A stretch of DNA of 64,000 nucleotides from Pontibacter sp. G13. Lineage in GTDB: Bacteria; Bacteroidota; Bacteroidia; J057. The notes beneath the pieces were generated by a model. It saw only the letters and a list, made by a program, of their open reading frames with translations. It did no database searches and had not been told where the DNA came from. This document shows, one piece after another, positions 1 through 64,000 of this stretch. The translations under genes were made by a program, and so were the position numbers. The stretch lies in NCBI RefSeq assembly GCF_031851795.1, contig NZ_CP134696.1, positions 6,386,001 through 6,450,000 on the forward strand, written 5' to 3'. The number at the start of each line of letters is the position of its first letter. The stretch's first letter is position 1.

Positions 1-2
1 TC

Positions 3-263
3 GATGGCGCTTCCGATATTACCGATGCCAATGGCGGAGATTTCGGAACCTACCTAGGGACGGAATTGGATCTGACCTTCACCGTCAAAGTCATGAAGTT
101 CGTGGGAATCTCAGGCGGGTACTCTCAGATGTTTGCGGATGACCGAATGGAGGTCCTCAAAGGAAGGGGCGATGCTGGCCGGGTCCAGAACTGGGGTTGG
201 CTGATGCTAAACGTCAATCCGCAGATCTTCAAACGGGAACGCAAAATCCCCAAGAGTCCTTGA
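3..263 (+). CDS. C-terminal end of an alginate-export-like outer-membrane porin (partial)
   Basis: The gene enters from the left edge, so only the last 86 residues are visible, in frame 3 and ending in TGA. The fragment reads as alternating hydrophobic/polar strands with the segments GTYLGTELDLTF and ISGGYSQMFA, then NWGWLMLNVNPQIF near the end. Strands close to an aromatic C-terminus fit the last strands of an outer-membrane beta-barrel, and the GYSQMFA segment is typical of alginate-export-type porins of Bacteroidota (family memory, not searched). The N-terminal signal and most of the barrel lie outside the window. It could be another large porin type. Confidence 0.6.
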   Translation, partial: DGASDITDANGGDFGTYLGTELDLTFTVKVMKFVGISGGYSQMFADDRMEVLKGRGDAGRVQNWGWLMLNVNPQIFKRERKIPKSP

Positions 264-361
264 TAGGCCTGGCTGCCAATCGTGCCAATTCTTGGATTTG
301 GCAATCGGAACGGTTGGGAAGACTGTACCTTAGGGTTTTCCATTCACCAACTATTGACGCG

Positions 362-1300
362 ATGAAATTTCAGCCAAAACGTTGGGTCGCATACCTCTGG
401 ATGCTGATCCTCCCCTTCATGGGATGGGCGCAAACCCAGCCCGAAGTCAAGACCTATTCGCTCGCAGAGACGCCCAACGTTCCATATTATCCGGAAGATT
501 CAGAACTCGCTTCGAATTTGACTCAGGTGAATTTCCTCATTCCGGAAGGCGTGGACAACCCGCCCGTGTTCCTCTGGATTGGCGGCGGCGCTTGGGCTTA
601 TGTGAATCGCCATCAGGAAATGGCCCTTTGCCGCAAAATCGCAGAGCGAGGGATTGCTGTGGTTTCCATTGGGCACAGATTGAGTCCAGCCCTGATCTGG
701 GAGCCCAAGCGGGAAACCGGAATCAAGCATCCCGAGCATGTGAAGGATGTTGCCAAGGCCTTCAAGTTCGTCAAGGACCACGCTGCTGATTATGGCTATA
801 ATCCTGACCAGATGTTTATTGGAGGATTTTCTTCTGGTGCGCATCTGTCTACCTTGCTGGCGATGGACAAGCGGTATTTGGAAGCCGAAGGATTGAGCCA
901 AGATGACATCCGCGGTATCATTCCCGTAGGCGGGGGCTATGACATCCCGCACTATCGGGTGGAGTTGATCAAGGAAGATCCGAGCTACGAAACCAATCAT
1001 ATCAATCCCGTTTTTGGCGATACCCATGAGGAGCATGTAGATGCCTCGCCCGTCACCTACATCGACGATTTCAAGGTGCCTATGCTGATGGTTTCGGAGA
1101 ATAGCACCTACGTGTACAGTGTGGTCTTCGAGCAGTTGCTCCGCGAAATAGGCTACACCAACTTCCAGGTACTCAATGCCCACGACCAAGACCACGGCAG
1201 TCTCTGGAGGCATCTGTCCAATGCTGAAAACTCCATGTATCGCGAGTATATCCTCGATTTTATCCGCGTTCAGTGCGAGACCAAACCCGCCACAGAATAG
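362..1300 (+). CDS. Secreted alpha/beta-hydrolase (carboxylesterase-like)
   Basis: A 312-residue protein with an N-terminal signal peptide (about residues 1-22, ending in a GWAQ-type cleavage site). The open frame extends further upstream, but the start at MKFQPKRW puts the signal peptide at the N-terminus, so I chose it. The serine nucleophile elbow GFSSGAH is clear, and the oxyanion-loop segment reads IGGGAWA where the family usually has HGGGW. A late H in the DQDHGSLW segment can complete the triad. The fold matches the esterase/BD-FAE group that hydrolyses small esters. Substrate cannot be assigned. It is a single gene, convergent with the DUF4349 lipoprotein gene. Confidence 0.8.
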   Translation: MKFQPKRWVAYLWMLILPFMGWAQTQPEVKTYSLAETPNVPYYPEDSELASNLTQVNFLIPEGVDNPPVFLWIGGGAWAYVNRHQEMALCRKIAERGIAVVSIGHRLSPALIWEPKRETGIKHPEHVKDVAKAFKFVKDHAADYGYNPDQMFIGGFSSGAHLSTLLAMDKRYLEAEGLSQDDIRGIIPVGGGYDIPHYRVELIKEDPSYETNHINPVFGDTHEEHVDASPVTYIDDFKVPMLMVSENSTYVYSVVFEQLLREIGYTNFQVLNAHDQDHGSLWRHLSNAENSMYREYILDFIRVQCETKPATE

Positions 1301-1338
1301 CTCCATTCCCTTTTTGGGGAAAGATGCTCAATAACAAA

Positions 1339-1370
1339 AGGCCATCGGGAAACATGTATCCCGATGGCCT
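1339..1370 (-). terminator. Rho-independent terminator between convergent genes
   Basis: A perfect 11-bp stem (AGGCCATCGGG and its complement) with a 10-nt loop. On the minus strand it is followed by TTTTGTTATT, so it mainly serves the DUF4349 lipoprotein gene; it can also stop the esterase transcript. Confidence 0.75.
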
Positions 1371-1392
1371 CCATCCTGTTGGGGGTACCTTG

Positions 1393-2097
1393 CTAGTTGC
1401 GCACAAATAGCCATTTCACGCCCTGATACAGTCCGATGCCGATGTAGCCAAATAGCCCCGGTTTGGTCCGTTCTTGAAGGTTGATTCGGATAGTCGCGTA
1501 GGTGACCTGATTCTGGAGCAGGTTCATGCGACCTTGAAGGAGGTCGATGGTCTCGTTGAGTCGCTCCAATTCTTTTTCTACCAGCAGCGCCGCTTCCACG
1601 TTTTCGGCCTGATCGAGCAGTTCGAGATATCGTTTGCGTGCAGATTGCGCATTTTCCAATCTGATTTCATCGTCCCGATAGACTTGTGTGACATCTTCTG
1701 CCGTGATTCGTTGATCCCGTACCTTGCCGATTCCCGCCAGGGCCGCCAAAGCAGGATCTAGCTGGTCGCTTTTTACCCGCAAGATGCATGCATAGGTGCC
1801 GGTCACAGACGCGTATCCCCCATGCGCTTCCGCCAGTGCCTGCAAGGGAGCGATGGCAGAATCCGGACGCTCCACAATCAGCCTCACATGGGCGTTCTTG
1901 AGAATCATCTTGGGCGTGTCGCTCAATTTGTCGTCCATCGGCCCTATCGCTTCAGAAAATGCTTCCTGGTTTCGTTGATAGGGGTCAGAGGCATGATCCC
2001 CCGCGGGAGATTTCATTCTGTTCGTGGAGGTGCAGCTGCCCAGGAAGGTCACCAAAAGCAGGCCGAGCAGGCCTACAGCGAGATTCCGAATATGCAT
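1393..2097 (-). CDS. DUF4349-type lipoprotein
   Basis: A 234-residue protein starting at MHIRNLAVGLL, with a lipoprotein signal whose lipobox (FLGSC) puts the lipidated Cys near residue 22. The centre (about residues 65-200) has the DUF4349 pattern: a small alpha/beta domain (VRLIVERPDSAIAPLQALAEAHGGY, with the ITAEDVTQVYRDDEIRL segment), then a long amphipathic coiled coil (ENAQSARKRYLELLDQ through LNETIDLLQGRM). A short hydrophobic segment near the C-terminus (LFGYIGIGLYQGVKWLF) may be a membrane anchor. Function of the family is unknown; it probably acts at the cell envelope. A start nine codons upstream is possible but less likely. Confidence 0.75.
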   Translation of the reverse strand: MHIRNLAVGLLGLLLVTFLGSCTSTNRMKSPAGDHASDPYQRNQEAFSEAIGPMDDKLSDTPKMILKNAHVRLIVERPDSAIAPLQALAEAHGGYASVTGTYACILRVKSDQLDPALAALAGIGKVRDQRITAEDVTQVYRDDEIRLENAQSARKRYLELLDQAENVEAALLVEKELERLNETIDLLQGRMNLLQNQVTYATIRINLQERTKPGLFGYIGIGLYQGVKWLFVRN

Positions 2098-2210
2098 GGT
2101 ATGTGGGTTGAAGAGGATAAGCATTGTTTAAGATAAGTCAGATCAATAGAATATTCCTTCGCGTGTTGAATAGTGGCTGGATTCGTGTGAATCGGTTGGA
2201 TGTGTGGGAG

Positions 2211-2401
2211 AATTTGGGCGTATCCCGGCGTGCTGGACAGTAGGATACTCGCTTGACCCACGAGTCGCCGGGCCGGTCCCTTCCGTGCTCGTTGCACTCG
2301 GTCTCGGATCTGGGGGCGAGAGATCGCAGCCCCCAGATCCGAGACTCCGCCTGATGGCGGCCACTCCAGGCACCTTACGCCGCACCGGCCAGCCACACAG
2401 G
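2211..2401 (-). repeat. Family A structured element, copy A1 (subtype a)
   Basis: Reads on the minus strand from a GTGTGGCTGGCC leader to a TACGCCCAAATT end. Closing stem is GGCGTA/TACGCC. The second stem is CCCGGCG/CGCCGGG (2224-2230 and 2266-2272) around 35 nt. The centre carries a perfect 16-bp hairpin (2301-2316 and 2330-2345, 13-nt loop) that matches copy A8 in shape but not in sequence. It begins about 15 nt after the stop of the YhcG-like gene and points the same way. With its flanks it fills the 318-bp gap between that gene and the DUF4349 gene. Confidence 0.85.
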
Positions 2402-2415
2402 AAAATCAAATGATT

Positions 2416-3453
2416 CTATGCGTCATCAGCGGACTCTTTCCTTGCCTGAATCAATCGTTTGTCTCGCTCGATCTCAGCAATCAGTTCCTCCTTGCTGGGA
2501 AGGTAGGGGAGATACTTGGCTGCAAAGAGTTGTTCGTGATCGTTCATGACAGAATACTTCACTACCGTATCACTTTTGCTCGTGCACAAAATGATCCCAA
2601 TCGTAGGTTCATCTCCCTCAGGACGTTTGAGATCGTCAAACATCCTGCGGTACATATCCATTTGACCGATATCCTGATGGGTGAGTTTGCCGATTTTCAA
2701 ATCGAACAAGACAAAGCATTTCATCAGATAATGATAAAAAACCAGATCGATGAAGTAATGCTCTGTCTCCGAGGAAATCCGGTACTGCCGTCCCACAAAC
2801 GAAAAGCCTTTTCCCAGCTCCAACAAGAATTTTTCCAAATGAGTGATGAGGCCTTGTTCTAAGCTCGTTTCGCTAAAATCGGTTGACTGGTTGATATTCA
2901 GAAATTCAAATACATAAGGGTCTTTGATGAAGTCATCAAGGGTTTGCTGTTCTTCAACCGGTTTTTCTTTTTGAGTGCTCAGGGTGCGCTGATAGTATAG
3001 CGTATGGATATGGCGCTCTAGGGTGCGAGTGCTCCAGTTTTGTTTTTTACATTCGGTAAGATAAAACATTCTTGCTGCTTCATCTTCTTCCCGCATTATC
3101 AATCGATGATGTGTCCAAGTCAATTGGCTACGCAGTGCGTAGCTTTTTCCAAGTGTCTTGCCATCAGATGGATAGGTGAGGTAGAACTGTCGGAAGTTCT
3201 TGAGATTGGCCACGGAAAATCCTCTGCCAAATTCTTCGGTGAGCGCCTGAGAGAGTCGCTTGATAAGCTGGGTTCCGTAAGTCGCACGGTCTGCCCCAGC
3301 TTGTTCTTGCTCCACAATCTTTTTCCCAATCAGCCAGTAGGCTTCCACCATGAGATGGTTGATCGCACGGTATGCTTCACTTCTGGCTGTAGAGAGAATC
3401 GCCTTGATGTCCCTGAAAAAGGCTTGCTCTGATATTTCTGGGAAATCGCTCAT
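2416..3453 (-). CDS. YhcG/DUF1016-family PD-(D/E)XK nuclease-like protein
   Basis: A 345-residue protein taken from MSDFPEIS; the frame extends 24 codons upstream with no domain content. The N-terminal DUF1016_N region (SEAYRAINHLMVEAYWLIGKKIVEQEQ, then YGTQLIKRLSQALTEEFGRGFSVANLKNFRQFY) precedes the nuclease domain (FVGRQYRISSETEHYFIDLVFYH and FVLFDLKIGKLTHQDIGQMDMY, with the acidic residues and the conserved lysine of the PD-(D/E)XK core). Length and motif order match the YhcG family, whose members are often found in accessory DNA and near restriction or toxin systems. No modification genes are next to it here, so its role stays open. Its 3' side is family A copy A1. Confidence 0.9.
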   Translation of the reverse strand: MSDFPEISEQAFFRDIKAILSTARSEAYRAINHLMVEAYWLIGKKIVEQEQAGADRATYGTQLIKRLSQALTEEFGRGFSVANLKNFRQFYLTYPSDGKTLGKSYALRSQLTWTHHRLIMREEDEAARMFYLTECKKQNWSTRTLERHIHTLYYQRTLSTQKEKPVEEQQTLDDFIKDPYVFEFLNINQSTDFSETSLEQGLITHLEKFLLELGKGFSFVGRQYRISSETEHYFIDLVFYHYLMKCFVLFDLKIGKLTHQDIGQMDMYRRMFDDLKRPEGDEPTIGIILCTSKSDTVVKYSVMNDHEQLFAAKYLPYLPSKEELIAEIERDKRLIQARKESADDA

Positions 3454-3594
3454 GTACAGGGATGGTTGAGAGAATGGAACATAGTTGAGTGAGGATAAGA
3501 TAATACATCCTGTAGCTTCCCACACGATGCTCCCAAAAATTCCATACAGATGTTAAGCATCTTTCAGCGATCATCAATGTGGAGTACGCCCATC

Positions 3595-3628
3595 AAAAAA
3601 GCGGGCCGGAAACCATTCCAGCCCGCTC
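3595..3628 (-). terminator. Terminator of the yceI-like gene
   Basis: On the minus strand, stem AGCGGGC/GCCCGCT is followed by TTTTTTGATGG, about 20 nt past the stop codon. Confidence 0.8.
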
Positions 3629-3648
3629 GAAATTGGGTTGCTCCTACG

Positions 3649-4176
3649 TCAGTTCATCACACAGGTGATCTCCATTTCTACCTGTCCGCCTACCATGAAG
3701 GTGCCATTTCCACCGACGCCAAAGTCCTTGCGATTGACTGCCAAGGTGCCCGTGAAGGTGTTGTCTGCATAGGTGAAGGGGATTTCCACCTCCTGAGTGA
3801 CGCCATGCATGGTCAGATTTCCTTTGGCGACAAATCCAGTTTCCGACTGGGCAATGGAAGTGCTTTCAAAGCAGATCGTCGGATACGTTTCCACCCCGAA
3901 AAAATCGTCCTTCATCAAATGTTCGTCCCGCTTCTTGTTGTCGGTGTCGATGGTTGCGGGATCAATGCACACGCTCATTGTTCCATTGGAGAAGGTTCCC
4001 GGATCAAATGCGACCGAGCCTTCCATGCCTTGGATGGTGCCTTCGACGGTATTCATTCCCCCCATGTTGGAAATCTTGAAAGCCACTTGGGATTTCGACT
4101 GATCGATTGACTGGGCCTGAATCGTGGTTCCTGCCATCAAGATCATGGCTAGGAAGAACAACTGTACTCGTTTCAT
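3649..4176 (-). CDS. YceI-family periplasmic protein
   Basis: A 175-residue protein starting at MKRVQLFFLAM with a classical signal peptide cut near IQAQS. The mature part is one lipocalin-like YceI domain (SKSQVAFKISNMGGMNTVEGTIQGMEGSVAFDP, a DEHLMKDDFFGVETYPTICFES segment and a GVTQEVEIPFTY segment). Family members bind isoprenoid-type lipids; some are stress-induced. The gene is divergent from a MerR regulator and its promoter has the MerR architecture (19-bp spacer with a palindrome), so it is very probably that regulator's target. Upstream Met codons in the frame run into the promoter and were not used. Confidence 0.9.
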   Translation of the reverse strand: MKRVQLFFLAMILMAGTTIQAQSIDQSKSQVAFKISNMGGMNTVEGTIQGMEGSVAFDPGTFSNGTMSVCIDPATIDTDNKKRDEHLMKDDFFGVETYPTICFESTSIAQSETGFVAKGNLTMHGVTQEVEIPFTYADNTFTGTLAVNRKDFGVGGNGTFMVGGQVEMEITCVMN

Positions 4177-4203
4177 CGTGACTATTTTGATTAGTTTGGC
4201 ACA

Positions 4204-4234
4204 AGTTAAACCGTGGACCATGGTCTACAGTCAA
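4204..4234 (-). promoter_or_regulatory. MerR-type promoter and operator of yceI
   Basis: On the minus strand: a -35-like TTGACT (4229-4234), then exactly 19 nt, then a -10-like TTAACT (4204-4209). The spacer carries the dyad GTAGACCATGGTCCAC, whose core GACCATGGTC is a perfect 10-bp palindrome. A 19-bp spacer with a central dyad is the hallmark of MerR-activated promoters, in which the regulator untwists the DNA. The implied transcript start is about 20 nt before the yceI ATG. Confidence 0.75.
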
Positions 4235-4252
4235 ACGAAAAAGCAAAAATCT

Positions 4253-4669
4253 ATGCGAATCGGGGAAATTGTCAGTCGAACGGGGGTATCCAAGGATACC
4301 ATCAGATTGTATGAGCGGATGGGATTGCTGGGACCCGTGGCACAACCTCACCCCTACAACAATTACAAATCCTACCAACCCTCCCACGTGCATCGGGTGG
4401 AGACGATCAAGCAGCTCAAGCAGTTTGGCTTTACGCTTCGTGAATGCGGGCACATCATCGATACATTGGTGGAAGCGGGTGTGACGGAGGAGACCAAAGA
4501 CGAAGTGATCGGCAAGAAATTAGCGGAGGTGGAAGTGCAGATTGCAGAGTTGATGCAGCTCCGCGACAAGCTCAAGGCTATGGTCGAGTCACCTTGTACA
4601 GAGTCCGAAGTAGCGCGTGGCAATCAACTCCGGACAGATCTTTCTGCGGAAAGAGACTTACAGGTCTAG
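4253..4669 (+). CDS. MerR-family transcriptional regulator
   Basis: A 138-residue protein starting at MRIGEIVSRTG. The N-terminal winged helix (residues 1-70, DTIRLYERMGLLGP) is followed by a dimerisation coiled coil (about residues 80-112, AEVEVQIAELMQLRDKLKAM). Cys65 and Cys115 sit where some MerR proteins bind metal or sense redox state, but a metal ligand set is not proven. Divergent from yceI with 76 bp between the starts, which holds the operator. A longer frame to 4124 would cover that promoter and was rejected. Confidence 0.85.
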   Translation: MRIGEIVSRTGVSKDTIRLYERMGLLGPVAQPHPYNNYKSYQPSHVHRVETIKQLKQFGFTLRECGHIIDTLVEAGVTEETKDEVIGKKLAEVEVQIAELMQLRDKLKAMVESPCTESEVARGNQLRTDLSAERDLQV

Positions 4670-4784
4670 GGCCATCCATCCATCTGGTCTATCCAGCCTG
4701 TAGATTGAGCGGAAAAATCGGAGATTGGGCATAATTGGGCAGGATTCCCCGCAGGATTGTCCGAGGCAATTGCCAACTTGCAGC

Positions 4785-5660
4785 ATGACTACTAAGCGCG
4801 CTGACATTGCCTTTTTTGAATGGTCAGAGATCGGAAAGCGATTGCCATTCGGGATTGTCCCTTGGTCCGAGCTCCGCAAGTCTCAGGACCTATTCGTTGC
4901 CTCATTGCGGGATTTTCATGTGATCTTCTGGTTCAAGCAGGGGAGCGGTACGTACTTCGTGGACTTTCAGGAGTACCAGTTTCGTCCCAATACCCTCGCG
5001 CTCCTTCCCAAGGATCAAATCCATCATTTCTTACCCCTTGATCCCGAAAACTGCGAGATTCAATCCATCGTATTTCAGCCTGATTTTGTGTATCGCCACC
5101 AAAACGATCTACAACACCTCTTCCAATTTACCGTGGCAAGTCATATCGAAGGTCAGCAGATTTTGGAACTGCGTCCTGAAGAAGCAGCACATTTGGGACT
5201 TTTGAGTGACCAAATGACGGAGGTGTACAACAACTGGTCCGGCGAGGATCAGGCGTATGCATTCTATCACTGGTTGAGTTTGTTTCTGCTGGCTTGCAAG
5301 CGGACCCATGCGGCACAGTTCGAGCAGGAGGAAATGGATGAGCGAACCCAACGCCTGCTGAGATTCAATGAATTGCTAGAGCAGCATTTCCGCCAGACCA
5401 CCAAGGTGGAGTTTTACTTGGAGGAAATGGGCATCAATGTCAAGGCGTTGTCCAAGCTCACCAAGGAGCGTTACAAACTCTCGCCCAAAGCCGTCATCGA
5501 TCAGCGCCGGATCTTGGAACTCAAGCGCCAGTTGCAGGGAACGACGCTCCCGATCAAGGAGATTGCCTACGATTTGGGCTTTGATGAGCCCACCAACATG
5601 GTGAAATATTTCAAGAAACATACGGGGATGACTCCTTCGGCCTTTCGAACAGAGTCCTGA
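4785..5660 (+). CDS. AraC-family transcriptional regulator
   Basis: A 291-residue protein starting at MTTKRADIAFFEWS. The first 150 residues form a cupin-like ligand-binding half (FHVIFWFKQGSGTYFVDFQEYQF, then LALLPKDQIHHF). The C-terminal 100 residues are two helix-turn-helix units of the AraC type (KAVIDQRRILELKRQL, IKEIAYDLGFDEPTNMVKYFKKHTGMTPSAFR). It lies about 100 bp upstream of and parallel to a MATE exporter gene, so it may control it. Ligand unknown. Confidence 0.9.
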   Translation: MTTKRADIAFFEWSEIGKRLPFGIVPWSELRKSQDLFVASLRDFHVIFWFKQGSGTYFVDFQEYQFRPNTLALLPKDQIHHFLPLDPENCEIQSIVFQPDFVYRHQNDLQHLFQFTVASHIEGQQILELRPEEAAHLGLLSDQMTEVYNNWSGEDQAYAFYHWLSLFLLACKRTHAAQFEQEEMDERTQRLLRFNELLEQHFRQTTKVEFYLEEMGINVKALSKLTKERYKLSPKAVIDQRRILELKRQLQGTTLPIKEIAYDLGFDEPTNMVKYFKKHTGMTPSAFRTES

Positions 5661-5763
5661 AATGATCAGCTCGGCCAATATTTACCATTCTCAGCGCGAT
5701 TCTCACCTTTAGAAAGGTCTAGGCTCATCGGTTCTTTGTAGAGTACTTAATCTGCAAGGAAAG

Positions 5764-7161
5764 ATGAATCTGCTGAAAGATCCCGCCTCTAAAGTCCTAT
5801 TCAACATGTCGTGGCCCACCAGCCTCGGAATGCTCTCGACCATTTTATTTCAAGTGGTCGATACGTATTTCGTAGGTTCGCTTGGCCCCAAGCCATTGGC
5901 GGCGCTTGGATTTGCCTCGACCGTATACTTTCTGCTCGTGGGCCTATTTATCGGCTTGACCATTGCGACCTCGATGTTGCTTGGCAAAGCCGTTGGTGGC
6001 GGGAAGGGGGATGAAGTTCGGCGAATCGCCTCCATAGGTCTGTTGCTGAGCTTGGCTGTGGGGCTGTTTGTCGGAGCTTCCGGAATTATTTCCCTAGATC
6101 CGCTCTTCAGGCTGCTAGGTGCCACTCCTGATATTCTGGTCAACATTCGCGCCTACATGGTTCCGATGTATGCGGGGATGCCGATTTTGGCGATGGGGAT
6201 TGTTGCCAGTGCCATCCCACGCACGATGGGAGAGGTCAAGACTCCAGAGGTCATTTTCGGAATAGCCGGCTTGATCAATGCTTTTCTGGACTACGCCTTC
6301 ATCTTTGGGGCATTTGGATTTCCAGCCTTGGGGATCAAGGGCGTAGCTTACGGGACAGTCATCTCTTGGATATTTATCTGGATCGCAATGGCGGTGGTCC
6401 TGCTCCGTGGCAATCGTCTATCCAATCCCCTGCATCGGATCGCGTCGAACTTGCCGATCCTTGATGCTCTCCGAAAAATGGGACTCCCTGCTATTGCCGC
6501 CCAAATGGTGGCTCCTCTGAGCTTGATGTTCCTGACCTTCTTGTTGGGCCGGGTCTCCGCTGATGCGGTAGCCGCTTATGGAGTGGCGGGCCGGATCGAA
6601 ACCCTCATGATGATCGGTATCATGGGTGTGAGTACGGCGATGACCCCATTTATCGCGCAGAATTTTGGGGCCAAGCAAGTCCTCCGAATCGACGAGGCCA
6701 TCGTCTTTGGCGGAAAGGCGGCATCCTATCTCGGTCTGTTCGTCATGTTTTTGATGTTTGTGATCATCCGGCCCCTTGCCGGGGTGTTCACGGACTCGCA
6801 GGAGATCATCGAATACACGACGCTATATTTCTACTTGGTGAGCGGGAGCTACGTCTTCTATGGACTGTATCAGGTAACTGTGGCGATCTTTCAGGGACTT
6901 CAAATGCCCAAGAAGTCTCTGCGGATCGTGGTGGTCAGAACCTTTTTGCTGGTGATGCCCTTGGCATTCATCGGATCATACTGGGGAGTGCTGGGGATAT
7001 TCATCGGGATTACGGTGGGGAATGTTCTGGGCGGCGTATATGCAGGTTTTGAGATGCGGAAGGAACTTCGCAGAGTGGGCTCTCATCTGGTCGATCGCAA
7101 TCCCGCACGTGATATGTGGAGGGATGTCAAACAAATGGTCTCACGCGGTTCCAATCGGTGA
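5764..7161 (+). CDS. MATE-family multidrug/metabolite efflux transporter
   Basis: A 465-residue polytopic membrane protein with about 12 hydrophobic segments and the duplicated six-helix pattern of MATE antiporters. It starts with the family's LFNMSWPTSLGMLSTILFQVVDTYFVGSLG first helix, and the second half repeats this arrangement (MGLPAIAAQMVAPLSLMFLTFLLGRV). MATE proteins export cationic or planar compounds in exchange for Na+ or H+. Follows an AraC regulator in the same direction. Length is typical. Confidence 0.92.
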   Translation: MNLLKDPASKVLFNMSWPTSLGMLSTILFQVVDTYFVGSLGPKPLAALGFASTVYFLLVGLFIGLTIATSMLLGKAVGGGKGDEVRRIASIGLLLSLAVGLFVGASGIISLDPLFRLLGATPDILVNIRAYMVPMYAGMPILAMGIVASAIPRTMGEVKTPEVIFGIAGLINAFLDYAFIFGAFGFPALGIKGVAYGTVISWIFIWIAMAVVLLRGNRLSNPLHRIASNLPILDALRKMGLPAIAAQMVAPLSLMFLTFLLGRVSADAVAAYGVAGRIETLMMIGIMGVSTAMTPFIAQNFGAKQVLRIDEAIVFGGKAASYLGLFVMFLMFVIIRPLAGVFTDSQEIIEYTTLYFYLVSGSYVFYGLYQVTVAIFQGLQMPKKSLRIVVVRTFLLVMPLAFIGSYWGVLGIFIGITVGNVLGGVYAGFEMRKELRRVGSHLVDRNPARDMWRDVKQMVSRGSNR

Positions 7162-7257
7162 TTCCTGTTTTTACCATCGATGGCAGGAGATATACCTTCT
7201 GAGTGAAAACCGATTTCTAGATCTTTGACTCATCATCAACGAAGAAAACCCATTCTC

Positions 7258-7830
7258 ATGAAAAGAATCATCGCTTTTGGCGGAAGCAATAGCAAGGCCT
7301 CCATCAATCAGCAATTGGCCACTCTGGCGGCAGATATGATCAAGGAGGCAGAAGTTACCATTGTGAATCTGCGGGACTATCCACTTCCGCTCTATGGAAT
7401 CGATCACGAAAAGGAAATCGGGATTCCAGAAGAGGCACATCGGCTCAAAGCATTGTTTGATGCTCACGATGGCTTCGTCATCTCCTTGGCGGAGCACAAT
7501 TCGTCCCTCGCGGTAGCCTTCAAAAATGCGATCGACTGGATGTCCAGAATCCACATGCAGCTGTTCGATCAAAAGCCGATAGTCCTATTGTCTACTTCGC
7601 CCGGACCAGGCGGTGGAAGAGGTGCGCTTGCTCATGGAGAGAAAGTGTTGTCAGGCTACCTCGCCGGAAAAATCGTCGGGACGATGGCGGTTCCCAAATA
7701 CTATGATCAAGTGGAACTCGGGGAAATGGGGCGTTCGGTCATTTCTGAAGTAGAGACAAGAACCGGCATTGAGCAACTGATGAAGCAACTCGAATCTGCT
7801 GTGCTGGCACCAGTTCCTACCCATTCATAG
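7258..7830 (+). CDS. NADPH-dependent FMN reductase / flavodoxin-like protein
   Basis: A 190-residue protein starting at MKRIIAFGGSNSKASINQQLA. The GGSNSKASIN loop is the FMN phosphate-binding loop of the NADPH:FMN reductase family, and the EHNSSLAVAFKNAIDWMSR and LLSTSPGPGGGRGALAH segments are the other flavin-binding regions. It probably reduces FMN or quinones in the cytoplasm. A single gene ending at a strong terminator and family A copy A2. Confidence 0.88.
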   Translation: MKRIIAFGGSNSKASINQQLATLAADMIKEAEVTIVNLRDYPLPLYGIDHEKEIGIPEEAHRLKALFDAHDGFVISLAEHNSSLAVAFKNAIDWMSRIHMQLFDQKPIVLLSTSPGPGGGRGALAHGEKVLSGYLAGKIVGTMAVPKYYDQVELGEMGRSVISEVETRTGIEQLMKQLESAVLAPVPTHS

Positions 7831-7858
7831 GAATAAGAGGAGATCGGGAAACCAAGAT

Positions 7859-7891
7859 GATGGAGGCTGCCTAATTCGGGTAGCCTCCATC
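7859..7891 (+). terminator. Terminator of the FMN reductase gene
   Basis: A 10-bp perfect outer stem (GATGGAGGCT and its complement), extended inward to GCC/GGT with a small bulge; the downstream run is only TGATGTTTG, so it is a modest terminator. Confidence 0.6.
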
Positions 7892-7913
7892 TGATGTTTG
7901 GGGGAAGATCTCC

Positions 7914-8080
7914 TGTGCGGCTGGCATGTGTGGTGTGAGGGATGGGAATGACGCGACTTCAGGAGCGGTCCGGAGCCTTCAGCGGAGGACGGAGCACCGC
8001 GACTCATGGACAGCCCGACTCGGCGACAATCATACTTTGAGCGCAAGTCGATGCCAAGATCGCCGAGGCACACCCAAATA
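7914..8080 (+). repeat. Family A structured element, copy A2 (subtype b)
   Basis: Leader TGTGCGGCTGGC, closing stem GGTGTG/CACACC, second stem CTCGGCG/CGCCGAG (8019-8025 and 8061-8067) with a 35-nt loop, end CACCCAAAT. Both stems differ from the other copies on both sides at once. The central part is the subtype-b sequence with GGTCCGGAGC and CGGAGGACGG blocks. It follows the FMN reductase terminator by about 23 nt in the same orientation. Confidence 0.85.
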
Positions 8081-8197
8081 CCCTTCATCCAAGCGATAGA
8101 TCTACTGATTCAGGGATACGCTTTTGGGAGAATGAGACTATCTTCTGGTTGGTTTGGAGACGATGAAATGCCTTTATTTGGGGAAAATTGACAATCT

Positions 8198-8737
8198 ATG
8201 GAATCGACCATTTCAGATGATCAAAAAGCATTGCTGATCGTGGATATGCAAACAGGGTCTTTTGAAGATAGTCCCAGATGGAATGCGGATGGTGTGGTGG
8301 CGTGCCTCAATGAATGGGCGGATCGCTTTCGGGCTGAAGGTGCTCCCGTGTATTGGATCATGCACGATGGGACCTCGTTTGGGGATTTCATTCCGGGAAC
8401 CAGTCGTTGGGAACTGGTGGATGGACTTGTCAGGCGAGCGGATGAGCCGATGATCGCCAAGACCGCCAACGATGCATTTTACGGGACGGGCCTAGCTGAA
8501 CGATTGCGCAAGGAGCGGATTCAGGAGGTTTGGATCGGAGGATGTGCGACGGATTTTTGTGTGGCCGCTACTGTGCAGGGGGCGATTTTCCACGATTTTG
8601 ACGTGAAGGTGTTGTCAGGAGGTCATACCACTGCCGATCGTCCACATGCCAAGGCAGAGGTGATCAGGGCTCATTACGAATATATTTGGGCCGATTGGCT
8701 ACCCACTCAGGGGAAGGTGGAGGTGGTCCCTCGCTAG
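8198..8737 (+). CDS. Isochorismatase-like cysteine hydrolase
   Basis: A 179-residue protein with the full catalytic triad of the isochorismatase superfamily: Asp16 (ALLIVDMQ), Lys88 (MIAKTANDAF) and Cys121 (GGCATDFCV). The cis-peptide region IGGCATD is also present. Members hydrolyse amides such as nicotinamide, or isochorismate; these motifs do not tell which. No siderophore or NAD genes are adjacent, so the substrate is open. A single gene between family A copy A2 and the cold-shock gene terminator. Confidence 0.88.
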   Translation: MESTISDDQKALLIVDMQTGSFEDSPRWNADGVVACLNEWADRFRAEGAPVYWIMHDGTSFGDFIPGTSRWELVDGLVRRADEPMIAKTANDAFYGTGLAERLRKERIQEVWIGGCATDFCVAATVQGAIFHDFDVKVLSGGHTTADRPHAKAEVIRAHYEYIWADWLPTQGKVEVVPR

Positions 8738-8805
8738 GGGAATCGATTCTGTATCAGATCCAAGCATGGGCAGTTTCCTTCTCCGACACATCGACAGGTT
8801 CAAAT

Positions 8806-8842
8806 AAAAAGTTCCCCCACCAGCACGAAGCTAGTGGGGGAA
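8806..8842 (-). terminator. Terminator of the cold-shock protein gene
   Basis: On the minus strand, CCCCCAC/GTGGGGG is followed by AACTTTTTATTTG. Confidence 0.75.
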
Positions 8843-8870
8843 GTGTATATGATTCACGCGAACCAGAGGA

Positions 8871-9326
8871 TTACATCTGCAAGTTCACATTGAATGCTTT
8901 GAGACCCTTAGGTCCTTTTTCTGTTTCGAAGGTTACCCGATCCTGCTCTTTGAGAGGGAATTTCAGGTCATTGATGTGCACGAAGACGCTGTCTTGCGTT
9001 TCGGAGTCGATGATGAACCCATATCCTTTGTCCATGTTGAAGTAGGATACCTTGCCACGGCGGATTGGATCTACTTCTTCCTCAAACTCGCGGCTGTTGC
9101 GCGAACCCAACACAATCTCGGACGCATCGACCTCCTTTTTCTTCTTGGTCGGATCTGGTGGAGTGGATACCAGATTTCCGTTTTCATCAATGTAGGCAAT
9201 CATGTCATCGAATGACCGGGAGTCAGCCGACTTACGAGCCTCGCGCTTGGCTTCTTTCTCTTTTCGTTTCTGTCTCTTCCTTTTTTCAAAGTCTTTTTTG
9301 TTGAACGTGTCTTTGGATCTGGCCAT
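8871..9326 (-). CDS. Cold-shock-domain RNA/ssDNA-binding protein with basic N-terminal extension
   Basis: A 151-residue protein starting at MARSKDTFNKKDF. Residues 1-45 are a highly basic Lys/Arg helix and 45-85 a linker. Residues 90-151 are a cold-shock OB-fold with RNP1 (KGYGFI) and RNP2 (VFVHI). Such proteins melt RNA structure at low temperature or under stress. The basic tail is common in Bacteroidota cold-shock proteins and should add nonspecific nucleic-acid affinity. A second CSD protein (fused to NYN) lies 500 bp away on the same strand. Confidence 0.88.
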   Translation of the reverse strand: MARSKDTFNKKDFEKRKRQKRKEKEAKREARKSADSRSFDDMIAYIDENGNLVSTPPDPTKKKKEVDASEIVLGSRNSREFEEEVDPIRRGKVSYFNMDKGYGFIIDSETQDSVFVHINDLKFPLKEQDRVTFETEKGPKGLKAFNVNLQM

Positions 9327-9393
9327 AGAGTAATTTACACGGTGAAATGGAAAAAATGCCTCGTGAATCAATCATAAAATAGACGGGCTATCA

Positions 9394-9549
9394 ATGTTCA
9401 AAACAGAAGGAACTACAATCTACGAAATTTATTCCATAATGTCTGCTGATGGTCTTGTAATCATTGAGAATGAATGTGACGAAGACGGAATTGTGTATGT
9501 AATGGATAGTCGGTGTTTAGAGGATTTTGAGGAGGTTTGGGAGCGTTGA
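9394..9549 (+). CDS. Small acidic hypothetical protein (51 aa)
   Basis: ATG at 9394 to TGA at 9549 gives a 51-residue protein beginning MFKTEGTTIYEIYSIM, with many Asp/Glu residues (ENECDEDGIVYVMDS and CLEDFEEVWER). Codon use and length without a stop look plausible, but there is no recognisable domain. It lies in the gap between the two CSD genes, pointing the opposite way. Could be chance. Confidence 0.35.
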   Translation: MFKTEGTTIYEIYSIMSADGLVIIENECDEDGIVYVMDSRCLEDFEEVWER

Positions 9550-9776
9550 CGGGTTAAGGTTATTGGATTGATTTATAGAAGCTTGGAGTGTGTTTTGGTG
9601 GAGGGAGATTTCATCGGAAATCGAGGGGCATGTCAGTTAAGAATTTTTCCAATTTGACGGATGTCTGGCAGATGGTTGTATTTTTGTTCAAAATCTCCAT
9701 GTAGGGCTCTGGCCCATCTGCATGAATTGCCGTAAGACTGGTCTACATCGAGGGGTGGGAGACCGGGTCAAAAGCA
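9550..9776. other. Intergenic stretch with no recognised feature
   Basis: Moderately AT-rich DNA between the small ORF and the NYN-CSD terminator. No ORF, repeat copy or strong hairpin was seen. Confidence 0.5.
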
Positions 9777-9803
9777 AAATCCCAAGGACATGCCTTGGGA
9801 TTT
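9777..9803 (-). terminator. Terminator of the NYN-CSD gene
   Basis: An 11-bp perfect stem (AAATCCCAAGG and its complement) with a 5-nt loop; on the minus strand it is followed by TGCTTTTG. Confidence 0.7.
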
Positions 9804-9829
9804 GAACCATTTATGAATGCAGGTGGTGA

Positions 9830-10804
9830 TTATTTCACGCCCCTACGGATATTCTTGGCGATGTTCTTCCCTTCATCATTTTTGGTGACGAAGAAAGTCA
9901 CAGGATCACCGGGTGCCAATTCATTGAAATCTTCCCCGACGACATCTTCGTGATAGAAGAACAAGTTGTTGTTCGGATAGGAGATGAAGCCAAATCCATT
10001 GTGGATACTCAGGACGGTACTATTTTGCTCCTGCCCATCTAGATCTTCCTCCTCATAGTATCCATCTTCATCGTTCTCGTCATCATCGTCGTAGTACTGG
10101 TCATCTTCCTCCTCCTCATCCCGATTGGATTGGTGGATACTCGGAGGCACGAATAGCCCTTGAATCAGGTCCTCATGACGGTTGATCGGATCGTCGATCA
10201 TGTCATGCATGGCAACTGGGTAGGTGGATTCCTTGAGCAGATCCTGAGAAGTCTTGGTCGTGACCAGTCTTCCCTGGTCATTGGTGAACTCAAAGTTCCA
10301 TCCCAGAACCATCACGCGCGTACCCAATGTGCTCAGTTTGCGGACCAACGGTACATAGTCTCCATCTGAGGCGATGAGTACCACAACGTCGAAATTCTTG
10401 TGAATGGCCAATTCAAAAGCCTCCAAAGCCAGCCAAACGTTGACGCCCCGCTCTTCTTTTCTGCCTCCTACAAATCTCAACGGGAAATAGTGCGTCACTA
10501 CCCCTTCGGACATCAAGATGTCATCAAATACTCGGTCGTAGTACAATTGATTGCCTCTTTGACTCGCTTCCTTGGCGCTAAGGCGTCCTCTGAAGTAGTG
10601 GGCATCTACAATCTGACACAAGTGGGGCTCTGTATTTTCGTGTTCGGCTACGTGGTGCTTGATAAAGTCGTGAATACCAGAGATGCTCAATCGGCTACGT
10701 TGATCGTGAACGTAGTTATAGTAATTACTGACGTGAAAAAAGTAATTACCGTCATAAAACACTCCAATTCTGATTAGGCCATTTCTTGGATCAGTTGATA
10801 ACAT
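9830..10804 (-). CDS. NYN-domain (LabA/DUF88-like) protein with C-terminal cold-shock domain
   Basis: A 324-residue protein starting at MLSTDPRNGLIRIGVFYDGN. Residues 10-190 form a NYN/PIN-like fold: YDGN (Asp18, Asn20), then GVNVWLALEAFELA, then ASDGDYVPLV (Asp147, Asp149). In active NYN RNases the middle motif usually reads KGVDVxLxxD; here those two positions are Asn122 and Glu128, so metal binding may be altered. An acidic linker (EEEEDDQYYDDDDENDEDG) leads to a cold-shock domain (about 255-322) with GFGFIS and LFFYHEDV. The combination suggests an RNA-binding and possibly RNA-cleaving protein. The longer frame upstream adds no domain. Confidence 0.85.
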   Translation of the reverse strand: MLSTDPRNGLIRIGVFYDGNYFFHVSNYYNYVHDQRSRLSISGIHDFIKHHVAEHENTEPHLCQIVDAHYFRGRLSAKEASQRGNQLYYDRVFDDILMSEGVVTHYFPLRFVGGRKEERGVNVWLALEAFELAIHKNFDVVVLIASDGDYVPLVRKLSTLGTRVMVLGWNFEFTNDQGRLVTTKTSQDLLKESTYPVAMHDMIDDPINRHEDLIQGLFVPPSIHQSNRDEEEEDDQYYDDDDENDEDGYYEEEDLDGQEQNSTVLSIHNGFGFISYPNNNLFFYHEDVVGEDFNELAPGDPVTFFVTKNDEGKNIAKNIRRGVK

Positions 10805-11010
10805 AATGATGAGTTGTTTACTATTCTTTTGACATGGAAAACAATGTATTGGGGCAATGAGGCTATAAAGATCCATGCCATTGCCCGAAGTTCCACGGTT
10901 ATATTGAGAGGCAAATCTAAGGTTTCAAACCATACGATAAAAAAAAATGAACCTAAACCATTGTTCAGTTGCATCATTTTTTATTCCGAAAAACTATCCT
11001 GCTGTATTAT

Positions 11011-11613
11011 TCAAGGAGAAATTACTCCACGGATGTTCCAATTGATATTGATCTCATTGGCAGTTCGGCTGGAAAGCTTGATCCATTGACTGTCAGATGA
11101 GTCAAAGAGATAGTCGCCATCAGCAACCGCAGGGCCAGGATCACATCCCAATACGCGGAGATTATCGCTATGCGAAAATTTGAACGCCAGCCAAAGATCA
11201 GAACCATCCAGTTCAATGGTTCTATTCAACCGGTGAAAATTCCAACTATTTCTGGAAAGCTCATCGGTGATCACCTGTGAATACAACAACTCTCGTGGAG
11301 CGCCTGCAAGGGTACCTTTGTATACCTTGATGGTGGCGGTTTGTGGCAAATCCTGTGTGAAAATGTAGACTCCCTCCAGTAGGTTGTCTTCGTAGGTACT
11401 CATGATTTCTTCAGGAAACTTCACAGCCCCTTCGTAGGTCGCACCGGGAAGTTCGGGCGAATCTTGATTATCGCTATCGTAGTTTAGCGCTACGAGCGGC
11501 GGGTCAATACTCGGCTCGGCAATATTCCCATTGTCGTTGCAGGCAGAGGAGCCAAGCAATAAGGTCATCACAGCAAGCAGAAACGTGGCGTTTTTCACGA
11601 AAAGATTTTTCAT
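11011..11613 (-). CDS. Putative lipoprotein of unknown function
   Basis: A 200-residue protein with a lipoprotein signal (hydrophobic run 8-20, lipobox GSSAC, Cys25). The mature part is a beta-rich domain (EGVYIFTQDLPQTATIKVYKG, then LDGSDLWLAFKFSHSD and GDYLFDSSDSQWIKLSS) that resembles the beta-sandwich segments around T9SS and adhesin domains (LYSQ, WLAF), but I do not recognise a named family. Probably exposed on the outer membrane. A single gene between the NYN-CSD and DoxX genes, all on the minus strand with separate spacing. Confidence 0.65.
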   Translation of the reverse strand: MKNLFVKNATFLLAVMTLLLGSSACNDNGNIAEPSIDPPLVALNYDSDNQDSPELPGATYEGAVKFPEEIMSTYEDNLLEGVYIFTQDLPQTATIKVYKGTLAGAPRELLYSQVITDELSRNSWNFHRLNRTIELDGSDLWLAFKFSHSDNLRVLGCDPGPAVADGDYLFDSSDSQWIKLSSRTANEININWNIRGVISP

Positions 11614-11813
11614 AAGGTAAATATTTCGGCTGATAAACTCCCAAACATACCAAAACGATCTGAGAATTCAGGTTTTTCAGATTCAAGAATGCTGGGACTT
11701 CATATTAGTCAGTATGAAGCCCCATGGGGTTGCACGAGTGGAGTTTGACGGTCGAAACTGCAAGATCCTACGGTCATTGGGGATGACCGATCTCACTACC
11801 TTTGAAAATGATA

Positions 11814-12260
11814 CTAATAGTTAGCGTCTGTATTCGGTGTCTGGGTTTCCATTGCGTGGTCCAAGGACAATTTTCCACTGCCATAGAAGAAGAATACACA
11901 CAGGGCGATCAAGGTGATGAGGGAAATGACCCATTCGTTGGTGCCATCCCCTGGCGTGTTCACAAAGAGGACCGCCACCAGCAAGATCGGAATCTGGAAG
12001 GCACAGGCCGGACGTGTCAATAGCCCAAAGGCAATCATCAGGCCCCCGAAGAGATGTACAGGCGCTACATAATGACTGATGGCCATGATCCAGAGATACC
12101 CGATACCCGTCTGTTGCACCAATTCGCTGATGAAGTCTGGGTTGAGAATAAAGAAGACACCTTTGAGGAAAATGTAGACCCCAAGTGCCATGCGGAAGAA
12201 ATCAAGCCAAAGGGGGTGATGCGAGTCAGCCCATCGTTGGAGGGATTGTGCGGCATTCAT
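11814..12260 (-). CDS. DoxX-family membrane protein
   Basis: A 148-residue protein with four hydrophobic segments (FFRMALGVYIFLKGVFFIL, WIMAISHYVAPVHLFGGLMIAFGLL, FQIPILLVAVLFV, WVISLITLIALCVFFFY). The R-MALG-YIF-KG start and the HLFGGLMIAFGLLTRPA motif fit DoxX/DUF417-like inner-membrane proteins. They are linked to redox or thiosulfate metabolism in some species, but the function here is unknown. A single gene, divergent from rpiA. Confidence 0.82.
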   Translation of the reverse strand: MNAAQSLQRWADSHHPLWLDFFRMALGVYIFLKGVFFILNPDFISELVQQTGIGYLWIMAISHYVAPVHLFGGLMIAFGLLTRPACAFQIPILLVAVLFVNTPGDGTNEWVISLITLIALCVFFFYGSGKLSLDHAMETQTPNTDANY

Positions 12261-12416
12261 AATGTGTGGATTGATAACCAGCTGAACGTCAGGGCTTGAT
12301 CATGAATAGAATATAACGATTTTCGTACGGCTTTACAAGCATCCAATCAGGCGCCCCGTTTCATTTCACAGGAGCTTTTGGTATTTTCGCGGCGTCAACG
12401 ACAGACGACTATTCCT

Positions 12417-13088
12417 ATGAAAAGCAAGCAACTGGCTGGGGAGCACGCAGCCACCTTCGTCGAGTCCGGCATGACCGTCGGATTGGGCACTGGTTCCACA
12501 GCCATTTGGGCCGTCCGAAAAATCGGTGAAATGGTCCAGCAAGGTCTCAAAATCGTCGGAATGCCTACTTCCCAAGAAACGGAAGCGCTGGCCATCTCGC
12601 TGGGAATCCCCTTGGTAGGGTTTGAGGAAAGCCAGCATGTGGATTTGACGATTGATGGCGCGGATGAATTTGACCCCGAATTCACCCTCATCAAAGGCGG
12701 CGGGGGAGCACTTTATCGCGAAAAGATGATCGCTTCCATCTCCGAGAAAATGATCGTTGTCTGCGATGAATCCAAATCCTGCCAGACCTTGGGCCAGTTT
12801 CCGCTTCCCATTGAGGTGGTGCCTTTTGGCTGGGAAGTGACCGCTAGCAGATTGGCCGACCTTGGAGTCGATCCCGTACTGCGAATGCAAGACCATGACG
12901 TTTTTCATACTGACAATGGAAACCTGATCCTAGACTGCCAATTCGGAGAGATTCCCGATCCCGCTGCTCTGCACGATATGCTGAAAGGCTGGGTAGGCGT
13001 AGTCGAAACGGGTTTGTTCCTTGAGATGGCCAATATGATCGTTGTAGGAAAAAATGATGGCACGATCGAGGTGCTGGGAAGTATATGA
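12417..13088 (+). CDS. rpiA: Ribose-5-phosphate isomerase A
   Basis: A 223-residue protein with the RpiA signature blocks: GLGTGSTAIW (phosphate loop), DGADEFD (catalytic Asp) and KGGGGALYREK (catalytic Glu/Lys region). It interconverts ribose-5-phosphate and ribulose-5-phosphate in the pentose phosphate pathway. The start at MKSKQLAGE was chosen because the 13 residues upstream have no family match. Its TGA overlaps the ATG of the sua5-like gene by 4 nt (ATGA), so the two are translationally coupled. Confidence 0.95.
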   Translation: MKSKQLAGEHAATFVESGMTVGLGTGSTAIWAVRKIGEMVQQGLKIVGMPTSQETEALAISLGIPLVGFEESQHVDLTIDGADEFDPEFTLIKGGGGALYREKMIASISEKMIVVCDESKSCQTLGQFPLPIEVVPFGWEVTASRLADLGVDPVLRMQDHDVFHTDNGNLILDCQFGEIPDPAALHDMLKGWVGVVETGLFLEMANMIVVGKNDGTIEVLGSI

Positions 13089-14065
13089 GTAGATTCGAAG
13101 CGACTATAGGAACAGACATTCAGGTGGCGGCTGATTGGCTGAAGCAGGGAGAGGTGATCGGCATGCCCACGGAGACGGTTTATGGGCTTGCAGGAAACGC
13201 CCTGGATGCCGAGGCTGTGACACGCATTTTTACCGCTAAAAATAGGCCCACCTTCAATCCGCTTATCGTGCATGTTCACGGCGTGGAACAATTGGCCGAA
13301 CTTGTGCAGGAGTTGCCCAACTCGGTCAAATCGCTCGCAGCGGCTTGCTGGCCAGGGCCACTCACCTTGTTGCTTCCCAAGACGGACCGGGTGCCGGATT
13401 TGGTGACAGCGGGTCATCCCAGGGTTGCGGTCCGAATTCCCAATCATCCTGTGGCTTTGGAGTTGTTGCAAGCGTTGGATTTCCCGCTGGCGGCACCGAG
13501 CGCCAATCCATTTGGCTATATCAGTCCGACGACAGCCGAGCATGTGCGCCAGCAATTGCATACACGCATACCTTACGTGCTCGACGGTGGGCCTACAGAG
13601 ATCGGGATCGAATCCACCATTTTGGGGTGGGAACCTGATGGAACCTGGAAATGGTATCGCATCGGTGGCTATCCGCTCGAAGCATTGGAAACGCTAGTGG
13701 GGCCCATTGAGGCGGCTCCGCATCATGCCGAGAATCCCCAGTCTTCAGGGCGACTCAAGAGCCACTATGCGCCCAATGTTCCTTTGGTATTGGGAGATGT
13801 GGATGAATTGCTGAATACCCACGGAAAGGATGGGGTAGGGGTGCTGGCATTCGATCGGTCTGTTGGGGGAGTTTCAGCGAAACACCAGCGGGTTTTGTCC
13901 GAATCTGGAGACTTGGGAGAGGCTGCCCGAAATCTTTTTGCGTACATGCGCGAGTTGGATGAAATGGATGTTTCGATCATTCTGGCACAGCGAGTTCCGG
14001 ATCGAGGACTGGGACGAGCCATCAATGACAGACTCGGAAAAGCCGTTGCAGAAAACAAGGAATAG
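13085..14065 (+). CDS. sua5: L-threonylcarbamoyladenylate synthase (Sua5 type)
   Basis: A 326-residue protein. Residues 10-190 form the YrdC domain (GMPTETVYGLAGNA, AKNRPTFNPLIVHV, PSANPFGYISPTTAEHV) that makes threonylcarbamoyl-AMP for t6A37 of tRNAs. The remaining C-terminal 110 residues form the extra Sua5 domain, which separates this two-domain form from the short TsaC. Both domains look complete. Second gene of an rpiA-sua5 operon with a 4-nt overlap. It acts in the cytoplasm and is essential in many bacteria. Confidence 0.93.
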   Translation: MSRFEATIGTDIQVAADWLKQGEVIGMPTETVYGLAGNALDAEAVTRIFTAKNRPTFNPLIVHVHGVEQLAELVQELPNSVKSLAAACWPGPLTLLLPKTDRVPDLVTAGHPRVAVRIPNHPVALELLQALDFPLAAPSANPFGYISPTTAEHVRQQLHTRIPYVLDGGPTEIGIESTILGWEPDGTWKWYRIGGYPLEALETLVGPIEAAPHHAENPQSSGRLKSHYAPNVPLVLGDVDELLNTHGKDGVGVLAFDRSVGGVSAKHQRVLSESGDLGEAARNLFAYMRELDEMDVSIILAQRVPDRGLGRAINDRLGKAVAENKE

Positions 14066-14075
14066 GAAACGCCGG

Positions 14076-14106
14076 TTTGTTTACTCCATCAAAAGTCCTA
14101 CCTTTG
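14076..14106 (+). promoter_or_regulatory. Bacteroidota-type promoter of rpsP
   Basis: TTTG at 14076-14079, then 19 nt, then TACCTTTG at 14099-14106. This matches the Bacteroidota sigma-ABfr pattern TTTG-N17-20-TAnnTTTG. The implied start site lies about 25 nt before the rpsP ATG. Confidence 0.75.
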
Positions 14107-14137
14107 CACTTCTATTTATTCAAAGATTTGTGGTTAT

Positions 14138-14638
14138 ATGCCAGTAAAATTGAGACTTCAAAGAAGGGGTCGTAGTAAATCTCCCTTCTATGCGATTGTG
14201 GCAGCGGATTCCCGCGCGCCTCGTGACGGACGTTTCATCGAGAAAGTGGGCTTTTACGACCCACGCCCTCATCCTGCCAAGGTTCACGTAAACCATGAAG
14301 CAGCCATCAAATGGTTGAAGAATGGTGCCCAACCTACCAACACTGTTGGTAACTTGCTGCGTCATGCAGGGGTAACCGTGAGATACGCCTTGATCAAGCA
14401 AGGAAAAACCGAAGAGGAAATCGAGCGGATCTACAGCAAATGGCGTGCTGACAAGGACGCTAAGGCCAAAAAGAAAGTGATTTCTGTTGATATCAACGGT
14501 AAGCCACTTGAGCCAGTTCCCGCTGTAGAGAAGAAGGCTGCTGCTCCTGCTCCTGTAGTAGAAGAAGCTCCTGCCGCTGAAGAGGCTCCTGCTGAAGAAG
14601 CGCCGGCTGCTGAAGAGGCTCCTGAAGCTGAAGCTTAA
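14138..14638 (+). CDS. rpsP: 30S ribosomal protein S16 with acidic Ala/Pro/Glu tail
   Basis: Residues 1-85 are a canonical S16 (PVKLRLQRRGRSKSPFYAIVAADSRAPRDGRFIEKVGFYDPRP). The chain continues to 166 residues, twice the E. coli length: a lysine-rich linker (DKDAKAKKKVISVDINGK) and then a low-complexity tail built from APAAEEAPAEEAP units (about 128-166). Long S16 tails are usual in Bacteroidota. Has its own sigma-ABfr-type promoter and is separated from rimM by a terminator-like hairpin. Confidence 0.96.
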   Translation: MPVKLRLQRRGRSKSPFYAIVAADSRAPRDGRFIEKVGFYDPRPHPAKVHVNHEAAIKWLKNGAQPTNTVGNLLRHAGVTVRYALIKQGKTEEEIERIYSKWRADKDAKAKKKVISVDINGKPLEPVPAVEKKAAAPAPVVEEAPAAEEAPAEEAPAAEEAPEAEA

Positions 14639-14665
14639 GATTCTCTTGTCCATAGATTACTCTCT

Positions 14666-14700
14666 GCCACCTCTCCAATTGGAAAGGTGGCTTTTTCTTT
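14666..14700 (+). terminator. Terminator or attenuator between rpsP and rimM
   Basis: GCCACCT/AGGTGGC stem followed by TTTTTCTTT, ending only 10 nt before the rimM start. It probably lets a fraction of rpsP transcripts read into rimM. Confidence 0.75.
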
Positions 14701-14709
14701 ACACATACC

Positions 14710-15261
14710 ATGCATAGATCTGAATGCATCGAATTGGGGTACGTCACCAAACCCCACGGCCTACAAGGCGAACTCAAGAGCGTGTGGGATGTCCATGACA
14801 TCCACGAGTACAGCCGGAGCCGAATCCTTTATCTCGCCAAAAAGGACGGGCCCATCAATCCCTTCCGGGTCGAAAGCTTCCATGTCATCAACAACAAAAG
14901 CGCTCTCCTCTCCCTCAAAGGCGTCGAGAGTCGTATGGATGCGGAGGAACTAGGCGGATCGACCATCTATTTTCCGCTGGAGTTGCTCCCCAAACTCAAG
15001 GATGGGCATTTTTACTACTTCCAGATCATGGGATTCGAAGTGGTGGACGAAAAGCTCGGAACCCTTGGAAATATCGTCCAAGTGGTCGATCAGGCGGCGC
15101 AGGATCTTCTCGTCATGGAGTACCAAGGACATGAGGTATTGATCCCCATGACCGACCAGTTCGTCAAGAATGCCGATTTGGAAGCCAAGCAGGTATTTAC
15201 GAATCTCCCGGAAGGACTCATGGATTTGTACCTCAATCCAGAATCCCTCGATGAAGACTAG
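14710..15261 (+). CDS. rimM: Ribosome maturation factor RimM
   Basis: A 183-residue protein with the RimM N-terminal beta-barrel (ELGYVTKPHGLQGELKSVWDV) and the C-terminal PRC-barrel (GFEVVDEKLGTLGNIVQVVDQAAQDLLVMEY and EVLIPMTDQFVKNAD). It assists 30S assembly near S19. Follows rpsP as expected; trmD and rplS are not linked here. The stop codon lies in CTAG, which also holds the stop of the convergent PPK2 gene. Confidence 0.95.
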   Translation: MHRSECIELGYVTKPHGLQGELKSVWDVHDIHEYSRSRILYLAKKDGPINPFRVESFHVINNKSALLSLKGVESRMDAEELGGSTIYFPLELLPKLKDGHFYYFQIMGFEVVDEKLGTLGNIVQVVDQAAQDLLVMEYQGHEVLIPMTDQFVKNADLEAKQVFTNLPEGLMDLYLNPESLDED

Positions 15262-16142
15262 TCCTTGAGGAGCATTTCGCGATATTGGGCAAACTGCTTC
15301 TTGCGCTCCTTCGAGACTTTGGGGTAATGGATGTCCATGGCGTTGAGGTGATTGAGGATCACCTGTGAGACAATCAGGCGCATGTTCTTCTTGTCATCGG
15401 CAGGTACGACATACCAAGGCGCATGCGGAGTGGCGGTTTCATTGATAGCCTGCTCGTACGCGGCCTGATAATCGTCCCAGTAGGCACGCTCCTTTACATC
15501 GGCTTCCGAAAACTTCCAGTTCTTGGCTGGGGTGTCGATCCGTGCCAAGAAGCGATCCCGTTGTTCGTCCCGGGAGAGATTCAGGAAGAATTTTACGATG
15601 TGGACGCCATTGTTGTACAGGTACCGCTCATGATTCCGGATGTCTTCGTAGCGATCCTTCCAGACCTTGTCCAGATTCTGGGTGTGTGATCTGGGAATTC
15701 GTTGGGATTCCAGCAGGATCTCCGGGTGGACCTTTGTGACCAATACCTCTTCGTAGTGGGAGCGATTGAAGATGCCGATGGTTCCACGAGATGGAATTCG
15801 GAAATGCGTCCGCCACAGGAAGTCATGGTCGATCTCCAAAGTGCTGGGTTTCTTGAAACTCCGGACAAATACCCCGTGTGGATTCACGCCCGATAGCACA
15901 TGCTGGATGGTGCCATCCTTTCCGGCTGCATCCATGGCTTGGAAGACGAGTAGCAAGGCATAGCGATTGTGCGCATACATCATGCTCTGCAATTCGTCCA
16001 GTTCCTCGTGAAATTCCGACAAGAGTTCCTTGTAGTCTTTCTTGTTCTCGTAAAAATCCTTGACTTGATGAGGCTGCTTTTTGAGTTTGAGGCGCTTGGT
16101 GCCGTCAAATCTGAAGGGGTCGGTCTCGATTAAATGGTGCAT
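15258..16142 (-). CDS. Polyphosphate kinase 2 family protein
   Basis: A 294-residue protein with the PPK2 core: Walker A MDAAGKDG (residues 70-77), Walker B-like GIFNRSHYEE, and a lid region rich in Arg/Lys (SRDEQRDRFLARI). Single-domain PPK2 proteins of this length transfer phosphate between polyphosphate and nucleotides (class I or III); the class cannot be read safely. It keeps the FVRSFKKPS and DHDFLWRTHF blocks typical of the family. A single gene, convergent with rimM. Confidence 0.93.
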   Translation of the reverse strand: MHHLIETDPFRFDGTKRLKLKKQPHQVKDFYENKKDYKELLSEFHEELDELQSMMYAHNRYALLLVFQAMDAAGKDGTIQHVLSGVNPHGVFVRSFKKPSTLEIDHDFLWRTHFRIPSRGTIGIFNRSHYEEVLVTKVHPEILLESQRIPRSHTQNLDKVWKDRYEDIRNHERYLYNNGVHIVKFFLNLSRDEQRDRFLARIDTPAKNWKFSEADVKERAYWDDYQAAYEQAINETATPHAPWYVVPADDKKNMRLIVSQVILNHLNAMDIHYPKVSKERKKQFAQYREMLLKD

Positions 16143-16343
16143 GCTTGGGCATTGGAAAGTGACAAAACCATAACCTACGGAATATCAGACCACTTATCCA
16201 AGACACCTTTTGCCGGATACAACTTGGTCATTCCCCGCGGTGACTTGCATCATTTCCCAATCCCATCGCCACCACATATATTTGCATCCAGTTGTGCATA
16301 TTGACAACACGAGATTATCCTTTATCCCCCTCGGGGCTTTTAT

Positions 16344-17249
16344 ATGATACAAACACCGGTTTCCTTGGATCACATCGTCAAGGAGTTCCAAGATCTACAG
16401 GACGATATTTGTGCGGGAATTGAAGCCCTCGACGGCAAAGCCCGCTTTGAACAAGATACTTGGGTTCGTGAAGGCGGCGGCGGTGGCCGGTCTCGGGTGA
16501 TCCGCAATGGCAGCGTCTTCGAAAAGGGCGGTGTCAATTTCTCCCACGTTTTCGGCCAGCTTCCAGATGTGATTACCCAGAAGTTGGGATTGCCCAAAGG
16601 GGTCGATTTTGATGCTACGGGCGTTTCCATCGTCATTCACCCAGAGAGCCCCAAACAGCCGATCATTCACATGAATGTCCGCTACTTCCAGACAGGAGAT
16701 GGTACCCACTGGTTTGGGGGCGGCATTGACCTGACACCTATCTACGTCGTGCCCGAAGACGCCAAATTCTTCCACCAATCCCTCAAAGATACCTGCGACA
16801 AATTCTCCCCTACCTACTATCCGGAGTTCAAAGAGTGGTGCGACAAGTATTTCTTCATCAAGCACCGCAATGAAACTCGCGGAATCGGTGGGATCTTCTT
16901 TGATCATCTGAAGGCCGATACCGAAGAAAAGAAGGCCGATCACTTCGATTTCGTCATGGCTGTGGGACGCACCTTTGTACCTGCCTACGCCGAAATCATC
17001 AATCGCCACAAAGGAGAGGAAGTCACCGAGACCAACAAGCAGTTCCACCTGCTCCGTCGTTCTCGCTATGTGGAATTCAACTTGGTGTATGACAAAGGCA
17101 CCAAGTTCGGACTGGATACCAACGGTCGCACCGAATCTATCCTCATGTCCATGCCCCCATTGGCAGGCTGGGAGTACAACTGGGAAGCTCCTGCTGGCAG
17201 CGAGGAAGCGCAGACCATCGCGATGCTCAAGCCACAAGATTGGGTCTAG
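16344..17249 (+). CDS. hemF: Oxygen-dependent coproporphyrinogen III oxidase
   Basis: A 301-residue protein with the HemF signatures HMNVRYF, WFGGGIDLTPIYV, RGIGGIFFDHL and RRSRYVEFNLVYDKGTKFGL, ending in PPLAGWEYNWEAPAGS. It oxidatively decarboxylates coproporphyrinogen III to protoporphyrinogen IX with O2, so the organism makes haem aerobically. The upstream region contains a -7-like TATATTTG (16277-16284), but no well-spaced -33 box was found. A single gene ending at a strong terminator. Confidence 0.96.
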   Translation: MIQTPVSLDHIVKEFQDLQDDICAGIEALDGKARFEQDTWVREGGGGGRSRVIRNGSVFEKGGVNFSHVFGQLPDVITQKLGLPKGVDFDATGVSIVIHPESPKQPIIHMNVRYFQTGDGTHWFGGGIDLTPIYVVPEDAKFFHQSLKDTCDKFSPTYYPEFKEWCDKYFFIKHRNETRGIGGIFFDHLKADTEEKKADHFDFVMAVGRTFVPAYAEIINRHKGEEVTETNKQFHLLRRSRYVEFNLVYDKGTKFGLDTNGRTESILMSMPPLAGWEYNWEAPAGSEEAQTIAMLKPQDWV

Positions 17250-17276
17250 ATAGCTAGATTTTGTCGGTAACCATAT

Positions 17277-17317
17277 ATCGGGACAGCCCTTCATGTTGGG
17301 GTGTCCCGAATTTTTTG
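17277..17317 (+). terminator. Terminator of hemF
   Basis: TCGGGACA/TGTCCCGA stem, extended by GCCC/GGGG, followed by ATTTTTTG. Confidence 0.85.
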
Positions 17318-17324
17318 TGGGGAG

Positions 17325-17540
17325 AATTTGGGCGTGCCCGGCGGATTGGATAGGGGAGATGTCGCTTGGCAAGGTGAGCCGCCGGTCGCTGTCTTCCGGA
17401 CTCCGCTGCGCTTCGGTCGGTGGAAGACTCGCGCACGTCTGGCAGGGAGAGAACTTCGACTTGAATGGGTGCCTTGGCCCTGTAGGACTTTTTCACCGAC
17501 TACTCCTACAGGTAGCTCACGCCACACCTGCCAGCCGCAC
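17325..17540 (-). repeat. Family A structured element, copy A3 (subtype c)
   Basis: Minus-strand element: leader GTGCGGCTGGCAGGTGT, closing stem GGCGTG/CACGCC, second stem CCGGCGG/CCGCCGG (17338-17344 and 17379-17385) with a 34-nt loop. The centre is subtype c, with a GTCGGTG/CACCGAC stem enclosing variable DNA, and it also holds CCTGTAGGA/TCCTACAGG. It begins 17 nt after the stop of the membrane-protein gene and points the same way. Confidence 0.85.
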
Positions 17541-17557
17541 ATGGAGCGGAGATTCCC

Positions 17558-18217
17558 TTACTTCTTCAAGATTGGATCTCGGCCATTGCAATACCGGACC
17601 CCAAGCAAAACCATACCGCAGCAAAAGGTCCAGAATGGCAAAATTACGCCGCTTTTGATCGCATGGATCATATCGGCACCACCCCGATGGTCAATTGCCG
17701 TCAAAATTTGCATGGCAAAAACGAAGCTCAGGACCATCCCGAATGCCGCCGTAAAGGCGATTCGAATATGAATTTTATATCCAAATGCCCGGAGAATCAA
17801 TGCCTGACCGAGTGGTAGTAGCGCAATGCCGGTAGCTCCCGTATTCAGCCAGAGCGAATAGAGTCGATCCCATGGCGAATCCGGAAACCAAAACCTAGCA
17901 AACTTGCTGTGCCAGTAATGTTGTCCCGAGACAAACCAGATGTACATGTAGGCGGCATAGACGATGGCCGCGATCTGGAGCAAGATCCTCCGCTTGGGGG
18001 TGACAGGAAGCAGAATATGCGCCCAGACCATGTACATCCCAGTGGTGGCGACCAGCGACCAGTGGAAATATCCGAGCCAATTCAGTCCTGCCCATCCGTG
18101 ATATTCCAATTCCACGCGCCACATGATGCCACTGAGGAGGGCAATGATCCCCAGCCAAATGGTGGGTTTCCTGAGATAGTGGGGAAGGAACCCCAGAAAG
18201 GTCACTTTCTCATTCAT
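17558..18217 (-). CDS. Multi-pass membrane protein of unknown function
   Basis: A 219-residue protein with about six transmembrane helices (WLGIIALLSGIMW, YFHWSLVATTGMYMVWAHIL, ILLQIAAIVYAAYMYIWFV, and three more). Conserved-looking polar features include His residues in the second and third helices (FHWS, VWAHI, GQHYWHS), which could bind haem or metal, but this is speculation. I do not recognise the family. Its ATG overlaps the end of the HEAT-like gene by 8 nt, so the two are co-translated. Confidence 0.65.
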   Translation of the reverse strand: MNEKVTFLGFLPHYLRKPTIWLGIIALLSGIMWRVELEYHGWAGLNWLGYFHWSLVATTGMYMVWAHILLPVTPKRRILLQIAAIVYAAYMYIWFVSGQHYWHSKFARFWFPDSPWDRLYSLWLNTGATGIALLPLGQALILRAFGYKIHIRIAFTAAFGMVLSFVFAMQILTAIDHRGGADMIHAIKSGVILPFWTFCCGMVLLGVRYCNGRDPILKK

Positions 18218-18791
18218 GGTCTTGGAGGTTGAGTTTGGCCAATTTGGCGAGATGCTTGTTCACCCGATAATCGAAAGCCGCTGTTTGGGTGCCCAATTGT
18301 TCCCGCATCACAAGTTCTACTTCCGGGGCAAGCTCGGGATATTGACCCAAAAACTTCATCAATGCCTCGCACGCATAGTGCTTGGTCCCGATGGGCATTT
18401 TGGGATCTCCCAGCCACCTGATCAACAGATCGTAGGCCTCTCCGTCTCGATCCTCCGGGATTCCGGTTTGCCACAGGATTCGGGCGACGCTTCGGTGGAA
18501 GTTGGCGACAGGGATCTCAGACCATTCGTCCAGCAGGAAGGAGAGGAGCGGGGCAAGGAGCTCAGGCCTCAGTTCGCAAAGATCACCAAGCATCCATGCA
18601 AATTGGGTTCTGACATCCTTTTCGGGGTGGAACAGCAAGTCTGTCAAGTCTTCCAATGAAATATCCTCCTCGACGATCCGTTTAGCCCAAAGTTTTCGCG
18701 TTTCGGCAAATCGATTTTCCAGAAATGCGGCAGCAATCTGAGATTTCCAGTCAGGTGAGGGGTCGGATGTAGGAATTTGAGGAGAATCCAT
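18210..18791 (-). CDS. HEAT-repeat-like helical protein
   Basis: A 193-residue, all-helical soluble protein. Repeated pairs of helices (LTDLLFHPEKDVRTQFAWMLGDLCELRPELLAPLLSFLLDEW, RSVARILWQTGIPEDRDGEAYDLLIRWL, GTKHYACEALMKFLGQYPELAPEVELVM) match alpha-solenoid HEAT/ARM units of about 35-40 residues, a fold used for protein-protein contacts. No signal peptide. First gene of a two-gene operon with the downstream membrane protein. Exact role unknown. Confidence 0.65.
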   Translation of the reverse strand: MDSPQIPTSDPSPDWKSQIAAAFLENRFAETRKLWAKRIVEEDISLEDLTDLLFHPEKDVRTQFAWMLGDLCELRPELLAPLLSFLLDEWSEIPVANFHRSVARILWQTGIPEDRDGEAYDLLIRWLGDPKMPIGTKHYACEALMKFLGQYPELAPEVELVMREQLGTQTAAFDYRVNKHLAKLAKLNLQDHE

Positions 18792-19280
18792 GATGTAAGA
18801 CTGTAGGGAATTTAGTCACGATTTGTCAAAAGATAGAGACAAATGTAGGCAGCAGTTTTCATTTTTGGGGGGGATTTATTTGACCGATTTTCAACACAAA
18901 TTGCACCTTTGAGATCAGACTGTTTTTCTGTGAATCAACCCTCCTTTGGGAGGGAGCACAGTCCCTCGTATATTCGTAAAATGCGGATAGGGAATGCTAT
19001 GCATACTTTCAGGCAAACACTTGTCCTTGTGGAAATATGGCCGACTCGTCGGATATTTCCAAGCCTTCAACTTGTTTTTCGGAATCCGAAATACCAGAAA
19101 AAGGGATTGAATCCGATTCGAAAGAAACCGTTAGGTGCGGTCCTTGCGTAATGGGCAAAGATCTCTTGCTAAATATAGTCTGATTATTCAAATTCATTGA
19201 AAAGGGGGTTGCTCTCCCTACCGTCCATAGACCTTTGGTGGATCTACTTCAAGACTTTGTTCTGAACCTAAAATTGCTAC
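18792..19280. other. Long 5' intergenic region with hairpins before the T9SS gene
   Basis: 489 bp with no convincing gene. A possible + strand promoter is TTTG (18879-18882), 21 nt, CACCTTTG (18904-18911). Downstream come a CCCTCC/GGGAGG hairpin near 18940-18956 and a strong hairpin at 19031-19060, made of GGAAATAT/ATATTTCC plus CCGAC/GTCGG with a GG bulge. If the promoter is real, the T9SS gene has a structured leader of more than 350 nt. Confidence 0.45.
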
Positions 19281-22200
19281 ATGAAACAGCTTATACTCTT
19301 GGTCCTGGCCTTATTGGCATGGGGTATTTTGAGGGGGCAGGTATTTCTAGATGAAGATTTTGACCAAGGGATTCCCAGCAATTGGGGAATCAGTAATGGA
19401 GGCACTTCGACCGACACCTGGATGGAAACGACAGGTGGAGTCGCAGGCCAGTATCTGGATGGAACTGAATTCTTGGTGGCCAACTCCGAGCTGGCAGGCT
19501 CTGGTGGGGTCGTGCTTTTTGAAATCATCCAGTCCCCCGTCATCGCGCTCACAGGAGGTGTAAGTTTGGAGCTCGAATTTGACCAGTATTTTCGGTCTGC
19601 TGGCGGCGGCGAATATGGCCTCGTTCAAGTTTGGAATGGCTTCCAATGGGTGACTCTCTACACGGTTTCTTCTACGACTGGTAGTTGGAATGCACCCAAC
19701 AAGCAGACCATCAACATATCCAGCTACGTCAATAGCCAATTCCGTGTCAGGTTCACCTACTACGATGTAGGTACTTGGGGCTGGTACTGGGCCATCGACA
19801 ATGTGAAGATTTCGAACCCGCAGCCAGATGTCGCGCTTACGGCTTTGGTGACTCCTTCTGAGAATGGTCGAGTCGGAACTAGCCGAGAACTGACTTCCAA
19901 TGAGTTCCTCAATTTTCAGATTGAAAATTTGGGGGTGGATATCCCCGGTGCAAATCTTTGGGTCAATGTCAATGGCAATCAATTGGGCCCTTATTCTACT
20001 CCCGCCTTGAACAGTGGCGATTTGGATACCTTCACGATCCCTGCCTTGATAGATCTTTCCGCAGTTCAGGCTCATGAGATTGAAGCCTATGTATCCTATC
20101 CGGGAGATGCGGACCTTTCCAATGATACCCTATTCGCAGTGATACATCAATGGCCCAATGCGCCGATAAATTTGCCGTGGGTAGAGGATTTCGAGGGATT
20201 GGCGGATACGTTGATCGAGGGGCATTCTGTCATCGGCTTTCCGGGACTTCCTGCATTGGATTTTCATACCGATCAGGCGGATGGACGGCTTCGGACACAA
20301 GCTGGGATTGGGTTTGCCCAATCTGGAACGAAGGCACTCACCCTCGATCAGTCAGCCAATGGGGGTGCGGATGGGTTCAATGAGGCAATCCTTACCTACA
20401 ATCTGTCCTATCTGGATGTGACCATTCACCCAGTCCTATTGGGTTGTGGGGTGATCAGTCACGGAGAAGAGCCAGACTTGGACGACCGGATTTGGATTCG
20501 GGGAAATGATCAAGATGCTTGGATCGAGATGGTGGATTGGCAATCTTTCGCCATCAACGATGGCGTCTACTACGATATCCAAGGGCTGCGGGTAACCGAT
20601 AGTCTCGTGGCCTACGGGCAGGATTTCAGTTCTTCTTTCCAGATTCGAATCGGTCAATCCGACAATTTCCCCGCCAATAATCTCACCGCTAACGATGGCG
20701 CTTCCTTCGATAACGTATCATTGAAAATCGAACAAGCATTCGATGCCGAGCTGTCTGAAATTCTTCAGCCACTATCGGGAATCTGCGGAGACTCCACGGG
20801 AATGGTGGAAGTAGTGCTTCGAAATGAAGGCATTCTTCCGTTGACCCAAGCAACAGTATACGTGGATTGGAGCCTCTCAGGTGGTGGATCTGGGACAGAC
20901 TCTGTGATTGTATCCCAGGTGGTGGCACCTGGCGAGGAAGATACCTTGGTCATGGGGCCCATCAATCACTACGCAGGAGGCACATTGGACTTGCATGCCT
21001 ATGTGGAGTTTTCGGGAGATACCACTGTGTTTAATGACGAGCTATTTGAAACGGTTGAGGTGGTCGGCAGGCCTGTGGTGCTCGCGGAAGATCAAGTCGT
21101 CTGCCAAGGCGAGGATATTTGGCTAGCTGTAGACAATCCAGAAGCAGACGTAGTTTATCGATGGTATGATGATCCCTTGGCAGGGAATGCGATCGCCGAG
21201 GCGGATAGTTTCATGATCCAGTCCTTGGGCCTTGATGCAATCTTTTTTGTGGAAGCCAGCCGCCAATTGAATGGATCGATTGGCCCTGTAGATCAGCAAC
21301 AAGGAGTGGGGAGTTCCTACTCGACCTATTCGGATGGGATCACGTTCGATGTATTCGATCCATTGACCCTCGATAGCTTGACGATTTATCCTTTTGGGAC
21401 CGGATCTGTTTTTGTGAGGTTGATCGATGCCTTTGGGGTGGTTCAGAACCAGATTAGCACCATCGTTATCGGAGGAAATGGGGGGCCGGTTCAGATTCCC
21501 ATCAACTTTAGCATAAACCCCGGAAATGGGTATCGACTCGATGCAGGAGGAACCAACTTGACGGGACTCTTTCGGAATTCTTCAGGAGCCAACTACCCAT
21601 ATTTGATTTCAGGAGGGCCGATGGAGATTACAGGTGCAATCAACCAGCTTTCGGATAGTTACTATTTCTTTTACGATCTAAAGGTTTCCTACCAATCTTG
21701 CCCATCAGATCGGCAGCCGGTACAGGCGCTTACGGCCTTTCCAGCCTTGTCCCAATTTACCTATGAAGCATCTGGACTCACCGTCGGGTTTGAGGACTCT
21801 TCGATTGGGAATTTCCTGAGTTACGTGTGGGATTTCGGCGATGGATCTACCAGCAATTCGAAAAAGCCTACCCATACCTTCCCCAATGATGGGGTATATT
21901 CAGTTTCTCAGATTGTGGCAAATCCTTGCGGAGGAGACACCACCACGGTTCAAATTTCGGTTTGTGCGGAACTGGAACCCGAAATAGGGATTGTTACCAA
22001 TGGACTTCATGCGGTCTTTTCAGATCAATCAGCAGGTACTGCCACGGGATGGGTCTGGGACTTTGGCGATGGTGGTTCATCGGTCATTCAGAATCCAATT
22101 CATTTCTATGATGAAGATGGGGTCTATGAAGTCAAAATGATTGTCAGCAATGCCTGCGGGGATTTTGATACGACGGTCTACGAGTTGGCAATCTGTACCC

Positions 22201-22709
22201 AAATGGAAGCCCAATTTGCGGTAGACCCAAGCGGTTTGACGCAAACGTTCACGGACCAGACTTCTGGGGAGCCGCTAGAATGGCTTTGGCAATTCGGGGA
22301 TGGGAATCAGAGCATCATTCAGGCGCCCACCTACACCTATTCGCAGAGTGGATGGTATGAAGTCTGCCTGACGGTAGACAATCTCTGTGAGGAGCTGGAT
22401 ACCCATTGTGATTCAATCGCCGTGGGATTCGTATCGGTCGATTCAAGATTGAATGATCGGGTCCGTATTTGGCCAAATCCAGCATCGGATCACATCAATG
22501 TCTCCCTAGACCTTCCTTTGAGAGAGTCCTACGATGTCCAAGTTCGCGATTTGACGGGGAGGATGTTATTCAGCCAATCCTTCACACCTCATTCGAGCTC
22601 GATTGCGCTTGCAATTCAAGTAGCAAGCTGGCCTTCGGGGGTGTATCTTCTGAGGATTTCGACTGCATCAGGAATGGATGCCTCAGTACCTTTTCAGATA
22701 ATGAATTGA
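19281..22709 (+). CDS. Large secreted T9SS type A protein with PKD domains
   Basis: A 1142-residue protein with a signal peptide (about 1-20). The N-terminus (25-180) is a jelly-roll of the choice-of-anchor J/MAM-like kind (DEDFDQGIPSNWGISNGG through YYWAIDNVKI-like text), then CARDB-like beta domains (about 185-290 and 480-600) and an Ig-like segment (VVCQGEDIWLAVDNPEADVVYRW). Three PKD domains follow at about 820-900, 896-975 and 973-1050, each with the (W/Q)DFGDG or QFGDG signature. The final 85 residues are the type A sorting domain (VRIWPNPASDHINVSL, GRMLFSQSF, WPSGVYLLRI). Exported by the Sec and type IX pathways to the cell surface, probably as an adhesin or structural protein; no enzyme domain was seen. 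A single gene. Confidence 0.88.
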   Translation: MKQLILLVLALLAWGILRGQVFLDEDFDQGIPSNWGISNGGTSTDTWMETTGGVAGQYLDGTEFLVANSELAGSGGVVLFEIIQSPVIALTGGVSLELEFDQYFRSAGGGEYGLVQVWNGFQWVTLYTVSSTTGSWNAPNKQTINISSYVNSQFRVRFTYYDVGTWGWYWAIDNVKISNPQPDVALTALVTPSENGRVGTSRELTSNEFLNFQIENLGVDIPGANLWVNVNGNQLGPYSTPALNSGDLDTFTIPALIDLSAVQAHEIEAYVSYPGDADLSNDTLFAVIHQWPNAPINLPWVEDFEGLADTLIEGHSVIGFPGLPALDFHTDQADGRLRTQAGIGFAQSGTKALTLDQSANGGADGFNEAILTYNLSYLDVTIHPVLLGCGVISHGEEPDLDDRIWIRGNDQDAWIEMVDWQSFAINDGVYYDIQGLRVTDSLVAYGQDFSSSFQIRIGQSDNFPANNLTANDGASFDNVSLKIEQAFDAELSEILQPLSGICGDSTGMVEVVLRNEGILPLTQATVYVDWSLSGGGSGTDSVIVSQVVAPGEEDTLVMGPINHYAGGTLDLHAYVEFSGDTTVFNDELFETVEVVGRPVVLAEDQVVCQGEDIWLAVDNPEADVVYRWYDDPLAGNAIAEADSFMIQSLGLDAIFFVEASRQLNGSIGPVDQQQGVGSSYSTYSDGITFDVFDPLTLDSLTIYPFGTGSVFVRLIDAFGVVQNQISTIVIGGNGGPVQIPINFSINPGNGYRLDAGGTNLTGLFRNSSGANYPYLISGGPMEITGAINQLSDSYYFFYDLKVSYQSCPSDRQPVQALTAFPALSQFTYEASGLTVGFEDSSIGNFLSYVWDFGDGSTSNSKKPTHTFPNDGVYSVSQIVANPCGGDTTTVQISVCAELEPEIGIVTNGLHAVFSDQSAGTATGWVWDFGDGGSSVIQNPIHFYDEDGVYEVKMIVSNACGDFDTTVYELAICTQMEAQFAVDPSGLTQTFTDQTSGEPLEWLWQFGDGNQSIIQAPTYTYSQSGWYEVCLTVDNLCEELDTHCDSIAVGFVSVDSRLNDRVRIWPNPASDHINVSLDLPLRESYDVQVRDLTGRMLFSQSFTPHSSSIALAIQVASWPSGVYLLRISTASGMDASVPFQIMN

Positions 22710-22722
22710 CCGAGGAGTCCAG

Positions 22723-22770
22723 CAACAGAAACGGCCACCTTGCTCTAGGTGGCCGTTTCTGTTGTTATTG
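22723..22770 (+). terminator. Terminator of the 1142-aa T9SS gene
   Basis: A perfect 17-bp stem (22723-22739 with 22748-22764) and 8-nt loop, followed by TTATTGTTTG. Could also act on the convergent gene. Confidence 0.85.
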
Positions 22771-22788
22771 TTTGAGATAAGGCTGGGA

Positions 22789-23646
22789 CTATCCACGAAA
22801 TTGCTCAGAAATCAGGTCGTAGGCATTCTGAGGTTCAACGGTGGTCCTGATCATCAACCACCAATCGGGTACCTCTCCCTGAGATAGAAAAGGGAGCTCA
22901 ATGCTTTTTCCTTGCTGGGGAATTCGTACTTGGAGGATTTTCTCATCGGGTTTCCAGCCTAGCCAAAGACAATTTTGTGCGCAGGCGCATCTCGCTTGAA
23001 GTCTACGGATGCGCTCAGAAGTCTCTACATGTGCTTGATGCACCTGAAACCGAAAGAGGCCACTGACACGCGTCCTGAAGCAATTGAGCAGATCTTCCCC
23101 AATCTTATCGGGAAGTGGGCCATACTCCACCCAGAATATCTGTTGCTGCCATTTGGGAAGTGTAGGCTCAGTTCTCAGGCTCATTTTTTTTCTGTAACCC
23201 AAAGGAGCGTAGGCAATGCGTTCTTCTGGCGGGTGATCCAGAAGCTCGGCAAGTAGGTGCCGATGAAATTCGTCCAGTTTCTCCACGCGTACCGGATTGG
23301 GGTAATGGTTCCACCAGACCTTGAGCATTGTAAAGGTTGCCCAGTCCGGATTGGCTTGAAGTGCACCTTTCCAGAATTGGATGGCCGATGCGAGTGGTTG
23401 CTGAAACAGATATTGCCAGATGGCCGAGAAGCTCTCTATACGAGATGATTCGGGGATGGAATGAAGCTGCCCCATCGCCAATGAGCTGATGGAACCCCTG
23501 CTGTGATCACCCAGTTGCGGGAGTCTGAACAGAAGCCCCAACAAGGTAGGATCAAAATCGGAAAGGGATTGGATATCTCCCTTGGTCAAATGTGCGGGAG
23601 CAGTCGCCGCTTTCGAGAATACTTGTCGAATCGTAGTGGGAATCAT
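22789..23646 (-). CDS. Hypothetical protein, 285 aa
   Basis: A soluble-looking protein without signal or membrane segments. It is rich in Trp and Pro (WWNHYPNPVR, PKWQQQIFWVEYGPLPDKIGEDLLNCF, VPDWWLMIRTTVEP) and has a compact Cys group (RRLQARCACAQNCLWLG). The first 120 residues are helical and the rest mixed. I do not recognise the family. It lies 190 bp downstream of the HerA-like ATPase gene on the same strand. Confidence 0.6.
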   Translation of the reverse strand: MIPTTIRQVFSKAATAPAHLTKGDIQSLSDFDPTLLGLLFRLPQLGDHSRGSISSLAMGQLHSIPESSRIESFSAIWQYLFQQPLASAIQFWKGALQANPDWATFTMLKVWWNHYPNPVRVEKLDEFHRHLLAELLDHPPEERIAYAPLGYRKKMSLRTEPTLPKWQQQIFWVEYGPLPDKIGEDLLNCFRTRVSGLFRFQVHQAHVETSERIRRLQARCACAQNCLWLGWKPDEKILQVRIPQQGKSIELPFLSQGEVPDWWLMIRTTVEPQNAYDLISEQFRG

Positions 23647-23836
23647 AGGCTATTAAGTCCTTCCGCGGTCAATAATGTGCTGAAAACAAATAGATAGCGA
23701 GCGGGAGAGACACGGGTCAAACAACGATCTGTTACGCGGAAATATTAGTTCCTGTTGTGGATTGTTTCTTTGTAAAACCATTTCATGTAAGGAAATCCTT
23801 CAATTTGGACGAATTGTCTAACGGGTTTAGGATTTG

Positions 23837-25396
23837 TCAATATCTTCTCCTGCGGGATTTCTTGATTCCCAATATCCCCATGAGACCCCGAGTTACCTCC
23901 CGGACTACCTCTTTTCCCATTTGTTTGACCATAGGATTGTCAGTCACCGATTCCCACATGGAAGGCTCGTTGGCATCGGCTCTTTGGCTAGCTCGTTTTG
24001 CGCGTTCAATATCTTCCTGCATTTGGACCTTGTGGGCTTCTTGGGTGGCGCTTTCCAGTTTTTGAGTGAGGATCTCAAATGCGCTTTCTCGATCGATCAA
24101 GGTCTCGTATTTGGCTGCCAATCGAGATTCTCGGAGGACAGATTGGACTTCCGCCGGACTGATGACCCCCATTCTGGATTCTGGAGCCCTCAGCATGACT
24201 TCCACCAATTCCGTGGGACGGCCCTTTGGGTCAAGGCAGGTCATGAGGGCAGTGCCGACCCCCAATTCTGTCAAAAGCGTTTCGGGTTGATAATACTCGG
24301 AAGGCGGGAAGTTCTGGGAGGTAAGCCTGATGTCCTTGCGATCTTTGGCGGAAAATGCCCGGAGTGCATGCTGAATCTTGAATCCCAATTGCCCAAGAAT
24401 GGCTGCTGGAAGATCTGCAGGATGTTGGGTGCAAAATACCAACCCGACCCCTTTCGATCGGATGAGCCGTACCATGATTTCCAATTGATCTAAAAGCGCC
24501 TTGGAGGCCTGATCAAACAGGAGATGGGCTTCATCAAAGCATAGCATCAGCTTGGGCCGCTCAGGGTCTCCAACTTCTGGGAAAGTATGATAGATCTCTG
24601 CCAACAGCGAAATCATGAAGGTGGAAAACACCTGAGGTTTGTCCTGCATGTCCATCAGCCGAATCACAGAGATTAAGCCATAACCGGATCGGGTACGATT
24701 CATCAAGTCTGCCACCTCGAAAGAGGGCTCCCCAAAAAGGTTCGAACCTCCTTGCTGTTCAATCACCATCAATTTCCTGAGAATCGCACCAACAGAGGCC
24801 GTTGAAATTCTGCCATAGGTTTGTTGAACGGCCTCTTTGCCTTCCTCGGTCACGTAAATTAGGGCTTTTCGTAGATCCTTGAGATCTATGAGCGGCCATT
24901 GATGATCGTCGCAATATTTGAAGACGACCGTCAAAACACCTGATTGGGTATCGGTCAGGTCAAGAAGTTTGGAGAGGAGGACCGGGCCGAATTCTGTCAT
25001 GGTCGATCGAACGGGAAGGCCTTGTTGCCCTGAGAGGGAATACAGCTCTGATTCATACCCTTTGACGGAAAAGGGCAGCCCGACAGATTGTTGCCTTTCA
25101 TCAATCTTGGGGTGCGGGGAGCCGGCTTTGGCGATTCCGCTGAGGTCTCCCTTGATGTCCATGAGTAGCACAGGAATGTTGGCCTGAGCACATTGCTCAG
25201 CGAGGACTTGGAGGGTTTTGGTCTTGCCGGTTCCGGTGGCTCCGGATATGAGACCATGACGATTGAGGGTCGAGAGGGGAATGCCGATCGGGAGTTTGGG
25301 ATCTACTACTTCATTGAGTTTTGCCGCTCCCATCAGGATAGAGGGAGCTGAGAAAGAATACGATTGAGCGACTGCTGCTTGCCAGTTTGGATTCAT
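23837..25396 (-). CDS. HerA-like (DUF853) ATPase
   Basis: A 519-residue protein with Walker A GATGTGKT (residues 52-59), Walker B-type MLCFDEAHLLF, and a sensor FCTQHPADLPAAILGQLGFKIQHALRAF. The LNRHGLISGATGTGKT start and the DRKDIRLTSQNFPPSEYY block match the DUF853/HerA-like helicase group (YjgR type). A C-terminal helical tail (VQMQEDIERAKRASQRADANEPS, then KKSRRRRY) is basic. These are hexameric ATPases of the HerA-FtsK clade with uncertain cellular role. No NurA nuclease gene is adjacent. Confidence 0.88.
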   Translation of the reverse strand: MNPNWQAAVAQSYSFSAPSILMGAAKLNEVVDPKLPIGIPLSTLNRHGLISGATGTGKTKTLQVLAEQCAQANIPVLLMDIKGDLSGIAKAGSPHPKIDERQQSVGLPFSVKGYESELYSLSGQQGLPVRSTMTEFGPVLLSKLLDLTDTQSGVLTVVFKYCDDHQWPLIDLKDLRKALIYVTEEGKEAVQQTYGRISTASVGAILRKLMVIEQQGGSNLFGEPSFEVADLMNRTRSGYGLISVIRLMDMQDKPQVFSTFMISLLAEIYHTFPEVGDPERPKLMLCFDEAHLLFDQASKALLDQLEIMVRLIRSKGVGLVFCTQHPADLPAAILGQLGFKIQHALRAFSAKDRKDIRLTSQNFPPSEYYQPETLLTELGVGTALMTCLDPKGRPTELVEVMLRAPESRMGVISPAEVQSVLRESRLAAKYETLIDRESAFEILTQKLESATQEAHKVQMQEDIERAKRASQRADANEPSMWESVTDNPMVKQMGKEVVREVTRGLMGILGIKKSRRRRY

Positions 25397-25480
25397 AGGA
25401 ATTTTTTGGATTCCTTAAATTTGCGCGATCTAACTGGATGATTGCCAGAGATTCTGATTATAAACCCAACATACTGCATT

Positions 25481-27307
25481 ATGAGAATTATTTACCTAGC
25501 AGCCGCGATGTTCGTCGGGGTGATTTTTCTGGTGGCCGGAACTACCAAGATTGGTACGGCCCCGATCTTGAGGACCAATGCCCCCGGAGAAGCAAGTTGT
25601 GGCGGTTGTCATAGCGGAAACATCAACACAGGATCTGGTTCTGTCAATTTCAACCTACCAGCCAAGTACAACCCCGGCCAGACTTACACCCTGAATTTTG
25701 AAGTGGATGACAATGCTTTTGCATCAGGACGCCACGGATTTACGATGACTGCTTTGGATGGAAGCCAAACCATGGCTGGATCTTTCATGGCATTGAACGC
25801 AGGTACCTCTTCTGTTCAAACTGGAACCGTGAGTGGGGCCCAGCGTCAGTACATGGGACACAAGAATGCTTCTGCTTCAACGGATGATTGGACCTTCGAG
25901 TGGACAGCTCCAGCTTCGAATGTAGGACCTGTTACCTTCTACACGGTAGGCGTTCATTCCAATGGGTTGAACAATACCTCTGGTGATTATGTGTACCAGC
26001 AGACCTTCACCATTGCGCCTGCTTCACCTCCTCAGGCTGATTTCGGTGCCAGCAAGATGGCGCTCTGTCTTGGTGAAACCGTGACCTTTACGGATTCTTC
26101 CCAAGGTTCCATCAATGCTTGGTCTTGGAGTTTCGGCGCAGATGCGAGTCCTGCCACCAGCATGAGTGCCAATCCCGGTCCGGTTTCCTATGCTACGCCC
26201 GGTACCAAGACCATTACGTTGATTGCTGCCGGAGCTGACGGGGTTGACACCGTAACCATGGTGATTACCGTAGAAGAGGCGCCTACCCTGATGCTGTCTC
26301 CGGATACGGTTTACAATTGCAGTGGAACGCCTGTTGTCCTTTCTGTGCCGATCCTATCTGGCACCTTTGAGTGGTCCTGTTCTTTGCCTGGCTCGGACTG
26401 CCAGATCTTGGATCCCAATGCGTTCTCCACCTCTGCAACGCCTAATTGGCCATCTCAGATCGATCAGATCCTCTACTTTGGTCAACTGACTTCTCAAGCG
26501 GGCTGTGCATCCAACCTCGATTCCATCATCGTCTTGAGAAATCCAACTCCTGAATTCCAGTTGGTCGCGGAGGATTCATTCCTATGCCCTGGAGAAGGTA
26601 CTTCCCTCCTGCTGGAAGAATTGGGTTCAAATGAAGCTCCCGGTCCATTTGAGTTCTCTTGGGTAATAGGGGGTTTTGGCGACGTAGATTCTGTATTTAT
26701 CCAGCCTACCGTTTCAGATCAATGGACGGCACTTGTCACAGACGCCAATGGCTGTGTCGACTCTTTTGAGGTGACAGTGGATGTCTTCGAGCCACAACCG
26801 ATCTCGGTCAATGAATTAGGCGGAAGTATGGTTGGCGTAGATGAGGGCGTTTCATTTGCATGGTTCTTCATCAATGCGACTGAGGATACCTTGGTGGAAA
26901 TCGTGGGAGCCAATATGAGTACATTGAACATCGATGGCTTAGATACTTTGCCCGGGTATCAGGCGGATATTGTGGCGGAGATTGTCCTCGAAAATGGCTG
27001 TACCGTACGCTCTGAGATCTTCGGGTTGGCGCAGATCATCTCCTCCCTAGAAAAGAAATGGCTGCAGGCCATCGAGCTATACCCGAACCCATCCGGAGAT
27101 TTGGTCAGATTGAGCGTCTCGGAACTTGAGCAAGATTTTGAATGGGAGGTCCTCGATCTGCAAGGAAAGCAGGTGCTCGCTCGTCAATCTGCCTATCAGG
27201 AAGCGGAATGGACTGTCAAGGATTGGACACCGGGAATCTATCTCGTCCAAATCTGGATCGAAGGCAATTCCTACTTCCAGAAATTGCAGGTTCAGCCCTC
27301 AAAATAA
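25481..27307 (+). CDS. T9SS type A protein with CxxCH choice-of-anchor V domain and PKD domain
   Basis: A 608-residue protein; the start at MRIIYLAAAMF gives a proper signal peptide (1-20). Residues 30-180 are the choice-of-anchor V (Reeler-like) domain with a Cys40-x-x-Cys43-His44 motif (ASCGGCHSGN), the haem c attachment pattern typical of this domain. A PKD-like unit (about 187-270, WSWSFGADASPATS) follows, then Ig-like segments with paired cysteines. The C-terminus (523-608) is a type A sorting domain (IELYPNPSGDLVRLSVSEL, WTPGIYLVQIWIEG). Secreted to the surface; whether haem is really bound is unproven. Confidence 0.85.
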   Translation: MRIIYLAAAMFVGVIFLVAGTTKIGTAPILRTNAPGEASCGGCHSGNINTGSGSVNFNLPAKYNPGQTYTLNFEVDDNAFASGRHGFTMTALDGSQTMAGSFMALNAGTSSVQTGTVSGAQRQYMGHKNASASTDDWTFEWTAPASNVGPVTFYTVGVHSNGLNNTSGDYVYQQTFTIAPASPPQADFGASKMALCLGETVTFTDSSQGSINAWSWSFGADASPATSMSANPGPVSYATPGTKTITLIAAGADGVDTVTMVITVEEAPTLMLSPDTVYNCSGTPVVLSVPILSGTFEWSCSLPGSDCQILDPNAFSTSATPNWPSQIDQILYFGQLTSQAGCASNLDSIIVLRNPTPEFQLVAEDSFLCPGEGTSLLLEELGSNEAPGPFEFSWVIGGFGDVDSVFIQPTVSDQWTALVTDANGCVDSFEVTVDVFEPQPISVNELGGSMVGVDEGVSFAWFFINATEDTLVEIVGANMSTLNIDGLDTLPGYQADIVAEIVLENGCTVRSEIFGLAQIISSLEKKWLQAIELYPNPSGDLVRLSVSELEQDFEWEVLDLQGKQVLARQSAYQEAEWTVKDWTPGIYLVQIWIEGNSYFQKLQVQPSK

Positions 27308-27331
27308 GACAATGTTGACATCGTAAACTCG

Positions 27332-27364
27332 AAAAGCCGCCTCATGCGAATGGGGTGGCTTTTG
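27332..27364 (+). terminator. Terminator of the anchor V T9SS gene
   Basis: AAAAGCCGCC/GGTGGCTTTT stem with one G-U pair, ending in TTTTGTAG. Confidence 0.65.
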
Positions 27365-27491
27365 TAGTTAATTAGGACTGCCATTGATCGTACCCCAGCA
27401 TGCCGGAAAAATACGAATCCTGATGTATAAGTCTGTGATTCAGGTCCTTTTTGCCCACGGGCCATCCGCACATGAAAAATCACATGCTCAC

Positions 27492-27530
27492 AAAAAAACA
27501 AGGTGCTGCCTGATCGGGCAGCACCTTGTT
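27492..27530 (-). terminator. Terminator of the acyl-ACP desaturase gene
   Basis: On the minus strand a 12-bp stem (CAAGGTGCTGCC and its complement) with a short loop is followed by TTTTTTTGTG. Confidence 0.88.
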
Positions 27531-27551
27531 GAAAAATATGCTTTCGCGGAA

Positions 27552-28541
27552 TTATACAAACGTCACAGGACGTCCAATCCACTTGAATTCGTATTCCGTC
27601 TCTGGCATTTTGATTCGATCGGCCACTCGGCGCATACGGTTCGGCAATTTCATGACGTAATCGCGCGCACGTTCTGCCTGATCGGTCATGCCGGTCAATT
27701 TGTCGATCTCCCAGGTTTTGATCAGGTTTTCCATGATGATCACATAATCATGGTGGGTGTACACGCCCAAACGCTGAGCAGCATCGGAGAAGTGCTTAAA
27801 GAGGTCTCCTACCTTGCTTCCCGTTTCACGGAGCATGTGAGCAGGCATGACGATCTTCTTGCGCATCATATCTTCGAATGCGAGCATCATTTCGCTGGTG
27901 TCAAATTCGAAGATTTTCTTGATGAATGCTGAGTATGCACGGGCATGGCGAGCTTCATCCGCAGAGATGATTCCGCACATTTTGGCGAGCAATTTGTTGC
28001 CGCTTTTGGCAGCCAATGCACCGACACGTCTGTGAGAGATGTTGGTGGCAAGCTCTTGGAAACTCGTGTATACGAAGTTGCGGTAAGGATCTTGTCCAGT
28101 TCCGATATCCAATCCATCCCGGATGAGATATTGGGTAGAGTTTTCGACCTCACGCATATTTACTTGCCCGGAGAGATACAGGAATTTGTTGAGCAAATCA
28201 CCATGACGGTTTTCCTCGGCGGTCCAAGCTCGGATCCATTTTCCCCAACCTCCCTCGCGTTGGTTGATGCCTTCTACGTCCATCAGCCAAGATTCGTAGG
28301 TAGGGAGCGCTTCCTCGGTGATGGTATCTCCGATCAGTACTGCCCAGAAGTCATAACTCAGTTCGCGAGCATATCCCTGAAGTTCCTTGACCTGATCAAA
28401 AAATCCAGGATCGGCAGAGTCAGGAAGCATGTCGCTAGGCTGCCAGTTCTCCTCGACTGGGATGAGAAATTTATCAATATAGGCCTCCATGGACTGCTCA
28501 ATCGTCCGCATGACCTCCAATCTGACGTTCTTTATGGACAT
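27552..28541 (-). CDS. Acyl-[acyl-carrier-protein] desaturase
   Basis: A 329-residue soluble di-iron desaturase of the plant stearoyl-ACP type. The two iron-ligand motifs are visible as EENRH (in RAWTAEENRHGDLL) and DEARH (in SADEARHARAY), each giving E-x-x-H; the additional glutamates are in GDTITEEALPTYE and TSFQELATNISH. It introduces a cis double bond into acyl-ACP using O2 and ferredoxin, adjusting membrane fluidity. It lies 70 bp downstream of plsC on the same strand, a lipid pair. Confidence 0.93.
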   Translation of the reverse strand: MSIKNVRLEVMRTIEQSMEAYIDKFLIPVEENWQPSDMLPDSADPGFFDQVKELQGYARELSYDFWAVLIGDTITEEALPTYESWLMDVEGINQREGGWGKWIRAWTAEENRHGDLLNKFLYLSGQVNMREVENSTQYLIRDGLDIGTGQDPYRNFVYTSFQELATNISHRRVGALAAKSGNKLLAKMCGIISADEARHARAYSAFIKKIFEFDTSEMMLAFEDMMRKKIVMPAHMLRETGSKVGDLFKHFSDAAQRLGVYTHHDYVIIMENLIKTWEIDKLTGMTDQAERARDYVMKLPNRMRRVADRIKMPETEYEFKWIGRPVTFV

Positions 28542-28611
28542 GTCTGTGGATTTTCAGGTGATTAGTTCTTGTGATAGTGTCTCAGTGCTTGGTTTCATGG
28601 TTGAGCTCCCG

Positions 28612-29370
28612 CTAGACAGGTTCAGCTTGAGGTTTGTATCCCTCGATGGCTGATTTGACGCGTGCCTCTACTTCTTCGATGACTGCATCTGCTGATTTGC
28701 CTTGAGGATCAATGGGTTCTAGTACCTGCCATGTAGGCTGTACCCCCACAGGCATTGGATACCATCCCCAGCGTTGCAGTTGCCATGAGCGGTTGATGGC
28801 TACAGGTACAATCAATGCTGAAGGAGCATACTTTAGCATGATCTTCATCCCAGTCTGCTTGAAGTTCTTGGGCTTGCCCGTTCTACTTCGAGTGCCTTCC
28901 GGGAAGATGGCTGCGCAGTAATTGTTCTCCTCAATGTACTCGGCAAATCGCTTCAATTCTGTCAGCGATTGCTTGGAGTCCTTGCGGTCAATGATCGCAT
29001 TGCCTCCGTGCTTGAGGTTGAAGGATATACTGGGAATCCCCTTCGCTAGTTCCTTTTTCGAAACGAACTTCACGTGATGCTTTCTGAGATGCCAGAAAAT
29101 GGGGGGAATATCAAAAAGGCTTTGGTGATTGGCGACGACGATAATGGGTCGATCTGTCGGCAGGTCATAAGGATTGGAAAAGCGCACATGACTCCCCAAT
29201 ACCCATAAGCTCCGCATCAATCCCCAATTCAGGTAGTCAACCGACCGTTTATGCCAGCTGTAACCACCCAACTTGAGACATATCCACTGAATAGGGTGAA
29301 AAATCCCAAGTACCAACCCGAATCCCAACAAGAATAAGGGCGTCAACACATATCCTAACAACTTCTTCAT
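28612..29370 (-). CDS. plsC: 1-acyl-sn-glycerol-3-phosphate acyltransferase
   Basis: A 252-residue membrane-bound acyltransferase starting at MKKLLGYVLTPLFLLGFG, which places the first transmembrane helix at the N-terminus. Motif I VANHQSLFD (the catalytic H-x4-D), motif III FPEGTRSRTG and the downstream IVPVAI block are all present. It acylates lysophosphatidic acid to phosphatidic acid at the inner membrane. Lies upstream of the desaturase gene and may be co-transcribed with it. The 26 residues before this Met in the frame look noncoding. Confidence 0.9.
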   Translation of the reverse strand: MKKLLGYVLTPLFLLGFGLVLGIFHPIQWICLKLGGYSWHKRSVDYLNWGLMRSLWVLGSHVRFSNPYDLPTDRPIIVVANHQSLFDIPPIFWHLRKHHVKFVSKKELAKGIPSISFNLKHGGNAIIDRKDSKQSLTELKRFAEYIEENNYCAAIFPEGTRSRTGKPKNFKQTGMKIMLKYAPSALIVPVAINRSWQLQRWGWYPMPVGVQPTWQVLEPIDPQGKSADAVIEEVEARVKSAIEGYKPQAEPV

Positions 29371-29892
29371 GCCGCGTTCTGCTTCACAACAACACACAAT
29401 ATTACGGATTATCTCGCCAATTTCATCGGGTTCCCGTAAATTATGCAAGATATAAATTTTGGAAAAAATTCCTTTGTTGATATTTTCCTACGAAAATATG
29501 AATTATGTCTAAGTGCGTTAAACAGAAGCTTTTGCATTGTTAACCAATCTTGGGTAGGCAAAAATACTATCACTCACAATGACATTAATTAGTTCTGCGA
29601 TTGAACTATATCAGGATTTGGAGTGAGTATTTCAGTTGTGTGAATCAAAATCCTCGTAAGATGGTCATTTTTCCATGACGATCATGCCGTTTTCAAATGA
29701 GCATGTCACCAGTACGTACAGATCCAATTTCAGGTACAATTAGGGCTTGTTTGCCCGCCGAGTGATTCAATTGGCGACCCTTGTGCCCGATTGCGGAGTG
29801 GATTGGTTGCAGGGATTCTCTGAAATTGTGGGTAGATTTTTCTTCTGGCTGCTGTCCCATACCGGCTATTCGCATGAAAAAATCCATAAAAA
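29371..29892. other. Intergenic region without recognised gene
   Basis: About 520 bp, strongly AT-rich in its first half (plsC promoter side). No family A or B element, RNA gene or coding-like frame was seen; the short frames here look random. Confidence 0.5.
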
Positions 29893-29923
29893 AATGGTCG
29901 CCCCAAGAGGATGGGACGACCAA
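29893..29923 (-). terminator. Terminator of the 178-aa lipoprotein gene
   Basis: On the minus strand, stem GGTCGTCCC/GGGGCGACC (one G-U pair) is followed by ATTTTTTTATGG. Confidence 0.85.
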
Positions 29924-29950
29924 AGGGTATGCGATTGTATGTGGATTTCC

Positions 29951-30487
29951 CTACAAGGCCAGCTGCATACCGAAATTGACATCTACGCGAATTTCGATAG
30001 GATCTTGAAGACCTTCAGGGCCTGTTTCGATCTGGAGTAGGAATTTGACGTTCTCCTCACGGAAGAGATCTGAGATAGAATTTTCCCCTTCAACTGTCTG
30101 AAGGATGAGGGACTGGGTATTGCTCCCCCCTTCACGTTGGCCGATCAACTCTTTGGAGCCATCAGGGGCGATCAAATAAAGATCAGCCTTGTCGACAAAA
30201 TCGAAGGTTTGAGTATCTGGCGTCACAATCAGCAGGGTGATGTTTTCCACGGTGACATTATCCAGCAATTCCCATCCACCACTCACACTGTCGATGATTC
30301 CAAGGGCAGGATTGGGTGATTCAAATTCCCATTCAAACTGGCTGTTGCCCGGGATGGGTTGGTTGATGGGAATGTCCTTGTTGATGTTGACTGGAAGGTC
30401 TGTAAGTGGAATGTCGATCTCGATCAGTCCACAGGCAGATACGGCAATCGTCATGATGGCCAACAGGAAATAAAGAGGAGCTTTCAT
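29951..30487 (-). CDS. Putative lipoprotein of unknown function (178 aa)
   Basis: A lipoprotein signal with a lipobox ending at Cys19 (AVSAC). The mature part is beta-rich with many Asp/Asn residues (LPVNINKDIPINQPIPGNSQFEWEF, GGWELLDNVTVENITLLIVTPDTQTFDFVDKADLYLIAPDG, IEIRVDVNFGMQL). It resembles small periplasmic or surface beta-sandwich lipoproteins of Bacteroidota; no named family is recognised. It lies about 200 bp downstream of recQ on the same strand and has its own terminator. Confidence 0.65.
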   Translation of the reverse strand: MKAPLYFLLAIMTIAVSACGLIEIDIPLTDLPVNINKDIPINQPIPGNSQFEWEFESPNPALGIIDSVSGGWELLDNVTVENITLLIVTPDTQTFDFVDKADLYLIAPDGSKELIGQREGGSNTQSLILQTVEGENSISDLFREENVKFLLQIETGPEGLQDPIEIRVDVNFGMQLAL

Positions 30488-30693
30488 CTTTGATTGATTG
30501 AGAAAAAGGATTGAGCAAAAATTCCTTCATCGGTTCAGGAGGAGATGGGTCAAAAATCACACCAACCCCCGTTAGAGAACTTGGGGCTTCTCAGGTAGTG
30601 CTTGTAGGCGTTTTCGAGATAAAGTCCTTTCTGATTGAGTATGGATGCACGGGTTGTATCATTCCCTCCAAATGGGAGCCTGAACCCGAAAGC

Positions 30694-32832
30694 TTAGGCT
30701 TTGGACGCTTGCTGGTCCAGAATCAACCCGAGCTTGATTTTGCCATAGGAAATGGTTCCCTCCAAAAATTCATAGTAGGGCTTGAGCGTCTGAAGCTCTC
30801 CGAGTTCGGCCTTGGCTCGCTGGATCTCGGCAATCTCTTCCGCGAGGATCAGGTCCTTGACCTTCACAGGATACCCCTCGTCATAGAGTTTGGCCAAGTG
30901 GCCGATGACAGTCCCCTCACCGATTTGTCTGGCTTGGGAGATTTCATCGACAGATTTTCCTTCTCGGTAGTACTGATAGGTCACGAGATGGGTCGTCCCA
31001 GTCGGGAGTTTGGGTCCATCACCGGTCTGGGATTGCTTCTGGATGAATCCCAGAATATGGTCGATAAATACAGAGCCATAGGTCTGCCATTTGCTTTCAC
31101 CGACTCCGGAAACGCTGCGCATTTCGGGTTCGGAGGTAGGAATTTTGCGTGCCATGTCCTCCAAGCTGGCATCGTTGAATACCAAATACGGAGGTCTGCC
31201 CTCTTCTTCGGCCAGTTTGCGTCGGAGCTTCCTGAGCGACTCGAAGAGCGCCTCTTGAAACAGCTCCTTCTGTGATTTGGGTTTGATCCGTTTGGCGGCG
31301 GCGACTGGTTGTGGCGAATCCTGAGCGCGGACCATCTGTACAGGCTTACCATCAAAGAGGACGGATCGGCTCTGTGCAGTCAATTTCAGGGAGTGCCCAT
31401 CTTGATAGGCGATTTCCAGCAGTCCTTGATCCAGCAGTTGCAGAATGGCGCTTTGCCAGCCTGCGATATTCATGTCGGCTCCTGCACCATAGGTCTTGAT
31501 CTGGTGGTAGCCTTTCTCGGTGATTTCCTTTTTGGCTGATCCGCGCAATACGTCGATCAACATCCCCATCCCGACCTGTTCTCTCAGGCGATACACGGCG
31601 GATAGGGCTTTCTGGGCAATGACCGTTCCATCAAATCGCTGTGGAGGATCTTGGCATACATCACAATTGCCGCAATCCTTTTCTGGGTGATCTCCAAAAT
31701 ATCCCAGCAGCACCCGACGTCGGCAAACTTGGGCCTGTGCGTATTGCTGCATCCGCTCAAGCTTGGCAATCATCAATTCAGATTGTCCGCTGTCCTCAGC
31801 AAATTTCCGGAGCTGGAAGACATCCCCGTAGCTGTAAAACAACAAGGTGTCACTTGGCAAACCATCGCGACCTGCTCGTCCAATCTCCTGATAGTAGCCT
31901 TCCAGATTCTTGGGCAGGTTGTAGTGGATCACCCAACGCACATTGGATTTGTCGATTCCCATCCCAAATGCAATCGTCGCACAGATGATCGGCACTCGAT
32001 CGTGAATGAATGCCTCCTGCACTTTGTGGCGCTTGGCAGCATCCATCCCTGCGTGATAATGTTCTGCCTGCATACCCTGTGCGCGCAACTTGGCGGCGAC
32101 ATCTTCGGTGCTTTTGCGGCTCAAACAATAGATAATTCCGGACTGATTGGGGCGAAGACGGACAAAATCTATGATGGCCGCCACACGCTTATTGGCTGGA
32201 CGGACGGTCAGGCTCAAATTGGGTCGATCAAAGGAGGCTACAAACCGATTGGGATTTCTCATCCCCAGCTGGCTCACGATATCCTCACGAGTGGCTTTGT
32301 CGGCGGTAGCGGTGAGTGCGACAACTGGTGTGTCTGGAAAATTCTGCTTCAGAAGCTTCAGCTGGGTATACTCCGGGCGGAAGTCATGGCCCCAAGAGGA
32401 GATACAATGCGCCTCATCGATGGCGAATAGGCTGACCTTCACGCGGGAGATAATGCTCTGAAATTCTTGGCTGAGGAGTTTTTCGGGCGAAACATAGAGG
32501 AGCTTGATATTGGCGACCATGATCTCCTCGATCAATGCCTGCTGCTCCGAAAACGTCTGGCTACTATTGAGGTAAGCCGCTTGCACCCCATTGGATTTCA
32601 GGGACTCCACCTGATCGTGCATCAAGGCGATTAGCGGAGAGATGACCACGCACATCCCATTCTGGATGATCGCCGGAATCTGGAAGCACATGGATTTACC
32701 GCCTCCAGTGGGCATCAACACGAGGGTATCATGCCCTTCGAGGATCGAAGTGATGATTTCCGCTTGCAGCGGGCGGAATTCGTCGTAACCAAATGTGTTC
32801 TTGAGGGCGACTTGGGCTGCCTGAAGGTCCAT
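30694..32832 (-). CDS. recQ: ATP-dependent DNA helicase RecQ
   Basis: A 712-residue protein starting at MDLQAAQVALKNTFGYDEFRPLQ. Helicase core: Walker A PTGGGKS (41-47), DEAH box (139-142, DEAHCISSWGHDFRPEY), arginine-finger region QEIGRAGRDG. Then come the RecQ zinc-binding domain (CRRRVLLGYFGDHPEKDCGNCDVC), the RQC winged helix (MGMLIDVLRGS, YHQIKTYGAG), an HRDC domain (about 520-600) and a C-terminal helix-turn-helix tail (GKSVDEISQARQIGEGTVIGHLAKLYDEG) seen in many Bacteroidota RecQs. It unwinds DNA in recombination and repair. Complete. Confidence 0.95.
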   Translation of the reverse strand: MDLQAAQVALKNTFGYDEFRPLQAEIITSILEGHDTLVLMPTGGGKSMCFQIPAIIQNGMCVVISPLIALMHDQVESLKSNGVQAAYLNSSQTFSEQQALIEEIMVANIKLLYVSPEKLLSQEFQSIISRVKVSLFAIDEAHCISSWGHDFRPEYTQLKLLKQNFPDTPVVALTATADKATREDIVSQLGMRNPNRFVASFDRPNLSLTVRPANKRVAAIIDFVRLRPNQSGIIYCLSRKSTEDVAAKLRAQGMQAEHYHAGMDAAKRHKVQEAFIHDRVPIICATIAFGMGIDKSNVRWVIHYNLPKNLEGYYQEIGRAGRDGLPSDTLLFYSYGDVFQLRKFAEDSGQSELMIAKLERMQQYAQAQVCRRRVLLGYFGDHPEKDCGNCDVCQDPPQRFDGTVIAQKALSAVYRLREQVGMGMLIDVLRGSAKKEITEKGYHQIKTYGAGADMNIAGWQSAILQLLDQGLLEIAYQDGHSLKLTAQSRSVLFDGKPVQMVRAQDSPQPVAAAKRIKPKSQKELFQEALFESLRKLRRKLAEEEGRPPYLVFNDASLEDMARKIPTSEPEMRSVSGVGESKWQTYGSVFIDHILGFIQKQSQTGDGPKLPTGTTHLVTYQYYREGKSVDEISQARQIGEGTVIGHLAKLYDEGYPVKVKDLILAEEIAEIQRAKAELGELQTLKPYYEFLEGTISYGKIKLGLILDQQASKA

Positions 32833-33173
32833 AGATGTTGCAGAATTTGCCACAAGATAGGAAAATCCTCCCGCTGGAATGCGGAGACCCAACCTGAATC
32901 CGCACAAATACGGGGGCTTTTTGGCAATAGGAGAAGGGACATTTCATCGCGCAAAACATTTCTGGGAGGATGTGAATGGGGTTTTTCATCTTTCGCCAAG
33001 GTGTCGAGAACGTGTGGAAAGGTTTCCATATACAGCGGAGTTGAGCAGGTATTTCTACGGGGAAGCTCAGCGTCTTGGACCGGTGGAAAATCTGTGGATT
33101 TGCCGCGGTGAAAATTTCGATGGGACTGAAAAAATGCCCTAGATTTGCGGTCAATCCAATCTATCCGAATATC

Positions 33174-33614
33174 ATGCACCTTACCCCGCTCTCGACTGAA
33201 GTCCGGCAGGTCCCTGTCGACACTCAGAGATACATCCACAAAGACCTTCAAGGCGCCAGCCAATCTGTCCTTTCGCTCCCTGTTTCCAATGAGGTGTTCT
33301 GCGAGTTCTTCGTGCGGCTCTATTCCCTCTTGGGGGAATCCTATGCGATCATGTATGAAGGGTTCGTGTTTGGGATTTATGACCAACAGGCGGACGTTTC
33401 CTTTAGTGCGGGACTATCGGGATTTGGGGCGAGCTATTATGCGCAGGATGGCTCAGATCAGATGCGGGAGTTGATCCGTGCATTCCATGACAATCTCTAC
33501 TCCGCCGAACTCGAGCTCAAGCCCTGCATGATTGAGTTTGGACATGACTTCGGAACGACGACCTTGGGATATCAAGCCGGAAAATTTGTCATCACGAATC
33601 AGTCGGAGGAGTAA
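33174..33614 (+). CDS. Hypothetical protein, 146 aa
   Basis: A compact alpha/beta protein starting at MHLTPLSTEVRQVPV. No signal peptide or membrane helix. Recognisable stretches are SLPVSNEVFCEFFVRLYSLLGESYAIMYEGFVFGIYDQQADVSFSAGLSGFGASYYAQ and TTTLGYQAGKFVITNQ. I do not recognise the family. Its 3' end is followed 13 nt later by family A copy A4 in the same direction. Confidence 0.6.
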   Translation: MHLTPLSTEVRQVPVDTQRYIHKDLQGASQSVLSLPVSNEVFCEFFVRLYSLLGESYAIMYEGFVFGIYDQQADVSFSAGLSGFGASYYAQDGSDQMRELIRAFHDNLYSAELELKPCMIEFGHDFGTTTLGYQAGKFVITNQSEE

Positions 33615-33626
33615 CGAAGCTCATCT

Positions 33627-33794
33627 GTGCGGATGGCCTGTAGCGGCGATAGGGATGGGAGCGGCGACCGTCAGGGAGGTCCGGAGCCTTCAGCGGAGGA
33701 CGGGAGCCTTTGGCGTACCCGCGGACAGCCCGACTCCGCGAATCATCTGCTTGGCAAGGAACCTGGTGCCAAGCACGCGGAGGATCGCCCAAAT
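33627..33794 (+). repeat. Family A structured element, copy A4 (subtype b)
   Basis: Leader TGTGCGGATGGCCTGTAGC, closing stem GGCGAT/ATCGCC, second stem CTCCGCG/CGCGGAG (33734-33740 and 33776-33782) with a 35-nt loop that itself folds as GCTTGGCA/TGCCAAGC. Nearly identical to copy A5 up to the loop. It begins 13 nt after a stop codon and runs in the same direction. Confidence 0.85.
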
Positions 33795-33918
33795 GATCAG
33801 ATACATATCCCATACTCCTACCTCAAACCATACGCGATAGCATTAGGACGCTACAGGACCCTTGTCTCCCCATCCTTTGGCTAATTTGCCGAGCGGAAAT
33901 GATTCTGCCCAAATATCT

Positions 33919-34857
33919 ATGTACATGTTTCGGACGATTTTGCTACTTGCCTGCATGATGGGATTGCAGATTCAGGGTTGGACCCAAACGTATGAAATCC
34001 CTGCGGATGCCCAGCGCATCTTGTTTTTGGGGAATAGTATCACCTATCAGGGTACCTACATCGAATTCATCGACGCATATCTGACCCTGAAATACCCGAA
34101 CCGAACCTTCGAGTTGATCAATGCGGGCCTACCGAGCGAGACTGTTTCGGGCCTCTCTGAGCGCGGTCACGCCAATGGGCAATTCAGGCGTCCGGATCTG
34201 CATGATCGATTGGCGCGAGTGCTGGAAATGACCCAGCCAGATTTGGTGATTTCCAACTACGGGATGAATGATGGGATCTACAAACCCTTCAATGGGCGGC
34301 GCTTTCGGAAATATCGGGCGGGAATCGAATGGCTCGATGCGCAAGTGAAGGCTGCTGGCGCTCGGATCATCCATGTCACTCCGCCGATGTTCGATGCGCG
34401 GAAGGACCCGAAATATGCCGAGGTGATCGCACGGTATGCGGAGTGGCTGCTCAATAAGCAGGAAACGGATGACTGGAAGGTCATGGATATCCACGGTCCG
34501 ATGATGGAGGAACTTGCCGCCGAACGCCAAGATGATCCTGAATTCGCATTTGCCAAGGACGGAATTCATCCGAATCGTGCGGGACATTTTGTGATGGCCA
34601 AGGCACTGATAGCTCAGTTGGGCGAACAGGCATTTGCAGACATGGCAGAATTTGAGGCGTTTATCGCTTCGAATCCACAGGGTGGGGAAGTGTTTGAGTG
34701 GGTAAAAAAGCGCCAGCGGATGATGAAGGATGCTTGGCTGAGTGCCATTGGACATGCGCACCCTCGGATGAAGCAGGGACTCCCGCTGGAAGAGGCACAG
34801 GCTAAATGGGTAGAGATCGGCGCCCAGATCGAGGCATTGCTGCAAGTGGTGGAGTAG
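33919..34857 (+). CDS. Secreted SGNH/GDSL-family hydrolase
   Basis: A 313-residue protein with a signal peptide (1-22). SGNH blocks: GNSIT with nucleophile Ser40 (LFLGNSITYQG), the block III Asn117 in YGMND, and catalytic Asp214 and His217 in AKDGIHPNRAGH. The family hydrolyses esters, often O-acetyl groups on sugars. Followed by glycan-directed genes, so a carbohydrate esterase is plausible but not shown. Another Met two codons later could also start the protein. Confidence 0.88.
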   Translation: MYMFRTILLLACMMGLQIQGWTQTYEIPADAQRILFLGNSITYQGTYIEFIDAYLTLKYPNRTFELINAGLPSETVSGLSERGHANGQFRRPDLHDRLARVLEMTQPDLVISNYGMNDGIYKPFNGRRFRKYRAGIEWLDAQVKAAGARIIHVTPPMFDARKDPKYAEVIARYAEWLLNKQETDDWKVMDIHGPMMEELAAERQDDPEFAFAKDGIHPNRAGHFVMAKALIAQLGEQAFADMAEFEAFIASNPQGGEVFEWVKKRQRMMKDAWLSAIGHAHPRMKQGLPLEEAQAKWVEIGAQIEALLQVVE

Positions 34858-34923
34858 GAGTTGAGCCCAAATGTAGGCAGATCGCTTCCACTTCAGCCTA
34901 TATGAAACAACCTGCCGGAAATC

Positions 34924-34953
34924 GGGGAGGCTTACCCCTCCCCTTTGATGTTT
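34924..34953 (+). terminator. Terminator of the SGNH hydrolase gene
   Basis: GGGGAGG/CCTCCCC hairpin followed by TTTGATGTTT. It touches the end of the convergent gene. Confidence 0.65.
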
Positions 34954-36070
34954 AAGGCCACAATTTGTCTTCCCAAGTCCGGTAGTATTCATTGACCAAC
35001 TCTCGGTGGGTTTTGGACAATTGCAAATCTTCCAGGTGCCAATACACCCGACGAGAGACCATGAAATCCTCATGTTGCAACAGTTCGACCAATCGCTCGG
35101 TCATCGCCGGAGAACTGATTCTGAACCGCCCTAGGAAATCAAGATACGTGCTGAATTCCTTGTAGCTCATGGACAGGTTGGGGATCGGCAATGCCTCCAA
35201 CATAGTCGTGGACAATCTCGGTTTCCGCTGAGTGATGGAATGAATGCATATTCTCCGATCTTCCAGACCCCGGGTATTCAGCAATGCTATCATGGCAGGT
35301 AAGTAGATCGAATCAGGCGCCAAATCCCAGTATTCCATACTTGGACGAAGGAGCGTCGAATCCTTGTAAATACCCGCCAGCATTTCTTCCAGCGCCGCTT
35401 CTGAAAAATCTTCCCGTCGAATCAGCTGCTCCAAGGCAAATTCCGGCATCCCCGTGGAATCGGACAGGATGAGCGCTCGCAGTTCTGGATCGGAATATTG
35501 ATCTCCGGTGATGTTGCGGATGATTTGCCGCGAGTCTCCTTGGGCCCAGTGCCAGAGCGTCTGACAAGTCCAAATGGCTCCTTCCACATAGGCGCTTTTG
35601 TCCATGGAAACACTGGCTCCAGAAACCGCATGCACCCCCTCCGTAGAAAGGTCCTGTTTGACGAGATCCTTGAGCGGGAAATCTGGATTGCTTAGCACAG
35701 CGTCCAGCTTGGCATAATCTGCCGGGGTGAAATCCTTGCCTTCCGCCTTTTCAAGTTCCACCCCATCTGGCAGATGGATTCGATCATATCGCCCCAGACG
35801 ATCCCAAACAAGCGTGACCGTATCCACCCTGCATTGGGTGTCGCCGCACTCCACAGACAGCACTTCCATGAAAAATCCGGTGGTATTCCCGGTTTCATCT
35901 TGGCGCTCAAACAGGGTATTGCGGACTGGAAGGGTCGTGCTGATCGCGGGATGCAGAACCTCAATGTCATGCCTCACCAATCGGTGAGACATGACTTGTG
36001 CGCTATTGGTTCCGATGGACATCAACCACAGGAACGCTATCAAGCTAGCCTTGATCAGCTTCAGCGGCAT
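34952..36070 (-). CDS. Secreted protein with FMN_bind-like segment
   Basis: A 372-residue protein starting at MPLKLIKASLIAF with a signal peptide (about 1-25). The segment HAVSGASVSMDKSAYVEGAIWTCQTLWHWAQG resembles the FMN-binding domain motif (D-x-(V/I)SGATxSS) in which a Thr/Ser carries covalent FMN; here SGASVS. The rest is helical, HEAT-like (EEMLAGIYKDSTLL, YLDFLGRFRISSPAMTERLVELLQHEDF). Downstream partner of the Tat-type FAD oxidoreductase gene, with a 26-nt overlap of reading frames, so the two are translated together. The pairing suggests a shared redox pathway in the envelope. Domain identity is tentative. Confidence 0.55.
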   Translation of the reverse strand: MPLKLIKASLIAFLWLMSIGTNSAQVMSHRLVRHDIEVLHPAISTTLPVRNTLFERQDETGNTTGFFMEVLSVECGDTQCRVDTVTLVWDRLGRYDRIHLPDGVELEKAEGKDFTPADYAKLDAVLSNPDFPLKDLVKQDLSTEGVHAVSGASVSMDKSAYVEGAIWTCQTLWHWAQGDSRQIIRNITGDQYSDPELRALILSDSTGMPEFALEQLIRREDFSEAALEEMLAGIYKDSTLLRPSMEYWDLAPDSIYLPAMIALLNTRGLEDRRICIHSITQRKPRLSTTMLEALPIPNLSMSYKEFSTYLDFLGRFRISSPAMTERLVELLQHEDFMVSRRVYWHLEDLQLSKTHRELVNEYYRTWEDKLWP

Positions 36071-38021
36071 AGCAACGGATTTCAAAAAGTCGGGCATTGG
36101 GTTTGCCGTAAGTTTCGTTCATGACGACCCGAATGGCGGTGGTGTTGACCGGATCGAAATGAAATTTGATTAATCGCGTGCGATTTTGAGTATTGGCGCC
36201 CAATTTTACCCATTTTCCACGGACCATCGCTTCTACTTCCAGTGATTTCAACATCTCCTTGGGAATGCCATTGGTGAATGTCTCATTGTTGAGGCTATCC
36301 TTGCGGAGCATGATGTTGCGTTGGACATTGGTGTCGCATTTGATCTCGATCTGAGAAATGGTCTGATGATCGATCCATTCCACCTGAACCCGTGCCGGAA
36401 GGCCGTCCGATTCCCAATGATGAATCTCCCCGTTGTAATCGCGGGACCACCCATCATTCAGCTTGGCAGCATCTCCAGAAGCGGTATGGTCTGCGAAAAT
36501 CAGATGGGCTTGCTTCGCCAAATCCCTCGAATCTTGCGCTGGACGATTGGGGATAAATGCATCATCTCGTAGAAGTTGTTCCTGCAATTCGGAGATATAC
36601 TGCCTCCCTAACATTCGGGGAAGTACGTCCTTTTTGAGGCACAATGCCGCTGCGGTGCCCACAGCCTGCCCTTCCAATGCACAAGTTGCCATGATCCGAG
36701 AAGAGGAAAGGGCGATGTGCGTCTGGCTGATATTCCTGCCTGCGAATAGGAGATTGGGGACATTGTGTGAATAGAGACTGCGAAAGGGAATCTGATAGGG
36801 CTCTTCGAAACGCTCGTGGAAATAGCTCGGAGGTTCGCTCAAGTTGAGCATGCCGCCCGGATTGTGCTCATCTAGGGACCAACCCCCAAAGGCTACCGCG
36901 TCGGGAAATTGCTTGTTGCCGAGCATGTCGGGTTCGCAGAGGATGTAGTCGCCGATAAATCTCCGGGATTCGCGTTTGCCGGGAAGGGAGGAGACCCAAT
37001 CCAGGGCGAAGTTTTCCGTTTCGGGGAAGAGCCCTGAATTCTTGAGGTAGTCCCAAACCCCGTAGGCATAGCCCATGAGTTTGTGGTTGTTGTCTTCGTA
37101 ATCTCCGATGATATCATCGTCGCTTCCGAGTTCCACCCACCAGAAGCCCTCTTCGAATGGTTTGAGTTTTCGGCGCTTATGGGCCTTATCTGCTTCGAAA
37201 GGGATGGTAAAATGCGGTGCTTCGAATGGCATGGGACGTCCCATGTCTTTGGAGCCCAGAAGAACGGTCGCGCCCATCTGCCAGCCATCGGGCTGAGCGG
37301 GAGCGTACTTCTCATTGAATTCTGCTTTGCCTTCTCGTCCGGTGCGGTACAAAGCACCTGAAGTCGCTGCGAGTAATCCATCTCCTGAGCAATCGATAAA
37401 CAAGTCGGCCTTGATTGTGAATGCGGTTTCTGTCGTCATCTGCCAGCAGTAGGCAGCTTCGATCTGGTCGCCCTTCATGATGGCCCTCATGGCTGAGGTA
37501 TTGAGCTTGAGGTCGATGTTTTCTTCCCGTGTGACGAAATCGTACAAGACATGATCCCAGACGGGATAGGCTTCTTGGGGATTGAAAAATCGATTGTGCA
37601 GCAAAATCTCCTCGATGATGCCTGTCTCACGCTCAGGCAACCCGTTTTTGAGGTGGTTCACGCCATTGAGATGGACGCGGATCTCGCTGGAGGCATTGCC
37701 GCCCAAGACCGGGCGATCTTGCACGAGGATGACTTTGGCGCCATTTCGGGCCGCGGAAATAGCTGCGCACATGCCTGCAGCGCCTCCTCCAATGACTGCC
37801 ACCTCATATTGGAGGGTTTTGTGGCGGTCAGGACGAGGTCTTTTGCCCGTCCCCATCTGATGCCATTGTTCTGGATCGGATGCGCCATTGAGCGGTTCCG
37901 ATCCGGGTGCTTCCGAGTCGAGGGCTCCTTGAGCCGAAGCGCATGAGGTTCCCGCCAGCGGAATGATGCTGGCCCCCAAGGCTCCTCGGAAGGTCCGTTT
38001 GAAAAAATTTCTTCTTTTCAC
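36045..38021 (-). CDS. Tat-exported FAD-dependent oxidoreductase (FAD_oxidored family) with C-terminal beta-sandwich
   Basis: The N-terminus reads VKRRNFFKRTFRGALGASIIPLAG, a twin-arginine signal, so I chose the GTG at 38019-38021; an ATG 69 nt upstream gives a longer, signal-breaking N-terminus. The dinucleotide motif GGGAAGMCAAISAARNGAKVILVQ and the DRPVLGGNASSEIRVH block identify the FAD_oxidored family, found in gene clusters for sugar breakdown. Residues 520-658 look like an F5/8-type carbohydrate-binding sandwich (VQVEWIDHQTISQIEIKCDT, KWVKLGANTQNRTRLIKFHF). The protein probably acts at the envelope. Operon with the FMN_bind-like gene. Confidence 0.85.
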   Translation of the reverse strand: MKRRNFFKRTFRGALGASIIPLAGTSCASAQGALDSEAPGSEPLNGASDPEQWHQMGTGKRPRPDRHKTLQYEVAVIGGGAAGMCAAISAARNGAKVILVQDRPVLGGNASSEIRVHLNGVNHLKNGLPERETGIIEEILLHNRFFNPQEAYPVWDHVLYDFVTREENIDLKLNTSAMRAIMKGDQIEAAYCWQMTTETAFTIKADLFIDCSGDGLLAATSGALYRTGREGKAEFNEKYAPAQPDGWQMGATVLLGSKDMGRPMPFEAPHFTIPFEADKAHKRRKLKPFEEGFWWVELGSDDDIIGDYEDNNHKLMGYAYGVWDYLKNSGLFPETENFALDWVSSLPGKRESRRFIGDYILCEPDMLGNKQFPDAVAFGGWSLDEHNPGGMLNLSEPPSYFHERFEEPYQIPFRSLYSHNVPNLLFAGRNISQTHIALSSSRIMATCALEGQAVGTAAALCLKKDVLPRMLGRQYISELQEQLLRDDAFIPNRPAQDSRDLAKQAHLIFADHTASGDAAKLNDGWSRDYNGEIHHWESDGLPARVQVEWIDHQTISQIEIKCDTNVQRNIMLRKDSLNNETFTNGIPKEMLKSLEVEAMVRGKWVKLGANTQNRTRLIKFHFDPVNTTAIRVVMNETYGKPNARLFEIRCYAAEADQG

Positions 38022-38209
38022 AGATAAAAAATGATTCGCATAAAACTGTCGGAAAGGAAAGAGACTTGAAGTCTCCTGACCTTTCCCCAAACATGAAATA
38101 ATTGAATCTCCATGAAATCCCCGCCTCGGTCCGCATGGAATGGGCCAGCCAATGGACGAGGCAATATTTTTGTGGGTCTTGTAGCGTGGGAGGAAGTCAC
38201 AGCATGAGG

Positions 38210-38380
38210 TGTGCGGATGGCCTGTGGCGGCGATAGGGATGGGAGCGGCGACCGTCAGGGAGGTCCGGAGCCTTCAGCGGAGGACGGGAGCCTTTGGCGT
38301 ACCCGCGGACAGCCCGACTCCGCGAATCTGCTGTCCGGGAAGGAACTAGGTGCCATGCACGCGGAGGATCGCCCAAATTC
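38210..38380 (+). repeat. Family A structured element, copy A5 (subtype b)
   Basis: Closest to copy A4; they agree through the whole 5' two thirds. Closing stem GGCGAT/ATCGCC, second stem CTCCGCG/CGCGGAG (38318-38324 and 38361-38367), 36-nt loop, end CGCCCAAATT. It lies between the Tat oxidoreductase and the Rpn-like gene, 50 nt before the latter's start. Confidence 0.85.
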
Positions 38381-38429
38381 TAGAAAATCCCCAAGATTTG
38401 AGTACAATAGCTGTTGAAATTCATGTCTC

Positions 38430-39329
38430 ATGATCATTGCCAATCCCATCTATGATGTAGTCTTCAAACGCTTGATGGAAAACGAGCGGGTGGCGAAGTA
38501 CTTCATAGGGACTTTTCTCAATGCCAAAGTGGAGGTGCTGGAAGTGCGTCCACAAGAATTCACCTATATCAAGGAGGATGAGTCTGCACGTGCATTTGAT
38601 TTGACGGTATTCCGGCTAGACTTTATTGCCGTGGTACGAATGGAAAATGGGGAAACCCAGAAAATCCTGATCGAAATTCAGAAGGCGAGCAAGGAAGTGG
38701 ATTTGATGCGATTCCGAAATTATCTGGATGAGCAATACAAAAAAGAGGATGAGATAGATGGAAGAAAAGAGGCGCTTCCGATCAAAACCATCTACATTTT
38801 GGGTTTTAAGCTACCTACTATCGAATCCCCATGTCTGCACATCGAAAGGCGATATCTGGACATGATCACAAATGAGCCTATCGAGAAACGGAGCCGATTC
38901 ATAGAGGGATTGACACATGATAGTTATGTAGTTCAAGTGGAACGAATTGGTGGGAAGCATCAAAGTCATCTGGAGCAATTGTTGACCGTTTTTGAGCAAG
39001 CACATTTTGTGGATGAATATGGGATCATCAAGGATTATCCATACGATCTGACTGGAGATGATTTCAAGCTGATAGTGGATATTCTGCATCATACTGGGAC
39101 CGATCCAGAAACAAGAAAAGAGATTGAGACGGAGCAAGAGGCTTGGCGCTCTGTGAATGCGATGTTTCAAAAACGGGAGCGGGAATTATTAGATGAACTT
39201 GAAGAAAAAGATCACCAACTTGAAGAAAAAGATCACCAACTCGAACAGCAAGAGGAAGCGCTGGAAAGGCAGAGGAGGGAGATTGAGGAACTGAAACGAA
39301 AATTGTCGGGGAATGACTCCGGGGATTAA
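38430..39329 (+). CDS. Rpn-family PD-(D/E)XK recombination-promoting nuclease
   Basis: A 299-residue protein. Residues 1-230 are the Rpn/YhgA-like nuclease domain: NPIYDVVFKRLMENERVAKYFIGTFLN at the start, then LDFIAVV (Asp64) and IEIQKAS (Glu82, Gln84), giving the D...ExQ active-site pattern. The tail (about 255-295) is a charged coiled coil with an exact tandem LEEKDHQ repeat. Known family members promote recombination and are scattered as insertion-prone loci. The last bases overlap the convergent regulator gene. Confidence 0.88.
   Translation: MIIANPIYDVVFKRLMENERVAKYFIGTFLNAKVEVLEVRPQEFTYIKEDESARAFDLTVFRLDFIAVVRMENGETQKILIEIQKASKEVDLMRFRNYLDEQYKKEDEIDGRKEALPIKTIYILGFKLPTIESPCLHIERRYLDMITNEPIEKRSRFIEGLTHDSYVVQVERIGGKHQSHLEQLLTVFEQAHFVDEYGIIKDYPYDLTGDDFKLIVDILHHTGTDPETRKEIETEQEAWRSVNAMFQKRERELLDELEEKDHQLEEKDHQLEQQEEALERQRREIEELKRKLSGNDSGD
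39198..39239 (+). repeat. Two 21-bp tandem repeats inside the Rpn gene
   Basis: Two identical 21-bp units (39198-39218 and 39219-39239), each encoding LEEKDHQ, a heptad of the coiled coil. Copy number could change by slippage without frameshift. Confidence 0.8.
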
Positions 39330-40519
39330 TCGTTAGCGTGACCGACCACCCTTACCACCTCTAACTTCAGATCCACCCGTTCTTTTCCAGTGGCCTTGAA
39401 AACTGCCGTGAACTGGGGTTCGGTACGGGTCAGGCCATGTCGCTCGGCAAAAGCCTCCAGCGAATCCGTCTGGGTGAAATACCCCACCGTCGCCATGACC
39501 CCGATATCGTGATTGGAGAAAAAGAAGAATTGCGCAGCGCCTTGTGCATTCTGAACTCGTGAAACCACCGTGTAATCCGTATCCAGCGTCCCGGCCATCA
39601 CTCGAAAAACGGTGTCCGGCCATTGGGGATGATGGGAAAATTGGATCTCCCGATCCTGAATTTGGAAGTAGGGATTGGCTTCATTGAATAGATACACGAA
39701 ATCTCGCTGATGGAAGAATCGTCCCACGTAGATCACATGGTGTGCGGCGAGCTGGGAGAAAGAGGCGTTGGTGGAATATTGGATGTTCAGGCCTCGATCC
39801 CACTGCTGGAAGAATCGCCCAAGATCATAGGCTGCGTGTTCTGCCATTCGGGTGGAATAGTAGAAATGGGTGGGTTTGGTTTGGGACTTGAGGGTGGGAT
39901 TTTCTTCTAGTAGGGCGTAGTAATCATCCAGCGAATTGACGTCAAAATCCCGTGTCCAGCCATTGCCCCCCGAAATGGTTTGCCCCTGATACCCGAAAGC
40001 GTCCCCGATGTACAGATGCGTCTCCTGATCAGAAGCGAGGAAATCCTGCCAAATGGCGGGCTGAGTTTTCGGCCAGAGCAGCCATCCGATCCCGCATAGT
40101 GCAATCCCCAGAAACAGGTATGGCGCCAGCAATTGAGCCTGAGAAACCTGATAGGAGCGGGGAGGAGCTGCCTCTTCTTCCGGATGAATATGGGCGACAA
40201 ATCGAATATCGTATTGCCCTTTGTCGATGATCAATCGCCAAGAATCGGGAGTTTCTGTCGTCTCATAATACCGGTCGAGTTTCTTGCGGAGGTTGTACAT
40301 ATTGACCCGAACCCGGGAGGTTCCCTTCTGGGCGGTGGGATTGGCTCCGAAGAATTCCACATCGATAATTCCCTCCTTTAGGTGACGGCCTTCCAAGTGC
40401 GCTTCCAGGAGATATCGGAGCAGCGCAATGCTTGTCGGGGCGTTTTTCAGAGATTCACTGCCGATCAATTGTTGGACGATGGCGGTTTTCTCCGATGAGG
40501 AAGGGGTAAGATGATCCAT
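39326..40519 (-). CDS. Membrane-anchored winged-helix regulator
   Basis: A 397-residue protein. Residues 20-108 form a DNA-binding domain (TSIALLRYLLEAHLEGRHLKEGIIDVEFFG, SRVRVNMYNLRKKLDRYYE, RLIIDKGQYDIRF) of the SARP/CadC-like winged-helix type. One transmembrane helix follows (131-149, LAPYLFLGIALCGIGWLL), then a soluble domain of about 240 residues outside the membrane (HLYIGDAFGYQ, FDVNSLDDYYALLEENP, FFSNHDIGVMATVGYF). This is a one-component, ToxR/CadC-like arrangement that can sense a periplasmic signal and bind DNA directly. Divergent from the GH2 gene, whose promoter region carries an inverted repeat. Confidence 0.75.
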   Translation of the reverse strand: MDHLTPSSSEKTAIVQQLIGSESLKNAPTSIALLRYLLEAHLEGRHLKEGIIDVEFFGANPTAQKGTSRVRVNMYNLRKKLDRYYETTETPDSWRLIIDKGQYDIRFVAHIHPEEEAAPPRSYQVSQAQLLAPYLFLGIALCGIGWLLWPKTQPAIWQDFLASDQETHLYIGDAFGYQGQTISGGNGWTRDFDVNSLDDYYALLEENPTLKSQTKPTHFYYSTRMAEHAAYDLGRFFQQWDRGLNIQYSTNASFSQLAAHHVIYVGRFFHQRDFVYLFNEANPYFQIQDREIQFSHHPQWPDTVFRVMAGTLDTDYTVVSRVQNAQGAAQFFFFSNHDIGVMATVGYFTQTDSLEAFAERHGLTRTEPQFTAVFKATGKERVDLKLEVVRVVGHAND

Positions 40520-40577
40520 TCAAAAAAAGGGGCTGCTGATTTACTAGGGCTGATTTGGGAAGATTTTCACCCTTTGC

Positions 40578-40603
40578 TTAACGGTTATAGGTACCGTTAA
40601 CGG
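40578..40603. promoter_or_regulatory. Inverted-repeat operator between the regulator and GH2
   Basis: TTAACGGT (40578-40585), 7 nt, ACCGTTAA (40593-40600): a perfect 8-bp inverted repeat. The right half sits in CCGTTAACGG (40594-40603), itself a perfect 10-bp palindrome. It lies about 60 nt upstream of the regulator start and 106 nt upstream of GH2, where a regulator controlling both would bind. Confidence 0.6.
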
Positions 40604-40708
40604 ACAGTTAAAGATAAGCGATAATCTGAATTCAAGGATATTGGGAACCACAATTCGCGCCCATCCACTTTGGGGGCCAATTGAAAAAGGACTCAATCTC
40701 CTCATCCT

Positions 40709-43579
40709 ATGATCTCAGTGAAATCAGTTGCGAGCATTCTGCTACTTTTATGCATGATGCTGCCAACAGAATCTTTGTGGGCACAACTTTCGCCTTCCTC
40801 CCCGCAAACCATCCGGACCTATCTTTCCGGTCACGGCAAAGACGACCCGGTTATGTGGGACTTCCTCTGTACCGATGGCCGGAAAAGTGGCGAATGGACC
40901 CAGATCGGCGTTCCGTCCTGTTGGGAACAGCAAGGCTTTGGAAGCTACAATTATGGCAAGGACCCGATGGAACATCGGGCTCAAGAAGTCGGGCATTACA
41001 GACACACCTTTGAAGTGCCCAAAGCATGGAAAAATCAGGAAGTGCGGATTGTCTTCGAAGGGGTGATGACCGATGCGGAGGTGAAGATCAATGGCCGATC
41101 CGCGGGGGAGATTCATCAGGGGGCATTCTACGAATTCAAGTACTCGATCACGGATCTGCTTGAATTCGGCGCTGAGAATCTGCTGGAAGTAACGGTCCAC
41201 AAGGTCTCTGCCAATGAATCCATCAACTTTGCCGAGCGAGAGGCGGATTTCTGGGTGTTCGGAGGAATCTATCGACCTGTATATCTCGAAACGGCTCCCA
41301 AGGATCATATCGAGCGAGTGGCGATCGACGCACAGGCTTCTGGCGAAGTTATGGCAGATTTGTTCCTGCAAGGCTCCAAGGCGGAAACCGTCCGGGCCAG
41401 TCTGCTGGATCTGCAAGGAAATCTCGTCCAAAAGCTGGAGGTAGAATTGGCTAAGTCTTCGGAGAAATGGACGATTCAAGCTCAGGCGCAAAACATCCAA
41501 ACTTGGAATCCCGAGCGGCCGAAGCTCTATCAATTGGTGATTCAGCTCGTGGATAAGAAAGGCAGGGATTTGCACACATACACGAGCCGCATGGGTTTTC
41601 GGACAGTGGAGGTGCGCGAAGGAGACGGCATCTATGTCAACGGTGTCCGCATCAAATTCAAGGGTGTGAACCGGCATTCTTTTTATCCAAGTTCAGGAAG
41701 GACGACTAGCAAGGCGCTGAGTATCGAGCATGCTCAGATGATCAAGGACATGAATATGAATGCCGTCCGGATGTCGCATTATCCGCCGGATGTACACTTT
41801 CTGGATGTCTGTGATTCATTGGGGCTGTTTGTCATCGACGAGGTCTGTACGTGGCATAGTCCGCATCTGGATACCGAGGTGGGCCGCAAAATCGTCCGTG
41901 AAACGGTTACTCGCGACGTCAATCATCCTTCCATTCTCCTATGGGCAAACGGCAATGAAACAGGCTGGAACACCGAACTGGACGATGACTACGCCATCTG
42001 GGACATCCAGCAACGCGAGGTTATTCATCCGTGGAACATCTTCCGGAAGACCAATACGCTCCACTACATGTATTTCCACGGGCTGTACAACGACACCGAG
42101 GCGCAGGATCGAGTGCTGTTTCCCACGGAATTTCTTCACGGACTATACGATGGCGGTCATGGTGCCGGATTGGAGGATTATTGGCAGGTGATGTGGGACC
42201 ATCCATTGTGTGCGGGGGGATTCCTCTGGGACTTTGCTGACGAAGGCGTTGTGCGGACGGATTGGAACGACAGCCTGGACACCGATGGCAATCATGGCGC
42301 GGACGGCATTGTCGGACCTTATGGCGAAAAGGAAGCGAGCTATTTCACCATCAAGGAAATTTGGTCCCCCCTCTTCATCGAAAAGCGAATCATCCGGGAC
42401 GGCTTCAATGGCATCTTCCGTCTCGAAAATCGATACCACTATACTTCCTTGGACCAATGCCGCATGACGGCCAAATGGGTCAAATTTCCTGGACCATTGG
42501 GGCATTCTGAAGCTACGGTCATTCAGGAGCAAGCAGTGCATCTGCCGGCCATTGCACCGGGTATGAAAGGTCAAATAGCAGTGGATAAGCCCAGCAATTG
42601 GCATACGGCAGATGCCCTTCACCTCACGGCATTTGATCCCGACGGACAGGAAATTTTCACTTGGACTTATCCCGTCCAACTTCCCGAATCGGTCAATGAG
42701 CCCCTTACTGAGCATACGTTCAAAGGACCATTTGAAATCACCCGAAACGAACAGGAAATCCATATTCAGGCTGCGAATACGTTGCTTGCCTTCTCTGCGA
42801 AAAATGGTCAATTGATGGGGGCTAAATCCAAGGGAACCGCTATCCCGTTGGAGAACGGACCGGTTCTATTGGGGCAACATGCGCCGATAGACACCATCTT
42901 GGTGGAACAGCGACCTGATCGTGTCATCCTTACGGCGATGTTCGAGCTCAAGCGCCGCAATCAGGAGTGGGTGAAGATCGCCAAGTACAGCGCCGATTTC
43001 ATCCGATGGACGATTTATCCGGACGGCATGGTCGATCTGGAGGTGGAAATGAAAAACAAGAAGAAGGTGACGGGATTCAAGGGAATTACCTTTTCGTTTC
43101 CCGAGGCCGAGGTGCAAGGGATGAAATGGCTCGGAGATGGGCCTTATCGCGTCTGGCGAAATCGAATGAAGGGGACGCAGTTTCAGGTGTGGGAAAATGA
43201 CTACAACAACACCGTTACAGGAGAATCTGGATTTGTCTATCCGGAGTTCAAAGGCTTCTTCTCCAACCTGTACTGGGCGCGGATCAAGGGCCGTCACGGG
43301 AATGGATTTACGGTCTATTGCCACACGCCCTACACGTATTTTCGAATGCTTACGCCCCAGAATCCCAGTCATGATGACAGGAAGCGCGTGAGCCCCGAGT
43401 TTCCGGAGGGAGACATTTCCTTTCTCAAGAACATCCCGGCCATCGGCAACAAATTCCAGACCCTGGATCTGTTGGGGCCTCGCAGCAATCCCGAGAACTT
43501 TTTCGGCAATTCAGACGAGCCGTTGCGCTTCAAGCTGACCTTTGATTTCCGCCCTTCCACAGATGCCCAAGTGGAGTAA
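40709..43579 (+). CDS. Glycoside hydrolase family 2 protein (beta-galactosidase-like)
   Basis: A 956-residue secreted protein (signal peptide 1-25, ending SLWAQ). GH2 order: sugar-binding jelly-roll (about 50-190, EHRAQEVGHYRHTFEVPKAW), Ig-like domain (195-300), TIM barrel (305-600), C-terminal sandwich domains. The acid/base is Glu417 in WANGNETGWN; the nucleophile is Glu474 in PTEFLHGLY, matching the LCEYAHA position of LacZ with altered neighbours. It probably removes beta-linked sugars from the ends of glycans in the periplasm. First gene of an operon with the GH29 fucosidase, 29 bp apart. Confidence 0.92.
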   Translation: MISVKSVASILLLLCMMLPTESLWAQLSPSSPQTIRTYLSGHGKDDPVMWDFLCTDGRKSGEWTQIGVPSCWEQQGFGSYNYGKDPMEHRAQEVGHYRHTFEVPKAWKNQEVRIVFEGVMTDAEVKINGRSAGEIHQGAFYEFKYSITDLLEFGAENLLEVTVHKVSANESINFAEREADFWVFGGIYRPVYLETAPKDHIERVAIDAQASGEVMADLFLQGSKAETVRASLLDLQGNLVQKLEVELAKSSEKWTIQAQAQNIQTWNPERPKLYQLVIQLVDKKGRDLHTYTSRMGFRTVEVREGDGIYVNGVRIKFKGVNRHSFYPSSGRTTSKALSIEHAQMIKDMNMNAVRMSHYPPDVHFLDVCDSLGLFVIDEVCTWHSPHLDTEVGRKIVRETVTRDVNHPSILLWANGNETGWNTELDDDYAIWDIQQREVIHPWNIFRKTNTLHYMYFHGLYNDTEAQDRVLFPTEFLHGLYDGGHGAGLEDYWQVMWDHPLCAGGFLWDFADEGVVRTDWNDSLDTDGNHGADGIVGPYGEKEASYFTIKEIWSPLFIEKRIIRDGFNGIFRLENRYHYTSLDQCRMTAKWVKFPGPLGHSEATVIQEQAVHLPAIAPGMKGQIAVDKPSNWHTADALHLTAFDPDGQEIFTWTYPVQLPESVNEPLTEHTFKGPFEITRNEQEIHIQAANTLLAFSAKNGQLMGAKSKGTAIPLENGPVLLGQHAPIDTILVEQRPDRVILTAMFELKRRNQEWVKIAKYSADFIRWTIYPDGMVDLEVEMKNKKKVTGFKGITFSFPEAEVQGMKWLGDGPYRVWRNRMKGTQFQVWENDYNNTVTGESGFVYPEFKGFFSNLYWARIKGRHGNGFTVYCHTPYTYFRMLTPQNPSHDDRKRVSPEFPEGDISFLKNIPAIGNKFQTLDLLGPRSNPENFFGNSDEPLRFKLTFDFRPSTDAQVE

Positions 43580-43608
43580 CCCCCTTTCATTCATTCAATA
43601 TCGACCTT

Positions 43609-45138
43609 ATGAAATATCTTGCCGCGATATGCGGATTCCTGTTCCTCGGAATCAGCGCCTGTACGCCTCCTCGCCAATTGACTCAAGCCCAGAGGGAATA
43701 TTCCCCAACCCACGAATCGCTCAGCCAGCATGTCGCCGCGCCCGAGTGGTTTGCCGATTCGAAGCTGGGAATATATTTCCACTGGGGGCCATACAGCGTG
43801 CCTGCGTTTGGAAGCGCTTGGTATCCCCGCAACATGTATTTGGAGAAAGGACGCGTGCGCAAACACCACGAAGAGACGTATGGACCCATTGAGGAATTTG
43901 GGTATGAGGATTTCATCCCACTGTTCACGGCGGAGCATTTCGATCCCGAAGACTGGGCGGAATTGTTTGAAATGGCCGGAGCCAAATTTGCCGGCCCTGT
44001 CGCGCAGCACCACGATGGCTTTGCGATGTGGGACAGCGAGGTGAATCCGTGGAATGCACAAGACATGGGCCCTCAGCGCGATATTTTGGGGGAATTGTTC
44101 CAATCGCTGAATGCCCGAGGCATGAAGACCATTGCCACGTTTCACCATGCCCGGTTGGGGCAGCGCAACGCAGAAACGCCTGAGTTTTGGGGCAGAAACG
44201 GCTACAACAGCCATTATCCCTACCATCCAGATCTGCCGACTGCGACCACCGACCCCCAGCTCCGGAAGCTCTTTGGCAATTTCGAAGAGATCGACGAATT
44301 CAATCAATATTGGCTGGATCAAGTCAAGGAAGTCGTGGACAAATACGCCCCCGATGTGATCTGGTATGACTCCTGGCTCAATCTCATTCCCGAAGAACAG
44401 CGGCTTGAAATGGTCGCACACCACTTTAATGGCGGTATCAATCAGGGCAAGGAGGTCGTCATTTGCCACAAGCAGGACGACCTTCCTTTGGACTACAGCA
44501 TCCTCGATATCGAGCAAGGCGGCCGCAAAGACGTGCATCCCCTGCCTTGGATGACCGACATCACCTTGGGAGAAAGCCGCTGGATGTACGTGGAGGGCCA
44601 TCCCTACAAATCCGCAGCGCTCGTCCTTCGAAACATGATCGACGTCTGGAGCAAAAATGGGATCGTGCTACTCAATGTATCTCCCACTGCCCAAGGCGTC
44701 ATCAACCAAGAGCAACGCGCGGTTCTGAAGGAATTGGGAGATTGGCTCCGCATTCACGGCGAGGCGGTCTATGGCACCCGTCCACACACGATTTTTGGAT
44801 ATGGCCCCGCCAAAGCCGTGGACGGTTCGCACGGCGGTCAATCCTCCAAGATCCAGTACACCGCTGAGGACGTGAGATTCACGGTGGCCAAGGACCAATC
44901 CGCGATGTATGTCTTCTTCTTGGGGAAGCCCGAGCCCGGCCAACGAATCCAGATGCGCGCGATCGGCGGATTTCACCGGAACATCCCGTCCGGCCCCATC
45001 AAGCGCGCAACCATTCTCGGCAGCGGCACCGAAATCGAGTGGGAGCGCACCCCCGAAAGCTTCTACCTCACCATGCCCGAATCCGGCATGAACGAGTTGG
45101 CGACCGTCGTGAAATTTGAGCTGGGGGAGGCTTGGTAG
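43609..45138 (+). CDS. Alpha-L-fucosidase (GH29), lipoprotein
   Basis: A 509-residue protein with a lipoprotein signal (GISAC, Cys18). GH29 features: PEWFADSKLGIYFHWGPYSVPAF at the start of the barrel, QHHDGFAMWDS, and nucleophile Asp254 in DVIWYDSW. A C-terminal beta-domain (about 430-509) follows. It releases alpha-L-fucose from glycans. With GH2 upstream, the pair suits a fucosylated, galactose-containing glycan. No SusC/SusD pair lies in the window, so uptake of the products is not explained here. Confidence 0.94.
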   Translation: MKYLAAICGFLFLGISACTPPRQLTQAQREYSPTHESLSQHVAAPEWFADSKLGIYFHWGPYSVPAFGSAWYPRNMYLEKGRVRKHHEETYGPIEEFGYEDFIPLFTAEHFDPEDWAELFEMAGAKFAGPVAQHHDGFAMWDSEVNPWNAQDMGPQRDILGELFQSLNARGMKTIATFHHARLGQRNAETPEFWGRNGYNSHYPYHPDLPTATTDPQLRKLFGNFEEIDEFNQYWLDQVKEVVDKYAPDVIWYDSWLNLIPEEQRLEMVAHHFNGGINQGKEVVICHKQDDLPLDYSILDIEQGGRKDVHPLPWMTDITLGESRWMYVEGHPYKSAALVLRNMIDVWSKNGIVLLNVSPTAQGVINQEQRAVLKELGDWLRIHGEAVYGTRPHTIFGYGPAKAVDGSHGGQSSKIQYTAEDVRFTVAKDQSAMYVFFLGKPEPGQRIQMRAIGGFHRNIPSGPIKRATILGSGTEIEWERTPESFYLTMPESGMNELATVVKFELGEAW

Positions 45139-45286
45139 GTTCTTGCTTGAAATGTTGTCAGGAAAAGGAGTGGTTGTATGATCGCTCCTTTTTCATTTTA
45201 GGGGAGGAAATGATGTTGGATAATTAGATTTTTCCGATAAATTTAATATTCTGCAGTCAGAATAAGGATTTGGCGAAAATAAAGAT

Positions 45287-45733
45287 ATGACCGACTTTTC
45301 TCATCCCAATGTTTTGAAGAACTATTTATTAAAAGATAATGCTTCCATTATTGAAGCACTTAGGAATATTTTGGGTGCTGCCGAAAGGGTTGAAATTGAT
45401 AAGGAGTATCAAAAAGTTTCCAGATTGATAAAACAGACTGCGCCTCGCTTCAAAAGGCAAGACATCGATTGGTTAGAAAAGACATTAAAAATAGATGCTA
45501 GAATTTTTGAGAATCACCCTTATACTCTTTCAAAAAAAAATTCGAATTCCATTCATTCAGGTGACGCTAATACCATATCACTACCTAATGATGTAGGTGG
45601 AAATTCTACAGCCAGTACCACTGGAGTGCAGGAAAGGATCTTGGAACAACGCATTGCCACTATGGAGGAGGAATTAAAGGAAAAGAATAAGCAGATTGAC
45701 AGGCTGCTTTCGATTATTGAGAAACTCAGCTGA
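45287..45733 (+). CDS. Accessory protein with C-terminal coiled coil (148 aa)
   Basis: The first 95 residues are helical and charged (VLKNYLLKDNASIIEALRNIL, YQKVSRLIKQTAPRFKRQDIDWLEKTLKIDARIF). A Ser/Asn-rich linker (96-118, HSGDANTISLPNDVGGNSTAS) is followed by a coiled coil (120-148, LEQRIATMEEELKEKNKQIDRLLSIIEKL). Codons are AT-rich compared with the neighbours. The stop (TGA) overlaps the next ATG by one base. No known family; the linker-plus-zipper layout fits an oligomerising or DNA-linked accessory protein. Confidence 0.55.
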   Translation: MTDFSHPNVLKNYLLKDNASIIEALRNILGAAERVEIDKEYQKVSRLIKQTAPRFKRQDIDWLEKTLKIDARIFENHPYTLSKKNSNSIHSGDANTISLPNDVGGNSTASTTGVQERILEQRIATMEEELKEKNKQIDRLLSIIEKLS

Positions 45734-46260
45734 TGAAGAAACCAGAGCCACCGAAAAATCCTGACGATCGCAGGAAGGTAGTCATGTATAGATTCCAGAA
45801 AGCGCTAAACACTCTTCTGGAAAGGAATGGGATGAACCTGAAGGACCTAGATAGTATCCTTCCAGATATTCCATATGATAAAATCTCGAAATGGAATTTC
45901 AATGTAGATTCCCGAAATGGAGCAATTCACCCAAAATTGCATGACTTCCTATACCTGATAGCTCAATTTGAGCCAGAGGAACGGCTTGTTGCAGCAGGGC
46001 AACATGGGCGAAAGTTCAACTACGTATGGATGTTCGAGGGAAAGCCGCTGACGGACTTCGAGGAAGACCTTATCGCGACCATTAAGGGACTTCAACCCAA
46101 AATCGAGCAGAAAGAAGCGGCCAACAACGACCTGCATGAGCGCCTAGGTCGTGCAGCAGAAGTTGAGACTGGATTGGTTGTCGAAAACGCGGATCTGAAA
46201 GAGAAAATCAAGAGACTCGAAAAAGAGAACGATCAGCTTCGCAAGGCGATCAAGGGTTAG
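45733..46260 (+). CDS. Accessory protein with HTH-like N-terminus and coiled coil (175 aa)
   Basis: The N-terminal 90 residues (VVMYRFQKALNTLLERNGMNLKDLDSILPDIPYDKISKWNFNVDSRNGAIHPKLHDFLYLIAQF) look like a helix-turn-helix of the lambda-repressor kind. Residues 118-175 form a leucine-zipper-like coiled coil (VENADLKEKIKRLEKENDQLRKAIKG). Co-translated with the upstream gene (1-nt overlap) and convergent with an integrase remnant. Probably a DNA-binding partner of a small mobile-element-derived module; function unknown. Confidence 0.5.
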   Translation: MKKPEPPKNPDDRRKVVMYRFQKALNTLLERNGMNLKDLDSILPDIPYDKISKWNFNVDSRNGAIHPKLHDFLYLIAQFEPEERLVAAGQHGRKFNYVWMFEGKPLTDFEEDLIATIKGLQPKIEQKEAANNDLHERLGRAAEVETGLVVENADLKEKIKRLEKENDQLRKAIKG

Positions 46261-46494
46261 TCTTCAATCGCCTCCCTCCAAATCTCGAGAATTTGGTCCC
46301 TGTTTCCGTGGTCGTACTTGACCGTGGTTGATATGTCAGCATGGTCGACAATCTGGGACACAATATGCAGGGGCAGCTTCTTCTCCTTGAGCAGTACCGT
46401 CACAAAGCTATACCTTCCCTTGCGAGTAGGAAACCATGATCGTTTTCTTTTCCGATTCTCCTTTTGCATTGTGCAGATACAGCCTTACTCTCAT
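46257..46494 (-). pseudogene. Collapsed tyrosine recombinase (phage/ICE-type integrase)
   Basis: On the minus strand an ATG at 46494 opens a 28-residue frame MRVRLYLHNAKGESEKKTIM that looks like the N-terminal arm-binding start of a Bacteroidota integrase. It ends early, and a second frame then continues as RKGRYSFVTVLLKEKKLPLH, then VDHADISTTVKYDH, the C-terminal catalytic box with the His and the Tyr nucleophile. The middle (core-binding and first catalytic Arg region) is missing, so this is an internal deletion plus frameshift. Four TTGTGYGYGTC-like direct repeats just upstream of the ATG (46508-46551, + strand) may be arm-type sites. The enzyme should be inactive. Confidence 0.65.
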
Positions 46495-46507
46495 GCTAGA
46501 TTATTCT

Positions 46508-46551
46508 TTGTGCGCGTCCTTGTGTGTGTCTTGTGTGTCTTTTTGTGCGTC
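46508..46551 (+). repeat. Short direct repeats upstream of the integrase remnant
   Basis: Four spaced copies of TTGTG(C/T)G(C/T)(G)TC: 46508-46518, 46520-46530, 46531-46539 and 46543-46551. Placed as integrase arm-binding sites would be. Confidence 0.5.
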
Positions 46552-46870
46552 TTTTTTGTCGTCAACAATTGATAACAATTATTACAACCATATATAAACC
46601 TGCCATTAAACACAAAAAGGGCGCATTTACGAATCGTAAATGCGCCCCTCCGCTTAACTACATCTAACCTAAAAACTAACTATGAACCCTAAAACATTTA
46701 CACGCATCAGGTTAGGAAGGCTACGAAACTTCCGCCTGAGGATGTCCTTGTTTTGTCATGCTGCACAGGCTTGTGCGATGCATGTGACCTGAAAAAGGCA
46801 AACTCTGTGCCGCTAGGGTCCATCTGCGGGCATGTTGGCGGGAAAGGTCAGAGTGTTTGGGCGGACGGTC
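46552..46870. other. Integrase-flanking DNA with a perfect palindrome and an abandoned translation start
   Basis: A 14-bp perfect inverted repeat with one-base centre lies at 46619-46647 (GGGCGCATTTACGA and complement), followed on the minus strand by TTTTTGTG. Next comes a Bacteroidota-like start context (CTAACCTAAAAACTAACT, then ATG at 46682), but the frame stops after 36 codons and has no domain. It looks like the remains of a gene start. Confidence 0.45.
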
Positions 46871-46910
46871 AAAAAAACGGAAGCATCGGTGGAGATTCGA
46901 TGCTTCCGTT
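46871..46910 (-). terminator. Terminator of the Dabb lipoprotein gene
   Basis: On the minus strand a 13-bp stem (AACGGAAGCATCG and complement) is followed by TTTTTTT. Confidence 0.88.
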
Positions 46911-46950
46911 GGTGATAAAGTGTATGGCTGCGTCTTATTCTTGATGCAGC

Positions 46951-47385
46951 TTATTTTTTGATCATGTCGTAGATCTGCACCTTTTCCCAAAGATGGCCGA
47001 TTTCGGCGATCATATCGGTGTGGATCTTGTCGACTTGATAGGCGTCGTGCCCGGCTACATCGTCGAAGGAGACGATTACCGCATAGTCATAGGAATTGTC
47101 CACGACCTCGCGAGGCGTTCCGGCAGGTTTGCCATACTCGATATCGCGCACGGTGGAGATGGTTCCCAATACTTCCACCCCTTCCTCGAAGATCGCCCGG
47201 TCTTCATCGGAGATTCCCTCCTTGAGCCAGAAGTACACAGAGTGAACAAATTTGGGATCGGAGGTCTCGACCTTCTCGACAATGACGGTGGTTTCTTCCA
47301 CGGTCTCGGTGGTGGGGGAGGAGCATGCCGTGAAGCTGGCGAACAAACAGGCAGCTGCCCCGATACGAATAGCTAGGTTTTTCAT
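46951..47385 (-). CDS. Dabb-domain (dimeric alpha/beta barrel) lipoprotein
   Basis: A 144-residue protein; lipoprotein signal with Cys21 (FTACSS). After a short acidic linker, residues 47-142 are a stress-responsive A/B-barrel domain: FVHSVYFWLKEGISDEDRAIFEEGVEVLGTI, DYAVIVSFDDVAGHDAYQVDKIHTDMIAEI. The F/V-H-x-V-x-FW-K start is the family hallmark. These form dimeric ferredoxin-like barrels; roles vary. Anchored in the envelope, which is less usual. A single gene with its own terminator. Confidence 0.85.
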   Translation of the reverse strand: MKNLAIRIGAAACLFASFTACSSPTTETVEETTVIVEKVETSDPKFVHSVYFWLKEGISDEDRAIFEEGVEVLGTISTVRDIEYGKPAGTPREVVDNSYDYAVIVSFDDVAGHDAYQVDKIHTDMIAEIGHLWEKVQIYDMIKK

Positions 47386-47563
47386 AGCGTAGATTTCCAG
47401 TTTGGCCGGAACATACGAAAAAATCCCTCCCCAACCATCCTGACAGCCTTAGAGAATCAGTCGACACTTATGCGGGCGATCTTTACACTTATCGGTGGAA
47501 CGTGACAGGACGAACCCCGATGCCCTAGTTTTGAACTCGTTCAAGCATCCTAAAGACTGATTT

Positions 47564-48562
47564 ATGAAATTTCCACTTGCTATTATTTGCGGTTGCTGTA
47601 TGATCCTGTTGGTGGCCTCCAGCTGCGACCGGATCAATCAACTGCGCACTCCGCCGCCGGCTCCCATACCGGACCAGATTTTCCAAATGACCCTCCACGA
47701 TATCCGCCTCGGAGATGGGGTGCCTGTCGGTGTGGATCTCTCGGTCCGCTGGAATCTTACGGGCGAGATCGACTTCGCGGGAACCTATGTCTCTCCGGAG
47801 CGCTATGACAGCTTGATTTTGAGCGCCCGTTGTAAGGAATTGGTTGCGGCATTGGCCAATACCTTTCCGAGCGTGGATTCCCTCTTTTCGGTAGATCGTG
47901 TACCATTCATGAATGCGTTGAAAGATCAACTGCAAAATGGATTGGCCGAGACGGGCATTGAGATGAAAGAAGTCATGGTTTCTACTATCATTTTTCCCCA
48001 AACCTTTCTTTCGTCAATGGAAAAAACCGGACTTCGGGAACAGGAACTTACCGCTATCCGGCAGCAAAAGGTTCTGGAGATCGAACGTGCCAAAGCCGCA
48101 AAGGAACAGGCAGTTGCACAAGGAGAGGTCTCTGTGGCGCAGGCTGAGGCTCGGGGCCGACTGGAGCGGATCGAAGCCGACATCGAGTCTTCTCGTCGTA
48201 AGCGGGAATTGGCACAGGCCGAGACTCAAAGGCAAGTGGCCGAGACACAGGCCAAATCAGAGAAAAAGCGCCTTGAATTGCTGGCAGAGGCTGATTTGAC
48301 CAAGCAAAAAGGACTCAAGAAATTGGAAATTTCACACCTCCGAGAATTGGACCAAGTAGCCGTAGACAAGCAAAAAGCCCTGGATCTAGCTGAATTTGAA
48401 TCCCAAATGCAGCTCGCAAATCTCTGTGAAGAGAATCCTGCTTATGCCACATTCTTGGTAAATCGGGAGCTTGCCTCCCACGTTCAGATCGCGGTCTTGC
48501 CCAGCAATGGACAGGATCACATGCTCGGCCAGTTCCTACAGCAAAACACCATGGAAAAATAA
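47564..48562 (+). CDS. SPFH/prohibitin-like lipoprotein
   Basis: A 332-residue protein with a lipoprotein signal (Cys21, VASSC). Residues 35-170 have the SPFH (band 7) pattern (VDLSVRWNLTG, TYVSPERYDSLILSARCKELVAALANTF, LQNGLAETGIEMKEVMVSTIIFPQTF). Residues 175-290 form a long Ala/Glu/Lys-rich coiled coil (VLEIERAKAAKEQAVAQGEVSVAQAEARG). SPFH proteins assemble into rings in membranes. A lipid anchor instead of a membrane helix is a noteworthy variant. Confidence 0.8.
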   Translation: MKFPLAIICGCCMILLVASSCDRINQLRTPPPAPIPDQIFQMTLHDIRLGDGVPVGVDLSVRWNLTGEIDFAGTYVSPERYDSLILSARCKELVAALANTFPSVDSLFSVDRVPFMNALKDQLQNGLAETGIEMKEVMVSTIIFPQTFLSSMEKTGLREQELTAIRQQKVLEIERAKAAKEQAVAQGEVSVAQAEARGRLERIEADIESSRRKRELAQAETQRQVAETQAKSEKKRLELLAEADLTKQKGLKKLEISHLRELDQVAVDKQKALDLAEFESQMQLANLCEENPAYATFLVNRELASHVQIAVLPSNGQDHMLGQFLQQNTMEK

Positions 48563-48680
48563 CATTCGCTTCACACCTACCGCTTTCCTCCGATGAGTTG
48601 GAATTGTATCTTTATCGCAGGAAATGTCAAGGAATTGAAGTATTTGCACAGTGTAATAACTTAGTTTTTCTTTTTACGAA

Positions 48681-49250
48681 ATGATGAAGCTGTTCCCTAT
48701 CTGGATGTTAGTGTTGGCGTGTGGGGCGAGTGCCTGCCAGCGGATGTATTCTTCTCCCAATCAGAAGTCCCGTGCGGACCGGGAGATCCATTTGGCGGCC
48801 AGCCATGTCAAGCGCATGGATTCGGATTCCTTCGACTGGTTCATGTACCTCGTACGTCAGGGATACGACTTGCCAGCCGAGCTGACCAAGACCTACACGT
48901 TCATTGCACATCCTTTTGGGCGAATTCGAGCCGAAGCATATCGGGAATGCGGGCAGGGAATTTCCGCCTTTATCCTCCGACAGTCAGACGAGGATTCTGA
49001 ATTCTACTATCTCATGACCACTGACGGCATCCAGATGATCGATCAGCAGGTGGTGGGCCAGTCATCGCCGATTCAGGGCAAGTTGCCCCAACAGGCACTG
49101 GAGGTCTTCTTCAAATCCGATCTCGATGTCTCCGCCAAATGGGTGGAATTGGAGACCTTGGGGGAGGAGAAGCACATCACCTCCACTGAATTTTCGAGAT
49201 ATCGTATCCTCGAAAGTGGCGAGATCGTTGAGGATCAATTTGGCTCCTGA
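48681..49250 (+). CDS. Putative lipoprotein of unknown function (189 aa)
   Basis: Lipoprotein signal with Cys19 (CGASAC). The mature protein begins with a polar linker (SSPNQKSRADREIH) and then a compact mixed domain (SDSFDWFMYLVRQGYDLPAELTKTYTFIAHPFGRIRAEAYRECGQGISAFILRQSDEDSEFYYLMTTDG). I do not recognise it. Ends at a clear terminator directly abutting family A copy A6. Confidence 0.6.
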   Translation: MMKLFPIWMLVLACGASACQRMYSSPNQKSRADREIHLAASHVKRMDSDSFDWFMYLVRQGYDLPAELTKTYTFIAHPFGRIRAEAYRECGQGISAFILRQSDEDSEFYYLMTTDGIQMIDQQVVGQSSPIQGKLPQQALEVFFKSDLDVSAKWVELETLGEEKHITSTEFSRYRILESGEIVEDQFGS

Positions 49251-49270
49251 CGATTACCTTCAAGCAAATA

Positions 49271-49307
49271 GTGCGGACCTGCTCATCGAGTGGGTCCGCT
49301 TTTTTTG
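49271..49307 (+). terminator. Terminator of the 189-aa lipoprotein gene
   Basis: GCGGACC/GGTCCGC stem followed by a run of seven T. Confidence 0.85.
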
Positions 49308-49529
49308 TGGGCTGGCTGGTGCGGCGTAAGGGATGGGAATGGCGCGACCTTGGGAGCGGTCCGAGCGCTAACTCTTTAGCTGAAGCCAGATTGCTTTTAT
49401 GCCTAGTCAAGGGGCCATGCATCATCCATGTGCGAGGACGGAGCGCAGCGAACTCATGGAACAGCCCGGCCCGGCGATGTATTTCTCGGCGAGGAAGGTA
49501 TGTCAAGCACGCCGGGATACGCCCAGATC
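49306..49529 (+). repeat. Family A structured element, copy A6 (subtype b with insert)
   Basis: Starts at the T-run of the preceding terminator. Closing stem GGCGTA/TACGCC, second stem CCCGGCG/CGCCGGG (49470-49476 and 49510-49516) with a 33-nt loop. A stretch of about 50 bp (49372-49430) without counterpart in the other subtype-b copies interrupts the centre. About 100 bp further on lies copy A7 in the opposite orientation. Confidence 0.85.
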
Positions 49530-49632
49530 ATTTCAAGCAGAACCCTCCCATCAAGCGCTTGAAAGGATGTAGGTTGGAGATGCTTGGGAAATAGAGCCTC
49601 TCCGTTCGTCTTGGTTGATCTGAAATTTGGGG

Positions 49633-49849
49633 GATTTGGGCGTGCCCCAGCGTGCATGGCTTTCATGTTCCTCTCGGCAAGGTGGTCGCTGGGTCGCTCC
49701 CTCCCGGGCTCAGCTGGCGCTTCGGTCGGTGGATACCACAAGTCCTGTCAAGCTGGATCGCCTAAGATTCATGGGGATGTTGGAGAGATTGGTGGATTTT
49801 CTCACCGACTACCCCTTCAGACAGCTCACGCCACACTGGCCCTCCGCAC
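49633..49849 (-). repeat. Family A structured element, copy A7 (subtype c)
   Basis: Minus-strand copy: leader GTGCGGAGGGCCAGTGT, closing stem GGCGTG/CACGCC, second stem CCCAGCG/CGCTGGG (49646-49652 and 49687-49693) with a 34-nt loop. Subtype-c centre with GTCGGTG/CACCGAC. It faces copy A6 tail to tail and lies directly upstream of the toxin-antitoxin genes. Confidence 0.85.
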
Positions 49850-49942
49850 GATAGATGGTGGGCAGGTTGTTTTGTTTATTGCATTTATGGGGTTTATTTC
49901 GTTTATTCAATTTCGCACGGACTTTCACTTATATTTCCATTC

Positions 49943-50419
49943 ATGTCTCAGTTTTCTATTGATCCGACGATTATTTCTCCAGTACCTTCCAAGGAAGAAA
50001 AGCGAGTTGCCACTCGGTTTCTGGAGGAATTGGGAGCGTTTATGAGGGACGCTGATTCATCTAGCTTTGAGATTGCCATTTTGAAAGACGGAAAATCCAT
50101 GAAAGTTCCATTTTCAAAGATTACCCTAGAATTATTTAGAGAGATCTTGAAAATGACAAGTGCGGGGAAACAGGTCTCTATCGAGCCTGTATCTGATTTC
50201 TTGACTACTTCACAAGCAGCCGATATACTAGGGTGCTCACGTCCACACCTAATCAAGCTTTTGGAAGAAGGAGCAATTCCTTTTCACAAAATAGGTACAC
50301 ATAGAAGAGTCAGCCACCGGGAACTTTCCAACTATTTGGCTGCGAAAAGGCAAGAAAGGGATCAAGCGCTGGAAGAAATGACTAAGCTCGGAGAAGACTT
50401 AGGCTTATACGACACCTAG
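49943..50419 (+). CDS. Antitoxin-like excisionase-fold DNA-binding protein
   Basis: A 158-residue protein. The C-terminal half (about 90-145) is a helix-turn-helix of the excisionase/MerR-like kind (LTTSQAADILGCSRPHLIKLLEEGAIPFHKIGTHRRVSHRELSNYLAAKR). The N-terminal half has mixed helices. It stands 3 bp upstream of a PIN-domain gene, the usual order for a VapBC-like antitoxin-toxin pair, and probably represses the operon. AT-rich against the neighbouring genes. Confidence 0.8.
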   Translation: MSQFSIDPTIISPVPSKEEKRVATRFLEELGAFMRDADSSSFEIAILKDGKSMKVPFSKITLELFREILKMTSAGKQVSIEPVSDFLTTSQAADILGCSRPHLIKLLEEGAIPFHKIGTHRRVSHRELSNYLAAKRQERDQALEEMTKLGEDLGLYDT

Positions 50420-50422
50420 CAA

Positions 50423-50980
50423 ATGATTCCTCAGGCTGTCCTCGATACTTGTGTTCTATTTCCGATCTACAAACGAGATTTACTGTTTCAATTAGCCTCT
50501 GATGGATTGTATCATCCGAAGTGGACCTCCATGATTTTGGAGGAACTAAGGCGTACCTTTCAAGGCAAAGGCCCTTCTCTGGAAGCTTACGCTTACAATT
50601 TGGATTTGATGGCCAGGCATTTTCCCTTTGCCATGATCGAAGGATTTGAATGGCTGATTCCATCATTGGATCTACCCGACCCAGATGATTGTCATGTCCT
50701 AGCTGCAGCCATTCATGCTCAGGTTAAGTGGATTGTGACTGATAATCTCAAAGATTTCCCTACTGCCTATTTGACTGAGTTGGAAATCGAAGTACTGTCG
50801 GCAGATCGGTTCTGTGCAGAAATCATTGCTCAATATCCCGAAAAAGGGATTCAAAGCTGGAAAAAATTGGTAGCTAGAAAGAAAAGGCCTCCTATTTCTG
50901 AGCGTGAGTATTTGGAAATCTATCGATTCAAGGTAGGATTGCCCTTAACCTCTAATGTGCTAGAAGGCCTTCTGGCATAA
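50423..50980 (+). CDS. PIN-domain toxin (VapC-like RNase)
   Basis: A 185-residue protein. Acidic PIN-fold residues are visible: Asp8 (AVLDTCVL), Glu40/41 (SMILEELRR), Asp88-Asp89 (DPDDCHVLAAA), Asp107 (IVTDN). This set matches the PIN_3 group. As a VapC-type toxin it would cleave RNA; the upstream HTH protein is the likely neutraliser. The C-terminal 55 residues (KKLVARKKRPPISEREYLE) are an extension of the domain. Transcribed with the antitoxin (3-nt gap). Confidence 0.82.
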   Translation: MIPQAVLDTCVLFPIYKRDLLFQLASDGLYHPKWTSMILEELRRTFQGKGPSLEAYAYNLDLMARHFPFAMIEGFEWLIPSLDLPDPDDCHVLAAAIHAQVKWIVTDNLKDFPTAYLTELEIEVLSADRFCAEIIAQYPEKGIQSWKKLVARKKRPPISEREYLEIYRFKVGLPLTSNVLEGLLA

Positions 50981-50988
50981 TTTCTTAT

Positions 50989-51729
50989 TTACAAGCTATT
51001 CAGCATTTCAATCACTGCCGCCCGCTTCCGCATGGAGACGGGGACATCGGTTCCATCCTTGAGGACCAGGTAGCCGCCATCGATCTTGACGTATTCCTTG
51101 ATGAAGGTGCCGTTGACGAGATGAGAGTGGTGGACGCGGATGAAATGGTTGTCCTTGAGCATCTGGTCGTAGAATTTCATGGGCTTGGAAACCAACAGCT
51201 GTCGTCCATTTTCGAGGTAGAAGATGGTGTAATGGCCACTGGATTCGCAGCGTACGATTTCACTCACAGGCACCACGTGGATTTTTTCGGTGGTGTGAAG
51301 GGCCAATCTGGTCAAAGGTTGTTGGGGAGAGACATTGTGGAGGAGAGTTTCCACCTGCTCCGATTGGGTTTTGTCGTAGGCTCTAATTTTGTCTACTGCC
51401 TCTTCCAGCAGATCCGTGTCGATGGGCTTCAGCAAATAATCCACTGCAGAGTACCGAAACGCCTTGATGGCAAACGTGTCATGGGCAGTAGTGAAGATCA
51501 CGTGGAATTGGATATCTCCCAAGATCTGTAGCAAGTCAAACCCGCTTCCATCGCCCATCTGGATATCCAGAAACACCATGTCAGGGGATTGTTCTCTGAG
51601 AATTTTGGCGCCTGTCACCACACCTTCTGCTTCCCCTATGACTTCGATGTCTGGGCAGCATTCGGCCAGATCGGCCTTGAGGGTGGCACGAGCTTCGGCG
51701 ATATCGTCAATGATGATGGCAGTGAGCAT
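50989..51729 (-). CDS. LytTR-type response regulator
   Basis: A 246-residue protein starting at MLTAIIIDDIAEARATL. Receiver domain 1-115 with phosphoacceptor Asp55 (MVFLDIQMGDG). LytTR DNA-binding domain 140-245 (RLALHTTEKIHVVPVSEIVRCESSGHYTIFYLENG, NHFIRVHHSHLVNGTFIKEYV). Such regulators normally answer a membrane histidine kinase; none is next to it. The gene directly upstream on the same strand (20-nt gap) is a membrane-anchored peptidase-like protein instead. Confidence 0.9.
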   Translation of the reverse strand: MLTAIIIDDIAEARATLKADLAECCPDIEVIGEAEGVVTGAKILREQSPDMVFLDIQMGDGSGFDLLQILGDIQFHVIFTTAHDTFAIKAFRYSAVDYLLKPIDTDLLEEAVDKIRAYDKTQSEQVETLLHNVSPQQPLTRLALHTTEKIHVVPVSEIVRCESSGHYTIFYLENGRQLLVSKPMKFYDQMLKDNHFIRVHHSHLVNGTFIKEYVKIDGGYLVLKDGTDVPVSMRKRAAVIEMLNSL

Positions 51730-51748
51730 GTATTCTTTTTTTTGAGGG

Positions 51749-52588
51749 TCAAAGTTGTAGATGGATGTGGTCATCATGGCGTACAGCATGGCATCCATGA
51801 AAGCGGATCTTGTTGAAACCGCCCAATCCCCAGCGATATTTCAGGTGGGGCTCCAGCAGGATCTTTCCGGTCTTTGGAGATCGGGCCAAATATCGAATCA
51901 GCGAAGCGGTACGATCCCGGTCCAATGCCATATCCTCATCCGGGCCTGTGAAGGTTTCGATGAAATTGTATTGCCAATATCCGCGACTTAGGCAGATTTC
52001 CGTCCAGTTCTTCTCTCGGGAAGTGGGCGCTTCGATAGAGCCATACCCTAGCCATGTCCGAGTGTGATTTCGGGCATAAGCACCTGCTTCGTCTTGGTAG
52101 AAAAAGGCCAGATCTACTTTCTCACCATCATTGTGGCTCAGGTGGGGAAGCAATGGGAACCCGTCCCAAAAGGGGAGATTGGCATCGAGATACGTGATGG
52201 CAGTACCGGGGAATTGTGTGCTGAGATGCTTGCCCGCATCCTCCAGCAGTGCCTTTAATTCCGGCTCAACATAGTGTCGATTCATCAGGCAGTACCCCAG
52301 CTGTTTGGGAACCAGTGTCTCCGACGAAAATACCGGAAGCGGAACACGCCCAGTCAATCTGGCCAGCGGAGGTACGATGGCGATATTGAACAATAGGTAC
52401 GTCCCTAGAAAAATGAAGGTCTTGAAAGCCCATTTGGGCCACCTCTGAGGTTTGCGATGGCGCAGAAGATGAGCGACCATTAAGCTTAGCAAGAGGACAA
52501 ATCCACCGATCTGGGTAAAGACCGTCAGCACCAATACCGCGAGGATGAGCCCAATTGTTTTGAGGATGGTAGAGAGGATGGTTGGCAT
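51749..52588 (-). CDS. Membrane-anchored LAS/MepA-like metallopeptidase
   Basis: A 279-residue protein starting at MPTILSTILKTIG, with three N-terminal hydrophobic segments (about 8-42 as two helices, 54-76). The soluble part carries the LAS-superfamily zinc motif: SHNDGEKVDL (His152, Asp159), aligning with SHxxGxxxD of MepA, and HDDHIHLQL at the very C-terminus (His274-x-His276). With three helices the domain faces the periplasm, where such enzymes cut peptidoglycan cross-links. Probable operon with the LytTR regulator. Family assignment rests on these two motifs. Confidence 0.65.
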   Translation of the reverse strand: MPTILSTILKTIGLILAVLVLTVFTQIGGFVLLLSLMVAHLLRHRKPQRWPKWAFKTFIFLGTYLLFNIAIVPPLARLTGRVPLPVFSSETLVPKQLGYCLMNRHYVEPELKALLEDAGKHLSTQFPGTAITYLDANLPFWDGFPLLPHLSHNDGEKVDLAFFYQDEAGAYARNHTRTWLGYGSIEAPTSREKNWTEICLSRGYWQYNFIETFTGPDEDMALDRDRTASLIRYLARSPKTGKILLEPHLKYRWGLGGFNKIRFHGCHAVRHDDHIHLQL

Positions 52589-52656
52589 ACCCGAAATTAC
52601 ATTCCCACATGAATATATCCTAGCTTCAAAGCCTTTCCTGACCGGATGAAAACAAG

Positions 52657-52688
52657 AATCCCGACTCCATCGGAATGAAGTCGGGATT
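52657..52688 (-). terminator. Terminator of the cyclophilin gene
   Basis: On the minus strand a 10-bp stem (AATCCCGACT and complement) is followed by CTTGTTTTC. Confidence 0.7.
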
Positions 52689-52709
52689 TTGAGATAACCG
52701 TTGAGGGGA

Positions 52710-53147
52710 TTAGTCCTCGATGATCGTGATCTTCTCGATCTTATCACCACCGCGGATATCGTCGATCACATCCAGTCCTTCGACCACTTTGCCGAAGCAG
52801 GTGTGGTTGCGATCGAGGTGCTGAGTGTTCTGGCGATTGTGGCAGATGAAAAACTGAGAACCGCCGGTGTTGCGACCTGCGTGTGCCATGGACAACACGC
52901 CGCGATCGTGGTGTTGGTTGTCACCAGTCAATTCACAATCAATGGTGTATCCAGGACCACCTGCACCCGTTCCATTTGGGCATCCGCCTTGGATGACGAA
53001 ATCGGGAATTACACGATGGAAAGTCAAGCCATCGTAGAATCCCTTTTTGGCGAGATCTTGGAAGTTCTTGACGGTATTTGGAGCATCGTTGTCGTAGAAG
53101 GAAACAGTCATGGTTCCTTTCTCCGTGATGATTTGTGCTTTAGACAT
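52710..53147 (-). CDS. Cyclophilin-type peptidylprolyl isomerase
   Basis: A 145-residue protein starting at [21 protein letters not shown], with no signal peptide, so cytoplasmic. Cyclophilin motifs: [34 protein letters not shown] (catalytic Arg in FHRVI) and [19 protein letters not shown]. It catalyses cis-trans isomerisation of Xaa-Pro bonds. A single gene. Confidence 0.93.
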
Positions 53148-53243
53148 TGTTTGGAATATTTCCGCAAAAATAGCCATCTCTTTGAGATTCCCCAATCTTG
53201 GAGTGACTGCTTGTGCTAGATGAAGGAGATTGGCGTAAAATGC

Positions 53244-53921
53244 CTATGAAATGGCGGATTCTCCTAGGTCCCATAGCTCAGCATTCTCCACGATTTCCAC
53301 GTTGGAAGCTGGGGTTGCTTGATTGGCCATTTCAATCATGGCTTGGGCAACGACTTCCCCAGGAATAGCCTTTACCGACTTTAGCGGGCCAATCATCAGG
53401 GGATTGATTGCCTTGAAAATGGATTGGGCCACGGCCTCACCCGGTCGGTTTTCGTCCCGAGCCCCAAGTAACAATGCGGGTCGGGCAATGCCCAAGTAGG
53501 GGAGATGCAACGCTTTTAACCCTTCCTCTGTCTCCCCTTTGACTCGATTGTAAAAAATCGGAGAATCGGCCTTGGCACCCATCGCTGTTACAATGAGGTA
53601 GTTGGGAACTTGTTGCCCCGCTGCATAGTTGGCAATTTGTAGGGGGATCTGTTTGTCCACCCGAAGGAACCGCTCCTGAGAGCCTGCCTTTTTGATGGTG
53701 GTCCCTAGACAACAGTAAATGTCAGCGGGAGGAGCTTCAGGAAGTCCTTTCGGAAGATGATCAAAGTCAATGACGTGAACAGTGACTTTGGGGAAAGCGA
53801 GTTGTACAGGTCTTCGTGAGAAGATATGTATAGCTGAGTAGCGGTCGTCTTGGGAAAGAATGCGGGTTACATGTCCTCCAATGAGGCCAGTAGCGCCAAA
53901 TACCCAGGCAGATTTTGCCAT
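53244..53921 (-). CDS. Rossmann-fold NAD(P)H-binding protein
   Basis: A 225-residue protein with GATGLIGGHV (dinucleotide loop) and the pattern of HTATIP2/TIP30-like atypical short-chain reductases (IFSRRPVQLAFPKVTVHVIDFD, YCCLGTTIKKAGSQERFLRVD, VTAMGAKADSPIFYNRVKGETEE). Tyr-x3-Lys of the catalytic pair appears as YNRVK. Substrate unknown. A single gene in a low-density region. Confidence 0.85.
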   Translation of the reverse strand: MAKSAWVFGATGLIGGHVTRILSQDDRYSAIHIFSRRPVQLAFPKVTVHVIDFDHLPKGLPEAPPADIYCCLGTTIKKAGSQERFLRVDKQIPLQIANYAAGQQVPNYLIVTAMGAKADSPIFYNRVKGETEEGLKALHLPYLGIARPALLLGARDENRPGEAVAQSIFKAINPLMIGPLKSVKAIPGEVVAQAMIEMANQATPASNVEIVENAELWDLGESAIS

Positions 53922-54236
53922 GCTAATGATTTGGTTTTTCGTAATTTTGTGTAGATATTGACTCAGTTCCAGGTGGGTAGACGAAATGCCCGTGTGAATT
54001 TAGCCCAACACTCCCGATCGTTGTTCCTGATGGAAATGTGCGTTTTGAGAACCAAATGGTGCATATTGGATACAGCATTCGACCCTTACACCTGCTAAAT
54101 TCTGAAGACATTTTGCCCACTTGCATACATTCAGGACTGACATATCTCATTTTATCCGCCAATATTTGTTTTTCGGCTTTTTAAAGTAACAAATTGGCAC
54201 GACTCTGGGTATATTAGTCAAAAATTTTGGACTTGT

Positions 54237-54590
54237 ATGAGACATAAACTTTTACTCCTCTTGCTCATCTCCTTTATCTCCATGGCGCCGCTCTCGGCAA
54301 ACAACCACCCATGGATCGATTCTCCCTCAACGGAGGATGCTTCGATCAAGATCGAAACGAGCATCTATCCCAATCCCAGTACGGGGGTTTTTTATGTGGA
54401 GGTGTTGACCGCTGCCGAGCTCGCTTATCAAGTGAAGATCGTGAATCTCATCGGTCAGACGGTTGTCAATGAAAAGGTAAAATCTGGTGAAAAGGTCAAA
54501 TTCGACCTCACTAGCTTTCCCAAAGGCGTGTATTTCGTCCAGGTGGACAATGGCGTAGATCAAGTGATCCAGCGTGTAGTGCTCCAGTAG
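54237..54590 (+). CDS. Minimal T9SS type A sorting-domain protein
   Basis: A 117-residue protein: signal peptide (1-22, LSANNHPW after it), a short linker, then a complete type A sorting domain (SIYPNPSTGVFYVEVLTAAELAYQVKIVNLIGQTVV, FPKGVYFVQVDN) filling the rest. There is no passenger domain. It should be secreted and either released or coupled at the surface. A complete gene with its own terminator. Confidence 0.85.
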   Translation: MRHKLLLLLLISFISMAPLSANNHPWIDSPSTEDASIKIETSIYPNPSTGVFYVEVLTAAELAYQVKIVNLIGQTVVNEKVKSGEKVKFDLTSFPKGVYFVQVDNGVDQVIQRVVLQ

Positions 54591-54624
54591 TACACAGCGT
54601 CTCATACCTGTCAATAATATCACA

Positions 54625-54663
54625 AACCGAGCAGTTGCTTTTCGCATCTGCTCGGTTTTTTTT
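54625..54663 (+). terminator. Terminator of the minimal T9SS gene
   Basis: AACCGAGCAG/CTGCTCGGTT stem followed by TTTTTTTT. Confidence 0.9.
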
Positions 54664-54675
54664 GAAGGGGGTGAG

Positions 54676-54802
54676 GGATTCCTCTTTCGGCTGCAAAGGA
54701 GCATCTCCAGAACCTCAATTCGCTATTTTTTCGGCCGTAGCCCCACTACGCCCTGCAAAAATAGCTTCTTGAGAACCCGAACCTGCCTCTTTTCGCTTCG
54801 AA
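54676..54802 (+). repeat. Family B hairpin repeat, copy B1
   Basis: A 127-bp imperfect palindrome. Main stem GCTATTTTT/AAAAATAGC, inner stem CGTAG/CTACG; outer ends TTTCGGCTGC and GCTTCGAAA. Flanked by perfect 14-bp inverted repeats (54664-54677 and 54811-54824). Differs from copy B2 by one base. Confidence 0.85.
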
Positions 54803-54843
54803 AGATGTACCCCTCACCCCCTTCTGTTGGCGCACAGTGCCTC

Positions 54844-54970
54844 GGATTCCTCTTTCGGCTGCAAAGGAGCATCTCCAGAACCTCAATTCGCTATTTTTTC
54901 GGCCGTAGCCCCACTACGCCCTGCAAAAATAGCTTCTTGAGAACCTGAACCTGCCTCTTTTCGCTTCGAA
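54844..54970 (+). repeat. Family B hairpin repeat, copy B2
   Basis: A direct duplicate of B1 (126 of 127 positions identical) after a 41-bp spacer. It ends 27 bp before the stop of the DUF1223 gene. Confidence 0.85.
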
Positions 54971-54996
54971 GGAAGTGATGAGAACCAATTCCTTTT

Positions 54997-55773
54997 TTAT
55001 TCCCAAGTAGTGGTGGCGGCGCCGTACATTTCGAAGGATTCTCCATCTTGGATAAAGGCAATTACAGCCAGAGGACCTTGCTTGTCTTCTCGCCAAGGGA
55101 TGTGAACAGATCCGGTGGTCTGGTCGCCCAGCGGATAGGCTTCCAGCGCACGAACCACATGGACATGCTTGAGCTTGCGGCCGGAATTCTCTCCTTTGGT
55201 CACGGTATGTTCAATTCCATCTTCGACAATGGCCACCATCATAAGCTTGCCAGGCTTGGGTTCGGACAATTGAAACTGGACCTCCACCGATTCATCCGAG
55301 GCTTCCGCTGTCAATTCAACTTCCACTTGAGCGGGATTTTGGATCGCTTGACGAATTTTCGTGGTAGCTTGTCCCCTGTCAGATCCCACAAACCCTTCCT
55401 GCCCATTGACGACCATCTGCGGGGTGTAGACCCTGTGGTCCCGGAAGTGCATGGCATAGGCACGCTGGCGATTGGAGAAGGCTTTGTCACCGTAGGGATC
55501 TTTCCAGCCCAGATGATCCCAGTAATCCACGTGATAGGAGAGTGGAAAGATCCGAAGCCCCTTGTTGCGGGCATCTTCGAAAATCGCTTCCAGTAGACGA
55601 TCGGCAGCAGGACAGCTTGAGCATCCTTCAGAGGTGAAAAGCTCTACAACCGCGATACCCGGGTTGAGGTCGGAAAGTGTGGCGGGACCACCGTTGGCAT
55701 AGATTTGGGCAGACGCGCTGGACGCCACAGTCAATAGCCAGATGGGAAGAAACAAGAACTTGGTGAGTTTCAT
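54997..55773 (-). CDS. DUF1223-family secreted thioredoxin-fold protein
   Basis: A 258-residue protein with a signal peptide (1-22). The N-terminal domain has the DUF1223 motif FTSEGCSSCPAAD (Cys51, Cys54), a thioredoxin-like CxxC, with YHVDYWDHLGWKDPYGDKAFSNRQRAYA and YTPQMVVNGQEGFVG as further family blocks. A C-terminal beta-domain follows. It is periplasmic; a thiol-redox role is likely but not established for the family. A single gene. Confidence 0.9.
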   Translation of the reverse strand: MKLTKFLFLPIWLLTVASSASAQIYANGGPATLSDLNPGIAVVELFTSEGCSSCPAADRLLEAIFEDARNKGLRIFPLSYHVDYWDHLGWKDPYGDKAFSNRQRAYAMHFRDHRVYTPQMVVNGQEGFVGSDRGQATTKIRQAIQNPAQVEVELTAEASDESVEVQFQLSEPKPGKLMMVAIVEDGIEHTVTKGENSGRKLKHVHVVRALEAYPLGDQTTGSVHIPWREDKQGPLAVIAFIQDGESFEMYGAATTTWE

Positions 55774-55950
55774 ATCAGTCGGAGGTAATAGGACTTGAAA
55801 AGAAAACGGTTGCAGATCCGTTTTGTCTAATTTTCGGTTTTTCCGCCAATCAAAAGCTCGCCTTCCCGACAGGAACTCGCTTGGGGGTCTCGAATTCCTT
55901 GCCTAAATTTCTTCTTCCCTGAATTTCGACCGGGGGATATTAGGAAGCAG

Positions 55951-57105
55951 ATGAAAGATACCTCTCCTGTTTTAATTGTCGGCGCTGGTCCTGCAGGCCT
56001 AGCTATAGCGGGAAGACTCCACCAACGGGGCATCCCTAGCTTGATCCTTGAGCAATCCCAGCATGTCGCCAACGCATGGCGTAATCACTATGATCGGGTG
56101 CATCTTCACACGGTCAAGCAATATTCTCATCTCCCGCATGCGCCTTTTCCAGATCATTTCCCGCAATACATTCCCAAAGCTCAACTGGTGAGCTACTACG
56201 ACCAATATGTTGCCTCACGGAACTTGGATATCCGGTTTGGAGTAGAGGTGCAAGCCATCGAGCGAGTAGGGGAGGGGTGGGTTGCCAAGACACATGATGG
56301 GGAGGTTTTTCGCTCGCAGGAAATCGCGATCTGTACGGGGTTCAATCGAGTCATCAATCGCCCCAAGTGGGCCAATGAGTGGAACTTTCACGGAGAGGTG
56401 ATCCATAGCCGGGAATACCGAAATGGACTCAAATATCGTGGGAGGCGCGTATTGGTCGTGGGGATGGGCAATACGGGTGCCGAGTTGGCCATCGATCTGG
56501 TGGAGGCGGGGGCGGATGTGTACTTGTCTGTCCGAGGGCCTGTGAATATTGTCCTGAGAGATGTGTTGGGGAGACCTACTCAGAAAACGGCCATGATGCT
56601 CAACAAGCTCCCGACAGCGATCGGGGATTGGCTAGGGAGAAAACTCAGTAAATGGACCGTGGGAGATCTTTCCAAATATGGCTTGGAACGCTCTCATCTG
56701 GCACCCGGCGAGCAACTCCGGAAATTCGGGAAAACGCCCGTCATCGATGTAGGGACAATCAAATTGATCAAGCAGGGCAAAATCAAGATTGTTCCCGGAG
56801 TGGAGCAGTTCTACTCCGATGGTGTTCAGTTTACCAATGAGAGCACCACCGCTTTTGATGCGGTAATCTTGGCAACGGGATATCGCCCGGCTGTGCAGGA
56901 ATTCCTCCAGCCTCAGGAAGGGATCTACAATTCTTTGGGGGTGCCGAAAGCTCCTGTCTTGGATGCTTATCCGGGGTTGTATTTCTGCGGCTTTGATGCC
57001 TATGCCTCGGGAATTCTGAATTCCATCCATCGGGATTCGGAGACGGTGGTGAATGAGATTGCAGCTCGGCAGGGGGTACAGAGCCAAGCAACTCCCAACG
57101 CCTAG
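55951..57105 (+). CDS. Flavin-containing monooxygenase (FAD/NADPH)
   Basis: A 384-residue protein with two dinucleotide motifs: GAGPAGLAI (FAD, 11-19) and GMGNTGAELAIDL (NADPH, about 170). The FHGEVIHSREY segment is the FMO-type identifying sequence and ATGYRP the end motif. It resembles YUCCA-like monooxygenases, which oxidise soft nucleophiles or indole-pyruvate. Substrate unknown. A single gene, ending 33 nt before family A copy A8. Confidence 0.9.
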   Translation: MKDTSPVLIVGAGPAGLAIAGRLHQRGIPSLILEQSQHVANAWRNHYDRVHLHTVKQYSHLPHAPFPDHFPQYIPKAQLVSYYDQYVASRNLDIRFGVEVQAIERVGEGWVAKTHDGEVFRSQEIAICTGFNRVINRPKWANEWNFHGEVIHSREYRNGLKYRGRRVLVVGMGNTGAELAIDLVEAGADVYLSVRGPVNIVLRDVLGRPTQKTAMMLNKLPTAIGDWLGRKLSKWTVGDLSKYGLERSHLAPGEQLRKFGKTPVIDVGTIKLIKQGKIKIVPGVEQFYSDGVQFTNESTTAFDAVILATGYRPAVQEFLQPQEGIYNSLGVPKAPVLDAYPGLYFCGFDAYASGILNSIHRDSETVVNEIAARQGVQSQATPNA

Positions 57106-57138
57106 TACAGATTTCATTTAGCGGAGAATGAAGCTCCC

Positions 57139-57328
57139 TGTGCGGCTGGTACGTGCGGGGTGAAGTGCCTGGAGTGGCCTCCGTCTAGGATGAGTCGCGG
57201 ATCAGCGGGCGGCGATATATCGCCCGCTGATCCGCGACCGACCGTCAGGGAGCACGAAAGGGACTGACCCAGCGACCGACCTATGCAAGCGCATACCCTA
57301 TCCCAAGCACGCTGGGACACCCCCAATA
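57139..57328 (+). repeat. Family A structured element, copy A8 (subtype a)
   Basis: Leader GTGCGGCTGGTACGTGC, closing stem GGGGTG/CACCCC, second stem CCCAGCG/CGCTGGG (57268-57274 and 57310-57316) with a 35-nt loop. Central hairpin with 18-bp perfect arms (57194-57211 and 57221-57238). Compared with copy A1 the arm positions change in pairs, keeping the pairing. Confidence 0.88.
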
Positions 57329-57331
57329 CCC

Positions 57332-57366
57332 AAAAAGGACCCACTCAAGCCGAGCAGGTCCTTTTG
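57332..57366 (-). terminator. Terminator of the M42 peptidase gene
   Basis: On the minus strand, stem AAAAGGACC/GGTCCTTTT followed by TTGGG; U-rich after the stem. Confidence 0.75.
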
Positions 57367-57386
57367 TCTGAGTTGTCAAGCAGGTC

Positions 57387-58475
57387 TTACTTGAAGTAAC
57401 GGAAGTCGTGTCCGTTCTCAATGCGTTGAAGGGCGTGGTAGATCAGGTTGATCACCGCCTCGACATCTGCCTTGTGTGCCATTTCCACGGTGGTGTGCAT
57501 GTAGCGCAATGGCAGGGAAATCAGTGCGGAAGGGACGCCTTGGTTGGAGTAGGCAAACGCATCGGTGTCCGTGCCGGTAGAACGGGAAGCCGCTTCACGC
57601 TGGAACGGAATGTCGTGCGCCTTGGCAGTCTGCTGGATCAATTTGAGCAAATTGTTGTGTACAGCGGGTCCAACGGTCATGGAAGGGCCTTTGCCTGCTT
57701 TGACGTCTCCATGCTGCTTTTTGTCGATCATCGGCGTGGACGTGTCGTGGGTCACGTCGGTCACGATCGCTACATCCGGCTGAATGCGCTCAGCAATCAT
57801 CTGGGCACCGCGGAGACCAATTTCTTCTTGCACGGCATTGACGATGTACAGGCCGAAAGGCAGCTTGATCTCATTCTCGTGAAGGAGACGGGCCACTTCT
57901 GCAATCATGAATCCACCTGCCCGGTTGTCCAAGGCGCGTCCCGTGAAGTAGCGATCGTTGAGGAGCATGAATTCGTCTTCGAAGGTCATGACCGTCCCAA
58001 CGTGAATCCCCATTTCGAGTACCTCGTCCTTGTTGGTGGCGCCTACGTCCACGAAGATATTCTTCAGGGTGGGTTGTTCTTCCTTGCCGGAGCGACGTGT
58101 GTGGATCGCTGGCCATCCGAATACGCCCTTGACGATTCCATCTTCGGTATGGATGTTGACGCGCTTGGAAGGGGCGATTTGGTGGTCTGAGCCTCCGTTT
58201 CGTGCTACATAGATGAGGCCGTCTTCGGTGATGTAATTGACAAACCAAGAGATCTCGTCGGCGTGGGCTTCGATGACTACTTTGAAAGGAGCGTCAGGAT
58301 TGACGACGCCATATACCGAGCCATAGGCATCCACCTCGTAGGTATCGATGTAGGGTTTGATGTATTCCAGCCACATTTGCTGGCCCCCAGACTCGAAACC
58401 AGTTGGGGAGGGATTGTTGATGTAGGCTTCGAAGAATGCCAGCGAATCTGGCGTGAGGATGGAGGAATTTCCCAT
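57387..58475 (-). CDS. M42-family metalloaminopeptidase
   Basis: A 362-residue protein with the M42 metal-site motifs: EAHADE (His, Asp region), LDNRAGG (bridging Asp), EEIGLRGAQ (catalytic and metal Glu), DVTHDT (Asp), and a late HTTVEM with the final His. These form self-assembling tetrahedral dodecamers that trim short peptides. A single cytoplasmic gene. Confidence 0.92.
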   Translation of the reverse strand: MGNSSILTPDSLAFFEAYINNPSPTGFESGGQQMWLEYIKPYIDTYEVDAYGSVYGVVNPDAPFKVVIEAHADEISWFVNYITEDGLIYVARNGGSDHQIAPSKRVNIHTEDGIVKGVFGWPAIHTRRSGKEEQPTLKNIFVDVGATNKDEVLEMGIHVGTVMTFEDEFMLLNDRYFTGRALDNRAGGFMIAEVARLLHENEIKLPFGLYIVNAVQEEIGLRGAQMIAERIQPDVAIVTDVTHDTSTPMIDKKQHGDVKAGKGPSMTVGPAVHNNLLKLIQQTAKAHDIPFQREAASRSTGTDTDAFAYSNQGVPSALISLPLRYMHTTVEMAHKADVEAVINLIYHALQRIENGHDFRYFK

Positions 58476-58680
58476 GATGGTAATATCAATATTTCAGGTG
58501 GTCGTTCGTTCGGTGGGCCAATGCTCCAGTAGGCCGAACATTCTGCAAATATAGCCCGAATCGCGGCAACCGAAAATCATCCCGTCGCGGGATTGTGTCG
58601 GATTCGGACAATTTCTGGGGAGAAATAGGGCGAATCGGTCATTTCCCAGTAAATTGTAGGCTCTAAACTTTTGGAAACCC

Positions 58681-59166
58681 ATGCATAAGCAATTGTCTAA
58701 CTTGTTCCTCATCGGTCTATTTATTGTTGGATTGGTGGGGTGTGGAGAAGCGACTTCCTCCCAACATACGGCCAGCCCTACAGAAGCTCCCGCTGCTCCA
58801 GCAACGGAGGTGCATATGGAAGCCGACGCTCGAAAGGTCGTTTCTGGACTGCTCCCGCCATCGGAATTTGAGGCCATGGTGACCGAATATGCAGACGTAC
58901 AGCTGATAGATGTGCGTACTCCTGGGGAATATGCGGGAGGCACCATCGAAGGGGCCACCAACGTCAATGTCCGAGGAGCAGATTTTGCCTCAAAGATCCA
59001 GCAACTTGATCCTACCAAGCCTGTGATGGTGTTTTGTGCCAAAGGGGGGCGTAGTGCTCATGCTGCCAACTTATTGTTGGAGGCTGGATTTCAGCAGGTT
59101 TTTGATCTGGATGGAGGGGCTACCGGATGGAATGCCGCTGGTCTGCCATTGGTCAATCCAGAATAA
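58681..59166 (+). CDS. Rhodanese-domain lipoprotein
   Basis: A 161-residue protein with a lipoprotein signal (Cys21, LVGCGE), a Pro/Ala-rich linker and a rhodanese domain (about 65-160). The active-site loop is CAKGGRS with Cys119. It could transfer sulfur or act in redox chemistry in the periplasm. It precedes rpmI by only 65 nt, but rpmI has its own promoter in the gap. Confidence 0.88.
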   Translation: MHKQLSNLFLIGLFIVGLVGCGEATSSQHTASPTEAPAAPATEVHMEADARKVVSGLLPPSEFEAMVTEYADVQLIDVRTPGEYAGGTIEGATNVNVRGADFASKIQQLDPTKPVMVFCAKGGRSAHAANLLLEAGFQQVFDLDGGATGWNAAGLPLVNPE

Positions 59167-59177
59167 TACATTCAGGG

Positions 59178-59208
59178 TTGGCGGAGTCGATCAAATTTCC
59201 TACCTTTG
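59178..59208 (+). promoter_or_regulatory. Bacteroidota-type promoter of rpmI-rplT
   Basis: GTTG (ending 59180), 20 nt, TACCTTTG (59201-59208), with the start codon 23 nt further on. The TACCTTTG box is identical to that of rpsP. Confidence 0.7.
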
Positions 59209-59231
59209 CCGACCAGAATTAACATTTTGTC

Positions 59232-59420
59232 ATGCCAAAAATGAAGTCCAATTCCGGGGCAGCTAAGCGTTTTAAGAAAACCGCCTCAGGAAAGCTGAAA
59301 AGAAAGCACGCGTTTAAGAATCACATCTTGACGAAGAAGTCCAAGAAGCGCAAGCTCAAGCTCCGTCATTTTGCTACCGTGGATAAGGCCGATCAACCTC
59401 GTATCGAGGCGATGCTTTAG
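59232..59420 (+). CDS. rpmI: 50S ribosomal protein L35
   Basis: A 62-residue, strongly basic protein starting [25 protein letters not shown], the L35 signature, and ending [18 protein letters not shown]. Follows a strong Bacteroidota promoter. infC, usually just upstream, is not in this window; the upstream gene is a rhodanese. Confidence 0.95.
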
Positions 59421-59476
59421 GCCCCAACCATTTGTTTTTCCATTTTCATTCACCTGATTACAACTAGAAAAAACAT

Positions 59477-59821
59477 ATGCCACGTTCGGTAAATGTCGTA
59501 GCAGCACGCGCTCGCAGAAAACGCATGATGAAGCATGCGAAAGGATACTTCGGCCGCAAGAAAAACGTGTGGACCGTAGCCAAAAACCAGATCGAAAAAG
59601 GATGGTTGTACGCTTACCGCGACCGCAAGCAGCGCAAGCGTGAGTTCCGCCGCCTCTGGATTCAGCGTATCAACGCTGGTACTCGCCAGTACGGTCTGAG
59701 CTACTCTGCCTTCATGGGCGCCCTCAACAAAGAGGGAATCGAATTGAACCGTAAGGTATTGGCTGACTTGGCCATGAACCACCCTGAAGCTTTCAAAGCT
59801 GTGGTTGATTCCGTCAAGTAA
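59477..59821 (+). CDS. rplT: 50S ribosomal protein L20
   Basis: A 114-residue protein with the L20 signature ([66 protein letters not shown]). Binds 23S rRNA early in assembly. In operon with rpmI (56-bp gap), ending at a terminator. Confidence 0.96.
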
Positions 59822-59843
59822 GTCTTGCCAAACGCATAGATTT

Positions 59844-59875
59844 AAAGGTCGTCTCGCCGAGACGGCCTTTTTTTT
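59844..59875 (+). terminator. Terminator of rpmI-rplT
   Basis: AAAGGTCGTCTCG paired with CGAGACGGCCTTT (one G-U pair), two-base loop, then TTTTTTTT. Confidence 0.88.
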
Positions 59876-59992
59876 ATTTCGGCTGCAAGGGCTCATTTCC
59901 GGAACCTCAGTTCGCCATTTTTTCGGAAATAGCCCACTATGTCCTGTAAAAATGGCTTCCTGAGAACCCGAAACTGAACCCTTTCGCTTCGA
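59876..59992 (+). repeat. Family B hairpin repeat, copy B3
   Basis: Compared with B1, the main stem is GCCATTTTT/AAAAATGGC (both sides changed together) and the inner stem ATAG/CTAT instead of GTAG/CTAC. Starts at the rplT terminator T-run. Confidence 0.75.
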
Positions 59993-60080
59993 AATAATCT
60001 CTCTAGAAGGCTCGAATTTTCGGGTTTATCAGTTGGGAAGGTCCTCCTGAATCTTTAGATGGACGTATCTCGAAGAGAGC

Positions 60081-60216
60081 CTATTTCGGCTGCAAGGGCT
60101 TGTGTACTGGGGCACCCACAAGGGGATGCGCCCTGCTGAAAAGGCCGATTCTTGGGAGATTGTCCTGCAAAAATGGCTTCCTGAGAACCCGAAACTGATC
60201 CCTTTCGCTTCGAAAT
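60081..60216 (+). repeat. Family B repeat, copy B4 (rearranged)
   Basis: The right half matches B3 closely (CAAAAATGGCTTCCTGAGAACCCGAAAC), and the outer left end TTTCGGCTGCAAGGGCT is kept. The left stem arm is replaced by unrelated sequence, so the hairpin cannot form as in B1-B3. Confidence 0.65.
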
Positions 60217-60298
60217 GATCCCGCTTGAACGGCTCGGATTTTGTGCGCCTGCTAGACCTCAAGGAGCTAGGGAGGGAAATGCATGCAAGCGTTTGAGA

Positions 60299-60515
60299 AA
60301 TTTGGGCGTATCTCGGCGTGCTGGGCATTGGGGGAGTCTCAGGGTATTCATGTCGCCGAGTCGCTCCCTTCCGGACTCGCTGGCGCTCGGTCGGTGAAAT
60401 AGATGGGCCCTCCAGGGATACAGGATACCGTAAATGCACATGATCTATGCCCTGACTAGATCGCTTCCACCGACTGAATCCTACAGGCAGCTTACGCCGC
60501 GCAGGCCATCCGCAC
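60299..60515 (-). repeat. Family A structured element, copy A9 (subtype c)
   Basis: Minus-strand copy: leader GTGCGGATGGCCTGCGC, closing stem GGCGTA/TACGCC, second stem CTCGGCG/CGCCGAG (60312-60318 and 60354-60360) with a 35-nt loop. Centre with GTCGGTG/CACCGAC enclosing variable DNA. Lies about 80 nt downstream of the type B T9SS gene in the same direction. Confidence 0.85.
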
Positions 60516-60538
60516 TTCTAATCTGGCATTCCTCAACC

Positions 60539-60573
60539 GACAAGGTGCAAACCCACGGGTCTGCACCTTGCTG
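60539..60573 (-). terminator. Hairpin downstream of the lectin T9SS gene
   Basis: Stem CAAGGTGCA/TGCACCTTG with an inner CCC/GGG; no clear U-run, so a weak terminator or 3' protective hairpin. Confidence 0.5.
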
Positions 60574-60596
60574 GAAAGAGAGAGATGGATATGCGA

Positions 60597-62624
60597 CTAC
60601 CGCATGAGGACAATGCTACCGCCTCGCTGATAATCGACTACCTGCTCGTCTGAGTCAAATTCTACCTGTACGGACCACATGTAGGTCCCTTCTGGACAAT
60701 CGCCCCCATCGCAGGTGCCATCCCATTGGAAGGCCGGGTCGCTACTTTCTGCCACGAGATTGCCCCAGCGATTGTAGATCCGGATGACGGCCTGCTGCAA
60801 GGTGCAGATGTACGTCAAGCCAAACTGATCATTGATGCCGTCTCCATTGGGAGTGAAGGCGGTCGGAGCCACAATCGTACAGCCGCAATTGGTGGCGACC
60901 GCATCAGTCGATACTGTCTGCGCCCCGCATTCATTGCTGATCGTCACGGTATAGGTGCCTTCTGTCTCCACAAACCGGGTAGAATCGGTGGAGCCGTCGT
61001 CCCACATGTAGGACGATTCTGGCCAAGGAGCAGCTAGGCGAACTCCCACCAATTCGCAGAAAGGCGTGGTCCCTTCAAAATCCACGGCTGGCGTGTTGTT
61101 TAGCCTGACTTGGATAGAATCTAAACTACGACTACAGCCGTTTGTGCCTTGGACATAGTACACCCCTGTCTGGGTCACGCGATAAGAGCTGGTCTGAGAG
61201 CCGTCCTGCCATTCGAAGAGTCCGACAGGCAGATCTACGGCCAAGATGAATTCATTGACGTCGCAGAGGCTGGTGTCATTCCCTAGATTCACGTCTGGCA
61301 GGTTGGCTACATAATCCACTGTGACGGTGTCTCGACCCGAGCCACAGGCATTGCTGCTGGAAACCCAATACGTGCCCGCAGTGTCCACGACGAAAATCGG
61401 ATCGGTCGAACCATCCTGCCATTCCACATCCAATACGAAAGGCTCAGGTTCCAGCAGGAGGACTTCGCCTTCACAGAGGGTCGTGTCTTCGGGAATCTGG
61501 AGGTTGGGTGCTTCCATGAGATCGATTTGTACCGAGTCTCTGGCTGCGACACAACCATTGAACATGTCCACAAAGTATAGCCCTGGCTCCGTCACGAGGA
61601 AGGTATTGCCGATGATGGAATCCTGCCAGATGTTCCGTTGGCGGAAGCCTTTGGCATCCAGCAAGAGAGAGTCTCCCGCACAAAAGGCCGTATCCTGTCC
61701 CAGTGGAAAAAAGTTCTCCAAAGTGTCAGGTGCCGGGCGGAGTAGATATTCTTGCTCGTACGTGAATCCGCATTCATCCGTGACCACGACTTCGTATCTC
61801 GTTGTCGTCAGGGGCGCTGCCATGGGATTTTGGATCGTGGAGTCAGAAAGTCCATCACCGGGGGTCCAGTCCCATGCTACACCGGGACCTGCTTCTAGTT
61901 CAATGATTGCTCCTTCGCAGAGTTCTTGCTGAACATTGAATCCAGCATTGGCAAATTCCAGGCAGAAGTGCTGCTCGTTGGCTTGCCACCCTGTGGCCCC
62001 AGTGAAACCCCAGTAGACGCGGGGCTGGTTGTCGAAGAAATCCTTGACAATATTGCCATCATATTCGAGTCGGAGTTCGCAATCCACCCAGACTTCAAAT
62101 CGGTCGGCTACGGGGTCCCAGCTGACCCGGAAGATGTGTTCTTGGCAGTCTTCGGCATTGCCGCCGCCGGGGATGATGGCCACTGGACCCGCTCTAGGCG
62201 GGGCTTCATTGTGGTTGGATTGGCCGGCCTTGACGAGCGCCATGTGATCGAAGGGAGGATCGCCGACTTCGGGGTTGTAGTGCGTGTCGAATTCGATGGC
62301 GAGGGATTGCCACAGCCAACCGTATCCGAGACCGCTACCATCCACTCCGACCGTATCCTTGAAGGGGCAGAGAATGAAGGCCATACCATCGGCCCCATCG
62401 TCGTTGCAGCCCATGAAAATGCGGCCTTTCCATTCGAAGGGAAAGTTGAGGTTGAGCTGGCCATTGGACCAGACGGCTCCCCTCTGATATTGTTCGTCAG
62501 GGGTGATGATGGCACAGTTGCCGATGGTGTCGGCCTCCGCATCACCGTAGAGGGAAAATTGTGCCCGTGCAGATATGCACAGGAGGGTGTATACCCCGAG
62601 CAACAGGATAAGCTTCAGATTCAT
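60597..62624 (-). CDS. T9SS type B (gliding-type) protein with L-type lectin domain
   Basis: A 675-residue protein with a signal peptide (1-20). Residues 25-220 are an L-type lectin sandwich (NCAIITPDEQYQRGAVWSNGQLNL, GADGMAFILCPF, SLAIEFDTHYNP, VYWGFTGATGWQANEQHF). Four units of about 85 residues follow, each with TxxLCxG at the start and (W/M)(Q/D)DGST and GTYxVxxxNxCG later. The last 95 residues are the gliding-associated type B sorting domain (APTAFTPNGDGINDQFGLTYI, RIYNRWGNLVAESSD, PEGTYMWSVQV). It probably binds glycans at the cell surface. A single gene. Confidence 0.9.
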   Translation of the reverse strand: MNLKLILLLGVYTLLCISARAQFSLYGDAEADTIGNCAIITPDEQYQRGAVWSNGQLNLNFPFEWKGRIFMGCNDDGADGMAFILCPFKDTVGVDGSGLGYGWLWQSLAIEFDTHYNPEVGDPPFDHMALVKAGQSNHNEAPPRAGPVAIIPGGGNAEDCQEHIFRVSWDPVADRFEVWVDCELRLEYDGNIVKDFFDNQPRVYWGFTGATGWQANEQHFCLEFANAGFNVQQELCEGAIIELEAGPGVAWDWTPGDGLSDSTIQNPMAAPLTTTRYEVVVTDECGFTYEQEYLLRPAPDTLENFFPLGQDTAFCAGDSLLLDAKGFRQRNIWQDSIIGNTFLVTEPGLYFVDMFNGCVAARDSVQIDLMEAPNLQIPEDTTLCEGEVLLLEPEPFVLDVEWQDGSTDPIFVVDTAGTYWVSSSNACGSGRDTVTVDYVANLPDVNLGNDTSLCDVNEFILAVDLPVGLFEWQDGSQTSSYRVTQTGVYYVQGTNGCSRSLDSIQVRLNNTPAVDFEGTTPFCELVGVRLAAPWPESSYMWDDGSTDSTRFVETEGTYTVTISNECGAQTVSTDAVATNCGCTIVAPTAFTPNGDGINDQFGLTYICTLQQAVIRIYNRWGNLVAESSDPAFQWDGTCDGGDCPEGTYMWSVQVEFDSDEQVVDYQRGGSIVLMR

Positions 62625-62886
62625 GGCAAGATCAGTAATCTGGCCTCAAGCGAGGAGTGAGAAGATCATTACAACAGCAGAGAGAAAACGGTAAGTCGAA
62701 AACAGGTCAAAGGAGTAGTTCGAATCTGTGGTATGTAAGATACTAACAAAGTACCATATATAAGATAATCTAATTTATAGATCGTTTTGTTTATTTATCG
62801 AATGGTAGGAAACAATGGATAAAAGGGGATACATACTCCTCGCTTGCGACCAGTAGGGTTCCTTGCCGTGAAAAAAATCGAAAAAA

Positions 62887-63192
62887 CTAGGCGTTGGGGG
62901 TGCCGACTCCCTGAATACTCAGGATGGCTCCGATGGGGATGTGATGCCCGTATTTGAGGGTCACATGCCTCCTGCCAACCTGCCAGATTGTGGTATGGAC
63001 TTCCACGGGGCCTTGGTCGGTCATGAAGACAATCGATACCTTGCCCTTGAACTCGTTGCCGAGGCGTTGGGCGTGCTGAAGTTTTCGGGAGCGACGGTCA
63101 ATCTCCGCAGGATCGGAGAGGACTTCTTCGTAGATGAAATTGATTTCCGGGAGGGTTTCCTTGTCAATTCGTTGGATTTGTGCGCCGTACAT
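62887..63192 (-). CDS. Hypothetical PilZ-like small protein (101 aa)
   Basis: A soluble protein with a helical first half (EEVLSDPAEIDRRSRKLQHAQRLGNEFKGK) and a beta-rich second half (VSIVFMTDQGPVEVHTTIWQVGRRHVTLKYGHHIPIGAILSIQGV) that resembles the small barrels of PilZ-like domains, but the RxxxR signature is not evident. Function unknown. A single gene. Confidence 0.6.
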   Translation of the reverse strand: MYGAQIQRIDKETLPEINFIYEEVLSDPAEIDRRSRKLQHAQRLGNEFKGKVSIVFMTDQGPVEVHTTIWQVGRRHVTLKYGHHIPIGAILSIQGVGTPNA

Positions 63193-63479
63193 GATGATCC
63201 GTGTTAGGTAAAACCATCGTTTCGGGGCAAAAATGGCTGAAAGGAATCATCACCTGTTTAGTCGCTTGTCTTGCCAAAGGTCCAGTCGGGTTGCATCTTG
63301 GTAGTGTTAGGACGGGATGGAAGATGTCTGTACTACGTGCTTGACTGCGAATCATTCAAATATCAAGAAGCGAATCTGATGTGATGTTGAATGAATTTAC
63401 CGATTCCTACGCTGAAAGCCAAGAGGTTAGCGCTGTGTCGGGTAATGGCTGCTGCTTAGCGGGGACGATTCAATTCCTA

Positions 63480-63645
63480 GTGCGGAAGGCCAGCGGCGGC
63501 GATCGGGATGGGAAGGGCGAGCGTCAGCGAGGTCCGGAGCCTTCAGCGGAGGACGGGAGCGATAGCGAACCCCTGGAACAGCCCAGCCCCGCGACTCAGA
63601 TGCCAAGTGTCAGTAAGATGCCGGGCACGCGGGGATCGCCCCAAT
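63480..63645 (+). repeat. Family A structured element, copy A10 (subtype b)
   Basis: Leader GTGCGGAAGGCC, closing stem GGCGATC/GATCGCC, second stem CCCCGCG/CGCGGGG (63587-63593 and 63628-63634) with a 34-nt loop. Subtype-b centre. It lies about 110 nt upstream of the flippase start. Confidence 0.85.
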
Positions 63646-63757
63646 CCTGCGATTCAAGACCTGCCAAGCGCACAATCCGTCAATTCGGCCGGAGCTTATG
63701 GAAAACTGCCGCCCAAGCGCGATATTTGGGAAAAGCATCCGGTAACCCGTCACCTGA

Positions 63758-64000
63758 ATGAGTGTCCTGAAGAAACTCGCTGGCCAGACTCTGATCTATG
63801 GGGCCAGCAACATCCTCGCCCGCCTCCTCAACATCCTGCTCACCCCGATTTACACCAACCAGACCGATATCATCCCGACGGACGATTATGGGATTTTCAG
63901 TTCGTTGTATGCCTATGTGGCGTTTGCGAATGTGATCTTGACGTTTGGGATGGAGACGACGTTTTTCCGGTTCGTGCAGCAACGTCCAGAAAAGCATATT
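63758..64000 (+). CDS. Polysaccharide flippase, MATE/Wzx-like (partial)
   Basis: The first 81 residues of a gene cut by the right edge, starting MSVLKKLAGQTLIYGASNILARLLNILLTPIYTN. This first-helix pattern and the DYGIFSSLYAYVAFANVILTFGMETTFFRF continuation are typical of oligosaccharide/polysaccharide flippases (lipopolysaccharide or exopolysaccharide export) in Bacteroidota. The gene probably opens a cell-wall polysaccharide locus outside the window. Confidence 0.82.
   Translation, partial: MSVLKKLAGQTLIYGASNILARLLNILLTPIYTNQTDIIPTDDYGIFSSLYAYVAFANVILTFGMETTFFRFVQQRPEKHI

Follow-up and report, generated by a model that had tools for sequence, protein, structure and literature searches.

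The repeat family in the window and in the genome

The 64 kb stretch of Pontibacter sp. G13 DNA analysed in this study, referred to below as the window, holds ten copies of an interspersed repeat, designated A1 to A10. Each consists of a frame and a centre, and the copies are named here by the type of their centre.

2213-2399, plus strand: copy A1, type a (long hairpin)
7914-8078, minus strand: copy A2, type b short
17327-17541, plus strand: copy A3, type c, the copy of the original finding (17325-17540)
33626-33793, minus strand: copy A4, type b short
38210-38377, minus strand: copy A5, type b short
49306-49527, minus strand: copy A6, type b long, with a 71 nt insert
49635-49850, plus strand: copy A7, type c
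57139-57327, minus strand: copy A8, type a
60301-60516, plus strand: copy A9, type c
63479-63644, minus strand: copy A10, type b short

The features of A3, and of the DNA just upstream of it, are as follows. The stem arms are those predicted from the sequence of this copy; P1 and P2 also covary in the type a copies.

17280-17316, plus strand: terminator-like hairpin followed by a T run (GGGACA..TGTCCC..TTTTTT), just upstream of A3, read by eye
17331-17336, plus strand: 5′ arm of the outer stem P1, GGCGTG, pairing with 17518-17523
17338-17344, plus strand: 5′ arm of the stem P2, CCGGCGG, pairing with 17379-17385
17379-17385, plus strand: 3′ arm of P2, CCGCCGG
17416-17422, plus strand: 5′ arm of the type c closing stem of P3, GTCGGTG (from the sequence only; the covariation counts cover types a, b short and d)
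17421-17495, plus strand: copy-specific insert of A3, 75 nt including the last stem bases, whose only genomic match is itself
17494-17500, plus strand: 3′ arm of the type c closing stem of P3, CACCGAC
17518-17523, plus strand: 3′ arm of P1, CACGCC

The first-pass annotation of the window had described a fixed frame with an exchangeable centre. That description was confirmed for the ten copies, and the pattern extends genome-wide. The family comprises approximately 450 to 600 copies in the 7.67 Mb genome, with a unit of mostly 162-257 nt. When the whole genome was searched with an 18-base 5′ motif, TTTGGGCGTRYCYCGGCG, at up to three mismatches, 231 forward and 232 reverse matches were obtained (463 in all), compared with 11 and 9 (20 in all) for the reversed motif used as a control. 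In approximately 464 kb, made up of systematic 20 kb tiles and the window, 36 copies were flanked on both sides by called genes; extrapolated to the whole genome, this density gives roughly 600 copies.

Two samples of copies were used. The first consists of 113 complete copies derived from 118 5′ hits; three paired hits were left out (in two the closest 3′ end was that of the following copy, and one had a displaced start), as were two further hits lacking a 3′ end, and seven copies with a 3′ end below the threshold were ended by hand. The second sample is larger but partly biased, as its copies were found by similarity. In 663 kb of genome DNA, a 3′ end was assigned to 201 of 208 5′-domain hits, giving 201 copies with both ends; six hits had no 3′ end and one was unused.

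Another repeat was also observed in the window. It forms two blocks, at 54676-54985 and 59877-60229, in which internal copies are spaced by 168 and 221 nt.

Centre types and the folded frame

Discrete centre types, designated a, b short, b long, c and d, cover 111 of the 113 copies of the first sample. Total lengths are 186-193 nt for type a, 163-169 nt for b short, mostly 220-257 nt for b long, mostly 210-221 nt for c and 162-168 nt for d. The b short centre is GTCCTCCGCTGAAGGCTCCGGAC, while that of b long is GTCCTCGG-(approximately 73 nt)-CCTCGGAC. Type d occurs outside the window, and has a short loop at the apex of P3 like that of b short. In the second sample, 63 copies were of type c, 48 of b short, 38 of a, 35 of b long and 10 of d, with seven unassigned; by eye, several of these seven are variants of a, c or d. 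The copy at genome position 4819439, of type c by eye, was relabelled b long by the script. Further modules were seen at genome positions 2387243, 4980798 and 471661, where what seems to be an additional hairpin separates P2 from P3 in two copies and one copy is d-like with a long insert.

The three subtypes proposed in the first-pass annotation all exist, but a fourth (d) and the insert-bearing b long had been missed. Subtype a, a long hairpin in A1 and A8, was borne out. Subtype b holds in its short form for A2, A4, A5 and A10, whereas A6, which had been grouped with them, is of the long form. For subtype c, the GTCGGTG/CACCGAC stem and a variable insert were recovered in A3, A7 and A9; the insert is, however, 75 nt in all three copies and not the 80-110 nt suggested.

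The separation of the types was measured on the 111 classified copies, the two unclassified copies being left out. The nearest neighbour by centre was of the same type in 110 of the 111, pairwise centre identities were bimodal, and the silhouette of the centre types was 0.39, compared with no more than -0.04 in 200 label shuffles. The continuous gradient that the annotation had set against discrete modules was thus not found in this sample. Since the centre was the basis on which types were assigned, purity by centre is to be expected in part. The independent result is that the frame hardly follows the centre type. Centre identity in the first sample was 0.793 within types and 0.524 between them, while the corresponding values were 0.725 and 0.715 for the 5′ domain and 0.772 and 0.771 for the tail. 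Nearest neighbours by 5′ domain shared a type in 52 of 111 copies, which is above the chance expectation of 28. That the frame hardly tracks the centre type suggests that centres and frames have been recombined, that frames are strongly constrained, or both.

The consensus folds into an outer stem P1 (GGGCGTR with YACGCC), a stem P2 (CCCGGCG with CGCCGGG), a longer stem region and the P3 hairpin. Covariation was assessed in an alignment of 23 of the 27 type a copies, from which near-duplicates and one copy of odd length were left out. Changes on both sides were found in 24 of the 46 pairs. They amounted to 113 cells, whereas shuffles gave 28 and slid structures no more than 16, and 97.1% of cells were paired, compared with 37-42% when the structure was slid. 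These covarying helices support the earlier description of the repeat as structured. The structural evidence is the covariation, not the folding energy: mean z scores were -3.4 for type a and -3.1 for two unassigned copies, but lay between -0.3 and +0.9 for types b, c and d, and the single-copy fold of A3 was no stabler than its shuffles (z=0.35).

Covarying helices are also what would be expected of the main rival to a mobile DNA element, namely a structured RNA, either a Flavo-1-like sRNA or an mRNA leader or 3′ element, which acts as a transcript and has the centre as its variable domain. We consider this reading rather unlikely, although several observations speak for it. In 82 of the 113 copies the better fold is that of the minus strand (P=2e-8, uncorrected for composition), which could mark the strand of an RNA. 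The pattern of change in the helices may point the other way. Among changed standard pairs in types a, b short and d, 157 cells were altered on both sides and 12 on one; such an excess could reflect selection on DNA hairpins or conversion of both arms together.

Wobble pairs were also counted. There were 10 G.T and 20 A.C among 1406 cells when five doubtful predicted pairs, most of whose cells were G.T or next to G.T, were left out, and 73 G.T among 1519 cells when these pairs were included. In 11 tRNAs, for comparison, G.U made up 14 of 232 stem cells. The ratio of G.T to A.C disagrees between types (3:18 in a, 7:2 in b short and d). With the five pairs included, the G.T level is close to that of G.U in the tRNAs, so the wobble count alone cannot separate DNA from RNA.

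Copy-specific inserts of types c and b long

The inserts of types c and b long are of similar length despite their different closing stems. In type c, 58 of the 61 measured copies have inserts of 68-79 nt, with a median of 73; in b long, 26 of 32 lie in the same range, with a median of 73.5 (the boundary pattern failed in two of 63 c and three of 35 b long copies, that at 4819439 among them, which were not measured). No common sequence was found among the inserts, save in a few related copies. The 62 inserts of the first sample have a G+C content of 0.502, compared with 0.506 for the window, and no fold of their own was detected in them; base use is even in type c and C-rich in b long. The spread of their G+C content, 0.044, is narrower than that of genome windows (0.071), and none of 2000 resamples was as low.

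A nearly fixed length with a copy-specific sequence recalls spacers, and the inserts might be regarded as information that a scaffold has acquired, whether as spacer, guide or cargo. The tests of source and target make this reading very improbable. Each of 14 inserts compared with the whole genome matches itself, and for one of them the duplicate copy of its element is matched as well; the sole further match is a 23 nt stretch (E=0.02). The other 48 inserts, compared with 594 kb of genome, gave short, weak matches (15-31 nt, E of 0.007 or higher). No match for the 14 inserts was obtained in phage records at E values up to 0.1. Permutation tests revealed no resemblance between inserts and their own flanks (P=0.53-0.995) and no pairing of inserts with their own P2 loop. 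A signal of P2 versus upstream DNA (P=0.004) was disregarded, since a score of 45 in one copy was taken to reflect an adjoining truncated tandem copy.

Capture of coding DNA was considered separately and rejected: the 62 inserts score -0.03, compared with 0.18 for coding windows, 0.05 for windows outside long ORFs and -0.135 for shuffled inserts, and the narrow G+C spread given above tells against it as well.

The fate of the insert on duplication bears on the same question. In the closest pairs of copies, frame and insert identities were 0.96 and 0.92, 0.94 and 0.64, 0.88 and 0.59, and 0.87 and 0.74, respectively. One pair stood at 0.87 and 0.45, and most pairs with frame identity of 0.85 or less were near the level of shuffled inserts (mean 0.42, 99th percentile 0.55). 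Three related type c copies have similar inserts (0.64-0.75), although one of them has an unlike P2 loop. Inserts are therefore carried along on duplication and then drift faster than the frame, at nearly fixed length, so that a permissive loop constrained in length is the best description of the insert.

The inserts are thus copy-specific, as the first-pass annotation had proposed to check for type c, with matches in the whole-genome comparison of 14 limited to the element itself, its duplicate and the 23 nt stretch. The roles that it had suggested for them fared less well. Neither acquired cargo nor a target or guide function is supported, given the lack of phage matches (14 inserts), of likeness to the flanks, of pairing with the P2 loop and of any genomic source or target beyond the element and the 23 nt stretch (14 inserts), the scores below those of coding DNA, and the drift of inserts in duplicated copies. 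The scaffold with a variable centre was confirmed, and its structure and mobility were supported.

Seven turns of B-DNA span 73.5 bp. The closeness of the insert length to this value is suggestive only, and a neutral loop in which indels are rare could also keep its length.

Possible mobility, relatives and the nature of the element

Type a copies that are 94-98% identical lie at different loci, and their homology stops at TTTGGG and CCGCAC. The 3′ boundary is sharp, while at the 5′ edge a few weakly conserved bases precede TTTGGG. These near-identical copies at different loci, together with the high copy number, support the mobility suggested earlier. No clear excess of direct repeats indicative of target-site duplication was detected in 197 copies at 49 boundary offsets. 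No pair of filled and empty sites was obtained for this genome, the genus of which holds a single genome.

Near-identical type a copies at genome positions 4754368 and 6232895 each have a further repeat, CCTGAAAATCCCCGCG..GGATTTATCAGG, close downstream, at different distances.

The copies are mostly intergenic. According to crude gene calls, one of the 36 copies with genes on both sides shares more than 60 nt with a predicted gene, and two lie between divergent genes. Where the flanking genes are in tandem, 14 copies lie on the opposite strand and eight on the same strand, and placement in both orientations counts against the RNA reading. Neighbouring copies are paired tail-to-tail in 21 of 26 cases and head-to-head in three; the remaining two are tandem, consisting of overlapping hits that share one 3′ end.

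Such placement invites comparison with REP, BIME and REPIN repeats, which are likewise interspersed, intergenic, hairpin-forming and present in high copy number, often as inverted pairs, with no detected target duplication. A repeat of this type, mobilised by a RAYT (Y1 tyrosine transposase), would account for the copy number, the location, the hairpins and the strong tail-to-tail pairing, which resembles that of BIME and REPIN pairs. The element differs, however, in its size, its several helices and its modular centre. REPs are described in the available text of PMC3733652 as palindromes of 20-40 bp with a GTAG or CGTC tag, and are thus far smaller than copies of mostly 162-257 nt. In addition, no association with Y1 genes was found: neither of the two Y1 genes of this genome carries the element within 1.5 kb, both lying among other tandem repeats, and only one of 30 Flavobacterium Y1 loci has both element ends in that range, with a single half-motif in seven more (one-mismatch patterns, by which some could be missed). 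A REP/RAYT origin is accordingly judged distinctly improbable, and the search for a mobilising enzyme, made through Y1 transposase association, yielded none.

The unrelated tandem repeats that flank the two Y1 genes (864-1355 and 1962-2361 in L039; 1123-1261 and 1854-2070 in L040) themselves resemble a REP-RAYT arrangement.

Two other classes of element offer partial likenesses. Similar to MITEs, the copies are short, dispersed, non-autonomous and geneless; unlike MITEs, they have ends that by eye do not resemble each other (TTTGGG.../...CCGCAC), and no target-site duplication was detected. In the attC site of integrons, as in the present element, a folded strand combines conserved outer arms with a variable centre, but the present element is dispersed singly or as tail-to-tail pairs and was not seen in cassette arrays. 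Longer, autonomous copies were sought among 141 pattern matches in related records and rejected, the longest frame-to-frame spans being 309 and 341 nt; in 13 of the 141 no 3′ end was found, several of these lying near the end of a stretch.

Relatives were identified with a strict frame pattern, which gave at least 119 matching stretches. The 80 matches listed are mostly from Bacteroidota (Flavobacterium, Hyunsoonleella, Chryseobacterium, Epilithonimonas, Pedobacter, Mucilaginibacter, Saprospiraceae MAGs and others), with a few Treponema, Spirochaetes, Fibrobacter and Myxococcales records and one Defluviicoccus match that looks like chance within a gene. Among these matches, the Bacteroidota-wide frame carries variable P2 and P3. 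The exact pattern occurs in 19 of 395 genomes of the phylum, and at four places in the present genome. Fourteen stretches from viral collections (L237-L250) hold the frame pattern as well, and may represent prophage or mis-binned host DNA. A model built from types b short and d of this genome found eight of 60 relatives including itself, the other seven weakly (best E=8e-8).

Some of these relatives overlap a candidate RNA family. Rfam Flavo-1 (RF01705), typed 'Gene; sRNA', overlaps GGGCGT-frame elements on the opposite strand in four of 18 loci scanned (L127, L131, L173 and L178), an overlap that favours the RNA reading. Flavo-1 and the present repeat both have conserved flanks round a variable hairpin, and the present repeat has its frame in common with the elements that RF01705 matches; RF01705 differs in being a 76 nt model on the opposite strand without the P1/P2 frame. 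Under stricter filters, by which weak matches are lost, RF01705 matched 21 of 148 genomes of the phylum, with 24-29 matches in nine of them, where no more than 29 candidates were scored, and none in the present genome. The window itself matched no Rfam family at the gathering score, and further scanning gave only chance-level matches, none of them to RF01705 at E values up to 10.

The available text of PMC2864571, from 2010, gives Flavo-1 as a candidate RNA lacking a cis-regulatory role, and a 2022 review names it without a function in the part accessible (PMC9029176). In Flavobacterium psychrophilum, hits to Flavo-1 are reported to lie sense or antisense to transcribed regions indistinctly, and many to lie in none (PMC9723704, available portion), which argues against action as a transcript. 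Flavobacterium is named only in a table in the accessible sections of a 2025 survey of REPs (PMC12306157), and those of a paper on Porphyromonas gingivalis repeats (PMC5771137) contain nothing on this repeat family. No publication that describes the repeat, or that ties Flavo-1 to a larger repeat, was found in the open-licence literature.

A locus in Flavobacterium provides further support for the RNA reading. Both frame ends of a related element were found in 10 of 30 orthologous stretches (L281-L310), and by eye the element lies upstream of a start codon. Identity was 0.83 and 0.81 for the frame arms, 0.52 for the centre, 0.59 and 0.58 for the flanks and 0.67 for an adjoining, largely coding stretch; in one stretch (L283) the element resembles a deletion remnant by eye. 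The frame has thus been kept while the centre has diverged, a pattern that speaks for a constrained frame and not for simple decay; conservation of the frame at an orthologous place in turn suggests selection at the level of the host, and not a selfish insertion in decay. These Flavobacterium elements have an outer frame of TTAGCCC..TAGCTCC; their core, but not their outer stem, is common to the GGGCGT-frame elements, and outer frames too may be interchangeable.

Taken together, the data lead us to favour, at about even confidence, the view that the element is a non-autonomous, structured, interspersed mobile repeat with a constrained frame and a permissive centre. On this model, a DNA unit with a sharp 3′ end would have spread by copying to hundreds of sites, mostly between genes and in both orientations. 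Pairing, constraint on the sequence or exchange of sequence among copies would maintain the frame, which consists of P1, P2, the base of P3 and the CCAGCCGCAC tail. At the apex of P3 there would be a permissive slot for a long hairpin (type a), a short loop (b short and d) or an insert of approximately 73 nt closed by a short stem (c and b long). Mobility would be conferred in trans by a putative enzyme recognising the folded strand, as hairpin or cruciform DNA, and modules may be exchanged between copies by recombination or conversion. Weighing against this model are the failure of the Y1 search to yield a mobiliser, the unremarkable folding energies of types b, c and d, the better fold of the minus strand and the frame conserved at the Flavobacterium locus.

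A bolder proposal, which we regard as unlikely, is that these repeats constitute a new class of modular mobile DNA element acting via folded DNA and not RNA. The insert would then be a spacer ruled by length and free in sequence, of approximately 73 nt (near seven turns of B-DNA), shared by two centre types whose closing stems differ; hundreds of copies would shuffle their centres and frames, and Flavo-1 RNA would be one corner of this DNA superfamily.

For the mobile-repeat interpretation in general, the significance of the results is twofold. Flavo-1 is linked to a larger repeat whose centres are interchangeable, whose copies lie on both strands and in inverted pairs, and whose helices covary mostly on both sides, which provides a testable alternative for that family, namely that it is moving DNA. 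In addition, an insert of nearly fixed length and free sequence inside a folded repeat is unusual, and offers a handle on the geometry that the putative mobiliser may need.
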